64,000 nucleotides of DNA, taken from NCBI RefSeq assembly GCF_000016665.1, contig NC_009523.1, positions 4,773,501-4,837,500 of the forward strand, in the 5' to 3' direction. The number at the start of each line of letters is the position of its first letter. Position 1 is the stretch's first letter. Origin of the DNA: Roseiflexus sp. RS-1. GTDB taxonomy: Bacteria > Chloroflexota > Chloroflexia > Chloroflexales > Roseiflexaceae. The position numbers and the translations under genes are program-made. Below the pieces are notes generated by a model, which was given only the letters and a program-made list of their open reading frames with translations, was not told the DNA's origin and did not search any database. Below, one piece after another: positions 1-64,000 of the stretch.

Positions 1-2010
1 ATGATCGACATCGATGATCAGCAGCGCGACATCGTGCCGGTAGCGCCGCGCCCGTTCCAACTCGCGCGGCGCAAGTGCAAAGAAGTGGTAGCGATTGAAC
101 AGACCGGTGAGTTGATCGGTGGTTGCCAGGCGCTGCGTTTCGGTAAAAAGTTGCGCGTTCGTGATGGCAATCCCGGTCTGACGCCCGACGATCTCGAGCA
201 TAGCGCCGTCTCGTTCGCTAAAGTGGCTGTGGTCGTGCAGATGATAGACTGCCAGCACGCCGAGCATCCGGTCGCCAGCAACGACCGGCGCTCCCAGAAC
301 GGACGGGATCGATTTGATTTCACCGGCATGCGCATAAACCACACGATGCCGGATGATGATCCGCTGCCGCTCGATTGCTTCCCATACCGGCTCGATACCT
401 TGCTTGAGCGTCATCAACGCCTCTGGCATGTTGAAGGTGTGTGTTCTGGCAAGGATTCGGTGATCTGGGGAGAGCAACCCCAGCGCGGCGGCATCGGCGC
501 CGACCAGTTCAACCGACAAACGCACAACACTATCGAGAATGACGTCGATGTCGAGCGCACTGCTGATTGTGCGCGTCAGATCGCCCAGACGACGCTCACG
601 TTCCAGCGCCTCGTACGCCTGGGCGTACAACTGTGCGTTTTGCAGCGCAAGCGAAACGCCCGATGCCAGCGTCGCCAATCGACGCGCGTGTTCAGGGCGG
701 AAGGAATAAGGGGTAAAACTATCGACGCAAATGAAGGCGACGGTCTGCTGGCGTACAATGACCGGCGCGCCGAGCCATGAACGGATCGGGAATGCCTGCT
801 CGATACGCACCCAGGCTGGATTATTGAGCGTTTCGTGGATGATCCAGGGCTGACCGGTCTCGATCAGACGTCGCAGTGTTGGTGTACGCGCAATCTCGAA
901 GGTCACCTGGTGGAGCGCGCGTCCTGTCTCATCGCTCAGTTTTTCGTAGCCATACACCCGCACCACACGCGCCTGCATTCCTTCGACCAGCATGACCGAG
1001 GCGCCATCACACGGCATGAGGGCGACGATCTGATCGAGGACGTGATCGAGCACCTGTTCGACATCCAGCAGAGCGCTCAGTGTTGCCGATGCCTGCCGCA
1101 ACACCTCGGCGGTGCGCTGTTCTTCACGCACCGACTCGAAGAGGCGCGCGCGCTCGATCGCCACGCTGAATTGATTGGCGATGGCGGCAAACATGCGTTG
1201 CTCAACAACCCCAAACGAACTGCCAGCAGGCATGACCAGGTTCAGTATCGCCAGTGGGCGATCACGGCTATAGATCGGGATGCTGATATGCTGCGCAGGT
1301 TCCTGATCTGCGTCGTGCAGATGCGCGAGACGAGGGCAGGTGATCGGATGGGCAGCCGAAGGGAACTCGTGATGGATCAGGCGCTGCAGACACTCGCACG
1401 GATCGCCGGGGGCGCGCGGCGTGAGGTCGATCTGGAGTTCACGTGCGCCCTCGTGCGCCAGCAGGCGGGCAGAATCGCTTCCCTCCACTCCCCAGAGCCA
1501 CGCCGCGCGCGCGCCCGTTTCTCGAACCAACGCACGTAATCCAGCCTGTAATTGACGCTGCGGTTCAATGATCCGATTGAGCGCCTCAAGGACGCTCTTC
1601 ATCACCTTGAGTTCGTGTTGCGCGCGCTCCCGTGAGGTGATGTCGCGAAACAGCCAGATCCGGACGGTGCGTTGCGGATCGAGGCGCATTCCGCAGGTGT
1701 AGCGCTCGATGATCCGACCGTCGCGTAACGTCAGCCAGTCAATCACCTCGAGATTGGGATCGGCGTACAGTTCTTCGACGCGGACGAGAAACTGTTCTCC
1801 ATCGCTGACCAGGGTTGCCAGATGCTGCATGCGGTCACGCGAGGTGATCGTCTCCAACCACCCTGGCGTCAATCGCCACAGATCCTCGAATCGTTGATTC
1901 AGCAGCAGGATCTTTCCTGTGCCATCGGTGACCAGCACAGCTTCGGAGGTCGTCTCGATCACGGCTTGCAGCAGTGCAACGGTGTGTTCATCATGCGCGA
2001 GGAACGTCAT
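1..2010 (-). CDS. PAS-GAF-GAF-GGDEF signalling protein (diguanylate cyclase), cut by the left edge
   Basis: The minus frame is open from an ATG at 2010 to the window edge (670 codons, no stop), so the 3' end is missing. An N-terminal PAS-like segment (about residues 10-130, with VLVTDGTGKILLLNQRFEDL) is followed by at least two and probably three GAF domains. The visible part ends inside the start of a GGDEF domain: TTDQLTGLFNRYHFF, then LLIIDVDH at the edge. This predicts a cytoplasmic c-di-GMP synthase with small-molecule or redox sensing. No membrane segment is visible, so it is probably soluble. The GG(D/E)EF active-site loop lies outside the window, so catalytic competence cannot be judged. 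It lies 89 bases downstream of a histidine kinase gene on the same strand. Confidence 0.85.
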   Translation of the reverse strand, partial: MTFLAHDEHTVALLQAVIETTSEAVLVTDGTGKILLLNQRFEDLWRLTPGWLETITSRDRMQHLATLVSDGEQFLVRVEELYADPNLEVIDWLTLRDGRIIERYTCGMRLDPQRTVRIWLFRDITSRERAQHELKVMKSVLEALNRIIEPQRQLQAGLRALVRETGARAAWLWGVEGSDSARLLAHEGARELQIDLTPRAPGDPCECLQRLIHHEFPSAAHPITCPRLAHLHDADQEPAQHISIPIYSRDRPLAILNLVMPAGSSFGVVEQRMFAAIANQFSVAIERARLFESVREEQRTAEVLRQASATLSALLDVEQVLDHVLDQIVALMPCDGASVMLVEGMQARVVRVYGYEKLSDETGRALHQVTFEIARTPTLRRLIETGQPWIIHETLNNPAWVRIEQAFPIRSWLGAPVIVRQQTVAFICVDSFTPYSFRPEHARRLATLASGVSLALQNAQLYAQAYEALERERRLGDLTRTISSALDIDVILDSVVRLSVELVGADAAALGLLSPDHRILARTHTFNMPEALMTLKQGIEPVWEAIERQRIIIRHRVVYAHAGEIKSIPSVLGAPVVAGDRMLGVLAVYHLHDHSHFSERDGAMLEIVGRQTGIAITNAQLFTETQRLATTDQLTGLFNRYHFFALAPRELERARRYRHDVALLIIDVDH

Positions 2011-2099
2011 ATTATGCGGCCACACAACTGGCTTTCCGGCATTCGCCTGGGAATGCGCACAACACGCTACCTGTTATCATACACGAAACAGTGACACGG

Positions 2100-3278
2100 C
2101 TATGCAACCGGCAATGTCAGGTAAAACGTGCTGCCCTCGCCTTCGATGCTGGTCGCCCAGATGCGCCCGCCGTGCCCTTCGACCAGATGTTTGGCGATTG
2201 CCAGTCCTAACCCTGTGCCGCCAGCATTGCGCGTTCGCGCACGATCAACCTTGTAGAAGCGCTCGAAAATCCGCGAGAGGTCGGTTGCTGGAATGCCGAT
2301 GCCGTTATCGGTGACTGACAGGAGCAGCCACTGACCTGGGGCATGCGATGGTGGTAGTCCAGGCGGCGGGGGGGAACCGTCGCCGACCGTAATCACTCGG
2401 GCGGCAATCGATACGCACCCGCCTTCGGGGGTGAATTTCGAGGCGTTGTGAAGCAGATTGAGCAGCACCTGACCAACACGATTGCAATCGATCAGCGCCT
2501 GGGGCAGATCATCAGGGACATCCGTCGTCATCTGTAAATGTTTTCGGTCCATTTGCGGGCGGATGCGCTCAATGGTGCGCGCTACCAGCGGTGCCAGCGG
2601 CGCGGGTACTAACTGGAGTGCCACGCGCCCTGACTCGATCTGCGCCAGTTCGTGCAGCTCCTCGACAAGTTGGGTAATGGCATCAACTTCCTGCGCGATC
2701 TGATCCAGCATGCGTTTCGCCACCGGCGGCGGCGGGTCTGATTGCAGCGTTTCGACCAGGAGTTTCATCGACGCCAGCGGTGTGCGGAGTTCGTGAGAGA
2801 CGTTGGCGACCAGATCGCGCCGCGCGCGTTCCAGCAGGCTCAGTTGCGTCACATCGCGCACCAGCAGCAACGCGCCGCGTGCGCCGTCGTCGAGCGGAAT
2901 TGCGCGCAGGCGCAGCGTTCGCTGGCGCCCAAGCGGTTGAAAGATACTTTCGCGGGGTTCGGCGGACGCAATCGCCTCTTCGACCATAGCATCGACCTGG
3001 TAATCACGCGCAAGCGTGATCAGTCCCTGCCCGATGCTGATGGTATGACTGAGGTTCAACAATTCTTCGGCCTGCCGGTTAATGTAGCGAACGCGACGAT
3101 CTGCATCGACCAGCACAACTCCATCATCGAACGCATGGGCGGCGGCGTGAAAAAGCGGAGAAAATGAATCATGCTGTGGAGGGGGCGGCGGCGATTGTAA
3201 TGCAATCTGCCGCTGACGCCATCCCCAGACGATCGACAGTCCGAGCGCAATCACGAGGGTGGCAATGATCCATTCCAT
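2100..3278 (-). CDS. Membrane sensor histidine kinase, PhoR-like
   Basis: This 392-residue kinase has one N-terminal membrane helix (about residues 3-20), a PAS-like region (about 45-145), a HisKA domain with the phospho-acceptor His162 in VSHELRTPL, and a HATPase_c domain (N-box LLNLLHNASKFTPEGG; G-boxes DNGIGIP and GGTGLGLAIAKH). This order matches PhoR-type kinases, but the stimulus cannot be read from sequence and no phosphate transport genes are nearby. The response regulator gene ends 32 bases upstream on the same strand, so the pair is almost certainly co-transcribed and cognate. Confidence 0.9.
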   Translation of the reverse strand: MEWIIATLVIALGLSIVWGWRQRQIALQSPPPPPQHDSFSPLFHAAAHAFDDGVVLVDADRRVRYINRQAEELLNLSHTISIGQGLITLARDYQVDAMVEEAIASAEPRESIFQPLGRQRTLRLRAIPLDDGARGALLLVRDVTQLSLLERARRDLVANVSHELRTPLASMKLLVETLQSDPPPPVAKRMLDQIAQEVDAITQLVEELHELAQIESGRVALQLVPAPLAPLVARTIERIRPQMDRKHLQMTTDVPDDLPQALIDCNRVGQVLLNLLHNASKFTPEGGCVSIAARVITVGDGSPPPPGLPPSHAPGQWLLLSVTDNGIGIPATDLSRIFERFYKVDRARTRNAGGTGLGLAIAKHLVEGHGGRIWATSIEGEGSTFYLTLPVA

Positions 3279-3310
3279 CGAAGCGCTCGCCCTTGCTCAG
3301 CGCCGGATCA

Positions 3311-3997
3311 TCAGTCTGGCGCCTCGAAACGATAGCCAATGCCGCGAACCGTCTGAATATAGGTCGGCTTGCCGGGGTCGGGTTCAACCTTCTCGCGCAA
3401 CCAGCGAATGTGCACATCGACCGTCCGGCTATCGCCGAGGAAGTCGTACCCCCAGACGCGCTCGAGCAGGACATCACGCGACAACGCGATGCCGCGGTTG
3501 CGCATCAGGCATGCCAGCAGATCGAACTCTTTCTGGGACAGGTTCAGTTCGACATCATCGCGCCAGGCGCGCCGTGAGCCGGTATCCAACCGGATCGCGC
3601 CAGCGTCGAGCACCTCACGCAGCGCACTGATGCGGCGATCTGAGCGGCGCATAATCGCCCGCACCCGCGCCAGCAGTTCTCCGAGGCTGAATGGCTTGGC
3701 AACGTAATCATCGGCGCCCAACTCCAGCCCTGCGATGCGATCAATCTCGTCCTGTCGCGCCGTCAGGATCAGGATGGGAACTTCGCTCTCCTGGCGCAGA
3801 ATGCGACAGACGGAAAATCCATCCAGACGGGGGAGCATCACATCGAGAATGACCATATCGGGTTGATCGCGTCGCGCCCGTTCCAGACCGACAACGCCGT
3901 CAGGAGCGTTGATGACCGCGTACCCTTCCCGTTCCAGATTGTAGCGTAACGTTTCTGAAAGGATCGGATCATCCTCTACCAGCAGAATGGTGGACAT
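3311..3997 (-). CDS. OmpR/PhoB-family response regulator
   Basis: A receiver domain with acidic residues D9 and D10, phospho-acceptor D52 (VILDVMLPRLDG) and a conserved lysine in KPFSLGELLARV is joined to a C-terminal winged-helix DNA-binding domain (RTVDVHIRWLREK, YIQTVRGIGYRF). The start is placed at MSTILLVEDD. An in-frame ATG six codons upstream (4015) would add MSNDMH, which family members lack. It is the likely partner of the adjacent histidine kinase. Confidence 0.9.
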   Translation of the reverse strand: MSTILLVEDDPILSETLRYNLEREGYAVINAPDGVVGLERARRDQPDMVILDVMLPRLDGFSVCRILRQESEVPILILTARQDEIDRIAGLELGADDYVAKPFSLGELLARVRAIMRRSDRRISALREVLDAGAIRLDTGSRRAWRDDVELNLSQKEFDLLACLMRNRGIALSRDVLLERVWGYDFLGDSRTVDVHIRWLREKVEPDPGKPTYIQTVRGIGYRFEAPD

Positions 3998-4092
3998 ATG
4001 CATGTCGTTACTCACAGTTCAGAAGCTCCGTGCGCAATTGTTGGCATGTCAGAAGAAGATGATATGCTGAATGCATCTGGCATGCCATGCTC

Positions 4093-5268
4093 TCATTCCT
4101 GTGGACGTGCATTGTCCATGACGCGCCCAACTCCGTCGCTGGCGCGACATACATAGATGGTTGCCGTTCGACCGGTCGCATCGTGGTAAGCCTGTGCCAG
4201 GTCGTGGCGAAACGTTTCCACACTGCTCCGCTCGACCAGGCTGACAGTGCATCCGCCAAACCCGGCGCCGGTCAACCGCGATCCGTAACATCCTGCCAGA
4301 CTCTGCGCTGTTGTAACGAGAAAATCAATGTCTGGCAGGCTGACCTGATAATCATCACGCAGGCTGGCGTGTGATTCATTCATCAGTCGCCCAAATGTGG
4401 CTATGTCGCCGGCTTCGAGCGCCGCAGCGCCCTGGAGCGCGCGCCGGTTTTCGCTGACGACGTGCCGTGCGCGAGCGCGCAGTGGTTCAGGAAGTTCGTG
4501 CTGATGCGCTGCCAGTTGATCTTCGCTCACGTCACGCAGCGCGCGGATGCCGGGATACCACTGTTGCAGCGCCCGAACTGCGGCATCGCACTCCTGACGG
4601 CGCTGATTGTACGCCGATGCCGCCAGCGTTCGCGCGATATGACTGTCACAGACAACGACTGCAACCGATGGCGGCAGAGGAACTGCGCGATACGTCAGGT
4701 CGCGGCAATCGATCAGCAACGCATGATCGGCGCGCCCGAACACAGCGATCAACTGATCCATAATGCCGCACTGCACACCGACGAAGGTATTTTCGGCGCC
4801 CTGCGCCAGCAGCGCCAGTTCTTCGCCGAGAATGTTGAGCCGGTTGAGCACCTGAAACGTGTATGCGACGGCCACCTCAAGCGCTGCCGATGACGAAAGC
4901 CCGGCGCCGCGCGGCACATCGCTGGCGATCAACATGTCGGCGCCCGACAGCGTATGCCCCGCGGTGCGCAGCGCCAGCACGACGCCACGAATATAGTTGT
5001 GCCATGCCCGGTTGCTGCGTTCGATCTGGTCGATTGAAAAGAGATCCTCATCATGGAGATCCGCCGCCATGACGCGCACTATTCGATCAGTGCGCGGACG
5101 GGCCGCGACGCAGGTGGCGCGATCAATAGCGACCGGAAACACAAACCCGTCATTGTAATCAGTATGTTCGCCAATGAGGTTAACGCGCCCTGGCGCACGA
5201 ACGATGACATGCGGATGTATCCCGTAATGCTGCTGAAAACGCTCGCGCAGTTCTCCGGTATCAAGCAT
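4093..5268 (-). CDS. galK: Galactokinase
   Basis: This enzyme phosphorylates D-galactose to galactose-1-phosphate in the Leloir pathway. The 391-residue protein has the GHMP-kinase signature set: the galactokinase motif [19 protein letters not shown] near the N-terminus, the ATP loop [15 protein letters not shown], and a C-terminal [15 protein letters not shown]. Length is typical. galT lies about 10 kb away in the same window, so galactose use is plausible. No epimerase gene is seen here. Confidence 0.95.
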
Positions 5269-5311
5269 ACGTGGCCCGTTGACTCCCGTGTTGGTCGTAT
5301 CGCAATGTCGC

Positions 5312-5347
5312 CGCCCGGCATTATACCATGTGGGAGCGTTCCCTCAA
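5312..5347 (-). promoter_or_regulatory. Putative galK promoter
   Basis: On the minus strand TTGAGG (5347-5342) is separated by 16 bases from a perfect TATAAT (5325-5320), which is also preceded by TG-G as in an extended -10. The predicted start of transcription is about 45 bases upstream of the galK ATG. Confidence 0.5.
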
Positions 5348-5502
5348 ATGGTAAACATGCTCCGCTGGCACGTTGTTCTATAAGGGGTGCTGCGAGTAAC
5401 GTGACTTTTGTCCGGTTGCAGCGGTTCCTTTCGAGAGTCCCGTGCTATCGCCCATCGTTGTGCTATGATGAATGATGAGGATTGCGAGGAGAATGTGTCG
5501 TT

Positions 5503-7740
5503 ATGCATCTGATGATATTGTTTGCGCGTCTGTTTTCCTGGGCGCTGGTGGTCACGCTGATGATCGGAAGCATGGGTGTGGCGCATGCGCAGAGTACTGA
5601 GCCGCCACAACCGGATGATCAAAATGTTGTTGCGTTTGAACGCCTGGGAGTAACCGATCAGACGCTGAGCGGCGTCTTTGACGGAACACGTTATCTGTTC
5701 AACATTCCTGCGAACTGGCGACTGGCATCGGGGGCGCAGGCGCAACTCGATCTGTCAGTTTTCTTTCCGGTGGGCAGTGCACAGCAACGGTTGGGGGGAT
5801 TTCTGGAAGCGCGCTTCAATCGGGTGTTGATCGGCACGGTTGAACTGACCCAACCGGGTGACCGGCGTGTTGTCTTTGATATTCCTGATCGGGCGCTCAC
5901 ACCGGTACGCAGCGATGGTCGTCATGAGTTTGAAGTGGCGTTGGACAATCCAACGGGGTGTGATGTTGCTCCAAGTGAGCGCACGGCAGTTGTCATCCGT
6001 TCGACATCGCGCTTTGTTCTGCCGCACACGCTGGCGCCGCTCGATACCGATCTGCGCAATCTGCCGCGCCCCATTTTTCAGGGTTCATTCGAACCCGATC
6101 AGGCGACGATCGTCATCCCTGATACTCCGTCGATCAGCGATCTTCAGGCAGCGCTGACCGTTGCCGCCAGTTTTGGGCGGTTGACCGAAGGGCGTTTGCA
6201 GATCGATCTGACGACCGTGCAGCGGCTGTCGCCACAGGCGCGCACCGGCCGTCATCTCATTCTGGTTGGCAGTCACACGGGGCTTGCACCGCTGGCGCGC
6301 AATCTGGATCTGCCCGCAACGCTACGGGAGAATGGTTTTGCTGCTCCCGGCGCCACACCCGACGACGGCATTCTCCAGATGATCGTATCGCCCTGGAACT
6401 CGGAGCGTGTCGTTCTGGTGGTGAGCGGTGCATCGGAGGCGGCGGTTGTGAAGGCGGCTCGCGCGTTGAGCGCCGTGCCTGTGCGGATTAACAATCGCCC
6501 GAATGTCGCGGTGGTTCGTGACCTGCCGGAGGCGCCAGCGGATGTGGCGCTGGCAATCGATCAACGCCTGAGCGATCTGGGATTGGAACCACGCGTCATT
6601 CGGGATCGCACGGGAACATTCGATCTGAGGTTCACCCTTCCGCCGGGGCAGCAAATCGATGAGGGAGCGTACTTTGATCTGACATTCAACCATGCCGCAA
6701 CGGTCGATTTCGGTCAGTCAAGTCTCTCGGTCGGGTTGAACGGCATCCCGATTGGCAGCGTGCGCTTTAGCGACGAAACGACGCGCGTGACAACCGGTCG
6801 GATCACTATTCCGCCTTCCGCAACCCGTTCTGGTGCGAATGTGCTAACAATTCAGACGAACCTTGTGCCGCGCTCGTTGTGCACCGATGTTCGCAATACC
6901 GACCTGTGGGTGACGATCTGGCCCGAGTCGGCGCTGCATCTGCCGATGAAACCGGTGACTGCCGAACCGCGTCGCACCTTCAATCTCAGCAGTTACCCGC
7001 TGCCATTTACCCTGAATCCATCGCTCGCCACGACTGCATTCGTCGTTCCACAACGCGCTCCTGCCGCCTGGAATGCCGCTGCTTTACTGGCCTTCCAGAT
7101 GGGACGGCAGACCCGTGATGCCATCCTGCAACCGCTTGCAGTTTTCGCCGACAATGTACCGACGGATGTGCGCGAATCGTATCATCTGCTGGTGATCGGA
7201 CGACCGGGCACCCTGCCGATTCTGGTCGAACTCGGCGATGCGCTGCCAGCGCCGTTCGATGCTGGCAGCGATGTGCCGCGATCAGTTGATACGCCCGTTG
7301 TGTATCGCGTGCCGCCTGACGCCAGCGTCGCCTATCTGCAAATGGTCGCTGCGCCGTGGAATCCAGAGCGGGTGGTTGTTGCTGCGCTGGGGAGCGATGA
7401 TTCGGGTATTGAACAGGCGACAACTATGCTGATCGATCCGCGTCAACGTGCGCGTCTGACCGGGACGCTGGCGATTGTCGATCCGCAGCAGCGGGTGACC
7501 CTGGGCAACGGTCGCGCGGTTCTCACGGGATCTGCGCCGACGCCGGTTGCGACAGTCACGCCGGTTGCCGTTCAACCGACGCAACCGACGCCGCAGACGG
7601 TTCAACCAACGCCTGCACCCTCCAGGAATGCGTCGTCGAACAACTCGTGGCTTGTGCCGGTTGTTATTATTGTTGCTGTCATCGGTGCGAGCGCGTTGAT
7701 CCTTTGGCGCGCACCATGGCGACGTCCGCCAGGAACCTGA
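5503..7740 (+). CDS. Exported BcsB-like protein with C-terminal membrane anchor
   Basis: The start is set at the ATG at 5503, with AGGAG at 5487-5491. An N-terminal signal peptide (MHLMILFARLFSWALVV..., cleavage near AHAQS) leads a roughly 650-residue beta-rich region. Phrases such as FDGTRYLFNIPANWRL and the paired VLVVSGASEAAVVKAARAL and VVVAALGSDDSGIEQA segments resemble the bacterial cellulose synthase regulatory subunit BcsB. A Thr/Pro linker (about 670-700) precedes one C-terminal transmembrane helix (VPVVIIVAVIGASALIL) and a short basic tail, as in BcsB. No glycosyltransferase (BcsA) is adjacent. The family call is from motif recollection. Its role could be export or anchoring of a polysaccharide. 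Confidence 0.65.
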   Translation: MHLMILFARLFSWALVVTLMIGSMGVAHAQSTEPPQPDDQNVVAFERLGVTDQTLSGVFDGTRYLFNIPANWRLASGAQAQLDLSVFFPVGSAQQRLGGFLEARFNRVLIGTVELTQPGDRRVVFDIPDRALTPVRSDGRHEFEVALDNPTGCDVAPSERTAVVIRSTSRFVLPHTLAPLDTDLRNLPRPIFQGSFEPDQATIVIPDTPSISDLQAALTVAASFGRLTEGRLQIDLTTVQRLSPQARTGRHLILVGSHTGLAPLARNLDLPATLRENGFAAPGATPDDGILQMIVSPWNSERVVLVVSGASEAAVVKAARALSAVPVRINNRPNVAVVRDLPEAPADVALAIDQRLSDLGLEPRVIRDRTGTFDLRFTLPPGQQIDEGAYFDLTFNHAATVDFGQSSLSVGLNGIPIGSVRFSDETTRVTTGRITIPPSATRSGANVLTIQTNLVPRSLCTDVRNTDLWVTIWPESALHLPMKPVTAEPRRTFNLSSYPLPFTLNPSLATTAFVVPQRAPAAWNAAALLAFQMGRQTRDAILQPLAVFADNVPTDVRESYHLLVIGRPGTLPILVELGDALPAPFDAGSDVPRSVDTPVVYRVPPDASVAYLQMVAAPWNPERVVVAALGSDDSGIEQATTMLIDPRQRARLTGTLAIVDPQQRVTLGNGRAVLTGSAPTPVATVTPVAVQPTQPTPQTVQPTPAPSRNASSNNSWLVPVVIIVAVIGASALILWRAPWRRPPGT

Positions 7741-7867
7741 GCGTGTGATCGGCAGTCGGCGTGGTCAGGCTCGCCTCTCGGTGGAAGAGTTCCGGAGGAA
7801 ATGAGCGGTTTTCTGCATTCCTGTTTGCAGGAGACCCATTGAGTGCATCGTTTCTGATTACATGCTA

Positions 7868-7897
7868 TGGACAATACCGCCGATTCTGGCGTATACT
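7868..7897 (+). promoter_or_regulatory. Putative promoter giving a near-leaderless transcript
   Basis: TGGACA (7868-7873), an 18-base spacer and TATACT (7892-7897). The predicted transcription start falls around 7903-7905, essentially on the first candidate ATG (7905). The mRNA would therefore be leaderless or start at the second ATG (7911). Confidence 0.45.
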
Positions 7898-7904
7898 CTT
7901 GGCT

Positions 7905-10766
7905 ATGCTGATGCGTCGCGCGTTTGCCAGAGTCTTGCAGTTTATTCTGAGCCTAATGCTGCTCCTCGCGCCTGTGCTGGCAGTGCAATCGGCGCAGGCG
8001 CAGACCCCGCTCCCGCCGCTGGTGTTTGTGGCGCGTAGTCGTCTGGCGACCGGCGATTACCTCTTCCCCCGCGATGTCGGTCCGGCGGGGCACATGATTA
8101 CCGGTATCACAAAATTCGCTCCCGGCTCGAAATTGCTCATCCGCGATCAGAGCGGGCAATTGCGCGTGCTCGTCGATACCGCGCGACCGGCTGGCGATCC
8201 GCTGAACCCGCTGGGACTGCGTGATGTTCAGTCGCCCGATGTGTCGTTCGATGCGCGCCGCGTCGTCTTCGCGGGAACGTTCGGACCAGAAACGTTCCGC
8301 AATCAGCCCAATGGTCGTCCCGCCTATTCGTGGCGATTGTTCGAGATCGGCGTCGATGGTCGCGGTCTGCGCCAGTTGACTCGCTCCGACCGCGAGATCA
8401 CCATCCCTGATGGTCCGGGGAACGCCGAGGCGTATGCGTTCTACGATGATCTTTTCCCGGCATATCTGGCAGACGGCAGGATCGTGTTCAGTTCGTCGCG
8501 CTATCCGGCGCGTTCCCCCTACGACGGTCGACGGGCGTTCAATCTGTACATCATCGACGGGGATGGCGGCAATATGCGGCGTCTCACGACCGAACGCACC
8601 GCTGCATTCCATCCGGCGCCGCTCCCCGATGGCAGGATCGTGTTCAGTCGCTGGTGGGTCAACTTCAACCAGCCCAGCGAACGCGGCATCTATAACCGGA
8701 TCGACAATCGCGCCGGCAATGAAATCGCCCGGGATCAGAGCGGGCGTCCGATTGTTGTCGAACGGCGCATCCAGGTCACTGCAACAGCGCAACCGGCACA
8801 ACCGCCGCAACCTGCTGCACCCCCGCCGACACCAACCATGCGTTTGCCTTCCTTTGTCGAAAAGATCGACCCGGCGACCGGCAGCATCGTTCGCCTGACC
8901 AAAACGCCGGCACCGCCAACGCCAACGCCGCGCGTCCGCCCGACCGCGACGCCCGTTCCTGCGTCGCAGGGTGGCGCAAGTCGCACGATTATCGTTGAGC
9001 AACCGGTTACCGGGTATCGCCTGCCGGATGGCACGCTGGTCTATTCGAACACGAATGCGACCTTCAACCCGGCGCGTGGGCGTCTGGCGGATGGCTTCCC
9101 CATCCGCGACGCGCCCAACACCTGGCATCTGATGGCGGTTGAAGCCGATGGCAGCGGCATGAGCCGTTTTGCCTGGACGCCGCGCTACCCATCGGCGCTG
9201 ACGAATGATGGCGGTCTTGATACGTACAATGCAGTGCAACCGGCGGTGGTGCAGTTCGGTGGTGAATTGCTGGTGGCGTACACCACGCAGCGCGATCAGA
9301 CGATGGCGCATTCGACGTTGTACACCGGCATCCGTGTCGCACGCCCCGGTATCGAGAACATGGCGCTGAACACGACCGAGTCGATCGCCGGGTATCGCTG
9401 GGATGACGGAACCAGTTTTCGCCCGCCCTATGCGCTTGCGCCCGCCGGATTGCCCGACGGTCGGATCATCTTCTCGCAGACGGCGGCAACGACGGCGCCT
9501 GCACGCACCGGCGTCTACACAGAGACTCGCAATGGTCGCACCATCACCCTGCGGTTGCAATCGTCGTCACTGCGCTACGAATTGCGCACCATCTACCCCA
9601 ACGGCGCACAGAACGAGAGCGTGCCGCTCCCCGGACTATCCGATGAGTATGACGCCATGGAAGCCAGACCAATTGTTGTGCGTCCGGTGGGAGACGGACC
9701 CGGCATGTGGCGACTACCGCGTGGTACACCGCCGCCGGTCAGCGACGATCCGTTGCAGAGTAATGTGCCGTTTGGGTTGCTCGACACGTCTGGCAACCCG
9801 GCGTACACCTGGAGCCGCCGCAGCATCCAGAGCGTGGAACTGGTTGCGGTGCGCAATGCGAATGTCTACGCCAATCCACCGCTTGAATTCCCGTTTATCA
9901 ATAATTCGCCGCCGCCGGGAAGCGTGGCGTTCGCCGATATCTATATCGATGCCAATCAGTTCGGCGGGGCGACGTCGCGCGCGCCGAACCCGGACGACCA
10001 GGCGCGCGCGGTCAAATGGTTGACGGTGCCGGTGAACCCGGACGGGTCGTTTATCGCCTCTGCGCCCGCCGATGTGCCCACCTTCATTGTGCTGCGCGAC
10101 CGGAACGGGCGCATTGTGCGCGGCGGCAACCGCCATACCCTCAGCATCGCCCAGGGCAACTCAGCCGGGCGTCCCGGACAGCCGATGTTCTGTGTCGGCT
10201 GTCACATGGGGCACGCCAGCGGCTCGATTGTCAACCGGCAACTCGCGGAACTGGGCTGGACGAACATTGCTCCGGCGGCATCCATTGCCGCCTCTTCATC
10301 AGTGGAGAATGGCAGTCCGACACGGATCAACGACCGTCGCGGGTATGTTGCCGCGCCGAATGGAACCTTGATCGACCGGACGCCGCCGTGGACGGCGAAG
10401 GGCGGGGCGGGGCAGTGGATCCGGTTAGAATGGCAATTCCCGATGGCGATCCTCGAAGTTCGTCTGGTGGGAGCGGAACCGGGTCAGGAAGGACGCAGCG
10501 ATGACTACCAGGTCAGCGGCGAACTGCGTTTCTACCTGCGCGGGCAGGAAGTCGCCGTCGCCGCCAGAACCGTCGAGGCGGTTGCGCCCCTCTCGCGTGG
10601 CGGAACGCTTATGCGTCTGGCGCAACCCATCGCTGCCGACCGGGTCGAGTTCACCGTCACTGCGGTGCGCGGGACGCAGCGTGGCGCACCGGCGTCGGCG
10701 GCGCTCAGCGAAATCGAAGTGATCGGGCAGGGCGCGACGCCGGATGCGTTGGGGGTTGGGCGTTGA
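7905..10766 (+). CDS. Exported beta-propeller protein with CxxCH haem motif (HzsA-alpha-like)
   Basis: Starting at ATG 7905, or 7911, the protein begins with a clear signal peptide (MLMRRAFARVLQFILSLMLLLAPVLA, cleavage near AQAQT). Upstream in-frame codons back to a GTG at 7761 would bury this signal. TolB/WD40-like propeller phrases recur (LADGRIVFSSSRYP, LPDGRIVFSRWW, LPDGRIIFSQT). A Pro/Thr stretch lies in the middle. A single c-type haem site CVGCH sits near residue 760, followed by a probable discoidin-like beta domain at the C-terminus. The layout recalls proteins annotated as hydrazine synthase alpha-subunit-like, but no other anammox gene is present. An extracytoplasmic redox or binding protein is the safe reading. 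Confidence 0.7.
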   Translation: MLMRRAFARVLQFILSLMLLLAPVLAVQSAQAQTPLPPLVFVARSRLATGDYLFPRDVGPAGHMITGITKFAPGSKLLIRDQSGQLRVLVDTARPAGDPLNPLGLRDVQSPDVSFDARRVVFAGTFGPETFRNQPNGRPAYSWRLFEIGVDGRGLRQLTRSDREITIPDGPGNAEAYAFYDDLFPAYLADGRIVFSSSRYPARSPYDGRRAFNLYIIDGDGGNMRRLTTERTAAFHPAPLPDGRIVFSRWWVNFNQPSERGIYNRIDNRAGNEIARDQSGRPIVVERRIQVTATAQPAQPPQPAAPPPTPTMRLPSFVEKIDPATGSIVRLTKTPAPPTPTPRVRPTATPVPASQGGASRTIIVEQPVTGYRLPDGTLVYSNTNATFNPARGRLADGFPIRDAPNTWHLMAVEADGSGMSRFAWTPRYPSALTNDGGLDTYNAVQPAVVQFGGELLVAYTTQRDQTMAHSTLYTGIRVARPGIENMALNTTESIAGYRWDDGTSFRPPYALAPAGLPDGRIIFSQTAATTAPARTGVYTETRNGRTITLRLQSSSLRYELRTIYPNGAQNESVPLPGLSDEYDAMEARPIVVRPVGDGPGMWRLPRGTPPPVSDDPLQSNVPFGLLDTSGNPAYTWSRRSIQSVELVAVRNANVYANPPLEFPFINNSPPPGSVAFADIYIDANQFGGATSRAPNPDDQARAVKWLTVPVNPDGSFIASAPADVPTFIVLRDRNGRIVRGGNRHTLSIAQGNSAGRPGQPMFCVGCHMGHASGSIVNRQLAELGWTNIAPAASIAASSSVENGSPTRINDRRGYVAAPNGTLIDRTPPWTAKGGAGQWIRLEWQFPMAILEVRLVGAEPGQEGRSDDYQVSGELRFYLRGQEVAVAARTVEAVAPLSRGGTLMRLAQPIAADRVEFTVTAVRGTQRGAPASAALSEIEVIGQGATPDALGVGR

Positions 10767-10774
10767 GTGGAGTG

Positions 10775-11650
10775 CTACGCGCCAGCGAAAAACGCCCGTA
10801 ACGCGGCGTATGTTTCGTCCGGCGCCTCTTCGGGAAGAAAATGTCCGCCGGGAACCACGTGTCCGCGCACATCGACCGCGTACTGTCGCCAGACTGTCAG
10901 CAGATCGTAGTGCCGCCCCACGAATCCCTGCGCTCCCCAGAGCACCAGCAGCGGGCAGGTGATCGGCGTGTGCTGATCGGCTTCATCATGCTGCAGATCG
11001 ATGCTGGCTGCCGCCCGATAATCTTCGCAGGTCGCGTGAATTGTCTCCGGGTTACTGAAGCAACGCACATATTCCGCAATCACTTCCGGCTCGAAAGCTG
11101 ACGACGTGCGCCCCCAGTGGGCAAGTTTCTTGCGCAGGTAATACTCCGGGTCGGCGCCGATCAATCGCTCTGGTAGATCGCAGGGCTGAATGAGCAAGAA
11201 CCAGTGGTAGTACGCCTCGGCAAAGATGCGATCCGTGGTGGCGTACATGTAATGCGTTGGTGCGATGTCGAGCACGGCTGCGCGGATGACGGCGTGTGGG
11301 TGATCGCGGCAGAGTCGATGCACAACGCGTGCGCCGCGATCATGTCCGGCGACCATGAAGCGTGGGAAGCCGAGCGTCTGCATCACCTCGACCATATCCT
11401 GCGCCATTGCGCGCTTGCTGTACGCCGCGTGATCATCGCCGCCAGGAGGCTTGCTGCTGTCGCCGTAGCCGCGTAGATCGGCGGCGACGATAGTGAACTC
11501 GTCAGCCAGTCGGGGCGCAACCGCCCGCCACATCAGATGGGTCTGCGGATATCCGTGGAGGAGCAGGAGCGGCGGACCAGAGCCGCCGTGCACGCCGTTG
11601 ATCGTCGCACCCTGCGTCTGAATACGGAAGGGTTGAAAACCGTGAAACAT
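10775..11650 (-). CDS. Alpha/beta hydrolase, haloacetate (fluoroacetate) dehalogenase-like
   Basis: The 291-residue protein has the alpha/beta-hydrolase oxyanion motif LLHGYPQTHLMW, DLRGYGDS, and the nucleophile elbow GHDRGAR, where Asp replaces the usual Ser. The Arg at +1 and +4 after that Asp match the substrate-binding pair of fluoroacetate dehalogenases. An HW pair (AYYHWFLL) corresponds to the halide pocket, and VPGGHFLPEEAP carries the catalytic His. The motif set strongly favours a haloacetate dehalogenase over an epoxide hydrolase. Actual activity toward C-F or C-Cl substrates is unknown. Stands alone, convergent with the haem-propeller gene. Confidence 0.75.
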   Translation of the reverse strand: MFHGFQPFRIQTQGATINGVHGGSGPPLLLLHGYPQTHLMWRAVAPRLADEFTIVAADLRGYGDSSKPPGGDDHAAYSKRAMAQDMVEVMQTLGFPRFMVAGHDRGARVVHRLCRDHPHAVIRAAVLDIAPTHYMYATTDRIFAEAYYHWFLLIQPCDLPERLIGADPEYYLRKKLAHWGRTSSAFEPEVIAEYVRCFSNPETIHATCEDYRAAASIDLQHDEADQHTPITCPLLVLWGAQGFVGRHYDLLTVWRQYAVDVRGHVVPGGHFLPEEAPDETYAALRAFFAGA

Positions 11651-11773
11651 ATTTCATCCCGGACTACTGCCTGGATGTTGCGCAATATACGGCATGATGT
11701 ATACTGGCAGGTGAATGGCGTGTGCGGCACACTGCGCCGTACAAGCGGACAGTATGCACGGGAACGTCAGTTC

Positions 11774-12058
11774 ATGGCGACATCGCGCACCATCGTATGG
11801 ACAGAGTACATGCGATACAGAGCCGGACTGCGCGGTTTTGATCTTGCCAGGATTGAAGACATCGTGAGGCATTCCCCAGAACAATACTTCGATATCGCCA
11901 CCGGTCGTCGGGTTGCGGTGGGACGCCACGATCATCTACTGGTTATAGTGCCGTACGAAATGAGCGAAAGCACAATAACACCCATCACAGTCCATACTAC
12001 TACTCGTCAGCAAATCAATTTCCGTCTCAGAACAGGGAGATTCGTCTATGAACAATAA
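11774..12058 (+). CDS. Small DUF4258-like protein, first gene of a putative toxin-antitoxin-like pair
   Basis: ATG at 11774 gives a 94-residue basic protein (MATSRTIVWTEYMRYRAG...). It contains IEDIVRHSPEQYFD and an ending ITPITVHTTTRQQINFRLRTGRF, a pattern seen in small DUF4258-like proteins that occur beside DUF2283 genes. A candidate promoter TTGCGC (11678-11683), 16 bases, TATACT (11700-11705) precedes it. It overlaps the next gene by 11 bases, so translation is probably coupled. Toxin or other function is inferred from gene pairing only. Confidence 0.6.
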   Translation: MATSRTIVWTEYMRYRAGLRGFDLARIEDIVRHSPEQYFDIATGRRVAVGRHDHLLVIVPYEMSESTITPITVHTTTRQQINFRLRTGRFVYEQ

Positions 12059-12287
12059 CCTTCTACGCATGGTGTATTTCGAGCAGGAGGATATTCTGCA
12101 CCTGACGCTTTCGGCAGAGCCAGAAGCTGGATGCGTCGAAATCAGTCCGCACATCACCGCAGAACTCAATGAACAGGGTGAGTTGATCGGCATTGAAATC
12201 ATGAATGCCCGCGCATTTCTGCGGGATGTCATCCTCGAGACGGTGCAGGCGAAGTTGCTGCAACTGTCCAGAGCGCCGACTGCTTGA
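12048..12287 (+). CDS. DUF2283-family small protein
   Basis: 79 residues. It reads as a DUF2283 protein: MVYFEQEDILHLTLS, then VEISPHITAELNEQGELIGIEIMNAR. It starts inside the end of the preceding gene (overlap 12048-12058). DUF2283 proteins are commonly encoded next to small DUF4258-like or BrnT-like proteins, and are treated as possible antitoxins. No direct evidence here. Confidence 0.75.
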   Translation: MNNNLLRMVYFEQEDILHLTLSAEPEAGCVEISPHITAELNEQGELIGIEIMNARAFLRDVILETVQAKLLQLSRAPTA

Positions 12288-12289
12288 CA

Positions 12290-12373
12290 TTGCTCATACA
12301 CGGTCGTCATGGTGTGTCTGCGCACGTAGCGCTGCAACAGAACAGGCGTCCCCTGGTCGAATATGATCTTCAT
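12290..12373 (-). pseudogene. Remnant of a DUF5615 (PIN-like) gene, N-terminal 28 codons
   Basis: On the minus strand from an ATG at 12373, the reading frame gives MKIIFDQGTPVLLQRYVRRH followed by TMTTVYEQ. This resembles the N-terminus of DUF5615 PIN-like putative toxins (MKILFDQGTP-type starts with HTVDTA). The similarity stops where the frame runs antisense into the DUF2283 gene, so only a truncated relic remains. Confidence 0.5.
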
Positions 12374-12395
12374 GCCGTCGTGTTCGTCGTCAGTA

Positions 12396-12415
12396 TCTGA
12401 ACTTCGTAGTTCAGA
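12396..12415. terminator. Hairpin downstream of the DUF2283 gene
   Basis: TCTGAACT-TCGT-AGTTCAGA: a perfect 8-bp stem with a 4-base loop, lying between convergent genes. No clear U-run follows, so terminator function is tentative. The rest of 12288-12525 holds only the DUF5615 remnant and unassigned sequence. Confidence 0.35.
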
Positions 12416-12525
12416 ACCGCTTCTCCTTATGCTGAGCGCAATGCCACGTCTTGTCCGCGTTGAGACCCTTCGCGTCGCCCGGAGTGACAGCCCCTCGTGT
12501 CATGCTAAGCGCCGCGACGCATCTC

Positions 12526-13296
12526 TCACGCCCACGGCGGTCGCCGCCGCGCTTTGAAGGCGGCGATTCCCTCGCGTGCCTCGTTGCCGGTGCGCACCCG
12601 TGCCAGCATTTCGACGACGAAACGCTGTGCGGCAAGGCGTTCGCTCTCCCATACCACGTCTACCACCCGCTTGATGGTTGTGATGGCGTCGGGTGCGCTC
12701 GTCAGGCAGCGCTGTGCGATCTCCATCACCGTGGCGTCGAGTTCTTCCGGCGGCACGACGCCGTGGATCAACCCGATCTCGAAGGCGCGTTCGGCGCTGA
12801 AGCGTTCGCCGGAGACGAAGAGCGCGCGCGCCTGGCTGACGCCGATCTTGGGAACAACGTACTGCGCGATGACCGCCGGTACCAGTCCGATTTTGACTTC
12901 GCCGAAACCGAAACGCGCCGTGTCGGCGGCTATCGCCAGGTCGCAGCAGGCGGCCAGTCCTGCGCCGCCGCCGATGGCGGCACCGTTGATCCGACCAAGC
13001 ACCACCTTCGGGCATGTCCAGATAGTCTCGAACATCGCCGCCAGCGCGCTGGCGTCCGCCATATTGTCCTCGAAGGTCAGCTCCATCGCGCTCTGCATCC
13101 AGCGCATATCGCCGCCAGCGCAGAACGACTCGCCTGCGCCGGTCAGGACGATGACACGCACATGTTCGTCACCGGAGAGGGCGTCGAACGCTGCCCGCAT
13201 CTCCACGATCATGGCGGCATCGAAGGCGTTATGTACTTCAGGACGATCAAGCGTGACCGTAGCGATCGGTCCGTTATGCGTGATGTGAAGGGTCAT
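12526..13296 (-). CDS. Methylglutaconyl-CoA hydratase-like enoyl-CoA hydratase
   Basis: This 256-residue crotonase-fold enzyme has the CoA oxyanion segments SFCAGGDMRWM and INGAAIGGGAGLAACCDLAIA. The second catalytic position is Glu (FGFGEVKIGLVPAVIAQYVV). The first crotonase Glu is replaced (GGGAGLA). The EVKIGLVPAVI pattern is characteristic of LiuC/AtuE-type methylglutaconyl-CoA hydratases. It lies two genes downstream of the methylcrotonyl-CoA carboxylase beta gene, which supports leucine catabolism. The stop is at the 12526 end, preceding unassigned sequence. Confidence 0.8.
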   Translation of the reverse strand: MTLHITHNGPIATVTLDRPEVHNAFDAAMIVEMRAAFDALSGDEHVRVIVLTGAGESFCAGGDMRWMQSAMELTFEDNMADASALAAMFETIWTCPKVVLGRINGAAIGGGAGLAACCDLAIAADTARFGFGEVKIGLVPAVIAQYVVPKIGVSQARALFVSGERFSAERAFEIGLIHGVVPPEELDATVMEIAQRCLTSAPDAITTIKRVVDVVWESERLAAQRFVVEMLARVRTGNEAREGIAAFKARRRPPWA

Positions 13297-13958
13297 TGTG
13301 GTTGCTCCTCGCCGCGCAGGTAGCGCAGCAACGCACGACGCCGCTCCAGTCGCTGCTGGCTTTCCGGGTCGCCGCCGTGCAAGACGTCATCGAGGGTTCG
13401 TTGCGCTTCGGGGTGGTCAAGCAGATCGCGGTGGGTGTGGAAGACGCTCAACGCTGCTGCGTCATCTTCGGCGTTCAGAAACGCAAAGATCGCCTTCCCC
13501 TGCGGCGTTTCGGTCCACGTTTCGCGGTAGACGCGCAGTTGCGCCAGACCGACCAGGCGCTGACGCAATCCATCAGCAATCTCTGCGTGCCCGGCGTCGG
13601 CGAACTGTTGCGCCAGATGTTCAACCGCTTCGGCAAAGGCGTCGGTCAGCGTCAGTGGCCAGTGATCGACAACCTGCCGCAATTCGTCAAGAGTGGTCGC
13701 TGCCACTACTGCCTGGAGTGCAGCCGGGACATCCTGCTCTGCCTGCTGACGGAGTTCTGCCAGCCATTGCAGGCGCTCACGCAGGATGGCGGCGGCGGGA
13801 TCGGCGGCGGCTGCCTGAGCAGCGGCAAAGAAATCATCGCTGAGAATGATCGGTGCGCGCTCGACCAGTGCGGGCAGATCTGCACGGTCTGCCAGTCCGG
13901 TCAACTGCGTCAGCGCGGATTGGACGGCATCATGCGGTATCGGATGTGCGTCTGTCAT
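13293..13958 (-). CDS. Unrecognised helical protein
   Basis: I do not recognise the family. The 221-residue product (MTDAHPIPHDAVQSALTQL...) is Ala/Leu/Gln-rich, with successive amphipathic helices resembling degenerate helical repeats (LADRADLPALVERAP; LRQVVDHWPLTLTDAF). No signal peptide or membrane segment. The start is placed at ATG 13958, 10 bases after the carboxylase stop. An upstream frame extension would overlap that gene. The 3' end overlaps the hydratase start by 4 bases (ATGA-type), so it is co-translated with leucine-pathway genes. A role there is only inferred. Confidence 0.7.
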   Translation of the reverse strand: MTDAHPIPHDAVQSALTQLTGLADRADLPALVERAPIILSDDFFAAAQAAAADPAAAILRERLQWLAELRQQAEQDVPAALQAVVAATTLDELRQVVDHWPLTLTDAFAEAVEHLAQQFADAGHAEIADGLRQRLVGLAQLRVYRETWTETPQGKAIFAFLNAEDDAAALSVFHTHRDLLDHPEAQRTLDDVLHGGDPESQQRLERRRALLRYLRGEEQPQ

Positions 13959-13968
13959 GCTGCACCTG

Positions 13969-15576
13969 TCACATGCGGAACACGCCAAACTGTGTTGTTT
14001 CAACCGGGGCGTTGGCTGCGGCGGCAAGACCAAGCGCCAGCACCGTGCGCGTGTCGGCGGGGTCGATCACCCCATCGTCCCACAAGCGCGCCGTGGCGTA
14101 GTAGGGGCTGCCTTCGCGTTCATAGGTTGCCAGGATTGGCGCCACAAACGCCTCGCGCTCGGCGCTGCTCATATCGATGCCGCGTGCGCGCAACGCATCG
14201 AGGCGCACCGTCAGCAGCACGCTGGCTGCCTGCTGCCCGCCCATCACCGAGATGCGAGCGTTGGGCCACATCCAGAGTTGTCGCGGCTCATAGGCGCGCC
14301 CGCACATGGCATAATTTCCGGCGCCGAATGATCCGCCGATCACGACGGTGAACTTCGGCACACGCGCATTTGCCACCGCCATGACCATTTTGGCGCCATC
14401 CTTGGCGATGCCGCGCTGTTCGTACTCTTTGCCGACCATGAAGCCAGTAATGTTTTGCAGGAAGACGAGCGGAATGCCGCGCGCGCAACACAACTCGATA
14501 AAGTGCGTTCCCTTGAGGGCGCTTTCGGAGAACAGCACGCCATTGTTGGCAATAATCCCCACCGGTGCACCGGCGATATGGGCAAAGCCACACACCAGCG
14601 TCTCGCCGTAGGTTGGCTTGAACTCGTGCATGCGGCTGCCATCGACAATGCGGGCAATCACTTCGCGCACATCGTAACTGGCGCGCGGGTCGTGTGGAAT
14701 AATGCCGTACAATTCGCGCGGATCGTAGAGCGGTTCTTCCGGTTCGCGCCACTCCCACGGCGCGGGACGCCGCGGACCAAGGTTCGCCACGATCGAGCGC
14801 ACAATTGCCAGAGCGTGAAGATCATTCTCTGCCAGGTAGTCGGCAACGCCGGAGGTATGGGTGTGCACCACGGCGCCGCCGAGTTCCTCGGCGCTGACTT
14901 CTTCCCCGGTCGCTGCCTTGACCAGCGGCGGACCACCGAGAAAGATTGTGCCGGCGCCGCGAACGATCACCACCTCGTCACTCATCGCTGGCACATACGC
15001 GCCGCCAGCCGTGCACGATCCCATCACCGCCGCAATCTGAGTAATGCCTTTGGCAGACATCCGCGCCTGATTGTAAAAAATGCGCCCGAAGTGGTCGCGG
15101 TCGGGGAAGACGTCCGCCTGGAGCGGCAGGAACGCGCCGCCGCTATCGACCAGATAGATGCAGGGGAGATGGTTCTGTTCGGCGATTTCCTGAGCGCGCA
15201 GGTGCTTTTTCACCGTCAACGGATAGTATGTGCCGCCTTTGACCGTTGCATCATTGGCGACGATCATGACCTCGCGCCCGGCGACGCGCCCGATGCCGGT
15301 GACGATGCCAGCGGAAGGAACCGGTTCATCGTAGACCTCGTGCGCCGCCAGGGCGCCAATTTCGAGAAAGGGGGTCGCCGGATCGATCAGGCGTTCAATC
15401 CGTTCGCGCACCAGCAATTTGCCACGTGAAACGTGACGCTCCCGCGCTTCTGGAGGACCGCCAGCGCGCGCCTGTTCCAGGCGGGCGCGCAGATCATCGA
15501 GCAGTACGGCATATGCCTCAGCGTTGGCGCGAAAGGTCGGCGAGCGGGTATCAACGAACGACTTAATCACTGTCAT
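13969..15576 (-). CDS. Acyl-CoA carboxylase beta subunit, probably 3-methylcrotonyl-CoA carboxylase
   Basis: This is a 535-residue carboxyltransferase, the usual length for MCC beta. It carries [46 protein letters not shown] and [16 protein letters not shown]; the GGAFLPLQ segment and the [13 protein letters not shown] signature favour methylcrotonyl-CoA over propionyl- or acetyl-CoA carboxylases. It would transfer carboxyl from biotin to methylcrotonyl-CoA in leucine breakdown. The biotin-carboxylase alpha subunit is not in the window. Its start overlaps the galT stop by 14 bases. Confidence 0.88.
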
Positions 15577-16588
15577 GGTTGGTCGACTCGTCGGGCAAAA
15601 CGACGTTACGCAGGAAGCGCGCGCTTTCTTCAGGCAGCGCCGTATTGATGAACATGCCGGTGCCCATCTCGAACCCGGCGGTCTGCGTCACCCGCGGGAT
15701 GACCGTCACATACCAGTGGAGATGGCGCGCCATACGCTCACTCTCCGGCGCCGAACGAACAATGTAATTATAGTCTGGATCGTTCAACCCGTAGTAGATA
15801 CGGCGCAACACATCGCGCAGGACATGCGCCAGGTCTTCGATCTCTTCGATGGTGGCATCGAGGAAGTGGGTGGCGTGACGGCGCGGCACGATCCAGAGGT
15901 GGAAGGGCGAATAGGCAGCGTATGGAATGAAGGCGGTAAAGTGCCGGCTGGAGACGATCACCCGATCCTGTTGCTGCTCCTCGTCTTCGCGCATACGGCA
16001 GAGGACGCACTCGCCGTAATCGTCGAAGTAGCGCCGCGCCTCTTCGTTGCGCACCCGGATGTCGTGCGGGACGACCGGCAACGCGACTGCCTGCGCGTGG
16101 GGGTGGAGCAGGGAGGTGCCAGCCGTCGCGCCGTGGTTCTTGAAGAACACGATGTGCTCGATGCGCGGGTCGCCGCGATAGATCGTAGCGCACATTTGAA
16201 ACGCGACGAGCGTATTGATCAACCCCTCGACCGGTTCCAGCGCGGCGCAGGTGTTATGGCGGCGTGATTCGACCACAATGTCGTGATAGCCGAACCCCGC
16301 CAGCGCCCGATTGATGCCGTGAAAGTGACGCTGATACCGGTCATTCTCCAGCAGCGCCGGATAGCGGTTGCGCACCACGCGCACCTGCCAGTCGCCAGTG
16401 GCTGGCATACGGAACCGCTCAAGGTCCAGTTCTTCATTGCCGGGGCAGAACGGACAGTTCGGATCGTGTTCGGGACGGTCGAGGATGCTCCCGCGTGATG
16501 GCAAAATGAACTGTTCTGGCCGACGTGCCCGCTCAGTCGCAATGATAACCCACTCGCGTGTTGCCAGATTCTGTCGGATCTCGGGCAT
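15563..16588 (-). CDS. galT: Galactose-1-phosphate uridylyltransferase
   Basis: 341 residues from an ATG at 16588 preceded by GGGAG; the frame is open further upstream but lacks family similarity. The Zn-binding CPFC (residues 45-48) and the active-site HPH motif (162-164, nucleophile H164) in SLLHPHAQ are present, followed by a C-terminal HIT-like half with [14 protein letters not shown]. It exchanges UMP between UDP-glucose and galactose-1-phosphate in the Leloir pathway. It sits between an HD-hydrolase gene and a leucine-catabolism gene, not with galK. Confidence 0.93.
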
Positions 16589-16622
16589 GACGCTCCCTGC
16601 GACCGAACATCGCTTGCTCGCA

Positions 16623-17210
16623 TCAATTATACCCTTGAACCCGGCGTTCGAGATCAGACAATGCACGGGCAAGTTCCACGACGATCGGATGATCGCCCAG
16701 GCTGATCGTCACAGCGGCAAGGATTTCGCGGTAGTACCACAACGTCGGATCGGGACCGCGCTTGAAGCGTTGCCAGACCGCCGGACCAACCAGCGCAAGA
16801 TCGGCGCTGATCGACCGGATATTGTGCAGCGCATCCGCCGCTTTGAGCGCGGCAACGTGTGGTCCGCCGGTCTGGAGATGAGCGATTGCTTCGGTCTTGC
16901 GTTCTTCCCACGAGCGTTCGACGCCGCCGATCCGCTTTCGCTCCGAGACTGCTTCGACCAGGCGCGCCACCTCTGTGCCAAACAATGTCTCCAGTTGTTG
17001 GGGTGAGACGCCGCAATCCTCGATCACATCGTGCAGCAATCCGGCGATCACCACGTCTTCGTCGAATCCATGACGCAGCAGAATGACCGAAACGTGCACC
17101 GCGTGCACGATGTAGGGAATATCGGTCCCTTTGCGCACCTGCTGTCGGTGGGCAAGGGCGGCGAACTGGAGCGCCTGTTCGTACTTTGGGGAAAAGGCGG
17201 CACTACTCAT
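16623..17210 (-). CDS. HD-domain hydrolase, MESH1/SpoT-HD-like
   Basis: A 195-residue single-domain protein: FAALAHRQQVRKGTDIPYIVH, then the HD motif LLHDVIEDCGV and EVARLVEAVSE. These match the hydrolase domain of RelA/SpoT enzymes and small alarmone hydrolases that remove the 3'-pyrophosphate of (p)ppGpp. No synthetase, TGS or ACT domain follows. It is 4 bases downstream of an ABC permease gene and 34 bases upstream of galT. Substrate is inferred from family. Confidence 0.75.
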   Translation of the reverse strand: MSSAAFSPKYEQALQFAALAHRQQVRKGTDIPYIVHAVHVSVILLRHGFDEDVVIAGLLHDVIEDCGVSPQQLETLFGTEVARLVEAVSERKRIGGVERSWEERKTEAIAHLQTGGPHVAALKAADALHNIRSISADLALVGPAVWQRFKRGPDPTLWYYREILAAVTISLGDHPIVVELARALSDLERRVQGYN

Positions 17211-17214
17211 AGCC

Positions 17215-17955
17215 TTACCGGTGCATCACCGCGTCGAACCGGCGCACCAGCGCCCCGATGCCGACTGACTGATAGATCAAGGCGACCAGCGCGTACATCC
17301 ACACGTCAGACTGTCCGGACTCTAGAAGCCAGTAGACTTTCATGAGCCAGTAGGTCGGAAGCAACCCAAATGCCAGTTCCCAGGGCGACTGAATGAAAAA
17401 GGCGAAGGTCGGGAGCAGCAGCACAATGCCGGAAAGTTTGATCAGCGCAAAGCCTTGAACCTTGTTCTGGGCGAATGCCGCCAGATAGAGGGCGAACAAC
17501 GGTGCAAGCGGGGCGGCAACGATGCCGATGATCAGGATATGCGTCAGCGGCAGCGCGCTCAACCCGGAAAGCGGGAAGATCACGAGGATCATGACGGACG
17601 TTAACACAACCGGGATAGCGATGCGGTAGGCGAGATACTGGTTTGTGGAGAGCGGAGTCACCTGGAGAGCGATCAGCGTCTGATCGTCTTTTTCGTCGAG
17701 CAGCAAAAATCCGATCACCGTGCCGAAGATAACCGGTGTCATCACAACGAAGAAATACGCCAGCAGCGCCGGGTAGTACAGCGTCAGATCGAAGGCATAT
17801 CGCTCGATCAGGCGCGCAGTGAGGGGCGGCAACCCCCAGCGCAACACAAGCGCCCCGATCATCGGTATGACGATCATCCACGATAGAAGACCATCGCGGC
17901 GCACGCCGCGCGTATCTATCGGACCCAGAGCGCGCAATGTCTGAATGATGCTCAT
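17215..17955 (-). CDS. ABC-2 type exporter permease 2
   Basis: The 246-residue protein has about six membrane helices (WMIVIPMIGALVLRW, YPALLAYFFVVMTPVIFGTVIGFLLL, VVLTSVMILVIFPLSG, and others). The start at ATG 17955 overlaps the stop of the other permease (ATGA). The cytoplasmic loop DEKDDQTLIALQVTPLS resembles the permeases of fluoroquinolone-type ABC exporters. It forms a transporter with the ATPase and permease 1 upstream. Substrate unknown. Confidence 0.8.
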   Translation of the reverse strand: MSIIQTLRALGPIDTRGVRRDGLLSWMIVIPMIGALVLRWGLPPLTARLIERYAFDLTLYYPALLAYFFVVMTPVIFGTVIGFLLLDEKDDQTLIALQVTPLSTNQYLAYRIAIPVVLTSVMILVIFPLSGLSALPLTHILIIGIVAAPLAPLFALYLAAFAQNKVQGFALIKLSGIVLLLPTFAFFIQSPWELAFGLLPTYWLMKVYWLLESGQSDVWMYALVALIYQSVGIGALVRRFDAVMHR

Positions 17956-18662
17956 GGTTTTCGAACTCCTTCCTTCGCTATCACGAAGCGATAAAAAGCG
18001 CGCTGACCGGCAATAGCGCCAATGCCGACCCATAGAGCAGTGTACAGGATAGCATACGCCATCTGCCAGGCAGGCAGGGGCGTATAGGCGGCGTGGATCA
18101 GCAACAGCGGCGCCTGCAACGGGTGCAGATAGAGACTCCAGTGTCGCCACAGATCGAAATAGGAGAGCAGGGGCAGCGAGAATCCCAGCGTCCACAGCGC
18201 GGAAGGCATCAAGAATTCCGTGATGGAGTCGTAGCGTGAGACGACGAAAAAGCCGTAGAACGCATAGAGCGCCACGAAACCGGCAATACCCAGCAGCATC
18301 CAGAACCAGTTGAACGCGGGTCCGCTGACGATCAGGATCAGCGCCAGCGACTCAATCACCGAAAGCACGAACAGACTGACGACTTTGGCAAGCAGGTACT
18401 CCTGATCGCGCAGAGGGGTCACAATTTGGGCTTCGAGCACGCCTTCACTTTTTTCGAGCAGAACGATGCCTGCCATAAAGTAGAAGGCGTTGATCACCAG
18501 GTTTTCAAGCAGAAGGGGCGGCCACCAGATCGACCAGTCCACTTCACCGATTTGACGCAACACAAGCGCCATCAGTACCACGACAAAAGCCGAGACCAGA
18601 TAGAAGCCGTTACGGTACTGGCGAACCATGTCCCAGTACAGGGTATGAGCGAAGCGTTTCAT
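17952..18662 (-). CDS. ABC-2 type exporter permease 1
   Basis: 236 residues and about six membrane helices, beginning MKRFAHTLYWDMVRQYRNGF. It contains LLEKSEGVLEAQIVTPLRDQEYLLAKV, a cytoplasmic coupling loop typical of ABC-2 permeases. The start at 18662 overlaps the ATPase stop (ATGA), so the three exporter genes are translationally coupled. Confidence 0.8.
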   Translation of the reverse strand: MKRFAHTLYWDMVRQYRNGFYLVSAFVVVLMALVLRQIGEVDWSIWWPPLLLENLVINAFYFMAGIVLLEKSEGVLEAQIVTPLRDQEYLLAKVVSLFVLSVIESLALILIVSGPAFNWFWMLLGIAGFVALYAFYGFFVVSRYDSITEFLMPSALWTLGFSLPLLSYFDLWRHWSLYLHPLQAPLLLIHAAYTPLPAWQMAYAILYTALWVGIGAIAGQRAFYRFVIAKEGVRKP

Positions 18663-19510
18663 GCGAGACTCCGTCCCGTCACCTGAATGAAGATATGCTC
18701 CAGGGTCGCCTCCTGGGTATGAATCGTCTGCACCGGACAACGCAGGGTGGCGAGGAAATCGGGGTTATCCGCCAACCCATCGATGGGAAAATCACAGGTT
18801 GCAGTGCGACCGTTCACCAGATATTCCACCCGCACCTCTTTGCGCCCGTAGCGCAGTTTGAGGGCGCGCGGCGAATCGATCAGGCTAATGCGCCCGTCTA
18901 CGATGAATGCCACCCGGTCACACAGTTCATCGGCAATCGCCATATCGTGCGTTGTCAGGAAGATCGTTCGCCCGGCGGCCTGCTGCGCCTTGATCAGGTC
19001 TTTGATGCGGCGAGCGTTGACCGGATCGAGACCGGCGGTCGGCTCATCGAGAAAGAGGAGTTTCGGATTGTGCAGCAGCGCCCGCGCCAGGTTCAGACGG
19101 ATTTTCATGCCCTTGGAAAACTGTGAGACCAGCAGGTTGCCATCTTCTTCCAATCCCACCATCTCCAGCAATTGTTCTGGCGGAACGGTCGGATTACGAT
19201 AGAGACGGCTAAAATACCGCAGATTTTCGAGTGCGGTCAATTTGCCATAGTGGTTGGGCAGTTCGAAGCTGACGCCGACATACTCGTAGAAATCATTGTT
19301 CCAGGTGCGCAGGTCTCGTCCGAGAACGTCAACCCTGCCCGAAAAGTTGCGCAACAGGCGGATGAGAATCTTCTGCGTTGTGGATTTTCCCGCGCCACTG
19401 GGTCCGAGAAAACCGAAGATCTCGCCTGCCTGAACGTCAAAACTCAGATCTCGAATGGCGGGCGTGTCAGCGCCGGTGTAGGTGAAACTCAGATGTTCGA
19501 CGGTGATCAT
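18659..19510 (-). CDS. ABC exporter ATP-binding protein
   Basis: 283 residues with Walker A GPSGAGKST, a degenerate signature FSKGMKIRLNLARALL, Walker B LLFLDEPTAGLDP and the switch His in LTTHDM. This is the ABC-2 drug/lipid exporter class. The start codon ATG (19510-19508) is directly abutted by an insertion element whose left end begins at 19512. The sequence now 5' of the ATG is IS-derived and offers no Shine-Dalgarno. The native upstream neighbour, tetR, lies on the other side of the IS. Confidence 0.9.
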   Translation of the reverse strand: MITVEHLSFTYTGADTPAIRDLSFDVQAGEIFGFLGPSGAGKSTTQKILIRLLRNFSGRVDVLGRDLRTWNNDFYEYVGVSFELPNHYGKLTALENLRYFSRLYRNPTVPPEQLLEMVGLEEDGNLLVSQFSKGMKIRLNLARALLHNPKLLFLDEPTAGLDPVNARRIKDLIKAQQAAGRTIFLTTHDMAIADELCDRVAFIVDGRISLIDSPRALKLRYGRKEVRVEYLVNGRTATCDFPIDGLADNPDFLATLRCPVQTIHTQEATLEHIFIQVTGRSLA

Positions 19511-19571
19511 AAGACATCATCAAGATTTAGTGATATACTATTTTTGTACAATCTGAAAATGGAGAAAAACG

Positions 19572-20123
19572 ATGTGTAAGTATCGATCCATTATCGAAAA
19601 TCCGGAGAAATTACGCTCTATGACCGGACTGACCGTTGAAGAGTTCCACGCGCTGGTTCCGATCTTCCACGCCGCATTTGAAGCGTATATGAAACGTCGC
19701 ACGATTGATGGCCGCGTCCGATATTGTCGTCGCTACGTCTCGTATGCAAACTCGCCGCTTCCGACAACAGAAGATAAATTGCTCTTTATTTTGACCTACT
19801 TAAAACAAAACCCAACGCAAGTGATGCACGGACACCTCTTTCAAATGAGCCAATCAAACGTAAGCAAATGGGTGCATCTTTTGCACGGAGCGCTGAACTA
19901 TGCGCTTTCACAGCAAAATCTCCTGCCTGCGCGCACTGCCGACGACCTGGCGAGGCGATTGCAGGAAGAACCGTCGTGTGAAGAACCGTCGTGTGAAGAA
20001 CCGTCGTGTGAAGAACCGTCGTGTGAAGAACCGTCGTGTGAAGAACCGTCGTGTGAAGAACCGTCGTGTGAAGAACCGTCGCATGCGACAAAAGCGCCCC
20101 CCTTTTTATCCATGACGGCGTAG
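19572..20123 (+). CDS. Transposase N-terminal frame with EEPSC repeat
   Basis: This ORF encodes the helix-turn-helix part of a DDE_Tnp_4-type transposase (MTGLTVEEFHALVPIF; EDKLLFILTYLKQNPTQVMH; SQSNVSKWVH). GGAGA at 19561-19565 precedes ATG 19572. The frame then runs through seven EEPSC repeats plus EEPSH and ends out of frame in APPFLSMTA. The catalytic part continues in the -1 frame, so a fusion protein would need -1 frameshifting or the gene is inactivated. Confidence 0.8.
   Translation: MCKYRSIIENPEKLRSMTGLTVEEFHALVPIFHAAFEAYMKRRTIDGRVRYCRRYVSYANSPLPTTEDKLLFILTYLKQNPTQVMHGHLFQMSQSNVSKWVHLLHGALNYALSQQNLLPARTADDLARRLQEEPSCEEPSCEEPSCEEPSCEEPSCEEPSCEEPSCEEPSHATKAPPFLSMTA
19965..20084 (+). 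repeat. 15-bp tandem repeat inside the transposase gene
   Basis: GAAGAACCGTCGTGT repeats seven times perfectly (19965-20069), followed by an eighth unit ending CGCAT. The 15-base unit keeps the first frame open (EEPSC per unit) but puts a TGA in each unit of the catalytic frame. Confidence 0.95.
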
Positions 20124-20629
20124 AACGTCCCATTCGCCGTCCAAGCGACAAAGTCGACCGGGAGTTGTATTACAGCGGTAAGAAGAAACGACATACGCTT
20201 AAGAACGTTCTCATCATTGATGAGTTTGGCTCTATTCACTTTTTGAGTGACACCTACGAAGGAAGGGTCCACGATAAATGTATTGCGGATGAAGCGGGAT
20301 ACACCCTTCCAAACGCGAGCATTCTCTATCAAGACGCCGGATTTCAAGGATTTACCCTGCCTGGCGTCCAGATTATGCAGCCAAAGAAGAAGCCGCGCAA
20401 TGGAACCCTCACGCCGCAGGAAAAGGAGGAAAACCGGCGTATCTCATCCGTTCGCGTTCGTATTGAACATGTTATCGGCGATATCAAGCGGTATCGAATC
20501 ATTCACGACATTATCCGCTTCAGTTGTTCCGAATTTCGGGATATGGTCATGGAAACATGTTGCGGGCTGCATAACTTCCGAATTTGGCTGAAACGCAAAA
20601 AGCAGTCCAAAAATCAAAACGAATCTTGA
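20072..20629 (+). CDS. Transposase catalytic frame (DDE_Tnp_4)
   Basis: The frame is open from 20072, after a TGA in the repeat, to a stop at 20629. It contains all three expected acidic residues: Asp in LFIHDGVERPIRRP (about 20105-20146), Asp in SILYQDAGFQGFTLP, and Glu in VRIEHVIGDIKRYR. There is no good start of its own. It lies in the -1 frame relative to the upstream ORF, across a run of six C and five T (20097-20107). Confidence 0.75.
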   Translation, partial: RTVACDKSAPLFIHDGVERPIRRPSDKVDRELYYSGKKKRHTLKNVLIIDEFGSIHFLSDTYEGRVHDKCIADEAGYTLPNASILYQDAGFQGFTLPGVQIMQPKKKPRNGTLTPQEKEENRRISSVRVRIEHVIGDIKRYRIIHDIIRFSCSEFRDMVMETCCGLHNFRIWLKRKKQSKNQNES

Positions 20630-20642
20630 TGAAGTCTATAGG

Positions 20643-21293
20643 TTACTTCTTTCGCAGTCCTGTTTCCAGGATCGTGATGACCTGAAGGATGATCTGACGA
20701 ATTTCGTCCTGGTTGAGAGCATCCGCACCTCTGGCGAGCAGTTGTGACGGAGAGATGTCAAACCGCTGCATCAGGTATTGGCCAAGTTCCGTGAAGACGG
20801 CATTGAGCACAAACGCAGCAGTATCGACATCGATCTGAGGATCGAATGTTCCGTCGACGATGCCGGATTGCACCAGATCCCGGAAGTAGGCATAACCTCC
20901 ACGTCGGATCATGGTCAGCGTCTCCTCCGGCAGGGGTACATCATCGAACAGAGCTTTGTACGCGATGTGCGCCAGTCGCGGATTATGGAACTGAAATTGC
21001 ATCCCCGCGTCTACCAGCCAGCGCAGATGCGCAAACGTGTCAACAGGCGGTTCAGGCGGCGGTTGACGCAGGAAGTTGGTCTTTTCCTCGATTGCCAGTT
21101 GCATGAGGTACAGATAGCAATCTTTCTTATCGGCAAAGTACTGGTAGAAACTGCCTTTGGCGATCCCGGCGCGTTCGGTGATCCGTGCAATAGAAACATT
21201 GTCGTAGTCGTTCTGCGAAAATTCGTCGAGCAGCACGTCGAGCAAACGAGATCGCTTCTCCTCTGGCAGGTTGAAAAATGTTTCGGTTGGCAT
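20643..21293 (-). CDS. TetR-family regulator
   Basis: 216 residues with an N-terminal TetR helix-turn-helix (ITERAGIAKGSFYQYFADKKDCYLYLM) and a divergent ligand-binding C-terminal domain. It is the second gene after a promoter overlapped by a large palindrome, so it most likely represses its own operon and the ABC exporter once joined to it. Before IS insertion its stop codon lay 3 bases from the ABC ATPase start. Confidence 0.9.
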   Translation of the reverse strand: MPTETFFNLPEEKRSRLLDVLLDEFSQNDYDNVSIARITERAGIAKGSFYQYFADKKDCYLYLMQLAIEEKTNFLRQPPPEPPVDTFAHLRWLVDAGMQFQFHNPRLAHIAYKALFDDVPLPEETLTMIRRGGYAYFRDLVQSGIVDGTFDPQIDVDTAAFVLNAVFTELGQYLMQRFDISPSQLLARGADALNQDEIRQIILQVITILETGLRKK

Positions 21294-21296
21294 CGG

Positions 21297-21503
21297 CTAC
21301 CTCAACAGCAGCATGATCCCGGCAACCAGGGCGATGAGACCTGCCGCGTTTAGCAGGATGACTGTGCCGCGCTCGCCGAGGAGTTGCACAAAACCTTGCA
21401 GTTTGCCCGTGCGCCAGATGGCGACGGGTTTTGCCAGCGCCGTTGCCAGGCACAGGAGACCGTACAGGATCAGAATGGCGGCAAAGATATGCAGCGCGTT
21501 CAT
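21297..21503 (-). CDS. Small two-helix membrane protein
   Basis: 68 residues with two hydrophobic helices (LHIFAAILILYGLLCLATAL and VILLNAAGLIALVAGIMLLL) separated by a short polar loop with RTGKLQGF. AAAGG lies about 10 bases upstream of ATG 21503. First gene of the tetR operon; stop and tetR start are 3 bases apart. Family unknown; a role with the exporter or in sensing is inferred from position. Confidence 0.75.
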   Translation of the reverse strand: MNALHIFAAILILYGLLCLATALAKPVAIWRTGKLQGFVQLLGERGTVILLNAAGLIALVAGIMLLLR

Positions 21504-21525
21504 TCGTGGCGCCTTTCTTCTAAAG

Positions 21526-21555
21526 TGACCGAATGGTCATATGACCATTCGGTCA
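21526..21555. promoter_or_regulatory. TetR operator, 30-bp perfect palindrome
   Basis: Half-site TGACCGAATGGTCAT (21526-21540) is followed directly by its exact reverse complement (21541-21555). The nested GACCGAATGGTC/GACCATTCGGTC units resemble typical TetR-family sites. It covers the predicted transcription start of the promoter at 21558-21585. Confidence 0.85.
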
Positions 21556-21557
21556 TG

Positions 21558-21585
21558 ATTATACTCCGCTTTCCAGACATGTCAA
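21558..21585 (-). promoter_or_regulatory. Consensus sigma-A-type promoter of the small membrane protein-tetR operon
   Basis: TTGACA (21585-21580), 16 bases, TATAAT (21563-21558), both hexamers perfect. The operator begins 3 bases downstream of the -10, a layout suited to tight autorepression. From here to 21848 no gene or clear structure is seen. Confidence 0.85.
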
Positions 21586-21848
21586 CTGCCATTCTTTCGA
21601 GATGCGGTTCGGGCATTATGGCGCTCACAGGTGCAGTCAAGCGTCGGAGTTATCGCAAGAGGTCCTCGATTCGGAGTGGTGTCGCAGAATATTGGCAATA
21701 TATTCACGTATGCGCTACCAGTGAACACGATAGGACGGCGGGGAGATTCTGGGGCTGACTGGAGAAAACAAGCCTGAATTCACATCAGGAACAATACTTG
21801 ATCGGCAGGCGCGCTGTCGAGGCGGTCGCCAGCGCGCAATGGCGATGG

Positions 21849-22682
21849 TCACGCCAGCGGCGTTTCCCCATGCAGCATGCGCTCTTCGATCTGTTGCACG
21901 GCACAGGGCAGATCCCAAACGCCTTCGATCACCAGGTGCGCTCCGGCTGCCAGGAGTTGCTCACCGATCTGCGCATGGATACTCGCTCGTTGCTGCGGGG
22001 AGAGCGCTTCCACATCGGAGCGCGTCTTTCCCAACAGACTCCCGGTGAGCGTCACTCCTACCGTCCACATTCCTGCGTTCAATCCCTCTTCGATGTCCAC
22101 AGGCGTATCGCCGACCTTGATCAGCGCAGCCATGGGGTACACTCCCAGGCGCATGGCGTTCATAAAGCACATCCATGGCGCAGGGCGTCCGGCAGGAACA
22201 TCATCGGGGCAGACGATGCAATCGGGGTGATAGCCGTGCGCAGCAGCAATCGGGGCGAGGGTCGCCATCATGACGCGCAGGTAGCCGGTTGTCGAGCCGA
22301 TCTTGATTCCGCGTTTGCGCAATTCTACTGTGGCTTCGATCATGCCGGGGATTGGTTCGGCGTACTCTTTCAGGACCGATGTTTGCAGCGGAATAAACTG
22401 TTCGAACAGTCCATCGATGTCAGGTTCCGAGGGTGGTGCGCCATGCACCGATTGCCACGCAGATCTGACCGTCGGGCGGGCGAGGATGGTGCGCAGGTGG
22501 TCTTTTTTCATCAATCCCATGCCTGCCCGCGCATCTTCCGGTGTTATCACAACACCATGACCGGCAAACAGGCGTAGAAACACTGCGATCGGCGCAAACG
22601 AGCCGTAATCGACGGCAGTGCCTGCCCAGTCGAGAATGATGGCGCCAATGGCGCCACGATAGCGGCGAGCGATAGTGGGCAA
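21849..22682 (-). CDS. phnX: Phosphonoacetaldehyde hydrolase (phosphonatase)
   Basis: HAD-superfamily C-P bond hydrolase converting phosphonoacetaldehyde to acetaldehyde and phosphate. The nucleophile Asp18 is in IILDWAGTAVDYGS, a phosphonatase signature. The Schiff-base Lys lies in MGLMKKDHLRTIL, and the cap and C-terminal motifs (GSTTGYLRVMM; VKVGDTP-like LIKVGDTPVDIEEG) are present. Start chosen at TTG 22682 because AGGAG (complement at 22692-22696) lies 9 bases upstream; a GTG at 22742 would add 20 residues without family similarity. 277 residues, typical. The usual partner 2-AEP transaminase (PhnW) is not in the window. Confidence 0.9.
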   Translation of the reverse strand: MPTIARRYRGAIGAIILDWAGTAVDYGSFAPIAVFLRLFAGHGVVITPEDARAGMGLMKKDHLRTILARPTVRSAWQSVHGAPPSEPDIDGLFEQFIPLQTSVLKEYAEPIPGMIEATVELRKRGIKIGSTTGYLRVMMATLAPIAAAHGYHPDCIVCPDDVPAGRPAPWMCFMNAMRLGVYPMAALIKVGDTPVDIEEGLNAGMWTVGVTLTGSLLGKTRSDVEALSPQQRASIHAQIGEQLLAAGAHLVIEGVWDLPCAVQQIEERMLHGETPLA

Positions 22683-22791
22683 TGCTGGTATCTCCTGGTG
22701 CGGCAGTTGTGGTCTGGACGGTATCGGGTGTAATGATACCACACCCTGGGTGGGTTGTTATCCGGTCTGCCGGATGTTCTGGAGCTGTAAT

Positions 22792-22963
22792 TTATAGCAG
22801 TTCTCAGATATGTTGACCCTTGTCCGGGTCTGCCGTGTCGCGCGAGGCGCCCGCTTGCGGCAGAGCGTAGACCGAAATTCATTTCGGTCACTATGTGGGG
22901 AGCACAATACTGGGAGTGTTCAACCTTGTCCAATTGGTTCAATCTCTATGGGAACTGCTATAA
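22792..22963. repeat. MITE-like element, copy 1
   Basis: Ends TATAGCAGTTC (22793-22803) and GAACTGCTATA (22952-22962) are perfect 11-bp inverted repeats, and the similarity extends imperfectly over about 25 bases. TA lies at both tips. No coding capacity. A second, inverted, partly truncated copy is at about 45446-45575. The surrounding 22683-23109 otherwise holds no gene. Confidence 0.75.
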
Positions 22964-23109
22964 GTGCGCCCATGCGGGCGGGGACGCCCGCGCACCAGGT
23001 GCGCATGCGGTTCGATAATTCTCCACGTCGCTCTTGTAAGCATCCTGCTGTGGTATGATGACCGACGTAAACGTCTCCGCTCTGTGAAGAAAGCACACTT
23101 GTGTGGTAA

Positions 23110-23610
23110 ATGACGATGCAGACTGACGCTTTTGTGGTTCGCCCTTTGACGCTGGATGATCTTGATGCGCTGTTGCCGCTGGTTGAGGCGTTGCACACCG
23201 GCGATGGCGATCCGTTCGATCCGCAACGCACCGTCGATGCCCTGCAATTGGTGCTGAGTCACCCGGAGTATGGGGTTGTCCATGTCGCTGTGGTTGGGGA
23301 AACCATCGCTGGCTATATTGTCGGTTCGCTGGGGCTTTCGATTGAGGCCGGCGGGCGGTTTTTGCTGGTCGATGAGCTGTACGTCTCGCCTGCGTGGCGT
23401 GGGCAAGGTCTGGCGCGCGCGCTGCTTGCGAGTCTGATCCCGTATGCGCAATCCCATCATTGCCGCGTGGTCGAACTGGAAGTCGGCTGGGAGAATGATC
23501 GCGCCCGGACGTGGTATGAGCGTCTCGGTTTTGAGCGTCACCGTCGTTTCTTCTGCTCGATCGCGCTGGAGGCGCTGGATCGGCGATTGGTGCAGCGGCT
23601 CGCGCGTTAG
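23110..23610 (+). CDS. GNAT-family N-acetyltransferase
   Basis: 166 residues. The acetyl-CoA loop region VDELYVSPAWRGQGLARALL and the C-terminal NDRARTWYERLGFERH are classic GNAT motifs A and B. Substrate unknown. Followed after 135 bases by a second acetyltransferase on the same strand. Confidence 0.85.
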   Translation: MTMQTDAFVVRPLTLDDLDALLPLVEALHTGDGDPFDPQRTVDALQLVLSHPEYGVVHVAVVGETIAGYIVGSLGLSIEAGGRFLLVDELYVSPAWRGQGLARALLASLIPYAQSHHCRVVELEVGWENDRARTWYERLGFERHRRFFCSIALEALDRRLVQRLAR

Positions 23611-23745
23611 AACGAATGAGGCGGGTTCGGCGGGGCGATGCCAGGCGCGCTGTTCTGTATTAAGCGGCGAGACATGCGGCGATGCTGGCAGTGATGCCCG
23701 GGCTGTCTTTCTTTCGTAGCGCAAAAGCGTTTCAGTGCTGGGAAG

Positions 23746-24561
23746 ATGTTGATGAGCAACGTTGCCATTCTTCACGATAAACAAGAGATCGGCGCCTATC
23801 TGTGGCGTGATCCTGCGCTTCACCTGTACGCTATTGGCGATCTCGACGATTTCTTCTGGTCCTCGACGGTCTGGTATGGTTTGAAGGAAGGCGAGAACCT
23901 TCTGGCGGTCGCGTTGCTCTACACAGGCGGCGATCTGCCGACGCTCCTGGCAACGGCGCGCCAGCCGGCGACTGCACTTGCGACCCTGCTCAGCAGAACA
24001 GTGCATCTGCTGCCGCAGCGCTTTTATGCCCACCTCTCCCCTGAAGCGCGTGACGCACTTGCCGCTGCCTGTCTGCTGGAACCGCGTGGGCTGCACTTCA
24101 AAATGGCGCTGCGTGATCCGGGGCGGCTCAATGATATCGATATTTCAGGGGTCGAACGATTGACGCCGGCTGCAACCGATGAGTTGCTGGCGTTCTATGC
24201 GCATAGTTATCCGGGCAACTGGTTCGATCCGCGGATGGTCGAAACGGGGCAGTATGTGGGGATTCGTGGCGAAAACGGCAATCTTCTGAGCGTTGCTGGC
24301 GTGCATGTGTACTCTGCGGAGCAGCGGGTCGCCGCTCTGGGCAATATCACGACTGCGCCTGCCGCGCGTGGGCGTGGGCTGGCGACTGTAGCCACAGCGG
24401 CGCTCTGCCGGTCGTTGCTGCAAACGGTTGATCTGATCGGGTTGAACGTTCGCGCCGATAATGTCGCTGCGATTGCCTGCTACCGGCGTCTGGGGTTTGC
24501 GTTTGTCGCCGAATATGAGGAATACATGGTGCGCTTGAAGCCATTCTCTGGTAATTGTTGA
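23746..24561 (+). CDS. GNAT-family acetyltransferase, two-domain
   Basis: 271 residues (start ATG 23746 or 23752). The N-terminal half is a degenerate GNAT-like domain (LWRDPALHLYAIGDLDDFFW). The C-terminal half has a functional-looking acetyl-CoA site, LGNITTAPAARGRGLATVAT, and NVRADNVAAIACYRRLGF. This FR47-like architecture is common in GCN5-related enzymes of unknown substrate. Confidence 0.8.
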   Translation: MLMSNVAILHDKQEIGAYLWRDPALHLYAIGDLDDFFWSSTVWYGLKEGENLLAVALLYTGGDLPTLLATARQPATALATLLSRTVHLLPQRFYAHLSPEARDALAAACLLEPRGLHFKMALRDPGRLNDIDISGVERLTPAATDELLAFYAHSYPGNWFDPRMVETGQYVGIRGENGNLLSVAGVHVYSAEQRVAALGNITTAPAARGRGLATVATAALCRSLLQTVDLIGLNVRADNVAAIACYRRLGFAFVAEYEEYMVRLKPFSGNC

Positions 24562-24602
24562 AAATCATATCAAAGCGCAGATCAATTTCCTCCAGTGTTG
24601 GG

Positions 24603-25583
24603 TCAGGGCGAATCTGTCTGCACCCGCAGCGCCTCGCGTGCCTGCTGAAGCGTCGGGTCAAGCGTCAATCCATCGAGGCGCTGGAGGTCGGCGCGGGCGG
24701 CAGCGGTGTTGCCCTGCGCCGCGTATGCCGCTGCCCGTGCAATGAGCGCTTCGGGGTATTCGGGCTGGAGCACCAGCGCCTGACCGAAATCGGCGATTGC
24801 GCTGCGTATGTCTCCCTGAGCGTGGCGGATCAATCCGCGCACATAGTAGGCGTTGGCAGCGCGGGGACTCAGACGCAGCGCGGCGTCGAGGTCAGCGAGG
24901 GCGGCATTCAGGTCGCCGTCGGCGTAGTGCAACAGTGCGCGTTCGTAGAGCGCATCGACGTGCTGCGGTCGGGCGCGGAGTGCAGCGTCGAACGCTTCAC
25001 GCGCCGCCAATCGGTCACCCAGCCGCGCCAGGATTACCCCCTGTCGATACCGGTACATCGCTTCTGCTTCAGGTATCAGTTCCGCGAGTTTGCCGTAGTC
25101 GTCCGCCAGTTGTTGCAGCAGCGTCTCGTCTGTCCTCTCAACGACAAGTTGTTCCAGCAGGCGCACCCGATTCTCGTAGGCGCGCCGGTAGGCGGGATCG
25201 AGACGAATAGCCTCGGCATAATCCCGCAGCGCGGCGTTGTCGTCCCCCAACAGTGCATACGCCAGACCACGATTGTGAACAGCGCGCGACAGAGAGGGGT
25301 CGAGCGCGAGCGCCCGATCGTAGTCGGCAATGGCGGCGGTGTAGTTCTGCTGATCGAACCAGACGTTGCCGCGCTCATAGTAGGCTGTGGCGCGCGCCAA
25401 CAGATCATCGCCCGCCTCAGCAGTCGCAACGATGGCGTTGTACCGGTCGATCACCGCTGTCGGCGTGCGCGGCGGACGCGGTTCGACCAGCGGTTCGGCG
25501 CATGCCGTGAGGAGTATGGCGAGCGCCACGCATGCCACGACCCGCTTCGCTACCGACACCCGCCTGATCACACGACCGTTCAC
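24603..25583 (-). CDS. TPR-repeat lipoprotein
   Basis: 326 residues. An N-terminal lipoprotein signal (VVACVALAILLTAC, lipobox LTAC) is followed by about six tetratricopeptide repeats (YYERGNVWFDQQNYTAAIADYDRALALDP; LLHYADGDLNAALADLDAALRLSP). A periplasm-side scaffold in the cell envelope is likely. Its start overlaps the stop of the PBP gene by 4 bases (ATGA), so it belongs to the cell-wall operon. Confidence 0.88.
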   Translation of the reverse strand: MNGRVIRRVSVAKRVVACVALAILLTACAEPLVEPRPPRTPTAVIDRYNAIVATAEAGDDLLARATAYYERGNVWFDQQNYTAAIADYDRALALDPSLSRAVHNRGLAYALLGDDNAALRDYAEAIRLDPAYRRAYENRVRLLEQLVVERTDETLLQQLADDYGKLAELIPEAEAMYRYRQGVILARLGDRLAAREAFDAALRARPQHVDALYERALLHYADGDLNAALADLDAALRLSPRAANAYYVRGLIRHAQGDIRSAIADFGQALVLQPEYPEALIARAAAYAAQGNTAAARADLQRLDGLTLDPTLQQAREALRVQTDSP

Positions 25584-27313
25584 GGCGTCACCTCCAATGC
25601 CGCAGCCAGCACCTGGCGCGCCACCGGCAACGCCGACCGGCTCCCCTCGCCGCCGTATTCCACAATGACGGCAATCGCATATCGTGGTTGATCCGTCGGC
25701 GCAACCGCCATGATCCAGGAGTGCGGCACGCCGCGCGGTGTTTCGGCAGTGCCGGTCTTTGCGCCAACAGCAACTCCCGGCAGCGCAATCGGCTGCGCAT
25801 ACCCGATTTCGACCGATGTGCGCATGATGTCGAGCATGCGCCGGGAGGTTTCCGGCGAAACGACCTGGCGCACCATCTCCGGTTGCGCCTGATAGATGAT
25901 GCGGTCGCCGGTGCGCGCCTCCGCGACCAGGTACGGACGCATCAGGCGTCCTTCGTTTGCAATCGAGGCTGCGAGTTGCGCCATGTCGAGCGGGGTGACG
26001 AGCGCCTGCCCCTGACCGAATGCGGTGTCCGCCAGTGCCGCAGGACGTTGCAAAAACGCCGCTTCATTCGCAATTGTGCCAATTTCTGCCGGAATATCAC
26101 GGAGATCGGGGGTCCCTGAGCGCGTGTCGGTCGTCTGCAACCCGAAACGGCGTGCATACTCAAGGAAGCGGTCGGCGCCCAGCGCCAGCCCGATCTGCGC
26201 GAATGCGGTATTGCACGAGAAGGCGTAGACGCGCACCAGATCGGAGGGGTCACCGGTGCGCCGGAAGAGATTGTCCACGGCATTGCGCACCGGCGGCGCG
26301 CCCGCTTCGGTCGGCAGCAGGTTTGGGCAGGTGACGGTCGCCGATGGGTCCCCCAGCACGCCGCTATCGAGTGCAGCGGCGGCGGTCAACGTTTTGATCA
26401 CCGATCCAGGCGGGTAGCGTCCCTGGGTCGCCCGGTTGAGCAAAGGGGCATCCGAACGCGTACTCAATTCAGCCCATGCAGCCTGCACCCGCTCAACATC
26501 CGCCTGTGTCGCCGGTTCGGGAAGCACCAGCTGATTGGGATCGAAGCGCGGGTAGGTAACCATCGCCAGGATCGCGCCGGTTGGCACGTCGATCAGCACC
26601 ACGGCGCCCGCGCGCTCGCCGAGGGCCTGCTGCGCCGCTGCTTGCAGGCGACTATCCAGGGTGAGGATCAGGTCGGCGGGGGTTTGCTCAACCGGCAATC
26701 CCAACAGGCGCGCTTCGAGAATGGCGGTCGGCGAGAGGGTAGCCACGCCCGATAGTTGCGCGTCGAAGCGCGCTTCCAGCCCGGTTGTGCCGTAGAGACG
26801 GCTCTGGAAGCCGATCAGGTTGCCGATCTCTGGGTTGGGATAGGTGCGCCGTCCATCGACCGTTTCCGCAAGCACGGCGCCGTTGCGGTCGAGGATGCGC
26901 CCACGCACGCCGGGACTGATCGCCACCGGGAATGTACGCCCGCTCCCCAACGAGGTGCGTTCGGCAGGATCAGGCTCGGCGATGACGGGAGTTGGTTGTT
27001 GCGCACCGGGCTGCGTCAGCGACGCCACGGCGCGCCGGGTTGCTTCCGCCTGCGTCACCTGATAGCGAACCAGGTGCAACCCAACGGCGGCAAAGCCGAG
27101 AACCGCGATCAGCATCAGTCCGCGCAGGGTGCGAGCGGATATGTCGCCCTGGTTCTTCATCACGCGGCGTACCGGCAGCGAGATCAACCAGAGTCCGGTC
27201 AGGAGGTGCAACCGCCAGAGATTGGCGTCGGGAATGAACAGACCGCTGCCGATCACGATGATGCCCAGGACGCCAGCGATCCAGGCTATGATGGTGCGAA
27301 CCCGATCAGGCAT
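25580..27313 (-). CDS. Penicillin-binding protein, PbpA/FtsI-like transpeptidase
   Basis: 577 residues from ATG 27313. Two N-terminal membrane helices (IIAWIAGVLGIIVIGSGLFI and a second before VMKNQGD) lead into a PBP dimerisation region and a transpeptidase domain. The triad is SVIK (PPGSVIKTL), SCN (YAFSCNTAFAQIG) and KTG (VGAKTGTAET). It crosslinks peptidoglycan on the outer face of the membrane. The same frame stays open another 100 codons upstream, but only because a 7-bp repeat there reads as FSVLGSQ-like heptads. That extension is rejected. No good Shine-Dalgarno precedes the ATG. Confidence 0.9.
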   Translation of the reverse strand: MPDRVRTIIAWIAGVLGIIVIGSGLFIPDANLWRLHLLTGLWLISLPVRRVMKNQGDISARTLRGLMLIAVLGFAAVGLHLVRYQVTQAEATRRAVASLTQPGAQQPTPVIAEPDPAERTSLGSGRTFPVAISPGVRGRILDRNGAVLAETVDGRRTYPNPEIGNLIGFQSRLYGTTGLEARFDAQLSGVATLSPTAILEARLLGLPVEQTPADLILTLDSRLQAAAQQALGERAGAVVLIDVPTGAILAMVTYPRFDPNQLVLPEPATQADVERVQAAWAELSTRSDAPLLNRATQGRYPPGSVIKTLTAAAALDSGVLGDPSATVTCPNLLPTEAGAPPVRNAVDNLFRRTGDPSDLVRVYAFSCNTAFAQIGLALGADRFLEYARRFGLQTTDTRSGTPDLRDIPAEIGTIANEAAFLQRPAALADTAFGQGQALVTPLDMAQLAASIANEGRLMRPYLVAEARTGDRIIYQAQPEMVRQVVSPETSRRMLDIMRTSVEIGYAQPIALPGVAVGAKTGTAETPRGVPHSWIMAVAPTDQPRYAIAVIVEYGGEGSRSALPVARQVLAAALEVTP

Positions 27314-27317
27314 AGTA

Positions 27318-27600
27318 GAACCGAGAACTAAGAACCAAGAACCAAGAACTGAGAACTGAGAACCGAGAACCGAGAACTGAGAACTGAGAACCAGGAACCG
27401 AGAACCAGGAACCGAGAACCGAGAGCCGGGAACTGAGAACCGAGAACTGAGAGCCGAGAACTGAGAACCAGGAACCGAGAACCAAGAACTGAGAACCGAG
27501 AACTGAGAGCCGAGAACTGAGAACCGAGAACCAGGAACCGAGAACCAAGAACTGAGAACTGAGAACTGAGAGCCGAGAACCGAGAACTGAGAACTGAGAG
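27318..27600. repeat. Heptamer tandem repeat array
   Basis: About 40 head-to-tail 7-base units, mostly GAGAACT, GAGAACC, CAAGAAC and CAGGAAC variants, starting 5 bases 5' of the PBP start codon. On the minus strand it reads through all three frames as a 7-residue period. The remaining 27601-27872 shows no gene I recognise. Confidence 0.95.
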
Positions 27601-27872
27601 CGGGAACGCTCAACGAATAGGCGGCATGTGCCGGTTGTGAGAACGTATTCGTTATTCATGCATCGGGGTTCAAGAGCTTTGCGTTCGCGGGCGACCTGGA
27701 AAGCGTGTTCCAGATCATAGCGCTCAAAACCTGTACATCGGTCGCTGGCTGGCATGCGCTCAAGCACAGGCATATGCCGCTCATCACTTACCTGCCCGAG
27801 CGCACATTGTGCAGAACGGCGTCAGGTGGATGCGCGGGTTGGGCGCCAATGTCCGGCTCGGCAAAGCAGCGT

Positions 27873-28283
27873 TCATTCAAGTCGCATTTCTGGCGGCAAC
27901 AACGAAACGACAAACCTGTACAGCCCCTCTGCCGCTGACAGCGCCTGGTCAAACTGCTCTCGGCTTGGCTCTGTGGCGTGTCCAGGGTAACGATAGATGC
28001 GAGCATACGGCGTCAATTCTATTCCCGCGTCAATCCAATCTACAAACTCAGGAGCACACGACATCGCAGCCCGTATCAACATTTCGATGTCATGGACACG
28101 CTCAAACTCCTGGTCACAGAAAACCAGATAGCCTTTGACAGCTTTCTCCGCTGCTTGCTGACAGTGATAAATCGCGGTGTCCAGCAAAGGCGGGGCATTC
28201 GCTGCCAGGACACGCGCCGAAGCCAGGTCATGCTGCGCTTTGGTGAGCCAACCCCGCACGAGTTGAGCTTTGGCGTCGGTCAT
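27873..28283 (-). CDS. HEPN-domain protein (HepT-like toxin)
   Basis: 136 residues from ATG 28283 (MTDAKAQLVRGWLTKAQHDL). HEPN family features: KAQHDLASARVL, YHCQQAAEKAVKGYLVF and the RVHDIEML motif, then YRYPGHATEP. HEPN proteins paired with minimal nucleotidyltransferases act as RNase toxins or partners. It overlaps the MNT gene by 56 bases. Confidence 0.85.
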   Translation of the reverse strand: MTDAKAQLVRGWLTKAQHDLASARVLAANAPPLLDTAIYHCQQAAEKAVKGYLVFCDQEFERVHDIEMLIRAAMSCAPEFVDWIDAGIELTPYARIYRYPGHATEPSREQFDQALSAAEGLYRFVVSLLPPEMRLE

Positions 28284-28611
28284 ACAGGACCTTTCCTTGA
28301 CGAGCGATTTTGTATTCCAAAGAAGCGCGTACATCTCGTAAGAAATCGAACTCGGCCCGAGTCTTCACGATAACGTCTTTGGCGATATTGAGTCCACTCA
28401 AGCAGCGGTGTCCCAGCACAGCGCGTTCGTAGTCCGACAAGTCGCTCTGTGTGACAATCACCATCACGTCCACGTCACTGTCTGCTGTTGGCGTTCCCCA
28501 GACATATGACCCAAACAGGATGACCTGCTCCGGTTGAAACAGTTCAACCAGTCGTCGTGTTATCTCTTGGAGTAAATCTTCGTTTATTGTTCTCAAGGGT
28601 TCGACCGCCAT
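28228..28611 (-). CDS. Minimal nucleotidyltransferase (MntA-like antitoxin)
   Basis: About 127 residues from ATG 28611 (MAVEPLRTINEDLLQ); an ATG at 28638 is possible. The nucleotidyltransferase motif GSx10DxD is intact (FGSYVWGTPTADSDVDVMV). In known MntA-HepT pairs this enzyme AMPylates the HEPN toxin. Forms a divergence-free operon with the HEPN gene. Confidence 0.85.
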   Translation of the reverse strand: MAVEPLRTINEDLLQEITRRLVELFQPEQVILFGSYVWGTPTADSDVDVMVIVTQSDLSDYERAVLGHRCLSGLNIAKDVIVKTRAEFDFLRDVRASLEYKIARQGKVLYDRRQSSTRAGLAHQSAA

Positions 28612-28638
28612 TTGTCCGCATCTTCCCGCGTGTGCCAT

Positions 28639-29287
28639 AGTAAACGGATCGTTGTCCGCCCATTCCTGCCTGTGCTATGAGAGACGGACAGCTCACTCCG
28701 GGTATCACGCCGTGGCGTGTTCCGCGTTCCGTTGTCCGCCAGTGATCGCCGGGACGGGTTGAGACCGTGACACCGCATGTTCTGAAGCATTGGGTGTGAC
28801 GAGACCACATCTTTTGCGGGAGTCGCGCAGTCTCTGGTGATAAGGGAGCATATCCCAACTCACAGGTGATGTCAAGGGATTTCCACATATGTCACCCCCA
28901 GTCAGTCGCCAAACCCGATCAGATGTGCAGCGCGCTCCGCTGCAACCTCTCCTCGATCCGCACCGAAACAGCGCGCTCCGCTCGCCGAAGCGACGCCTGT
29001 GGCGTTTGGCGGTGACCAGCATCACCTCATCACGCGCCAGGGCAGAGATGCAAAGGATCAGGCGATCCTGCCGCCGGGTCGTCTGCATGCCCTGCGCCAT
29101 GCACCCGGTTGAACGGTATGCGGTTGATACGCGCAGAATCGCCACGCGGGCTTCCGCGAGGTCTGGCTTCCTGACATATGTGCGCAGACGTTGCCAGATG
29201 CCGGTTATGCCTGGGGATGGGAAAAGTCGTTCGTGGGTTCACCCCTTTGTTGCGCTACGGGTATGTCTTCCGCCTTCACCCTCAACG
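28639..29287. other. Gene-poor spacer between rodA and the MNT-HEPN operon
   Basis: No convincing gene. A minus-strand promoter TTGACA (28875-28870), 17 bases, TATGCT (28852-28847) lies about 235 bases upstream of the MNT start. Frames in this stretch have no recognisable similarity and irregular codon use, suggesting decayed sequence or a long leader. Confidence 0.5.
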
Positions 29288-30619
29288 TCACAACGTCTGC
29301 GGAGGTTTTCGCGCGGCGGAAATACGCAGCAGCAGCCCGACCATCGCAAAGTTGATCAGCGTCGATGAGCCGCCGTAACTGACGAACGGCAACGTAATGC
29401 CGGTGAGCGGAATAAGGTGCGTCGCGCCGGCCATGATGATGAACGCCTGTGCAGCGATGGCGGTCGTCAGTCCAACGGCAAGCAGTTGCTGGAACCCATC
29501 ACGCGCCTGCATTGCGATCAGGTACCCTTTGAGCGCGAAGATCGCGTAGCACACCGTCAGGGCGAATGTGCCCGCCAGCCCCAATTCCTCGCCGATTGCC
29601 ACAAAAACAAAGTCGGTGTGACTCTCAGGAACCATGGTCGGGTCGCCCGCGCCGATGCCAGTTCCCGCCCAACCGCCGTTCGCCAGCGCGTGCAACGCGC
29701 GCACCATCTGGAAACCGATGCCGAACGGATCGGACCAGGGATCGATCCAGGCATTCAGACGCACGCGCACATGACTGAAGAGCGGGTAGAGCGCTGCTGC
29801 CCCAAGCGCGAATGCGAACAGTCCGACAGCGGCGTAGCGCGCCTGTCCGCTGACGACGTAGAGCATCGCCAGAAAGATCACGAAGAAGAGCAGCGCTGCG
29901 CCCAGGTCCTTCTGGACGATGATCAAACCAATCGTCGCCCCCCACATGATCACAATTGGCGCCAGGTACGGGAGTGGCGGCAGTTTCAGCGGACCAAGCC
30001 AGTAGACGCCGCGCCCGATCAGTTCGCGGTGGTCATCGAGGTAGGTGGCCAGGTAGATCACCAGCAGCACCTTCAGCAATTCAACCGGTTGCAACTGGAA
30101 GAACCCCAGGCTGAGCCAGAGACGCGCGCCGTTGCGTTCCACGCCGAAGAGCGCAGTGATCGCCACCAGCGCCAGACCCAGGAAGAGCCAGGTGTAGCGG
30201 TAGTGCTTGAGCCATTGCAGGCGCCAGGGAACGAAACTTGCCAGCGTGAGCACGGCTGCGCCGCCAAAGATCCAGATCACCTGTTTGAGGGCAATGCCGC
30301 TGTACACCTCGCCGTAGCGCTGTACCAGGTCCGGTTCCAGGCGACGCGCCATGATCATGCCGATGCCTGCCAGCAGTGCAGCGATCGGCAAGACCATCTG
30401 ATCCTCGCCCCAGTCGCGCAGCGCAAGCGCCAGACTGATGGTGAGAAAAAGACCGGCGAAAGCGCAGATGATCGTCAGATCGACCCAGCGCACCCGACCG
30501 CTGGCGGTTGCGATCAGTGCGCCCAGGCTGACCGCAACGAATAGAAATGCGGTGATCAGGAGTTCGAGTTCGCGCACCCGACTGCCGAGCCGCGTGCGCA
30601 GGCGTGTGATCGTCGCCAT
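29288..30619 (-). CDS. RodA/FtsW-family (SEDS) cell-wall polymerase
   Basis: 443 residues with about 11-12 membrane helices. SEDS signatures: GFFQLQPVELLKV, the long periplasmic loop with NAWIDPWSDPFGIGFQMV, GGWAGTGIGAGDP, ESHTDFVFVAIGEELG and FVSYGGSSTL. It polymerises glycan strands from lipid II, usually with a class B PBP such as the one downstream. Co-transcribed with the kinase gene (9-base gap). Confidence 0.92.
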   Translation of the reverse strand: MATITRLRTRLGSRVRELELLITAFLFVAVSLGALIATASGRVRWVDLTIICAFAGLFLTISLALALRDWGEDQMVLPIAALLAGIGMIMARRLEPDLVQRYGEVYSGIALKQVIWIFGGAAVLTLASFVPWRLQWLKHYRYTWLFLGLALVAITALFGVERNGARLWLSLGFFQLQPVELLKVLLVIYLATYLDDHRELIGRGVYWLGPLKLPPLPYLAPIVIMWGATIGLIIVQKDLGAALLFFVIFLAMLYVVSGQARYAAVGLFAFALGAAALYPLFSHVRVRLNAWIDPWSDPFGIGFQMVRALHALANGGWAGTGIGAGDPTMVPESHTDFVFVAIGEELGLAGTFALTVCYAIFALKGYLIAMQARDGFQQLLAVGLTTAIAAQAFIIMAGATHLIPLTGITLPFVSYGGSSTLINFAMVGLLLRISAARKPPQTL

Positions 30620-30628
30620 TGCCGGTCC

Positions 30629-32224
30629 CTATCTCTCCAGTTCAATGCCGTAGGCGGCTGCAATTGCGTCGATCTGTCGCAGCGCCTCACGAGTCAACTC
30701 CGATGGCAGTTTGCCGCTCCGTTCCGCTTCGGTCAGATCGCGCCGAAGTTCGCGCAATTTGTCGCGCGCGCGCCGACTGTTGCCTTTGCCGATCTCGCGT
30801 TCGAACTCGTCCAGGGTGCGGAGCCACTTCTGTGCATCTTTTCCGGTGCGTCGGTCACCCGTCATCGGTTGCAGCAGGGCGCGCAGGTTGACGAGTGCAT
30901 CGCCTGTAGCTGCTGGCGGCGCTGGTGGCGGCGGCGGCGGCGCGTCGGTGGGGGCGGGTGCGGTCGGCGGGGCTATCGGAGGCGCTTCCGTCGGCGCTAT
31001 GGCGGTAGCAGGGGCGGCTGTCGGCGCGGGGAGCGCGGCGCTCTCATCACCTGCGGCGGATGGCGTCGCGGCGACAACAGGCGTCATCGGCGCGGCGACG
31101 CCGTCCTGCCCGGCGGGAGATGCGCCGCTGCGCATCGCCAGGATGGCGCCGACGATCAGCAGGAACGCGAACAGCCCGCCCAGCAGCGGCAGCAGCGATA
31201 TGCTGCGACCGCGCGTTGCTTTCCCAGATGCGCCGGTAGAATCCGGCAGCAGCGGATCGTCGTGGTGCGACCCGGATGCAGGTTGCGGCGTTGCAGCGCC
31301 GGGTTGCCACGCAACCGTTGCCTGGCGATGGATGTCGGTGGTGGCAACCGGTGAAGAGCGCAGCGCTGCTGCATTTGCGCTCGCGAATGCGCGTTCCAGT
31401 GCATTGGCGAACTGCTCCGCCCGCTCGAACCGCGCCGTCGGGTCTTTCGCCAGCGCGCGCAGCACCACCGCTTCGACGGCGGGCGGGATGTCGGGACGCA
31501 GCGCGCGCAGGGGCGGCGGCGGCGTCTGAATATGCTGGATAGCGATACTCATTGGCGTATCGCCATCGAACGGAAGCCGCCCCGCCAGCATCTCGAACAC
31601 CACCACCCCCAGGCTGTACAGATCGCTGGCGGGCGTCACCGGCAACCCCTGCGCCTGTTCAGGCGACAGATACCCCGGCGTGCCCACGACCATCCCGACC
31701 TGCGTCTGTTGAGACGGCGCCAGGGTGCTGCGGGCAATGCCGAAATCGGTCAATACCAGTGCTCCAAGCGCGTTCCACATGGCGTTGGCAGGCTTTACAT
31801 CGCGGTGGATGACCCCGGCGGCATGCGCAGCGTCCAGGGCAGCGGCGAGTTGACGGGTGATTGCAACCACGTCGTCGGGCGGAAGAGGTTGACCGCTGCG
31901 CACAGCGTCAACGATCCGCTGTTCGAGCGTCGGTCCCGGCAACAGTTCCTGAACCATGTACGGTGTTCCGCTGTGGACGCCAAAATCGTAGATCTGGACG
32001 ATATTGGGGTGGCGCAGATTGGCGATCAGGCGCGCTTCCTGCCGGAACCGCTCAACGAAGCCAGGATGGGCGCGCGCCTCTTCCGACAGGATTTTGATCG
32101 CTACAGCGCGCCCCAGGTTGTGATCGATCCCACGGTAGACGGTCGCCATCCCGCCTCTGCCGATCAGCGCCTGAATCTCATAGTTGCCGATGGTTGTTCC
32201 GATCAGGTCGAGCGGTGTGGTCAT
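30629..32224 (-). CDS. Ser/Thr protein kinase, PknB-like, single membrane pass
   Basis: 531 residues. The Hanks-type kinase domain (about 1-275) has GRGGMATVYRG, AIKIL, HRDVKPANAMW and LTDFGIARS. A membrane helix (about 335-355, LLGGLFAFLLIVGAIL) leads to a Pro/Ala-rich stalk and a small charged C-terminal helical domain outside. No PASTA repeats. Grouping with rodA and pbp resembles the actinobacterial pknB-rodA-pbpA cluster and suggests control of wall growth. Confidence 0.9.
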   Translation of the reverse strand: MTTPLDLIGTTIGNYEIQALIGRGGMATVYRGIDHNLGRAVAIKILSEEARAHPGFVERFRQEARLIANLRHPNIVQIYDFGVHSGTPYMVQELLPGPTLEQRIVDAVRSGQPLPPDDVVAITRQLAAALDAAHAAGVIHRDVKPANAMWNALGALVLTDFGIARSTLAPSQQTQVGMVVGTPGYLSPEQAQGLPVTPASDLYSLGVVVFEMLAGRLPFDGDTPMSIAIQHIQTPPPPLRALRPDIPPAVEAVVLRALAKDPTARFERAEQFANALERAFASANAAALRSSPVATTDIHRQATVAWQPGAATPQPASGSHHDDPLLPDSTGASGKATRGRSISLLPLLGGLFAFLLIVGAILAMRSGASPAGQDGVAAPMTPVVAATPSAAGDESAALPAPTAAPATAIAPTEAPPIAPPTAPAPTDAPPPPPPAPPAATGDALVNLRALLQPMTGDRRTGKDAQKWLRTLDEFEREIGKGNSRRARDKLRELRRDLTEAERSGKLPSELTREALRQIDAIAAAYGIELER

Positions 32225-32344
32225 ACATTACGACATGATGAAATGCGCCTGTACGCTCTCACTTTACCATGGAAAGAACGACACAGCGCTGCGCTTCTGT
32301 TACAATTTTGATACGCTTTGGTTAAGCACGAAAGGAGCGCGCCG

Positions 32345-32710
32345 GTGCGTGCCGTCTTCTCGCTTCCAACCGACGTTGCGCCGCGTGGTCTTCCGCCGGT
32401 GGCGGAGACGTTGCCGCCCGCGATTGAGCGACTGATTCGTGAGATCAACCCGGAGAAGATCATTCTGTTCGGTTCGTATGCGTATGGTCGCCCCACGCCC
32501 GATAGCGACGTAGACCTGCTGGTTGTTGTGCGATCCGATGAACCATATCGTACACGCTATATGCGCGTAGCAATGGCGCTATATCCGCGCCTTTTTCCTC
32601 TCGATCTGATCGTAAAGACGCCGGAGGAGATCGACGAAGCGTTGCAAACATGTTCTCCTTTCCTGCAAGAGATTTACACGCGGGGAATCTGTCTGTATGA
32701 ACGAAAGTAA
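32345..32710 (+). CDS. Minimal nucleotidyltransferase (MntA-like), second copy
   Basis: 121 residues from GTG 32345, chosen because AAGGAG lies 7 bases upstream; a TTG at 32318 is 9 codons earlier. GSx10DxD is intact (FGSYAYGRPTPDSDVDLLV). Divergent from pknB. Overlaps the HEPN gene by 14 bases. Confidence 0.87.
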   Translation: MRAVFSLPTDVAPRGLPPVAETLPPAIERLIREINPEKIILFGSYAYGRPTPDSDVDLLVVVRSDEPYRTRYMRVAMALYPRLFPLDLIVKTPEEIDEALQTCSPFLQEIYTRGICLYERK

Positions 32711-33080
32711 CCCGCTGGATTGGGCGGCGAAGGCTGAAAGTGACCTCGATATGGCGCGTCGTGCATTGCGCGGCAAGATCAAACGCACCGATGCGGCAGT
32801 GTTCCACGCGCAACAATGCGCTGAAAAGTATTTCAAAGCTCTGTTAGTCGCCGGAGGTGTTGCATTTCCGCGAACACACGACTTGATCATCTTGAATCAT
32901 CTTTGCTTGAGTAATGGCGTTTCGACCAATTTTGATGCACAACAGCTCGAATTTCTCTCGGGATTTGCTGTGCTTGCGCGTTATCCAGGCAGGGAACCCT
33001 CGTTCGAAGAGGCTCGCGAAGCCATTGCCATCGCCAGAAGCGTTCGTGCATTCGCGCGCCGCCGGTTGGGGGTGAAATAA
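32697..33080 (+). CDS. HEPN-domain protein (HepT-like), second copy
   Basis: 127 residues: AAKAESDLDMARRAL, VFHAQQCAEKYFKALL, the RTHDLIIL motif and LARYPGREPSFEEA. Same family as the HEPN protein at 27873-28283 but clearly diverged in sequence, so not a recent duplication. Pairs with the overlapping MNT gene as a probable toxin-antitoxin module. Confidence 0.87.
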   Translation: MNESNPLDWAAKAESDLDMARRALRGKIKRTDAAVFHAQQCAEKYFKALLVAGGVAFPRTHDLIILNHLCLSNGVSTNFDAQQLEFLSGFAVLARYPGREPSFEEAREAIAIARSVRAFARRRLGVK

Positions 33081-33095
33081 TATACAACGTTGAAC

Positions 33096-33130
33096 GTTGA
33101 AGGTTGAACGTTGAACGTTCAACCTTCAAC
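33096..33130. terminator. Perfect 35-bp palindrome between convergent HEPN and uvrA genes
   Basis: Arm GTTGAAGGTTGAACGTT (33096-33112), one central G, then its exact complement (33114-33130). It includes the uvrA stop codon and follows the HEPN stop by 15 bases. It may act as a bidirectional terminator. The core GTTGAAC units also occur in the tandem repeats near 62.5 kb. Confidence 0.55.
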
Positions 33131-36046
33131 CACCCGCGCCAGGCACTGACCGGTGTACGATCCTGGCGTTCGCGCGACCTGTTCAGGCGTGCCGACGGCG
33201 ACAACACGCCCGCCCTCCTCGCCTCCCTCCGGTCCCAGGTCGATCACCCAATCGGCGCATTTGATCACATCGAGATGGTGTTCGATCACCAGAACGGTGT
33301 TTCCCGCGTCCACCAGGCGCTGCAAGACGCGCAGCAACCGGTCAACATCAGCGACGTGCAGGCCGGTCGTCGGTTCATCGAGGATGTAGAGGGTGCGCCC
33401 GGTGGCGCGCCGACTCAGTTCGGTCGCCAGTTTGATGCGTTGCGCCTCACCGCCGGAGAGGGTGGTCGCAGGTTGACCCAGGCGAATATACCCTAACCCG
33501 ACGTCGATCAGGGTTTGCAACTTTTCGGCGATGGATGGGACACGCTCGAAAAATGCCGCCGCTTCTTCAACCGTCATGTCGAGCACTTCGGCGATGTTCT
33601 TGCCCCGGTAACGAATGTCGAGCGTTTCACGGTTGTAGCGCGCGCCGTGACAGACATCGCAGGTGACGTACAGATCGGGAAGGAACTGCATTTCGATCTG
33701 CATCAATCCTTCGCCGTTGCAGTGCTCGCACCGTCCTCCGGGAATGTTGAACGAGAAACGACTGGCATCATAGCCGCGCGCGCGCGCTTCAGGCGTTTGC
33801 GCGAACAATTTGCGGATCGGGTCGAACGCCTTGGTGTAGGTGACCGGGTTGGAGCGTGGCGTGCGCCCGATGGGCGACTGGTCGATGTCGATCACCTTAT
33901 CGATCTGTTCGATGCCATAGATTGCGTCGTGGGCGCCGGGGCGCGCGCGCGCGCCATGGAGCGCCTGCGCCAGCCGCGGGTAGAGGGTGTCGTTGATCAG
34001 GGTCGATTTGCCAGACCCGCTGACGCCGGTGACTGCCACCAGACATCCCAGCGGGATGGCGACGTCGATGTTCTTCAGGTTGTGCTCGCGCGCTCCCCTG
34101 ATCATCAGGAATGCGCCGTTGCCGGGTCGTCGGCGGCGTGGCACGGCAATCGTGCGTTTGCCGGAGAGGTACTGTCCGGTAAGTGAGCGCGGCTCTGCCA
34201 GCACTGCATCGAGCGGACCGCTGACGATCACCTCGCCGCCGCGCTCTCCCGCACCGGGACCAATGTCAACGATCCAGTCGGCTGCGCGAATGATCTCTTC
34301 GTCGTGTTCAACAACCAGCACGCTGTTGCCCAGGTCGCGCAGTTGACGCAACGTGTTGAGCAGGCGCGCCGTATCACGTGGGTGTAACCCGATGCTCGGC
34401 TCGTCCAGCACATAGAGCGCACCGCTCAGCCCGGCGCCGATCTGCGTCGCCAGGCGAATGCGCTGCGCCTCGCCGCCAGCAAGGGTCGTCGCAGTGCGGT
34501 CAAGCGTGAGATACCCCAGCCCGACTTCATTTAGAAACCGGAGTCGGGCGCAGATGTCATTCAGGATTGGCGCCGCGATCTGACATTCGCGCACCGTAAG
34601 AGCATAGATGGACGAGCGCAGGTCGCTTTCGCGCGTCTCACGCCAGCGGGCGACCACCTCGTCAACGTCGGCAGCCAGTGTTTTCGCCCACGACCACGCT
34701 TCAGCGACAGGGAGCGCCGCCACCTGCGCAATCGTGTATCCGGCGACGGTGACGGCGAGCAGTTCGGGACGCAGTCGCGCGCCGTTGCATGCCGGGCATG
34801 TGCGCGGGGTCATAAACTGCTCAATCTGTGCGCGTTCGGTTTCATCGGTGCATTCCGCCAGACGACGGCGCAGACCGGGGATAACCCCCTCGAACGGCGC
34901 CTCAACCATGCGCTCTTCGCCGCGTATGTGGTAACGGAGTGGCATCACATCGCCGTTAGAACCGTAGAGCAGCGTAGCGATCACCTCCGGGCGCAGATCG
35001 CGCACTGGTGTGTGCAGTGAAAAACCGAGGTGCCCGGCGAGTGATGTCAGCAGATCGTCGAAGTAGCGGCGCTGCGCGCGACTGACGTTCGACCAGGGCG
35101 CGACGGCGCCTTCCGCAAGTGAACGGGATCGGTCGGGGATCACCAGTTCAGGGTCGAACTCCAGCACGCTTCCCAGACCATCACAGGCAGGGCAGGCGCC
35201 CGATGGATTGTTGAATGAAAAATCGCGCGGTTCGAGCGCCCCGATGGAAGCCGGTCCGTGCACCGGGCAGGCGTAACGCTGCGACAGAGTGAGTTCATCA
35301 CCGCCGACGATCTGGACGATCACCACGCCGCCGCCGACCCGCAGCGCCGTTTCGACCGAATCGGCGACGCGCACGCGAAACTGCGTCTGTTGCTGCGAGG
35401 GATCGGCTGATGGAATGACCAGCCGGTCCACAACGACCTCGATCGTATGCGGACGATGACGGTCAAGGCGCAGGTCGTCGCCAAGATCGCGCACCTCGCC
35501 ATCGACGCGCACACGGACGAACCCCTGCTTGCGCACCTGATCGAAGAGGGTCTGATGGTCGCCCTTCTGATCGCGAACGAGGGGCGCAAGCAGCAGCACG
35601 CGGCTGCCACCCGGCAGACCGAGGATCGTATCGATCATCTGTTGCGCCGACTGGCGCGTGAGCGGACGACCGCAGTGGATGCAGTGCGGTCGTCCAATCC
35701 GGGCAAACAGCAGTCGCAGATAATCGTAGATTTCGGTAATGGTGCCGACGGTTGAGCGCGGATTGCGCGCCAGCCCTTTCTGATCGATGGCAATGGCAGG
35801 CGACAATCCTTCGATGGCGTCAACGTCCGGCTTGTCGATCTGACCAAGGAACTGGCGGGCATAGGCGGAAAGCGATTCGACATAGCGACGCTGACCTTCG
35901 GCAAAAATCGTATCGAACGCCAGCGACGACTTGCCGGAGCCGGAGAGACCGGTGATCACCACCAGCGCATTGCGCGGCATGGCGACCGTGATATTCTTAA
36001 GATTATGGACGCGCGCCCCGCGCACCACGATCCGATCAGCAGACAT
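33119..36046 (-). CDS. uvrA: Excinuclease ABC subunit A
   Basis: 975 residues from ATG 36046 ([19 protein letters not shown]); upstream in-frame codons lack similarity. Two ABC modules with Walker [13 protein letters not shown] and [12 protein letters not shown] and signatures [12 protein letters not shown] and [12 protein letters not shown]. Zinc-finger cysteines appear as CIHC, CPVH/CPAC, CPAC and CEHC/CDVC pairs. It recognises DNA lesions in nucleotide excision repair with UvrB. uvrB is not in the window. Confidence 0.97.
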
Positions 36047-36115
36047 AGCACTCGCGCCAAGACACAGGATCAGACGTGGGATGGTAGCACGGAACCGCGC
36101 AGCGATCAATGCCGC

Positions 36116-36418
36116 CTAGGCGAACTTTTCGCCACGCACCACCTGCACATCGCTTACATAGGCAATGACGGCATAGTTGGGAAAATAATGGTCTGCCATC
36201 GCATCCATAATGCGGTCGGCGACTTCAGGCGAGACCAGCGTTTCGATCTTGATATTGCCGCCCTGCCACTGACTGGCGTGAATCCCGCGCGTACCCTCGC
36301 CGTGCACCTCGGAGATGGTGTAGCCATGCGCGCCAAGCGCATGGATTTCGTGGATCAACCGATCCTTCAGCACCGGTTCGGCGATGATCGTCACCAATCG
36401 TACTGTCGTCAGTTTCAT
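36116..36418 (-). CDS. SbtB-like PII signalling protein
   Basis: 100 residues from ATG 36418, with AAAGGAG upstream. PII-like fold: [37 protein letters not shown] (T-loop start), and [19 protein letters not shown] at the C-terminus. The sequence is SbtB-like rather than GlnB (no Tyr-uridylylation motif), and it lacks the C-terminal CGPEGC tail of cyanobacterial SbtB. SbtB proteins bind adenine nucleotides and gate the SbtA bicarbonate transporter. Gene lies 36 bases downstream of the sbtA-like gene. Confidence 0.82.
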
Positions 36419-36454
36419 ACACTCGCTCCTTTCAATGCACTCCATCGTGCCGCA

Positions 36455-37452
36455 TCACATCCGTCCGAGCGTCGCGCCCAGCCAGCGTGCATATTCATAA
36501 TACAACGGCAAGCCAAGAATGAGATTCACCGGGAGGGTAATGCCAAGCGATGATGTCAGATAAATGCTCGGATTCGCCTGCGGGAACGTGGCGCGCACGG
36601 CGGCTGGAGCGTCGATGTACGATGAACTTGCGGTAATGACTCCCAGAATGAAGGCGCCGTTAGGAGAAAGCCCCGCAAGCAGACCGAGCGACACGCCGAT
36701 AATACCGTGGATCAGCGGCATGACCGTTCCAAAGACCGCCATAAACGGACCGACTTTGACAAAATCGCGCAACTGCCGACCGGCGAGCATGCCCATTTCG
36801 ATCAGGAAGAAGACCAGCACACCGCGGAAGAGATCGCCGTAGAGCGGCTTGATGCGCGCAAACCCCTGCTCGCCGATAATCATGCCGATCAGCAGCCCGC
36901 CAAGCAGCAACACCACACTGCGCCCGGTGAGCGTATCACGGATGACCCGACCAAGATCGCTCTGTTGCGCCTGACTCACCCCCAGGCGCCAGCGGCCGAT
37001 GAAGAGCGCCACAATGATGCCCCACTCCATCAGCGCCGCCAGCGCCGGGATGAACGCCTCGAATGTGTTCTGCCCTTCCGGCAGACGCTCGACAAACGAG
37101 ATTCCAGCAACAAAGGTGACCGATGAGACCGAACCGTAATGCGCTGCAATGCCGGCGGCGTTGGGAATGTCGAACCTGCCGGGACCGCGCAGGATCAGAA
37201 GCACCAGGTCGGCACGGCGATTGCCAGAGCGATCGTTGCCAGCGCTGGCAGGATGAACGCGGACAGCGGTGTTCCTGCCAGTTCGACACCGCCATTCAAG
37301 CCGATTGAGAACAGGAGATAGACCGAAATGGCCTTGATGACCGGTTCGGGAATCTCGACTTCGCTCCTGATCAGCGTTGCAACAATGCCCAACACGAATG
37401 CCAGCACCAGCGGCGACAGCAGGTTGCTGCGGATGATCTCGACCGTATCCAT
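36455..37452 (-). pseudogene. SbtA-like sodium-dependent bicarbonate transporter, single frameshift
   Basis: Two overlapping minus frames together make one SbtA-family protein of about 332 residues. The N-terminal part (37452 to about 37208) has MDTVEIIRSNLLSPLVLAFV and IGLNGGVELAG. The C-terminal part (about 37208 to 36455) has AAHYGSVSSVTFVAG and the SbtA hallmark ASSSYIDAPAAVRATFPQAN. The first frame ends IAVPTWCF-stop; adding one C at the ACC-TGG junction near 37208-37212 would read VPTLVLLILRG and join the halves. A real mutation, a sequencing error or a programmed event are all possible; both halves are otherwise intact. Confidence 0.82.
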
Positions 37453-37493
37453 ACTCCCCTCAAAGATATATAAAGATAAAACGGACATCTCAG

Positions 37494-37522
37494 AATATAT
37501 CAAAAAGCGCTATTTGCGTCAA
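37494..37522 (-). promoter_or_regulatory. Putative sbtA promoter
   Basis: TTGACG (37522-37517), 17 bases, TATATT (37499-37494) on the minus strand, about 40 bases upstream of the sbtA start. The -35 is embedded in TCTCTATATTGAC, shared but for one base with the dabB promoter region. The 37453-37593 spacer is unusually AT-rich. Confidence 0.6.
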
Positions 37523-37593
37523 TATAGAGATTACAAAGATATAAAAAGACTATACCTTTAACGGATCAGGTTCCATCGAATGACGGGGAGGCA

Positions 37594-38973
37594 TCAATCG
37601 GTATCGCGGCGCAGCATATATCCCTGGCCACGCACGGCGATCAATTTGCGGGGATGTTTGGGGTCGGGTTCGATCTTGTCGCGGATGCGCTCGATAATCT
37701 TCTGCAGCGCACTGTCAGACGGCGGGGAGACGGGCCAGATAGCGCGTTTGACTTCATCGCGGGTGCAGACGCGCCCGGCGTTTTCGCGCAGGAACGCATA
37801 GACCTCCCCTTCGAGGTGGGTAAAGGCGGGCGGCGTTGCCGGCGCTGCGGCGGGCGGCGGTGGAAGCGACGTCGAGGGCCTGTCCGGTTGATCCGACAGC
37901 GCCTGGGCGAAGATGGTCGAAGCGATACGCCAGCCGTGCCGGTCGCGCTGCGCCAGCCCACGGGCGTGGAGCGCCTCGAAGATCGCAGCCTCGTCGGGGG
38001 TTGGCGCACGGTTCTGATCGATCAGCGACTGGCGCGCGTCGACGGACGCTGTATGCGTCTCGGTCAACTCGCGCCACCAGGAGCGGCAGAGCGGGCGCGC
38101 CTCTTCGATGGCGGCGCGTTCGACGTCATCGGGGCTGCCGGTCGGATGGAGCCGCCACTCGTACACGTGCGCGGCGGCGATCAGGATCAACGTCAGATTG
38201 GCGCCGCCAAGCCGTCGGATCCAGGCGCGATCAGCGTCATTCAACTCTGGCGCACGTCCGAGCAGCGCAGCAATGTCGGCGTCATCAAGCCCCCCAATGA
38301 ACAGCTCGCTGGCGAACAACCCCCAGAAGGAGGACGGCTCGCGTAACTCGCTCACCGGGTAGAGACGACTCAATGGTGTACTGGAAGTGACGACATAAGC
38401 GACACGATCGCCAATGTCGGGGTCCTGCGTCAGCGAGCGCAGGAAACTTGCCGTGTGGCGCGGCAGGCGCGCGATGCCTTCCACATTGTCAATCAGGAAA
38501 ATGAAGGTGTGATCCCCCGTGCGACGGATGATGTCTTCGACCGTGCACTTAAGAGCATACACCGTATCAACAATGGCCGCTTCGGCGATGCCCTGATCGG
38601 GAAGGGTGGGGAGATCGTCGGGCAGGGCGAGCGCCTGCGCTGTGGCGCGCGCCAGATCACGCCAGAAATAGAGGGCGCCGTGGCTCTGAGAAGCGCCGAG
38701 ATCGGCATAGGGACCCGCGTTGACGTAGGGGAAGACAAACCGTGTCGCGTCGGCGCAGATTGGGCGTGCTGCCGTCGAACTGCGCAGGTAGTAGAGCAGC
38801 GAAGTCTTCCCGCTCCGCGCATCGCCAACCACGGCGCAGCACTGCGGCGGCGCAGCCGTCAGACGCTCGCAGACTGCGTCGATGAGACTGCGCCGCCCGA
38901 TAAAGAGACGAGGATCGATCACCGGTTTGCGGTTGCCGAATGGGTTCATACGCACGCCTGCGTTCTGCGACAT
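37594..38973 (-). CDS. AAA/STAND-type ATPase with C-terminal OmpR-like winged helix (transcription regulator)
   Basis: 459 residues from ATG 38973; an ATG at 38949 is equally possible. N-terminal ATPase: Walker A VVGDARSGKTSLL and Walker B-like FIFLIDNVEGI. The C-terminal about 95 residues form a Trans_reg_C winged helix (HLEGEVYAFLRENAGRVCTRDEVKRAIW; KIIERIRDKIEP; LIAVRGQGYML). No receiver domain. Located between sbtA and the dab genes on the same strand, it is the obvious candidate to control this cluster, though that is inferred. Confidence 0.8.
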   Translation of the reverse strand: MSQNAGVRMNPFGNRKPVIDPRLFIGRRSLIDAVCERLTAAPPQCCAVVGDARSGKTSLLYYLRSSTAARPICADATRFVFPYVNAGPYADLGASQSHGALYFWRDLARATAQALALPDDLPTLPDQGIAEAAIVDTVYALKCTVEDIIRRTGDHTFIFLIDNVEGIARLPRHTASFLRSLTQDPDIGDRVAYVVTSSTPLSRLYPVSELREPSSFWGLFASELFIGGLDDADIAALLGRAPELNDADRAWIRRLGGANLTLILIAAAHVYEWRLHPTGSPDDVERAAIEEARPLCRSWWRELTETHTASVDARQSLIDQNRAPTPDEAAIFEALHARGLAQRDRHGWRIASTIFAQALSDQPDRPSTSLPPPPAAAPATPPAFTHLEGEVYAFLRENAGRVCTRDEVKRAIWPVSPPSDSALQKIIERIRDKIEPDPKHPRKLIAVRGQGYMLRRDTD

Positions 38974-39024
38974 TGCTGACAATAACTATACCACACTTCA
39001 CGCAGGCGTGTCGATATATCGACT

Positions 39025-39396
39025 TCAGAAGACCAGCGTTGTTGCGCCGATGCAGAAATCCGCCATTTCTGCGATGCTCAGCACACGCACGCCTGGGAGC
39101 AGACCCTGATCGACGCTGAGCCAGTAGCGCTGGAGGCATGGCTGCGACAGGTACAACGTTCCGCCTGCTTTACGATACGCATCGCGCACTTCGCGCAACG
39201 GCGGGTATCCTGCTTCGTGCAGAGTGGCAGCCCAACCTTCCGCCGTTGCACACAACACTCCTTCACCGCGCAGTAGTACTGCTGCGTGACGTCCAGCAGT
39301 CAGCGCGGCGCTTGCCGTCAGAAATCCCAGGGTGACGGCGCCGGGATCACGCCCGGCATGGGTGATGATGATGACCAGTCGCGGCGCGGTCGTCAT
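39025..39396 (-). CDS. DsrE/DsrF-like small protein
   Basis: 123 residues. Fold features of the DsrE family: LVIIITHAGRDPGAVTLGFLTASAALTAGRHAAVLLRGEGVLC, then a central segment with Cys in LSQPCLQRYWLS and a C-terminal VRVLSIAEMADFCIGA. It is 6 bases downstream of dabA and probably translated with it. DsrE proteins handle sulfur transfer or form small oligomers; a role with DabA is unreported to my knowledge. Confidence 0.72.
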   Translation of the reverse strand: MTTAPRLVIIITHAGRDPGAVTLGFLTASAALTAGRHAAVLLRGEGVLCATAEGWAATLHEAGYPPLREVRDAYRKAGGTLYLSQPCLQRYWLSVDQGLLPGVRVLSIAEMADFCIGATTLVF

Positions 39397-39402
39397 ATCG
39401 GA

Positions 39403-41919
39403 TCAGCATTCCTCCCATTGCAAACCGCCAATATACCTGTGCGTCACCTTACCGCTCGCGTCGAGCGCAAACAGGTAGAGCCAGCCGTTGTCGAGCAACT
39501 GCCGCACCTGCTCGTGCCTGGCAATAATTGCGGTCATAGCGTCGATCGGCGCTTCGATCATAACGTGCAGCCGCATCGGCTCGTGCACATACTTTTCGCC
39601 GTCGTGCACCGATTGCCACGGCAGTCCGACGCGCAGATCGCCAGCGTTGCCTTCGAGCACGCCGAGCGTTCCGACGACATTGTGCAGCGTCTTGTTGCCG
39701 CTGCCGAAGACCCGGTTATCCACCGTCGAACCGTAGTACTGGAGATTGATCCAGCTGGCGACGATCATCGGCGCCGTCATGATGAGTTCCAGCACGCCGA
39801 AGCCTTCGTCCTGCCGCCATTCGTAGGAATGCAGGAAGGAACGTCCATTCATCACCACCCCTGCATTACGATCGCGCGGGGCGACGATAAACGCTGCACA
39901 CCCTGCCAGCCCCCATTCCGGGCGCACCTGCGACCAGTCTTTGCTCCGGCGACGAACCGCGCTATCGATATCCGTCTTTGTGCCGATTTTCAAGAGCATT
40001 GATCGCTCCGCGCGCGCCAGCCGTCCGGCTGCGGCAAGATCAGCTTCGAGCCGCTTGAGGTCGGCAGTATGACTCGCCGGAATATGGGCTTTGTCGAAAA
40101 TCGTCACATCATCGGTGGTGGTGTCGTGCAGACCGGCCAGGAACACGGTGTCATCGGGGATGATGAGACCACGCTCTTTCAAGCCGGCACGCACGGCGGG
40201 ATCGTTCAGAATCCGCACCGCCACCCGCACATTCGCCTCGCCGGTATGTCCGCCGCATGCACCGCAGTCCAGACCGGTTGCATGGGGGTTGTTGACGGTC
40301 GTTGAGCCATGCCCGGTCAGCAACACCAGACGTGCGAAGTTGTTCGTCAGCGACATCGCTTTGAGCGCCCCTTCGGCGGCTGCCACCCGCTGTTCCAGCG
40401 TCATGCCGGTTGTGCGCCCTCCAAGGGTACGCGGTTCGAGACTGGGCGCGACGCGCTCGCGCGTGTGCGCATCCAGCCCAAACGTTGCCGGATGTGGCAC
40501 AGGACGGGTGATCCCCAACGTATCCAGCGCCAGCTTCCGCACGTATGCCAGACCGACCGGACCGACGAACCCGAAGCAGGAGATTGGTGCGAACTTGAAC
40601 ATTCGCCAGGCTTTGGCAACCCGCTGGTTCTGTGCGCGTTTCTCGATAGCGGCGTTCACGTCGCGCTCAGACGCGCCGTCGACCGATTCGGCAATAACGA
40701 ACTGCGGCGTCAACAGAACCGGGCACTGCGCGCCGCCGCGGGTCTCTGCCAGCGGCACATACTCGATCGGGAAGCCGAAGAACCCTGCGAAACCGATCGT
40801 CTCAATCTCGTCGGTCACCGTCTCAAGCGCGCGCCGGAAAATTTCAGAGCGCACATCGATGCAAAATGCCGCCTGCACCCGCTTGCGTGCAGCGACTCTG
40901 GCCGGCGTCGTTGCGCCGAGCTGTGCAAAAAACTGACGCTGATAGGCTTTCTCAAAGGCTCGCTGGAGCAGGAGATCACCGGCGAGCGCGCGCTGGAGCG
41001 CCGGGTCAGGGCGATCGTTGACATATTCGCCTGCCATTGAGCGCCATACGTCAGCCACTCCCTTGCGCGCGAAGCTGTGCCAGAGCGCCACTTCCCAGAC
41101 CAGCCGGATCGCCAGCAGATCGGTCAGCGTGTGGTCTTCACCGCCGTAGAGTTCGGCGTCCCAGCGAAGATAGCGGGCATACGCCGCCCATCCGTGAATG
41201 CTCAACAGGAGTCGGTGCAGATATGCTTCAAGCCCATTGATCGGAATGTTCAACTTCTCCACTGCGGCGACAATGGTCTCCATTGCCGATTCCGGCATTT
41301 CGCGCAACGCCTGACGAAAGCCATGCACGCCGCGCGTCTGTGGTGTGCGGTCGTGCGCAGCCTCGGCGCGCCACGCAGCATACGGCGGCAGATGTTTCCA
41401 CGGCGACCGCCAGTAGGACTGACCCAGGTCGAAATAAGCGCCAGCCCAGGTTGAGATCAGGTCGGTTACGACATCAGCCCAGTTGATGCCGGTCACCTTG
41501 CGGGCTGCATCGGCGACCGTCGGCAGGATCGGGAACGTCGGCTCCGGCTCATCGCCCAGGGCGAACGCCTTGAGCGCCGCCACGTTTGCGGGAGCGCCGG
41601 GAAATGGGCTTCCCCCGGCTAATGCCGCTTCGAGATCCGCATCGGTGATGCGGCCGCTCCGGATCGCCTGCGCGTAGAAGGAGCGCGGGGCCGTCATCCG
41701 CGCACCCGCCCGCCGTGCCAGGATGTAAGCGGCAGACTCGAAGGAATGATCGATCAATCCCAGGTATGGATTGACGGCGACAAAATAGCGCAGGGGCCAC
41801 AGGGGAGCGATGCGTTGTTCGGCGCGCCGCACCGCCTCTTTGATCGTGTCAATAGCCGGAGCGTATGTCGGCGCGGTGCGTGCAGGTCGGGTCTGAACGT
41901 CAGCCATTTGCATATTCAT
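39403..41919 (-). CDS. dabA: DabA, inorganic carbon uptake protein (DUF2309/UPF0753)
   Basis: 838 residues. Characterised DabA is a zinc-containing, carbonic-anhydrase-like protein that works with membrane protein DabB to accumulate inorganic carbon. All four metal/active-site positions known from DabA2 are present with matching spacing: C353 and D355 (AAFCIDVRSEIFRR), H537 (LLTGHGS) and C552 (GLDCGACGGHTG). The N-terminus FVAVNPYLGL is typical. GGAGGA-type Shine-Dalgarno precedes ATG 41919. dabB lies 31 bases upstream on the same strand. Confidence 0.93.
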   Translation of the reverse strand: MNMQMADVQTRPARTAPTYAPAIDTIKEAVRRAEQRIAPLWPLRYFVAVNPYLGLIDHSFESAAYILARRAGARMTAPRSFYAQAIRSGRITDADLEAALAGGSPFPGAPANVAALKAFALGDEPEPTFPILPTVADAARKVTGINWADVVTDLISTWAGAYFDLGQSYWRSPWKHLPPYAAWRAEAAHDRTPQTRGVHGFRQALREMPESAMETIVAAVEKLNIPINGLEAYLHRLLLSIHGWAAYARYLRWDAELYGGEDHTLTDLLAIRLVWEVALWHSFARKGVADVWRSMAGEYVNDRPDPALQRALAGDLLLQRAFEKAYQRQFFAQLGATTPARVAARKRVQAAFCIDVRSEIFRRALETVTDEIETIGFAGFFGFPIEYVPLAETRGGAQCPVLLTPQFVIAESVDGASERDVNAAIEKRAQNQRVAKAWRMFKFAPISCFGFVGPVGLAYVRKLALDTLGITRPVPHPATFGLDAHTRERVAPSLEPRTLGGRTTGMTLEQRVAAAEGALKAMSLTNNFARLVLLTGHGSTTVNNPHATGLDCGACGGHTGEANVRVAVRILNDPAVRAGLKERGLIIPDDTVFLAGLHDTTTDDVTIFDKAHIPASHTADLKRLEADLAAAGRLARAERSMLLKIGTKTDIDSAVRRRSKDWSQVRPEWGLAGCAAFIVAPRDRNAGVVMNGRSFLHSYEWRQDEGFGVLELIMTAPMIVASWINLQYYGSTVDNRVFGSGNKTLHNVVGTLGVLEGNAGDLRVGLPWQSVHDGEKYVHEPMRLHVMIEAPIDAMTAIIARHEQVRQLLDNGWLYLFALDASGKVTHRYIGGLQWEEC

Positions 41920-41950
41920 GGGTGCTTCCTCCAGATAATCATTTCATCAA

Positions 41951-43537
41951 TCAGCGAGCCAGTCGAACTGCGTCCATGAACCGGTCGAACAGAGCGTTGG
42001 CGTAGAAGCCGTTCTTAAGGTGAACATAGAGCGCCTGCCAGACGGGGCGGTTGACCAGCGCGGGCAGCCAGGCGCTGAACGCCATCACGATGCCGAAGAT
42101 GACGACTGCCACCACGATTGCGATCATCGTTGCCATATTGAGCGGCGGGTAGACCGCCACTGCTCCGCCGAGCAACGCTTCTGCGGTCACTTCAAGGGCG
42201 AAGAAGGCGAGGGTCACCAGCGCCGCCATCAGCATCGTGCGACCGATCACAGGAAGAGGCGCCCTGGCAGTGTTGCCCTTCACCAGCAAATAGGCGACAG
42301 CGATCATGAATATCGTGATCATCGCAGTCTCACCCGGACGCTTGGTGATGTCGATGCCGAGCGCAGTCGCAACTGCCAGAAAGATCGCGACCGCTGCCGC
42401 CATATTCACCAGGAAACTGAGCGGATGCGGCGGTGTGTCCAGTTTCTGGGCGCCGGTATTCCGCACATACTCGATGATGCTGCCGGATGACAGGAAGGCG
42501 TGCGCCTTGTAGCAGGAATGGGCGATGAGATGCATCATGGCGACCGTGTGCGCGCCGAACCCGCACAACATCAACATAAAACCCATGTGCGCAGCGCTCG
42601 AATAGGCAAGCGAGACTTTGACGCTGCTCTGGGTGATCATTGATGACGAGGCGAAGATGGCAGTGAAACCGCCGATCACAATCAGCATGATCAGCGCCGG
42701 GGTCGACAGAAAGACCAGTTCGCCGAACCGCACCACCAGAAAGATGCCTGCGTTGAGCAGACCGGCGTGTAGCAGCGCCGACACCGGGGTTGGCGTTTCC
42801 ATCACTTCGAGCAACCAGCCGTGAAATGGGAACATCGCCGATTTCAGTGAAGCGGTCACCACGATCAGTATTGCGGCAGCAGCAACGCTGGCGGGAACGT
42901 TTCCATCCGCAAGCGCTGCAGCCGCTGCTGCACGGATCATGCCCAGATCGGCAGTGCCAAATGCCTGCACCAGCAACACCGCAGCGACGATCAGACATGC
43001 ATCGCCAATCCGGGCGGCGATAAACTTCTTGCGGGCGGCCCGGATCGCACGCGGGCGCTCAGGATAGAACACCAGGAGTTCGTGCAGCGCGAGGCTCATG
43101 CCGATCCACGCCAGCACTAATTGCCAGAGATTGCCGGACAACACCATCAGCAGGACGGCGCCGACGGTCAGGTAGAGGCGGATGAAAAAGAGTTTCTGGC
43201 GCGGATCGCCATCAAGATAGTTGCGGCTGAACTGGATCAGCAATGTTCCCAGCAATGTCACCAGCCACGACATCATGACACTCAGCGCATCCAGGCGCAG
43301 CGCAATGCCCGCTTCGCCGACGCCGATCAGCGGGCTGACAATTGGACCGGACGTGAAAACAACGATCCCGATTGCAATCAACAGCAAGAACGAACCTGCG
43401 CTGACAGCACGCCCGAGTTGGAAGGTCAGATCAACCGACCGTACCAGGTTGATCGAAGCCATGAGCGCCACCACGAACAGTGATAGCGGCGCAAGATACG
43501 CGATAAGCGCCAGATTGCCGATCATCAAACCGTCCAT
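41951..43537 (-). CDS. dabB: DabB, NuoL/MrpA-like proton-conducting membrane subunit
   Basis: 528 residues with about 14 membrane helices. It belongs to the proton-conducting transporter family: GWLLEVMETPTPVSALLHAG (antiporter-like core with conserved Glu/His), LIAHSCYKAHAFLSSGS. It would supply proton-motive force coupling to DabA. AGGAGGGAGG Shine-Dalgarno-like sequence upstream. Not part of a Complex I operon here, and adjacency to dabA fixes the assignment. Confidence 0.92.
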   Translation of the reverse strand: MDGLMIGNLALIAYLAPLSLFVVALMASINLVRSVDLTFQLGRAVSAGSFLLLIAIGIVVFTSGPIVSPLIGVGEAGIALRLDALSVMMSWLVTLLGTLLIQFSRNYLDGDPRQKLFFIRLYLTVGAVLLMVLSGNLWQLVLAWIGMSLALHELLVFYPERPRAIRAARKKFIAARIGDACLIVAAVLLVQAFGTADLGMIRAAAAAALADGNVPASVAAAAILIVVTASLKSAMFPFHGWLLEVMETPTPVSALLHAGLLNAGIFLVVRFGELVFLSTPALIMLIVIGGFTAIFASSSMITQSSVKVSLAYSSAAHMGFMLMLCGFGAHTVAMMHLIAHSCYKAHAFLSSGSIIEYVRNTGAQKLDTPPHPLSFLVNMAAAVAIFLAVATALGIDITKRPGETAMITIFMIAVAYLLVKGNTARAPLPVIGRTMLMAALVTLAFFALEVTAEALLGGAVAVYPPLNMATMIAIVVAVVIFGIVMAFSAWLPALVNRPVWQALYVHLKNGFYANALFDRFMDAVRLAR

Positions 43538-43675
43538 ACGAAGTAGTCCCTCCCTCCTGTCTTTTCACTCTTGTCGGTAGCCTGAAACGAAACGGCGCTC
43601 CCTGGCGGAAGTCGCCGGGTGTGTTCCTGTGGCGTGATCTGCGAGAGGTGCATTGCGCTCAACAGTCTGGAGATG

Positions 43676-43721
43676 AAAATATCAGAAATTATCGTAAATG
43701 TCAATATAAAGACATATTGAC
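43676..43721 (-). promoter_or_regulatory. dabB promoter with overlapping inverted repeat
   Basis: Minus strand TTGACA (43704-43699), 17 bases, TATTTT (43681-43676). The -35 overlaps a perfect inverted repeat GTCAATAT-N6-ATATTGAC (43700-43721), a likely regulator site. The motif TCTTTATATTGAC is shared with the sbtA promoter region. Rest of 43538-43902 shows no gene. Confidence 0.68.
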
Positions 43722-43902
43722 ATCCAAAAAACTCTTTTTTTGGCGGATGTTCCCCGACCTATGGCGGGGAACGTCCCCTCTTCGCAAGGGTGGCGTTCGT
43801 GGGAGCGATGAGTAATGTTCTACGTGCGTAGTGACAACCCGTACATCTCTTCGTATAATGGGACGAAGGAATATGCAGGGCGCATCGCGCCGGAGCGTCG
43901 AT

Positions 43903-44973
43903 ATGTCTGATCGAAAGCGTCAGAGCCAGCCGCCAACACAAGGAGGAACAGGAGTGAACATCGCAGGACGAACTGTTGCTATCGTGTTTGTGCTGCTGAT
44001 CATCGCCGGGTTGGGTGCGGCAACCGCGCGGTTTGTGCAGGTTGACGAAGGGCAGCGTGGCATCATCGTGACCAGCGGCGCCGTTGAGGGGATACAGGAG
44101 CCAGGGATCTTTTTCCGTCCCTTTGCGCCCTTCACCCGTGTCGAAATTGTCAATGTCCGTCGTCAGACGGTGACACTGAGCCAGAATGTCGCCAGTAGCG
44201 ACAAACAGTTGTACGATATCGACATCCAGGTCGATTACAGCCGCAAAACCGATCCGGCGTTGCTGCGGCAGATGTATGCACGGATCGGCACCAGCGACGA
44301 CCTGCTCCGGACACAACTCGACGGATTCATCGCCGATGCGCTCAAGAGCGCCAGCACGCAGTTCTCGCTCGACCAGGCGCTCTCTGACCGTGGCGGTTTT
44401 GCGCAGCGCATTCGCGCCAATCTGACGACGCCGCCGGGTCCGGGGCAGGAGAGTCCTGCCGATCAACTGTTCGTTGTGATCGAGGCAGTCAAGGTGCTCG
44501 ATATCAAGGTCAGTGAGGAGTACGCCCGTCTGCTTTCCGAAAAGGCGAATCTGGAGGTGAAGATCGAAACTGAGGAGCGTCGTCGCCAGCAGATCGAGGC
44601 GGAACAGGCGAACAATCTGTTCCAGGCCGAGCAGGAAGCGCGGGTGGCGCTGACCCGCGAGAAGGGAAAGACGGCAGCCGCACTCGAGGAGGCGAACCGC
44701 GAGGCGCAGGTGCGCGCGATCCAGGGACGCTACTGGCGCGAGAATCCAGAACTGTTTGAACTGCGCATCCGTGAATTGATGGTCGAAATGTTGAAGAGCG
44801 GCAATGTCTGGTTCATCGACCCGAATACCAACCTCACCCTGTTGCTGAATCAGATGGCGACCGGCACAACAGTCGTGCCCAACCCGTCGTCGGGGCAGCG
44901 CACCTCGCCGCAACCGACGCCATCCCAGCCAGCGTCGCCTGAGCAACCATCGGCGCCAGCGACGACGCCGTAA
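43903..44973 (+). CDS. SPFH-domain membrane protein (prohibitin-like)
   Basis: 356 residues from ATG 43903 (MSDRKRQSQPP), GGAG about 8 bases upstream. One N-terminal membrane helix (TVAIVFVLLIIAGLGAATA), SPFH/Band 7 domain (VDEGQRGIIVTSGAVEGI through VLDIKVSEEYARLL), then a coiled coil rich in Glu/Arg/Gln (ANLEVKIETEERRRQQIEAE) and a Pro/Ser/Thr tail. Prohibitin-like proteins form ring scaffolds at the membrane. Co-transcribed with the next gene. Confidence 0.87.
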   Translation: MSDRKRQSQPPTQGGTGVNIAGRTVAIVFVLLIIAGLGAATARFVQVDEGQRGIIVTSGAVEGIQEPGIFFRPFAPFTRVEIVNVRRQTVTLSQNVASSDKQLYDIDIQVDYSRKTDPALLRQMYARIGTSDDLLRTQLDGFIADALKSASTQFSLDQALSDRGGFAQRIRANLTTPPGPGQESPADQLFVVIEAVKVLDIKVSEEYARLLSEKANLEVKIETEERRRQQIEAEQANNLFQAEQEARVALTREKGKTAAALEEANREAQVRAIQGRYWRENPELFELRIRELMVEMLKSGNVWFIDPNTNLTLLLNQMATGTTVVPNPSSGQRTSPQPTPSQPASPEQPSAPATTP

Positions 44974-44978
44974 GTGCC

Positions 44979-45272
44979 ATGGCATATCTGATCTGGACAA
45001 TCACAGGCGTGCTGGTGGCGGCGCTGCTCGGCGCGGCGCTGTCGCACTCTATGTACGGGAACATCGCTCCATCGACGCTGGCAGGCGTCTTTGGCGCACT
45101 CCTCGGCGGCATCATCGGCAGCGGCATCGTCCACGCCGATCATACGGTGACGCTGCCGGGCGCTCTGGGTGCAGTCATCGGCGCGTCGCTCTTCGTCCTG
45201 ATGAGTCAGGCGCAGTCAGGCGCTGTGAGTCGGCGGGTGGGGCGAGGCAACCCGCCCACGCCTGATGATTGA
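44979..45272 (+). CDS. GlsB/YeaQ/YmgE-like small membrane protein
   Basis: 97 residues with three hydrophobic helices and Gly-rich packing (LAGVFGALLGGIIGSGIV; LPGALGAVIGASLFVLM), as in the transglycosylase-associated/GlsB family. Starts 5 bases after the SPFH stop. Function in this family is poorly defined, often stress-related. Confidence 0.7.
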   Translation: MAYLIWTITGVLVAALLGAALSHSMYGNIAPSTLAGVFGALLGGIIGSGIVHADHTVTLPGALGAVIGASLFVLMSQAQSGAVSRRVGRGNPPTPDD

Positions 45273-45358
45273 TTGGGTGCTGGTGATGTGCATGCTGCCG
45301 TCCATTTCTTGAGCACGATCCAGAGTGATATCGTTGTTTCGATGACGAATCAGACAGA

Positions 45359-45386
45359 GTCGGGGCACGTCATGCCGTGCCCCGAC
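45359..45386. terminator. Strong hairpin after the SPFH operon
   Basis: GTCGGGGCACG, 6-base loop TCATGC, CGTGCCCCGAC: a perfect 11-bp GC-rich stem 86 bases after the last stop. No U-run follows, so it could be a factor-dependent or RNA-stabilising structure. Confidence 0.55.
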
Positions 45387-45439
45387 ATGTTCGACAAAGC
45401 TTAGTCATCGTGTCCTATCGAAAGGATGCGGTGTGTCTC

Positions 45440-45815
45440 ATATTTAGAGCAGTTCCCACAGAGGTTGAACCAATTGGACAAGGTTGAACGCTCCCAGAAT
45501 CGCGCTCCCCCCACAGCGACCGAAATGAATGTCGGTCTACGCTCTGCCGGAAACGGGCGCCTCGCGCGACACGGCAAGCGGGCTTCGCCCTGGATAGCCG
45601 AGGGCTTATCGTAGGCGATAGGCACAGGCGATAGGCGATGGGCGATAGGGTCACCGTTGGAGTTCGCATTACGCGCAGGCAGGCTGTGCCTCGCCTGGAA
45701 GAGGGCTTATGGTCTTTGCAGAAATAATCCGTCATAGCCCGCGCAGGCGGGCTTCGCCCTGGATAGCCGAGGGCTTTAGCCCGACGGCAAAAGGCGCATA
45801 ATTGCTATAAATGCT
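45440..45815. repeat. Composite repeat region with MITE-like element copy 2
   Basis: 45446-45575 matches the element at 22792-22963 in inverted orientation, about 90 percent by eye, including AGCAGTTCCCA end and the CGAAATGAATNTCGGTCTACGC-type core. After that it diverges. A 30-base direct repeat (GCGGGCTTCGCCCTGGATAG start) occurs at 45568 and 45744. A short GGCGATAGG-type array lies at 45610-45650. ATTGCTATAAA near 45798 may be the far terminal repeat. No gene in 45273-45847. Confidence 0.65.
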
Positions 45816-45847
45816 CAATCTCCATCAGCCCGCTCCTTCGCGCGGCG

Positions 45848-47692
45848 TCAGTGCTCCAGATGGTAGGGCACGCTGGTCACAACCTTGCCTCGGCTGAAGA
45901 AGAGCGCAGCTTTGAGTTGTAGCCCGGTTTGATTGTGCAGGATGTACTGCCACCATTTCGACGGTACGAATTCCGGCAGGATGATCGTCAGCACATCGTC
46001 GTCGTAGCGCGCCTCAACCTCATCGATGTACTGGAGCAGCGGTTGCATCAGTGAGCGGTACGGCGATGGCAGAATGACCAGCGGAATGCCGCATCCCCAC
46101 TCGTTCCACTTGCGCCTGATTTTTTCGGTGTTTTCGGGATCGAGATCGACATACACCGCCGTCACATTGTCGGGCGCGATCGACAGCGCGTACTGGAGCG
46201 CCGGAAGCATGCCGCGATGGACGCCGCTGATGAGCACCAGCGCGGTGTGACGGCGTACCGGCGATGGACGGGGCGCGTCCGCCAGCGAGAGTTGCCGGGC
46301 GACCGCCTGATAGTGTTGGTGAATGTTCAGCAGCACTGTCACCATCAGCGGGATCAGCAGCAGCACTGCCCAGGCGCCTTCGCGGAACTTCGTGATTGCC
46401 AGCACCAGCATCACGATGCCGGTCATCACGGCGCCAGCGCCGTTGATCAGCGCGCTGCGGCGCCAGCCTGGCGTCCGGAGTCGCCACCAGCGGCGCACCA
46501 TGCCTGTTTGTGAGATGGTGAAGGAAATAAACACGCCGACGGCGTAGAGCGGCAACAAAGCCTGTTCGCGCGCGTGGAATGCGACTACCAGGATCGATGC
46601 GATCAGTCCAAGCACAACGATGCCGTTGGAGAAGACCAGTCGGTCGCCGCGCTGGGTGAACTGGCGCGGGAAGTAGCGATCACGGGCAAGGAAGTATGCC
46701 AGCCGCGGGAAATCGGCGAATGCGGTGTTCGACGCCAGCACCAGGATCGCCATGGTTGCGATCTGGAGCAGGAAGTAGAACGGAGAGCCGGCGCCGAAGA
46801 TTGCGCGCGCCAGTTGCGAGTTTGCCGTTTCCGGCTCGCTGCTGCCGTCGGGAATGATGTGGTACGCATTCGCCAGCACGGTGATGCCGAGAAACATAGC
46901 GATCAGCAGCGCCGCCATGATTGCAAGGGTGATCGCAGCGTTGCGCGCTTCTGGTTTTTTGAAGGCAGGGACGCCGTCGGCAATGGCTTCAATGCCGGTC
47001 AGCGCCGTGCATCCGGCGGCAAATGCGCGCAGTATCAGAAACAGGGAGAGCGCTCCGACGCCGTCAGCCAGGTGCGGCGTCGCTGGCGGCGGCGCGGGGG
47101 TCACATGCCCGGTGACGATGTTGAACAGCCCTGTGCCAATCAGAAGGAACATGCTGGCAACGAAGGTGTATGTCGGAATGGCGAACATCGCGCCCGATTC
47201 CTTGACGCCGCGCAGGTTTGCCAGGCTGACCAGTCCGATCAGTCCGACTGCCAGTTCGACGCGGTATGGTTCAAGCATGGGCCAGGCTGATGTAATCGCC
47301 GCCACGCCCGCCGACATACTCACTGCGACGGTGAGAATATAGTCGATCAGGAGCGCCGAGGCTGCGGTGAGCGACGGGATCGTTCCCAGGTTCTCACGCG
47401 CGACGATGTAGGTGCCGCCTCCCTGCGGGTACGCTTTGATCGTCTGCATGTAGGAAAATGCGACCGTCATCAGCAGGACGGCAATGCCGAGCGCAATCGG
47501 TGTGGCAAGCCAGAGCGCGGCTGCACCGGCCGCCGAAAGCACGATCAGGATCGCTTCGGTGGCGTATGCCGTCGATGAGAGCGCATCGGAAGAGAAAACC
47601 GCAAGCGCCAGGCGCTTGGGCAATCGTTCGTGGACTAACTGTTCGTTGGCGAGCGGCTGGCCAACGACCAGACGTTTGAGTTCGGCAATCAT
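45848..47692 (-). CDS. KimA-like APC-superfamily (potassium) transporter
   Basis: 614 residues, about 12 membrane helices plus a soluble C-terminal region of about 150 residues. Beginning RLVVGQPLANEQLVHERL, with FSSDALSSTAYATEAILI, AYPQGGGTYIVARENLG and SALLIDYILTVAVSMSAGVAAITSA, it follows the B. subtilis KimA (YdaO) pattern, a proton-coupled K+ importer inhibited by c-di-AMP. Start placed at ATG 47692; the upstream frame is rejected. Amino-acid permease function cannot be excluded. Confidence 0.8.
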   Translation of the reverse strand: MIAELKRLVVGQPLANEQLVHERLPKRLALAVFSSDALSSTAYATEAILIVLSAAGAAALWLATPIALGIAVLLMTVAFSYMQTIKAYPQGGGTYIVARENLGTIPSLTAASALLIDYILTVAVSMSAGVAAITSAWPMLEPYRVELAVGLIGLVSLANLRGVKESGAMFAIPTYTFVASMFLLIGTGLFNIVTGHVTPAPPPATPHLADGVGALSLFLILRAFAAGCTALTGIEAIADGVPAFKKPEARNAAITLAIMAALLIAMFLGITVLANAYHIIPDGSSEPETANSQLARAIFGAGSPFYFLLQIATMAILVLASNTAFADFPRLAYFLARDRYFPRQFTQRGDRLVFSNGIVVLGLIASILVVAFHAREQALLPLYAVGVFISFTISQTGMVRRWWRLRTPGWRRSALINGAGAVMTGIVMLVLAITKFREGAWAVLLLIPLMVTVLLNIHQHYQAVARQLSLADAPRPSPVRRHTALVLISGVHRGMLPALQYALSIAPDNVTAVYVDLDPENTEKIRRKWNEWGCGIPLVILPSPYRSLMQPLLQYIDEVEARYDDDVLTIILPEFVPSKWWQYILHNQTGLQLKAALFFSRGKVVTSVPYHLEH

Positions 47693-47895
47693 ATACTTTT
47701 TGTTGCCCTTCGCTACGGAGTGCGATGGGATTGGGTTCCGACGTGAGTTGTCAAATAAAAACGGTCTGCGCTGCGGGGATCTATCGTCGCCGATCACCGC
47801 GCGCCGACCGCGCTGTTTACTTTCCGAATACTGGTTTGGGCGTCAGGGACGCCGAAGGTTGCTTCCTCGCTTCAATGTTTTATGATAGCGCCAGA

Positions 47896-47924
47896 ATCAT
47901 AGCACGCAGGACGCTCCCTATCAA
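47896..47924 (-). promoter_or_regulatory. Putative kimA-like promoter with about 200-nt leader
   Basis: TTGATA (47924-47919), 17 bases, TATGAT (47901-47896) on the minus strand. The transcript would have a leader of about 200 bases before 47692, containing a GGCGTC-CCT-GACGCC hairpin. I could not match it to the ydaO c-di-AMP riboswitch. Confidence 0.55.
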
Positions 47925-47958
47925 GAGTGGAAACAGATCCTGCGCAGTGTTGGTATCG

Positions 47959-50895
47959 CTACTCTTCGAGAACGTCAGCCAACACCCCGGCAAGGTGATC
48001 GGCGCGTCTTCCGGTTCCATCGGCGATCTGCTGGCGGCAACTGGTTCCCATCGCCACAATCGTCGCGTCGGCAGGCAGCGAACGGATAGCCGGGAAGAGC
48101 GCGCGCTCGCCGATCTTCTGTGAAATGACGTAATGTTCCACTTCGTAGCCGAATGAACCCGCCATGCCGCAGCATCCGCTATCGACTTCATGCACCTCCG
48201 CGCCGGGGATCATGCGGAGGAGCGCCAGCGCGTGCTGGCTGCCGATCAACGCCTTTTGGTGGCAATGACCGTGGAACAGATACCGGCGCGGCGCCTGATC
48301 CGGTTGCTTGAAACGCAGCGTCGCGCGACCGGTGCGAACCTCACGCGCCAGGAATTCGTCGAACAGGAACGACATCTGCGCCAGTGTTGCAGTGCGGGGA
48401 TCGTCCAGCAGGTCGGGATACTCATCGCGGAAGGTCAGGATGCAACTCGGTTCAAGACCGATGATCGGAATCCCGGCGGCGGCATACGGTCCCAGGGCGT
48501 CGATCTGACGCTGCGCCAGCGCCCGTGCTTCCTTCAGCAACCCCTTCGAGATCTGCGGACGCCCGCAGCAGACGCGGCGCGTCGGCAGGAGTACGCGGTA
48601 CCCTGCCGCCTCCAGCACGTGCACCGCAGCCTGCGCAACGTGCGGGTCGTTATAGTCGGCGAATGTGTCAGGGAAGAGGACGACCGAAGGACGATCGGCG
48701 CCGACCGGCGTCGGTCGTTTCTCGAACCAGCGATGGAACGGCTGATCGGCGAATGGCGGCAGACGACGGTGGCGGCTGACGCCGATCAGCCGTTCGGTGA
48801 GCCAGGGGACGAATGGCAGCGCCAGTGCGCGGTTCGCCAGCGGCGCAATCCGACTGCCGAGTTCATTGATGGTGCGAATGCTGCCGAACAGTCGTGATCG
48901 CAGCGGAATGCCGTGGCGATCATAGTAGATCGAGAGCCACTCGGACTTCAGACGGGTCATATTGACCCGTGACGGGCATTCGCCGGTGCACCCTTTGCAC
49001 TCCAGACACAGGTCCATCACTTCTTTCATGCGTGCGCTGGTGAGCGCATCGAGCGGAAGCGCTCCGGAGAAGACCATCCGCAGCGCGTTGGCACGCCCGC
49101 GGGTCGAGTGTTCTTCGTCGCGCGTCACCATGTAACTGGGGCACATCGTGCCACCCGCCACTTTGCGGCACAGACCGTTGCCGTTGCACAACTCGACCGC
49201 ACCGACAATGCCGCCGGTGTCGCTGAAGCGAAAGTGGGTATGCAACTGGATCGGATGATACGATGCGCCATACCGCAGGCTGGCATCCATCGGCGGCGCT
49301 TCGACGATCTTGCCGGGGTTGAGAATGTCGTAAGGGTCGAACGTATGCTTGATCTCGCGAAAGGCTTCGTAGAGGGTATCGCCGAATAACTCGCGGTTGA
49401 ACTCAGCCCGCAGCATCCCGTCGCCATGCTCGCCGGAGAGCGCCCCGCCGAATTCGATCACCAGGTCTTTGATCTGTTCGGCAATTGCGCGCATCTTGCG
49501 CACATCCCCCGCGTCCTTCAGGTTGAGGAGCGGGCGGGCGTGAATGACGCCAACGCTGGCGTGCCCGTAAAAGGCGACCCGCACCCCGTGCGCGTGGCAG
49601 ATGTCGCGGAACCGGCGCAGGTAGATGTTCAATCTCTCTGGCGGAACCGCGGAGTCTTCGACAAACGTTTCGGGTTTCAGGTCGGGTGAGAGCGACTGGA
49701 GCAGCGGCAGCCCCGCCTTGCGCACTGCCAGTACTGCGCGTTTGCGCTCAGCAGTGAGCACAGGGGTCATTGCCTGGTAATGCCCCCGCAGACGCTGTTC
49801 CAGGCGATCCAGATGCGCGCGCACGTCATCGCCGGTCTCGCCGAAGAACTCCACCTGCAACAGCGCACCCGGCGTTCCCTGCACGAACATCGCCAGATAC
49901 TGCGCGTATTCGTGCGACTTGCGCGTCAGGTCGAGCAGAATATCGTCCATCAATTCGACGGCGGCAGGTTCGCACTCCAGGCAGGGAACCACTGCATCGA
50001 GCGCAGCGTCGAGCGTGGCAAACTCCAGAATCGCAATCGCGGTATGTTTGGGACGGGGAACGAGGCGCAGCCGCGCCGCCAGCACGATTGCCAGCGTGCC
50101 CTCCGAGCCGACGATCATGTTCGCCATGTTGAACCGTCGGTCGGGGGAACGCGAACCGAACATAATACCGTAGCGGGTCTGTCCCTCTTCGACGACTGGC
50201 ACGAACGCATCGAGATTGTAGCCGCCGACGCGCCGCAGCACTTTGGGATAGCGACGCGCAATCTCGTCGGCATGGTCGTGCGCCAGACGCGCAACTGCGC
50301 GGTAGATCCGTCCTTCGAGTTCGGGGTTGCTCAGCCTGGCACGCAATTCCGTTTCATCGAGCGGTCGGAAGGTGGTGATACTGCCATCGGACAGCATCAC
50401 CTTCAGTTCCAGCACGTGGTCGATGGTTTTGCCGTAGACGAGTGAATACATACCGGACGAGTTGTTGGCGATCATCCCGCCGATGGTTGCGCGGTTCGAC
50501 GGCGAAACATCGGGTGCAAACATCAAACCGTGCGGCGCCACTTCTGCATTCAACTGATCGAGGATGATCCCCGGCTCGACCCAAGCCCACTGTTCGGCGA
50601 CGTTGACCTCCAGCAGGCGGTTCATATAGCGAGTAAAATCGAGGTGGATGGCGCGCCCCACCGCCTGCCCCGCCAGGCTCGTACCGCCGCCGCGCGGCAG
50701 GATCGGGAGGCGACGGAGGCGCGCCAGGCGCACGACCGCTGCAACGTCCTCTTCGTCCCTGGGTAGCACCACCCCCAGCGGCTCGATCTGATAGATGCTG
50801 GCATCGGTCGCATAGATAGCGCGCGAGATCGCATCGGTGTGCACATCACCCTTGACGCATTCACGCAATTCAGCAGCCAGATCGGCGTAATTCAT
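47959..50895 (-). CDS. FAD-linked and Fe-S oxidoreductase, YdiJ-like (GlcD-GlpC fusion)
   Basis: 978 residues. N-terminal FAD-binding (PCMH) domain with LPRGGGTSLAGQAVG and NRATIGGMIANNSSGMYS, then the FAD-oxidase C domain with GEHGDGMLRAEF. This is followed by Fe-S ligands (LCNGNGLC...CPSY; CLECKGCTGECPS) and two CCG-type motifs (RVCCGRPQ; DSGCCGMAGSFGYE) plus HGHCHQKAL. The fusion matches E. coli YdiJ-type D-2-hydroxyacid dehydrogenases. Candidate substrates are D-lactate, D-2-hydroxyglutarate or glycolate; the sequence does not decide. Confidence 0.88.
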   Translation of the reverse strand: MNYADLAAELRECVKGDVHTDAISRAIYATDASIYQIEPLGVVLPRDEEDVAAVVRLARLRRLPILPRGGGTSLAGQAVGRAIHLDFTRYMNRLLEVNVAEQWAWVEPGIILDQLNAEVAPHGLMFAPDVSPSNRATIGGMIANNSSGMYSLVYGKTIDHVLELKVMLSDGSITTFRPLDETELRARLSNPELEGRIYRAVARLAHDHADEIARRYPKVLRRVGGYNLDAFVPVVEEGQTRYGIMFGSRSPDRRFNMANMIVGSEGTLAIVLAARLRLVPRPKHTAIAILEFATLDAALDAVVPCLECEPAAVELMDDILLDLTRKSHEYAQYLAMFVQGTPGALLQVEFFGETGDDVRAHLDRLEQRLRGHYQAMTPVLTAERKRAVLAVRKAGLPLLQSLSPDLKPETFVEDSAVPPERLNIYLRRFRDICHAHGVRVAFYGHASVGVIHARPLLNLKDAGDVRKMRAIAEQIKDLVIEFGGALSGEHGDGMLRAEFNRELFGDTLYEAFREIKHTFDPYDILNPGKIVEAPPMDASLRYGASYHPIQLHTHFRFSDTGGIVGAVELCNGNGLCRKVAGGTMCPSYMVTRDEEHSTRGRANALRMVFSGALPLDALTSARMKEVMDLCLECKGCTGECPSRVNMTRLKSEWLSIYYDRHGIPLRSRLFGSIRTINELGSRIAPLANRALALPFVPWLTERLIGVSRHRRLPPFADQPFHRWFEKRPTPVGADRPSVVLFPDTFADYNDPHVAQAAVHVLEAAGYRVLLPTRRVCCGRPQISKGLLKEARALAQRQIDALGPYAAAGIPIIGLEPSCILTFRDEYPDLLDDPRTATLAQMSFLFDEFLAREVRTGRATLRFKQPDQAPRRYLFHGHCHQKALIGSQHALALLRMIPGAEVHEVDSGCCGMAGSFGYEVEHYVISQKIGERALFPAIRSLPADATIVAMGTSCRQQIADGTGRRADHLAGVLADVLEE

Positions 50896-51003
50896 CAGGG
50901 AGCATCCTTTCCGGTTATGCCCGGCAAACTGTTCAGGATCGCCAGAGGCGTCGATGGGGCGACAGATGTGCCGCGCTGTGCGCGGCGAGCGTGCATCGAC
51001 GCA

Positions 51004-52518
51004 TCACGCTTCCTGAAGTTGCTGTTGCAGAAGATGTTTTTGCACCTTGCCAAGTGCGTTGCGCGGCAGCGTTGCAGCAAAAATGACCCGACGCGGTTTT
51101 TTGTAACTCGCCAGGCGCGCGCGGCACCAGTCGATCAACTCCTGTTCCAGCCCGTCGCGCGGTTGCGCTGTCGGCACAACCACCGCCACCACCTGTTCAC
51201 CAAACTCCGGGTCGGGCAACCCGACAACGGCGACTTCGGCGACGGCGGGGTGGTCGAGCAGCACTTCCTCGACCTCGCGCGGATAGATATTGTACCCGCC
51301 ACTGATGATCAGTTCACGGGCGCGCCCGGTGATGACAAAATAGCCATCGGCGCCTCGCCAGCCCAGGTCGCCGGTGTTGAACCACCCATCGGCATCGAAC
51401 GCTTCGGCGGTCGCCTGCGGGTTGCGCCAGTATCCGGCGAACACATTCGGACCGCGCACCTGAATTTCGCCAATGACGCCATCGGGGATCGGTTGACGGG
51501 TGCGCACATCGACAATCCGCGCTTCCTGACCCGGAAACGGCATGCCGACTGTTCCGGGGCGACGTTCGCCATCGTAGGGGTTGGTCAGATTCATAATGGT
51601 TTCGGTCATCCCGTAGCGTTCCAGGATGCGTTGACCGAACAGTTCCTCGAATTCGGCGAAGGTTTGCGGGGTGAGCGGCGCCGAACCGGAGACGAACAGG
51701 CGAACCGTATCGACGCGAAACGGCGCTCCTTCTGCCAGTCGCCGCCGCGCCTCGGCGATCAGGCGGGTATACATGGTCGGTACGCCAAAGAACATGGTCG
51801 TTTCGCCGCGCGTCAGGGTGTCGATCACGTCGGTCGCATCGAAACCGCGCCGCAGATCGACCGTGCTGGCAGTGAAGAGGGCGCCGTTCAACCCCACCCC
51901 AAGACCATGAATGTGGAACAGTGGCAGTGTCAGCAGCAGCCGATCCTGTTCGGTCCAATGCCAGGCGCGTGTAACCGCCGCACTATTCGCCATCAGGTTG
52001 GCGTGGGTGAGCATCGCTCCCTTGGATCGTCCGGTTGTGCCCGATGTATACCCAAGGAGCGCAATATCGTGCGGTGCGGGCGCAGACGCCCAATCCGGCA
52101 TATCGCCCGTTTCCTCCAGCACAACCGCGTCGGCGCGAATGGTTTGGGCGTTTTCCTGCGCCTGGCAGACCAGATCGGCGTGGGCCTGATCGCCGACAAT
52201 GATCACGCGCGCCTGGGAGTCGCTCAGGATATGGCGCAGTTCGGTGTGACGATACTGCGTGTTGATCAATACCACAATTGCGCCGATCATATGAGCGCCC
52301 AGGTATGCAGCCACGAACGCCGGGCTGTTCTCCAGGTAGAGTGCGACGCGGTCACCGCGTTCAACCCCAGCGGCGCGCAGGCGGGTCGCCCAGCGGGAAG
52401 CGGCTGCGGCAACGGTAGCATAGGGGTAAGCGCGCCCTTCAAACAGCAGAAATGGACGGTGCGGCGCATGCGCCACCGCCCGTTGCAACGCCGCGATGGT
52501 TGTTAAGATTTCTGTCAT
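51004..52518 (-). CDS. Acyl-CoA synthetase, MatB-like (malonyl-CoA synthetase)
   Basis: 504 residues, the usual MatB length. AMP-binding motifs: LLGYTSGTTGRSKGAMLTH, RYGMTETIMNLTNPYDGERR and GWFNTGDLGW, with C-terminal catalytic Lys in LPRNALGKVQKHLL. LPLFHIHGLGVGLNGAL and the TETIMNLTNPYDG stretch are typical of malonate/methylmalonate ligases. It activates a dicarboxylate to its CoA ester using ATP. Divergent from a CoA-transferase gene with 139 bases between starts. Confidence 0.78.
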   Translation of the reverse strand: MTEILTTIAALQRAVAHAPHRPFLLFEGRAYPYATVAAAASRWATRLRAAGVERGDRVALYLENSPAFVAAYLGAHMIGAIVVLINTQYRHTELRHILSDSQARVIIVGDQAHADLVCQAQENAQTIRADAVVLEETGDMPDWASAPAPHDIALLGYTSGTTGRSKGAMLTHANLMANSAAVTRAWHWTEQDRLLLTLPLFHIHGLGVGLNGALFTASTVDLRRGFDATDVIDTLTRGETTMFFGVPTMYTRLIAEARRRLAEGAPFRVDTVRLFVSGSAPLTPQTFAEFEELFGQRILERYGMTETIMNLTNPYDGERRPGTVGMPFPGQEARIVDVRTRQPIPDGVIGEIQVRGPNVFAGYWRNPQATAEAFDADGWFNTGDLGWRGADGYFVITGRARELIISGGYNIYPREVEEVLLDHPAVAEVAVVGLPDPEFGEQVVAVVVPTAQPRDGLEQELIDWCRARLASYKKPRRVIFAATLPRNALGKVQKHLLQQQLQEA

Positions 52519-52578
52519 ACACCACTCGCGCTGAAACGATCAGGTTCCGGGTGTCCGTGAACGGACTGTCAGGTTGCG

Positions 52579-52599
52579 TACCATGCGGCATGGTATAAT
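52579..52599 (+). promoter_or_regulatory. Extended -10 promoter with overlapping palindrome
   Basis: A 17-base palindrome TACCATGCGGCATGGTA (52579-52595) directly overlaps an extended -10, TGGTATAAT (TATAAT 52594-52599), reading toward the CoA-transferase gene. A repressor bound here would block the -10. Good -35 not seen. Confidence 0.55.
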
Positions 52600-52657
52600 A
52601 CTACGCAACAAGAGACATCGCCAGAAACTGCGCCATGGTTGCGCTTGTGGGGAACAT

Positions 52658-53848
52658 ATGCCCCTGCCGCTCGAAGGATTGCGCGTCCTCGATCTGAGCC
52701 GCGCACTTGCGGGTCCTTTCTGTTCCATGATGCTCGGCGACCTTGGCGCCGATGTGATCAAAGTCGAACAACCGGGTATCGGCGACCACACACGCGCCTG
52801 GGGACCGCCATTCGAAGGCGGTGAGAGCACCTACTTTCTCAGTGTCAATCGCAACAAGCGCAGTCTGGCGCTCGACTTTCGCGACGAGCGCGGCGCTGCA
52901 GTTCTTCGCCGCCTGATCGCCAGCAGTGACGTGCTGCTGGAAAACTTCGTTCCCGGCACACTGGACCGGCGCGGGTTCGGTTACGATGCGTGCCGCGCCA
53001 TTCGTCCTGATCTGGTGTACTGCTCGATCTCCGGTTTCGGTCAGGTCGGACCGGACCGAGAGCGCGCCGCGTATGATCAGATTGCGCAGGGGTTGGGCGG
53101 CCTGATGAGCCTGATCGGTGAACCCGGAGGACCGCCGATGCGGGTTGGGATTGCAATCACCGATATTATGGCAGGAATGTTCGCGGCATATGCCATTCTG
53201 GCGGCGCTCTACCACCGCGCGCGCACCGGCGAAGGGCAACGGGTGGATACGTCGCTCCTGGAAGGGCAACTGGCGATGCTGACCTATCAGGCGGGCAACT
53301 ATTTCGCCACCGGTCGCGCACCGGAACGACCGGGCAATCAGCATCCATCGATCGTGCCGTATGGGGTGTATCGCGCCGCCGATGGCTATTTTACGCTCGG
53401 CGTCGGCACCGATGATCTGTGGCTGCGCTTCTGTGATGCGCTCGATCTTGCCGACCTGCGTGATCATCCCCGTTTCCGCACGAATGTGGCGCGCCTGGCG
53501 CATCGCGCCGAACTGAATGCGCTGCTCGAACCGGTGTTTGCGTCGTTGCGCGTTGCCGACATCGAGCAAAGATTGAATGCCGCCGGTGTGCCGTGCGGCG
53601 CGGTGCACGACCTGGCGCAGGTGTTCACCGACCCGCAGGTGCAGGCGCTGGGGAGCGTCGTGACCATCGAGCACCCGACCGCTGGCGCGATCCGGGTCGT
53701 TGCTCCACCTTACCACTTCTCAGCGACCCCGCCTGCGATCCGTCGTCCGCCGCCGCTGTTGGGGCAGCATACCGACGAGATCCTGGCGGAAATTGGCTAC
53801 GAACAGCACGAGATTGCGACGCTCCGTTCGATCGGCGTGGTCGCATAG
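52658..53848 (+). CDS. Family III CoA-transferase (CaiB/BaiF)
   Basis: 396 residues from ATG 52658 with GGGGA upstream. Signature LRVLDLSRALAGPFCSMMLGDLGADVIKVE and the catalytic Asp in VGIAITDIMAGMFAAYAI; family folds as interlocked dimers. Chloroflexi use such enzymes as succinyl-CoA:malate and mesaconyl-CoA transferases in the 3-hydroxypropionate bi-cycle, but similar proteins also act on oxalate, glutarate or carnitine; substrate not determinable. Placed opposite the MatB-like ligase. Confidence 0.85.
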   Translation: MPLPLEGLRVLDLSRALAGPFCSMMLGDLGADVIKVEQPGIGDHTRAWGPPFEGGESTYFLSVNRNKRSLALDFRDERGAAVLRRLIASSDVLLENFVPGTLDRRGFGYDACRAIRPDLVYCSISGFGQVGPDRERAAYDQIAQGLGGLMSLIGEPGGPPMRVGIAITDIMAGMFAAYAILAALYHRARTGEGQRVDTSLLEGQLAMLTYQAGNYFATGRAPERPGNQHPSIVPYGVYRAADGYFTLGVGTDDLWLRFCDALDLADLRDHPRFRTNVARLAHRAELNALLEPVFASLRVADIEQRLNAAGVPCGAVHDLAQVFTDPQVQALGSVVTIEHPTAGAIRVVAPPYHFSATPPAIRRPPPLLGQHTDEILAEIGYEQHEIATLRSIGVVA

Positions 53849-53868
53849 CGTATCGAAAGGAGAGGACG

Positions 53869-54357
53869 ATGACCGAGCGACAGGGACTGTTCACCGTGCA
53901 GACCAGCCTGTACCTTTCGCCTGAGAATCGGGCGCGCCTGGAACACCTGGTGCGGGAGCGTCGCAGCAATCCCCCCGATGTTGTTTCGCAGATCCTCGCG
54001 GAACACCCCCTCTCGCAGTTGTCGTCGGATACGGACGGCGCGGATGGAGAACCGATCCATATGCGCATCTATCTCACTCCCGAACAGCGGCAGGCATTCG
54101 AGACCTACCTTGCCACGCATAAAACCACACTTTCCGCGCTGGTTTCGCGCATCGTCGCCGATCACCTGGCAACCCTGCCCGTGCCGCCGCCTGCGCCGCC
54201 GCCGCCCCGCCCCAAGGCGGACCTGGCGAAGCGCCGCGCGGATCTTGCGCGCCTGAAAGCCCGGCGGGACGAAGCCGGGAAGGATGCGCCTGCCTGGTTG
54301 CACGCCTACATTGCGCAAATGGAGGCGGAACTGCGTCGTCTGGAGCGTGAGGCGTAG
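53869..54357 (+). CDS. Unrecognised small protein with two similar helical motifs
   Basis: 162 residues from ATG 53869 with AAAGGAGAGG upstream. Two related segments ([17 protein letters not shown] and [17 protein letters not shown]) each followed by an SQIL/SRIV helix resemble short ribbon-helix-helix or CopG-like units; then a Pro-rich linker ([10 protein letters not shown]) and a charged coiled tail ([18 protein letters not shown]). DNA-binding is possible. Stop and the tlyA start overlap by one base. Confidence 0.65.
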
Positions 54358-55160
54358 TGGCAAAGAAGGTCCGGCTTGATCATCTGCTGGTGCAACGTGG
54401 GCTGGCAGAGACGCGCGCCCGCGCGCAGGCGTTGATCCTTGCCGGTGAGGTGCGGGTAGATGGCGTCGTCCGCCTTAAGGCCGGCGAACTCGTACCTGAG
54501 GATGCCGGGATTGAACTTGCTGGCAAACTGCCGTATGTCAGTCGCGGCGGGTACAAACTGGCGCACGCGCTCGATGCCTTTAATCTTTCTCCGGCGAATT
54601 TCACTGCACTCGACGTCGGCGCTTCGACCGGCGGCTTCACCGATGTGCTGTTGCAGCGCGGCGCGGCGCGTGTGTATGCAGTGGATGTCGGGTATGGCTT
54701 GATCGATGTGCGGTTACGCCAGGATCCGCGGGTGGTTGTGATCGAACGCACCAACATTCGCTACCTGGAAGCGTTACCCCCCCTCGAAGGCTCGTCTGAC
54801 CCGGTCTTCGCCGATTGTGCCACAATCGATGTATCGTTCATCTCACTGAAACTGGTACTCCCCGCTGTGCAGCGCCTGATCCGCCCGGATGCCTGGATCG
54901 TCGCACTGATCAAACCGCAGTTCGAAGCAGGACCGGCGCAGGTCGGGAAGGGCGGCGTCGTGCGCGATCCATCGGTGCATGCCGACGTGCTGCGTCAGGT
55001 GTTGACGTTCTCTGCTGCGATTGGCGTGCAACCGCATGGTCTCACGCGCTCACCCATCCTGGGACCGGCAGGGAACGTCGAGTTTCTGGCGTGGCTTGGC
55101 GGTACAGGACCAGACCTCGATATCGAGCGAGCGATTGCAGCAGTGCTTGAGAAACCATAA
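54357..55160 (+). CDS. tlyA: TlyA-family rRNA 2'-O-methyltransferase
   Basis: 267 residues starting at GTG 54357. N-terminal S4 RNA-binding domain ([20 protein letters not shown]) and a FtsJ-like SAM-dependent methyltransferase domain ([44 protein letters not shown]). It methylates rRNA ribose in ribosomal subunits; the haemolysin name is historical. Confidence 0.92.
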
Positions 55161-55177
55161 CCTGTCGAAATGACGAA

Positions 55178-55213
55178 CACGCTCCCGTAGATTGCCGCAT
55201 CTGCGGGAGCGTG
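55178..55213. terminator. Bidirectional hairpin between tlyA and the giant surface-protein gene
   Basis: CACGCTCCCG ... CGGGAGCGTG, a 10-bp stem with a 16-base loop between two convergent stops. Both genes could use it. Confidence 0.6.
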
Positions 55214-55220
55214 AATGTGC

Positions 55221-58200
55221 TTATGGCGCGGTTGACGCCACCCACGTCGGATCGGCGCTGTCGGCGTTCGCCGTCGTGCCAAGCGTCAGGTTGTAGCCAT
55301 TCCCGGAAGCATCAACCGTGGTCTGCCCGCTCCCCTCGTTGAAGCGGTAGAACGCGCGCGTATTTGCGTCAGTCGTCAGGCTTGTAGACGACGGTGGCGT
55401 AAACGTGCTGGTGTAGCGCACGATATTCGAGATGCGCACATCATCGACATCGCCGTTGAAGAAGCCGTAGCCGGGAAAGCCGCCGATGCGGAAGGACGGT
55501 CCCTGGGTGATCGCGCCGATGGTCGCCGCCGGTCCGGGGGCGCCGTTGACGAACACCCGCGCGGTTGTCCCGTCGTAGGTCACGGCGACGTGGTGCCAGG
55601 TATTGGCGAGCAGCGCCGTCGGGTGTTGCGCCGCGCGCCAGCCAGCGGTCGAGGCGACCCACCAGGTGGCGCGCCCGCCGTTCAGTTCCAGCGCCCAGCC
55701 GATGACATCATCGGTGGTGGCGAGGATGACGCTATCCTGCCCGCCGGTCGTCGGGCGCACCCAGAGTTCGATGGTCTGCGCGCCGCCCAATCCGGCGATC
55801 TGCCCGCCGCGCACCTCATCATTCGCCCCGTCAAAGCGCAGCGCGCTGTTCGACGGCGGGACCGGCGTGGCGGTCGGGGTGCTGGTGGGCGGGACCGGCG
55901 TGGCAGTCGGTGTACTGGTGGGCGGGACCGGCGTGGCAGTCGGCGTGCTGGTGGGCGGGACCGGCGTGGCGGTCGGCGTACTGGTGGGCGGCGCTGGCGT
56001 GGCGGTTGGTCCTGCGGTCGGCGTACTGGTCGGCGGAAGCGGCGTGGCGGTTGGTTCCGTGGTCGCCGACGGCGGGACCGGCGTGCTGGTGGGCGGGACC
56101 GGCGTGGCGGTTGGCGTATTGGTGGGCGGCGCTGGCGTGGCGGTTGGGGTGCTGGTGGGCGGGACTGCCGTTGGCGTTGCCGTCGGCGGCGGCGCAATCG
56201 GCGCGGTCGACGCCACCCACTGCGGGTCGGCGCTGTCAGCATTCGCCGTTGTGCCGAGCGTCAGGTTGTAGCCATTCCCGGAAGCGTCCGCCGTTGTCTG
56301 CCCGCTCCCTTCGTCCAACCGATAAAGCGCGCGCGTATTTGCGTCCGTCGGGTGTGCTGCTGATGGCGGCGTAAACGTGCTGGTGTAGCGCACGATATTC
56401 GAGATGCGCACATCATCGACATCGCCGTTGAAGAAGCCGTAGCCGGGAAAGCCGCCGATGCGGAAGGACGGTCCCTGGGTGATCGCGCCGATGGTCGCCG
56501 CCGGTCCGGGGGCGCCGTTGACGAACACCCGCGCGGTTGTCCCGTCGTAGGTCACGGCGACGTGGTGCCAGGTATTGGCGAGCAGCGCCGTCGGGTGTTG
56601 CGCCGCGCGCCAGCCAGCGGTCGACGCGACCCACCAGGTGGCGCGCCCGCCGTTCAGTTCCAGCGCCCAGCCGATGACATCATCGGTGGTGGCGAGGATG
56701 ACGCTATCCTGCCCGCCGGTCGCCGGACGCACCCAGAGTTCGATGGTCTGCGCGCCGCCCAATCCGGCGATCTGCCCGCCGCGCACCTCATCATTCGCCC
56801 CGTCGAAGCGCAGCGCGCTGTTCGACGGCGGGACCGGCGTGGCGGTCGGGGTGCTGGTGGGCGGGACCGGCGTGGCAGTCGGCGTGCTGGTAGGCGGGAC
56901 CGGCGTGGCGGTTGATCCTGCGGTCGCCGACGGCGAGACCGGCGTGCTGGTGGGCGGGACCGGCGTGGCGGTCGGGGTGCTGGTGGGCGGCAGCGGCGTG
57001 GCGGTTGGGGTGGCAGGCGGCGGCGTGCCGTTCATCATCACCTCGCCATACTCCAGCACCTCACGCAGATCGAACGTCTGCACCAGCAGCGGCGCGGTCG
57101 AAGGAGGCGGCGTGGTGAGGCTGAACTGCACCGTCTTTGGACCCACAGGCGCGCCGTTGGGCAGGCGAACGAGGAGCGCACCGCGCGCCGCGCCGCCGGA
57201 TGCCGCATCGGTGACTGCCGCCGGGTCCGCCTCCAGCGTTGCGCCCGCACCGAAACCGCTGATTGCACCAGGAGTCACCTGTGCGAAATCGACCTCCGGG
57301 GGGAGGGTGATCAGAACGCTGCCGCCAGCCGGAATGAAGGATGCGGTCGTAAAACTGAGCGTATACAGATCGCCAGACGCATTCAGCGCAATCGAGCCAA
57401 GCGGCGCGCCGGGGGTCATTTGCGCCAGCCCAAAGCGTTGAGCGTTCGGTCGTGTGCTGACCGTGTAATACTTACGGTAACTGCTGCCCAGTTTGAGCGC
57501 CCGTGCCGCCCACACGCCGTCCGGCGAGAATGTGCCGGGATCATTGGCGCCGGTGAAGACCGGATCGTTCGGTATCGGGCGCACCCAGTTGATGCCATCG
57601 GTTGAGACAACATACCCGGTCGAGAAATCGGGCCTCGCGTATGATTTCGCCTCATACCACATGCGGAAGAACGCGCCGTCCTTGATCACGGTAGGAACGC
57701 CGACACTGTTGCTGTCGAAGTCGGTGAAGTTGTTGATGCGCGCAAAGACGGCGCCGCCGCCACTGCTGCCGGGCACCCGCGTCCAGTTGATCCCGTCGGG
57801 CGACACGGCATACCCGATGGCGAACGTATAGGCGCCAACATTATTGACACCCTCGTACCACATCCGGTAGCAGCGACCGCTGGTGCGCCCATTTTCGCAG
57901 GGCAGGGCCGGGGTTGCTTCATCGATCAGCACGGAGGGCGCGACAATGTAATCCTGATCGAAATCACCGGCGCCGCCGCGTTCGACGAGAACGGCGTTGC
58001 GGTTCGGCGGAGCGGTTCCGGCAGTGCCCGGCACCCGCGTCCAGGTGATGCCATCCGGCGACGTTGCATACCCGATGCCCTCAATCGCACCGGTGTTGCT
58101 GAAGCCGCTGTACCACATGCGGAACGTATTCCCGTCACGCACGACATACATCGTCGTGACGCCATTGCTATCGAAGTCGCCGGCAACGCCCGACGGTCCG

Positions 58201-60347
58201 AAGACGCTTCCGCCGACTCCTGAGCCGATGTAGCGCGTCCAGGTGATGCCGTCCGGCGACAGGGCATGCCCGATACGGCGCGTGCCGCTGCCGTCCACAC
58301 CAACGTACCACATGCGGTAGCAGATGCCGCTGGTGCGCCCATTCTCGCACGGCAGCGATGGGGTGGCGTTATCGCGCAGCACCATCGGCGGGAAGATCTC
58401 CGACGTGTCAAAACTCGTTCCCGCACCGCCGCAGTTCTGCCCGGCAATCGTAAATACTGCGCCCTGGGCAGATGCCGGGCAGGTTCCGGGAATGTGCAAC
58501 CACGGTTGGCGGTTCGACGGATCGGCAGTTAGTGCAGGCGTCGCAGTTGGCGCACTCGTTGCCGTCGGCGTACTGGTTGCCGTCGGCGGTTGGGGTGTAC
58601 TGGTTGCCGTTGGCGTACTGGTTGCCGTTGGCGGCTGTGGCGTATTTGTCGGCGTCGCCGTCGGACCTTCGGTGGCGGTCGGGGTGGGCGTCACCGGCGT
58701 GGGAGACGGCGGAACGGGCGTTGGCGTCGCCGTCGGACCTTCGGTGGCGGTCGGGGTGGGCGTCACCGGCGTGGGCGAGGGCGGAACGGGCGTCGGCGTC
58801 GGAGTCGGTCCGACATCCGTTGCCTGCGACAGATCAACCGTTGCATATTCCAGCACTTCGCGTATATCGAAAGTCTGCACGGTCATCAGCGCCGCACTCG
58901 ATGGCGGGTTTGCCAGGGTGAAGGTGATCGTCTTCGGACCAGCGGGAGCGCCGTCAGGCAACCGGATGACGAGCGCGCCGCGCGCCGTCCCCTGCGCCGC
59001 AGCATCGGTCAACGCCGTCGCTTCAGCCGCGAATGTCGCATTTGCGCCAAAGCCGTCAATCGCGCCTGCTGTCACTTCGGTGAATGGAATGCTGGCCGGC
59101 AATGTCAGCAAGACACTGCCGCCTGCCGGAATCGCCTGGGTCGTCAGCGAGAGGGTGTATTCGCCGAGATTACGGGTCAATCCAGGCGCAGGCAGCAGCG
59201 TTCCGGGGGTCATGGTCGCATGCCCGATGCGTATGGCATTGGGGCGGCTGCTGATGGTGTACCACATGCGGAAGGAAGCGCCTTCCTTGATGACGAACGG
59301 CGTCCACACGTTGTCGGGTGAAAGGGCGCCGGGGTCGTCAGCGCCGCGGTACACTGCCTGGTTTGGCTCAGGCCGCACCCACGTCACCCCATCGGTCGAG
59401 ACGACATGCCCGATGCTCTGGTTGGATGCCTGGCTGTTGTACCACATGCGGAACAGTGCGCCATCCTTCACCACCACCGGTGCGCCGACGCTGCCGGCAT
59501 CCCATGTGCCGCCAGCGCCTGTGCCGAGCACTGCGTTACCGCCAGCGGCGCGCGTCCAGTTCACGCCATCCGGCGAGAGTGCATACCCGATGCGAAAGAC
59601 ATTCGCCGCATCGGTTCCCTGATACCACATGCGGTAACAGATGCCGGTGGTGCGTCCATTTTCGCAGGGGAGTTGCGCAGAGGATTCATCGCGGATCACG
59701 CTGGGAGCAGCGACAATCGACTGGTCGAACGTGGCTGCGCCGGTTGGACGCAGCACCGCGCCCTGGGACAACGGTCCTGTCACGCGCGTCCAGTTCAGCC
59801 CATCGGTCGAGGTGGCGAAGCCAATCGTAAAGACCGAGCCGTTGAAGCCGTTGTACCACATTTCGAAGGTCGCGCCGTTGCGGACGACATAGGGGAACGA
59901 TACCCCGGCGCTATCGAAGTTCCCCGCCGGTCCCAGACCGAGGACTGCACCACCGCCGGCGCTTCCCGGCACGCGCGTCCAGGTTGTTCCATCTGGCGAA
60001 ACGGCGTATCCGATGCGCCGGACGCCGCCGGTGTCGAAGCCGGTATACCACATGCGATAACACGTCGCCCCTTCGGCGATGCCGGGACAGGGTGCCGCAG
60101 CCGTGGCGATGTCGCGCAGAATGACCGGACCTTCGACGTTGTTGCTATCGAATGTTGTGCCACCTCCGCCGCAGTTGTCTCCGGCACGCCCGAACACCGC
60201 TCCTTCCAGCGCCGGTCCGCACGTTCCCGGCGAATGCGCCCATGTCTGGCGATTGGGGATCGTCGCCTGACTCGCAGATGGCGCTGCCAGCGCAATCAGC
60301 ACAATCAGCACGCCAAAGATCCCGCCAACCCACATCTGAATCCGCAT
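55221..60347 (-). CDS. Giant secreted protein with two propeller modules and two LamG domains
   Basis: 1708 residues. Signal peptide ([20 protein letters not shown], cleavage near ASQA). Module 1 (about 30-400) and module 2 (about 620-985) repeat the phrase RMWY-G... RIGYA-SPDG--WTRV as in GH43/beta-fructosidase-like propellers. Each is followed by a beta domain (GGSVLLTLP...; PVGPKTV-type). Pro/Thr linkers ([11 protein letters not shown] repeats) separate these from two LamG-type jelly-rolls ([42 protein letters not shown]), near identical. No C-terminal sorting motif or membrane anchor. Probably an extracellular carbohydrate-binding or adhesion protein. No hydrolase active site is identified. 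Confidence 0.82.
55258..56860 (-). repeat. Direct duplication of the LamG-encoding block (offset 972 bp)
   Basis: A stretch of at least about 470 bp (about 55390-55860) recurs at 56362-56832 with only a few mismatches. The Pro/Thr linker DNA on both sides is itself a tandem array of CACGCCGGTCCCGCCCACC-like units. Recent duplication within the gene is likely. Confidence 0.85.
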
Positions 60348-60614
60348 GGTTCACCAATCCTGAACGTTATGGCACACATACAGGCATGCTGCCCGGCGCG
60401 CGAGAGAAGTGCAATGGGACAGGCAGGACAGGACGCTTTCTGATAGAGAGTATAGGTTGCAATTATGACGAAGTGATGACAGGAAAGGTGCGTGCAGGTA
60501 CACAACTTATCAGGTAGCGCATAGCCAGACGCAGGCGTTGCAACGCCCTGCATCCCCGGCGCAGCGGTCTGATACAATAGTGTCGCTCACCTTCCCGCAA
60601 GAAAGGCACCGACG

Positions 60615-61664
60615 ATGCGCATTGACGATCTTGACACTCCTGTAGCCATCATTGATCTTGATCGCCTGGAGAGGAACATTGCACGGTTTCAGACATACCT
60701 CAGCCAGCACGGCATCGCCAATCGCCCGCACATCAAAACCCATAAAATCCCGCAGATCGCCCGGATGCAGATGGCTGCCGGCGCAGTTGGCATCACGTGC
60801 CAGAAACTCGGCGAGGCGGAAGTGATGGCGGATGCCGGTATCGACGACATCTTCATCCCGTACAACATCATCGGCGCCGCCAAACTGGAGCGCCTGACCG
60901 CCCTTGCCCGTCGGGTGCGGTTGAGCGTTGCAGCCGACTCGGTTGCTGTCATTACCGGGTTGGGGAACGCCATGGCTGGAACCGGTCTTGAACTGACGGT
61001 GCTGGTTGAATGTGATACCGGCATGGGGCGTTGCGGAGTGCAGACTCCCGCCGAGGCTGTTGAACTGGCGCTGCTCATCACACGGACGCCGGGTCTGCGG
61101 TTTGGCGGCTTGATGACCTACCCCTCAAGCCCGGAGATCGGTCCGTTTATGCACGAAGCCGTGCGTCTCCTGCGTGATCGGGGGATCGCCGTCGAACGGG
61201 TCAGCGGCGGCGGAACTGCGGGGATGTGGCGCGCCCACGAGCACCCGCAGATCACCGAATACCGCGCCGGTATGTACATCTATGGCGACCGATATACCCT
61301 GCGCGCGGGCGCGATGCAATTGGAGGAGTGCGCATTGACCATCATCACCACCGTCGTCAGTCGCCCGACGCCGGATCGCGGGGTTATCGACGGCGGGAGT
61401 AAAACATTTTCCTCCGATCTGCTGGGGCTGGAGGGGTACGGTTTGATCCTGGAGTACCCGGACGCGCGCATTGTCAGTCTCTCGGAAGAACACGGCGTCG
61501 TCGATTTCAGCCGGTGCGCGCAACGCCCGGCGGTGGGCGAGCGGGTGAGCGTGATCCCGAATCACTGTTGCGTGGTGAGTAATCTGTTCGATGAGATGGT
61601 TGGTGTCCGACGCGGCGAGGTCGAAGTCATCTGGCGCGTCGCAGCGCGGGGAATGGTGCGGTAG
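60615..61664 (+). CDS. D-threonine aldolase/alanine racemase-fold PLP enzyme
   Basis: 349 residues. DLDTPVAIIDLDRLERNIARF and RPHIKTHKIPQIAR (PLP lysine in the IKTHK motif), VSGGGTAGMW, DGGSKTFSSD and the metal-binding C-terminal LSEEHGVVDF and IPNHCCVV match the D-threonine aldolase/DSD1 family. Such enzymes cleave or dehydrate D-3-hydroxyamino acids using PLP and a divalent metal. Substrate is inferred. Confidence 0.85.
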   Translation: MRIDDLDTPVAIIDLDRLERNIARFQTYLSQHGIANRPHIKTHKIPQIARMQMAAGAVGITCQKLGEAEVMADAGIDDIFIPYNIIGAAKLERLTALARRVRLSVAADSVAVITGLGNAMAGTGLELTVLVECDTGMGRCGVQTPAEAVELALLITRTPGLRFGGLMTYPSSPEIGPFMHEAVRLLRDRGIAVERVSGGGTAGMWRAHEHPQITEYRAGMYIYGDRYTLRAGAMQLEECALTIITTVVSRPTPDRGVIDGGSKTFSSDLLGLEGYGLILEYPDARIVSLSEEHGVVDFSRCAQRPAVGERVSVIPNHCCVVSNLFDEMVGVRRGEVEVIWRVAARGMVR

Positions 61665-61843
61665 GACGGGGATGCAGGTCGCTGCGTGGCACGCTCACAA
61701 TGGTGCGCGGCTCGAAGCGCTGTAGGACGCCGATGATCCGAGTCGAAGCGCCGCTCAATGCGCGCTACGCCCGTCCTGCACGCAAAAGCGAGGAAGCATC
61801 GTCTTTCGAATAATGCAGCGCCCGCTCTTTGCCAGCTATCTCC

Positions 61844-62371
61844 TCATGACGCAGTTCGTTCCACGCACCCGCTGACCGGCACAGGCTCGACCAGTGCGCG
61901 GAACACAGGGCAGAGGCGCTCCACTTCCGCCCGGATCTGGTGCAAGGCGTCGTCGGACACATCTCCCGACACCCGGGCGACATACGCCAGACCGGATGGG
62001 GCAATCGGTGCGTCGGGGGTGACTTCCAGAACGCCTCGGAAGTCGATCTGCGCGGTGACTTCGACTTCGAGCGTTTCAAACTGCGCTCCGCGATTGGCAG
62101 CGACGATCAGATACGTATGCGCCAGGCAACTCGCCAGTGATGCGAGCAACAGTTCCGGTGCGGTTGGTCCCAGATTGTACCCTGCCAGCGCCGGCGCCGA
62201 GTCGGTGACGATGGTAAACTCGCGGATACTCACCGGGCGTACCCCTGAACCGCCAGCGACGCGCGCCACTGCGCGCAGCGGTGCGGGTGCAGCATCGGGC
62301 GCTGCCAGCTTCTCGCGCAGCGCGGCCATCCGTTGCGCCTTGAAGTTCAAATACTCGGGAAGGGTTGTCAT
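61844..62371 (-). CDS. OsmC-family peroxiredoxin-like protein
   Basis: 175 residues from ATG 62371 with GGAGGA upstream; the upstream open frame runs into repeats and is rejected. The two redox cysteines are in LLASLASCLAHTYLIV and VERLCPVFRAL. OsmC/Ohr proteins reduce organic hydroperoxides. 61665-61843 between it and the aldolase shows nothing recognisable. Confidence 0.85.
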   Translation of the reverse strand: MTTLPEYLNFKAQRMAALREKLAAPDAAPAPLRAVARVAGGSGVRPVSIREFTIVTDSAPALAGYNLGPTAPELLLASLASCLAHTYLIVAANRGAQFETLEVEVTAQIDFRGVLEVTPDAPIAPSGLAYVARVSGDVSDDALHQIRAEVERLCPVFRALVEPVPVSGCVERTAS

Positions 62372-62443
62372 AGATCCTCCGTTTGATCCAGGATACCGGT
62401 TCTTGTCAGCCGGTCCGGGCGCCGCAACGCTGCGCCTACGTCG

Positions 62444-62961
62444 CCGCTCGCCGCGCCCCTCTCCCCTCGCACCTGACATCTGTACGGGCAACCATTCGAG
62501 ACGGTGCGATGCAACGTTTCTACGGGCGACGTTCAACGTTCAACCTCCCAACCTTCAACCCCTCGCGCCGCGCGCCGCGCGCCCCCGCCATAGACCCTGC
62601 CCTGGTACAGGCGCAGCGCCGCTGCGCCCCTCCGTCGCCGCTCGCCTCGCCCCTCTCCCCTCGCACCTGACACCTGTACGGGCAACCATTCGAGACGGTG
62701 CGATGCAACGTTGCTACGGGCGACGTTCAACGTTCAACCTCCCAACCTTCAACCCCTCGCGCCGCGCGCCGCGCGCCCCCGCCATAGACCCTGCCCCGGT
62801 ACAGGCGCAGCGCCGCTGCGCCCCTCCGTCGCCGCTCGCCTCGCCCCTCTCCCCTCGCACCTGACACCTGTACGGGCAACCATTCAAGACGGTGCAATGC
62901 AACGTTTCTACAGGCGACGTTCAATGTTCAACCTTCCAACCTTCAACCCCTCGCGCCCCTC
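62444..62961. repeat. Three-copy 194-bp tandem repeat
   Basis: Units starting about 62444, 62638 and 62832 (third truncated near 62961) are nearly identical. Each holds CTGTACGGGCAACCATTC, a GTTCAACGTTCAACCTCCCA stretch and a GCGCCGCGCGCCGCGCGCC run. Frames through it are repeat artefacts. The GTTGAAC/GTTCAAC element matches the palindrome at 33096-33130. Confidence 0.92.
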
Positions 62962-62993
62962 CCCTCTCGCCTCACCCCTCTCGCCTCATTGCA

Positions 62994-64000
62994 TTACTGC
63001 CCGGATCGGGCGATCAACCGCGCCAGGTGCGGCAGGAGAGCTGGCGCAGGCTCGCGCAGCGCTTCAAATGCCAGCACGCCGCCGAGCAGCAGCATGCCGT
63101 AGAACTTGTACGATACGCCCGCAATCGTCAGAATGCCGTGGATCGTGCCATCGTAAAAACTCCACTGGTTGCCATAGGCGATGAGCGCAAAACTGAGCGC
63201 CAGCAGCGTGGCATACGGTAGTGACACGCTGCGTTCGTGCAGATGGAGAACCAGCGCGCCGAATGGCACAACCAGGAGTGTCTCATAGTGCATCCAGGCA
63301 GCCGGTGATGCCAGCACCATGAGGAGCAGGAACATACTGTACTGGAGCGCATATCCGGTGCTGTCGCGCGATGTCGGACGCAGCGCCAGCATACAGACCG
63401 CGAGCGATACAACAGCAGAGAGGAATGTTCCCAGCAACCGCACCATTTCATTCTGATAAATGGTTGCGCTACGCGGTGAGTCGGTCAGGCGCGCAAGAAA
63501 CCCGGAAATGGTCTGGTTTTCGACCCACGAAGTCGTACCGCCGATGTTCGGCAGCACCCGGGTCAGGTAGGTCAGATGTTCATCCCAGCCAATGACGGCG
63601 ACAGCAATGCTGTTGCACACTGCCATCCCCACGACAAAGCCAATGAGCGCGCGCCAGTGTCCCTTCACCACAAAGAACGCCAGCAGCAGGATCGGATAAA
63701 TCTTGAACAGTGTTCCCAGCGCCACCAGCGCGCCAGCGGCGGTATCGCGCCCGCTGCGCAATGCCCACAACGCCAGCGTGAGCAGGAACAGCAACACCAG
63801 ATCGATCTGCCCATACGCCAGCGTATCCGCCAGCGGACGAAAATTGAACACGATCAGCAGACCGGCGGCGCTCAGCGATACGAAGGGTATACGCCACATC
63901 CGCAGCCAGATCAGCGCAGTGGCAACGATCAGGAGCGTATTCATGATCCGGTGCCCCAGGAGCACCGTCAACCCGTCCATCGTCACAAAAGGAACGAACA
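62994..64000 (-). CDS. GT87-like (DUF2029) membrane glycosyltransferase, cut by the right edge
   Basis: The minus frame is open from the window edge to a stop at 62994. It has at least eight membrane helices and the GT87-type loop FNFRPLADTLAYGQIDLVLL and ALGTLFKIYPILLLAFFVV. These proteins resemble polyprenyl-phosphomannose-dependent mannosyltransferases. An internal GTG at 63986 is unlikely to be the true start because the hydrophobic frame continues upstream. The N-terminus is missing. Confidence 0.75.
   Translation of the reverse strand, partial: FVPFVTMDGLTVLLGHRIMNTLLIVATALIWLRMWRIPFVSLSAAGLLIVFNFRPLADTLAYGQIDLVLLFLLTLALWALRSGRDTAAGALVALGTLFKIYPILLLAFFVVKGHWRALIGFVVGMAVCNSIAVAVIGWDEHLTYLTRVLPNIGGTTSWVENQTISGFLARLTDSPRSATIYQNEMVRLLGTFLSAVVSLAVCMLALRPTSRDSTGYALQYSMFLLLMVLASPAAWMHYETLLVVPFGALVLHLHERSVSLPYATLLALSFALIAYGNQWSFYDGTIHGILTIAGVSYKFYGMLLLGGVLAFEALREPAPALLPHLARLIARSGQ

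Follow-up and report, generated by a model that had tools for sequence, protein, structure and literature searches.

A conserved dab-sbt island with a candidate ATPase/winged-helix regulator in the RuBisCO-less phototroph Roseiflexus sp. RS-1

A CO2-concentrating step is expected wherever carboxylases use bicarbonate, and such steps have been studied almost only in hosts with RuBisCO. The best-described Dab complex is DAB2 of Halothiobacillus neapolitanus (DabA2-DabB2, PDB 9rd0), for which functional residues have been assigned (PMC13144422) and in which the replacement E444A or E444Q abolished activity. Proteobacterial dabBA genes are accompanied by a divergent LysR gene in eight annotated plasmid loci, most of those opened; on a Mesorhizobium plasmid (L147 10472-12243), the genes directly after dabBA are one annotated as cysD and one of DUF6671. 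In the SbtA-SbtB system, the second described relative, the transporter gene is directly followed by that of its PII-like partner. Finally, Chloroflexota that use the 3-hydroxypropionate (3-HP) bi-cycle possess both DAC and SbtA, which have been argued to supply bicarbonate (PMC10880623, Scott et al. 2024).

The locus described here from Roseiflexus sp. RS-1 resembles each of these systems and departs from each. Its Dab proteins are homologous to DAB2 over nearly their full length, sharing the Zn ligands, the Asp-Arg dyad, Leu658 and ten DabB proton-path residues, but they carry Gly in place of Glu444 and three distinctive DabB residues (E449, H317 and H330), have no LysR neighbour and reside in a host without RuBisCO. 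The dabB-dabA order and an adjoining regulator gene are also found in the LysR-controlled loci, whereas the Roseiflexus regulator is a STAND/OmpR-type ATPase encoded downstream of dabA. The PF05982 and P-II matches, and an sbtB directly downstream of sbtA, recall the SbtA-SbtB system; unlike it, the RS-1 sbtA1 is a pseudogene and a second SbtA lacks an adjacent sbtB. The basic reading, in which HP-cycle Chloroflexota use DAC together with SbtA, is already published (PMC10880623), in a survey that contains neither the Roseiflexus cluster nor its regulator, operator, pseudogene or residue change. What is new here is the regulator, a putative operator and an altered DabAB proton path.

Layout and conservation of the island

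The window, that is, the whole stretch of 64,000 nucleotides analysed, corresponds to G000:C1:4773501-4837500 of the 5,801,598-bp single-contig genome. An earlier note had placed the six genes of an inorganic-carbon (Ci) uptake island on one strand of it, and all six are present with correct coordinates, on the minus strand, spanning 36116-43537 (window numbering). In order of transcription they are as follows, the regulator being abbreviated REG:

41951-43537, minus strand: dabB, NuoL-like membrane subunit of 528 aa (PF00361, 135.7 bits; also PF00662)
39403-41919, minus strand: dabA, vectorial carbonic-anhydrase-like subunit of 838 aa (PF10070, 931.8 bits)
39025-39396, minus strand: dsrE-like gene, 123 aa (PF02635, 38.7 bits)
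37594-38982, minus strand: REG, STAND/AAA-type ATPase with a C-terminal OmpR-type winged helix (PF00486, 49.5 bits)
36455-37452, minus strand: sbtA1 pseudogene, PF05982 (Sbt_1) in two pieces
36116-36445, minus strand: sbtB, short PII-like protein (P-II, PF00543, 83.5 bits)

Comparison of orthologs places the conserved starts of two of these genes probably inside the listed frames, at the ATG at 38949 for REG and at ATG 36418 (MKLTTV) for sbtB. The island is flanked by uvrA after sbtB and, upstream of dabB, by a divergent SPFH gene; the dabB promoter lies inside 43538-43721. Just past the SPFH gene, a single match to the Rfam CRISPR-DR28 repeat was seen (window 45735-45758, minus strand), where no array was called.

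In the gene-order comparison that the earlier note had proposed, five further Roseiflexus genomes (G065-G069) keep this order, likewise bounded by the SPFH gene and uvrA; one of them (G069) is without dsrE. Such agreement is far beyond chance. In the sister genus (G061), dabB, dabA, REG and sbtB persist, while dsrE is broken and only 57 codons of sbtA are left. Since the order is shared by five congeners and most genes recur in the sister genus, the module is genuine and of long standing in Roseiflexus. Its description in the earlier note as self-contained, with the DsrE-like gene as a part, stands with respect to the regulator, which is tied to Ci uptake in every genome that carries it (see below), but not with respect to the DsrE-like gene, which is accessory and dispensable, as it is absent in one congener and decayed in the sister genus.

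The Dab complex and its proton path

The match of DabA to PF10070 is full-length (positions 1-747 of 747) and above the cut-off. Aligned with DabA2 (9rd0_A), residues C353, D355, R357, H537 and C552 correspond to C351, D353, R355, H524 and C539 of DAB2, so that the Zn site (C353/H537/C552) and the dyad (D355/R357) are complete, Leu658 of DAB2 is also kept, and the four ligands that the earlier note had listed as intact (C353, D355, H537 and C552) are indeed so. For the adjacent NuoL-like DabB, the closest solved chain is DabB2 (9rd0_B), and 10 of 10 proton-path residues are kept. Purifying selection acts on both genes (dN/dS about 0.1-0.17).

These intact ligands do not settle what DabA does, because the essential proton-path residue of the DAB2 finger motif, Glu444, is replaced by Gly453 in the RS-1 protein. 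By this residue the Roseiflexus DabA is classed as a member of the DAC family and not as one with a DAB2-type mechanism; and, given the loss of DAB2 activity in E444A or E444Q, its own activity is not guaranteed. Gly occupies this site in all 16 members of a clade (support 100/100) made up of Roseiflexus, G061, G060 and Chloroflexus, while Glu or, in one case, Asp stands there in all remaining DabA examined (Chloroflexia, Proteobacteria, Actinomycetota, Bacillota and Halobacteria). In the tree, the Gly-type clade falls within the DAB2-type DabA of Proteobacteria and separately from the remaining Dab of Chloroflexia, and the simplest reading would be a horizontal acquisition together with a derived loss of Glu444.

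The partner subunit differs in the same clade. DabB E449, H317 and H330 are invariant among the Gly-type complexes, where others show a variable residue, Gln, and Phe, Tyr or Trp, respectively; the DabB residue of 9rd0 that aligns with E449 is His450. Together with the loss of Glu444, these residues suggest a rewired proton conduit, and we propose that DabB E449 takes over from Glu444 of DabA; the co-occurrence is suggestive, as it traces to a single evolutionary event. In the Gly-type DabA, nature provides an exception to the 2026 DAB2 mechanism, in which Glu444 is essential, and if E449 does replace this residue, two-residue swaps could map the proton path of Dab complexes.

SbtA copies and SbtB

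The earlier note had called the island sbtA frameshifted, and so it is: one nucleotide is missing between 37200 and 37199, inside a Tyr codon that is complete in the five congeners, and the reading frame ends 85 codons in, at TGA 37197-37195. The island of RS-1 accordingly encodes two Sbt_1 fragments rather than an intact full-length protein, whereas sbtA1 is a plain 332-codon ORF in all five congeners (G065-G069). Since the split from G065, the RS-1 gene has accumulated five nonsynonymous and one synonymous changes, whereas the G065 branch shows none and 19, respectively (Fisher p = 1.1e-4, from small counts). A programmed frameshift was ruled out by the plain ORFs of the congeners and by this relaxed selection. 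We read sbtA1 of RS-1 as a real pseudogene and not as a sequencing error, because the one-nucleotide deletion coincides with relaxed selection on the RS-1 branch. In the sister genus, the intact sbtB beside the 57-codon remnant (L068 10714-11208) represents a second, independent loss of the island sbtA.

A second, intact copy, SbtA2, about 55% identical to the island SbtA, is encoded 2.3 Mb from the island (G000:C1:2466134-2467039; L104 7614-8639, minus strand). It also occurs in G061 and in four of the five congeners, and the one without it (G068) has an intact sbtA1; every Roseiflexus genome examined therefore retains at least one intact SbtA. To judge from the sequences, the functional SbtA of RS-1 must be SbtA2, outside the island. 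The earlier note had counted an SbtA-like protein elsewhere in the genome, serving this role while the island genes are silent, as evidence against its proposal; of this, the presence of a second SbtA is borne out.

SbtB belongs to its family by its P-II match and by a gene adjoining sbtA. Its PDB matches include Thermus TTHA0516 and SbtB (the latter at E about 1e-11), the RS-1 protein being nearer to TTHA0516 than to cyanobacterial SbtB. The SbtA2 gene has no adjoining sbtB in Roseiflexus, while Chloroflexus relatives have one directly downstream. As the island sbtB is still strongly constrained (RS-1/G065 dN/dS 0.06) despite the broken sbtA1, its product may act in trans on SbtA2; a tree of SbtB, asking which SbtA is its partner, picked out no pairing.

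Candidate regulator, promoters and proposed carbon supply

REG combines Walker A and Walker B motifs with a winged helix of the OmpR/PhoB type (Trans_reg_C, PF00486) that is closest to WalR/VicR. Its N-terminus holds no receiver domain with a phospho-Asp and has the Walker-type ATPase instead, an AAA_16/nSTAND-like part that scores below the AAA_16 cut-off in RS-1 and above it in orthologs. The structure model (mean pLDDT 62.9, with a low ATPase core) weakly resembles archaeal STAND-type ATPases (2qen, 2fna), which we take as support only. Full-length orthologs were found in 10 of 158 Chloroflexia genomes, all of them DabA-positive; a wider search returned eight orthologs, all from Chloroflexota, plus one partial winged-helix match. 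REG adjoins dab or sbt in all ten genomes: it lies between dab and sbt in seven, directly downstream of dabAB without sbt in two (G022 and G023), and divergent from an sbtA1-type/sbtB pair in G019 (L111 5134-8170), where dabAB is on another contig. Its Dab neighbours fall into two different lineages in the tree. Because two Dab lineages and one sbt-only case stand beside REG, its link is to Ci uptake as such and not to one inherited block.

Within 35900-44000, only three minus-strand sigma70-like promoters were found, before dabB, REG and sbtA, and all carry a shared motif:

43676-43733, minus strand: dabB promoter and putative operator, AGTTTTTTGGATGTCAATATGTCTTTATATTGACA-N17-TATTTT, core at 43699-43713
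38985-39023, minus strand: REG promoter and putative operator, GTCGATATATCGACA-N18-TATAGT, core at 39009-39023
37494-37551, minus strand: sbtA promoter and putative operator, AGTCTTTTTATATCTTTGTAATCTCTATATTGACG-N17-TATATT, core at 37517-37531

The island thus looks like three separately transcribed units whose promoters match, rather than one operon. At each promoter, GTC-N2-TATAT-N-GACA or a near form overlies the -35 box. The core of the putative operator, GTCNNTATATNGACA, has two exact matches in the 5.8-Mb genome, before dabB and REG, and the sbtA copy of RS-1 deviates from it by two mismatches. Across 13 genomes, a longer promoter pattern was matched nine times, each time within the island, and its reversed control not once. 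The dabB and sbtA promoters further share an upstream AGTYTTT and additional RTC repeats, as expected for an OmpR-type protein predicted to bind direct repeats. The REG copy is absent in G066 and G067, and a search of the loci in G019, G022 and G023 returned no match.

With regard to the host, no PF00016 (RuBisCO) match is present in the RS-1 genome. SbtA and DabAB, described in the earlier note as best known from autotrophs with RuBisCO, show no such association for DabA within Chloroflexia, where 31 of 158 genomes are DabA-positive, 23 RuBisCO-positive and five both, which is chance level. The 3-HP enzymes of Roseiflexus RS-1 were 13C-labelled from bicarbonate in situ, where Roseiflexus uses the 3-HP bi-cycle for bicarbonate fixation (PMC12542760). 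The two HP genomes surveyed in PMC10880623 were reported to have no carbonic anhydrase (CA) genes, and a similar absence in RS-1 was considered and rejected: unlike those genomes, it encodes a 165-aa beta-CA of the Rv1284/3las type with an intact Zn motif (C-x-D-x-R and H-x-x-C; G000:C1:4614037-4614534, L105 5038-5535, plus strand), and no alpha-CA was found in it. The beta-CA would partly defeat an accumulation of bicarbonate and counts against the Ci-uptake explanation. A literature search covering Roseiflexus with SbtA or bicarbonate transporter, and DUF2309 with Chloroflexi, but not the names REG and DsrE, returned no paper.

Taken together, we consider it probable that dabBA, SbtAB and REG make up an inorganic-carbon uptake regulon that feeds the 3-HP bi-cycle and anaplerosis. 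DabB and DabA would form an energy-coupled, one-way complex hydrating CO2 to cytoplasmic bicarbonate, and SbtA, in RS-1 the SbtA2 that replaces the broken SbtA1, would import bicarbonate under the control of the PII-like SbtB. REG would sense a signal, for which ATP or a metabolite of carbon status is our guess, and would most likely control dabB, sbtA and itself via the putative operator that the three promoters share at their -35 boxes. The resulting bicarbonate would be consumed by the biotin carboxylases of the 3-HP bi-cycle and by anaplerosis, these carboxylases being the proposed sink because RuBisCO is absent. The earlier note had likewise suggested that the cluster feeds the bi-cycle; an uptake island, a RuBisCO-less host and the published DAC and SbtA link speak for it, but the island of RS-1 itself delivers no working SbtA, and the connection is circumstantial. 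More tentatively, the Dab of Chloroflexota phototrophs could be of DAB2-like proteobacterial origin with its proton-relay Glu moved from the DabA finger to DabB E449 (with H317/H330), and in Roseiflexus, joined by SbtAB, it could stand under a previously undescribed STAND-ATPase/winged-helix regulator of Ci uptake feeding a bicarbonate-based carbon cycle; this composite account is possible, though we would not bet on all of it.

The main competitor concerns the destination of the bicarbonate. Further members of the Chloroflexia, as well as heterotrophic bacteria and archaea, carry DabA, DACs are known from heterotrophs, and Roseiflexus is largely photomixotrophic, so both uptake systems might, like the MpsAB/DAC systems of heterotrophs, mainly serve anaplerosis, fatty-acid synthesis and respiration-linked growth at low CO2 rather than the bi-cycle in particular. 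We regard this as unlikely, as the Gly-type clade does not extend beyond Roseiflexus, G061, G060 and Chloroflexus, most of them genera with a known 3-HP bi-cycle, and as DIC transporters are abundant in HP organisms (PMC10880623). It also seems rather improbable that Gly-type DabAB, through a changed ion, a changed direction or a lost coupling, has ceased to be a proton-driven CO2 hydratase: although Gly in 16 of 16 members, the inactivity of E444A/Q and the Na+ use argued for the homolog MpsAB would fit, the Zn site and the ten proton-path residues are all kept, purifying selection acts on the genes, and the three DabB residues gained in the same clade could have relocated the coupling.

Only a small chance is left to a functional SbtA1 in RS-1, whether by sequencing error or programmed shift; the gene is otherwise alignable and differs by one base, but the ratios of 5:1 and 0:19 on the two branches, the uninterrupted frames of the congeners, the parallel loss in G061 with sbtB kept and the intact SbtA2 all point to decay. 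Similarly improbable is the view that REG has nothing to do with the Ci-uptake genes beside it and that the motif is an ordinary sigma70 sequence. The motif does include a normal -35 TTGACA and a -10, and the REG-bearing lineages are related; yet the sequence upstream of the -35 is common to the promoters and island-specific, and the regulator recurs beside two Dab lineages and once beside sbt alone. The locus offers a complete, conserved and apparently co-regulated system in a RuBisCO-less phototroph, whose candidate regulator and putative operator are directly testable. Elsewhere in the window, two long tandem arrays were seen, with a 7-bp unit repeated 40 times at 27317-27599 and a 194-bp unit repeated 2.8 times at 62410-62957.
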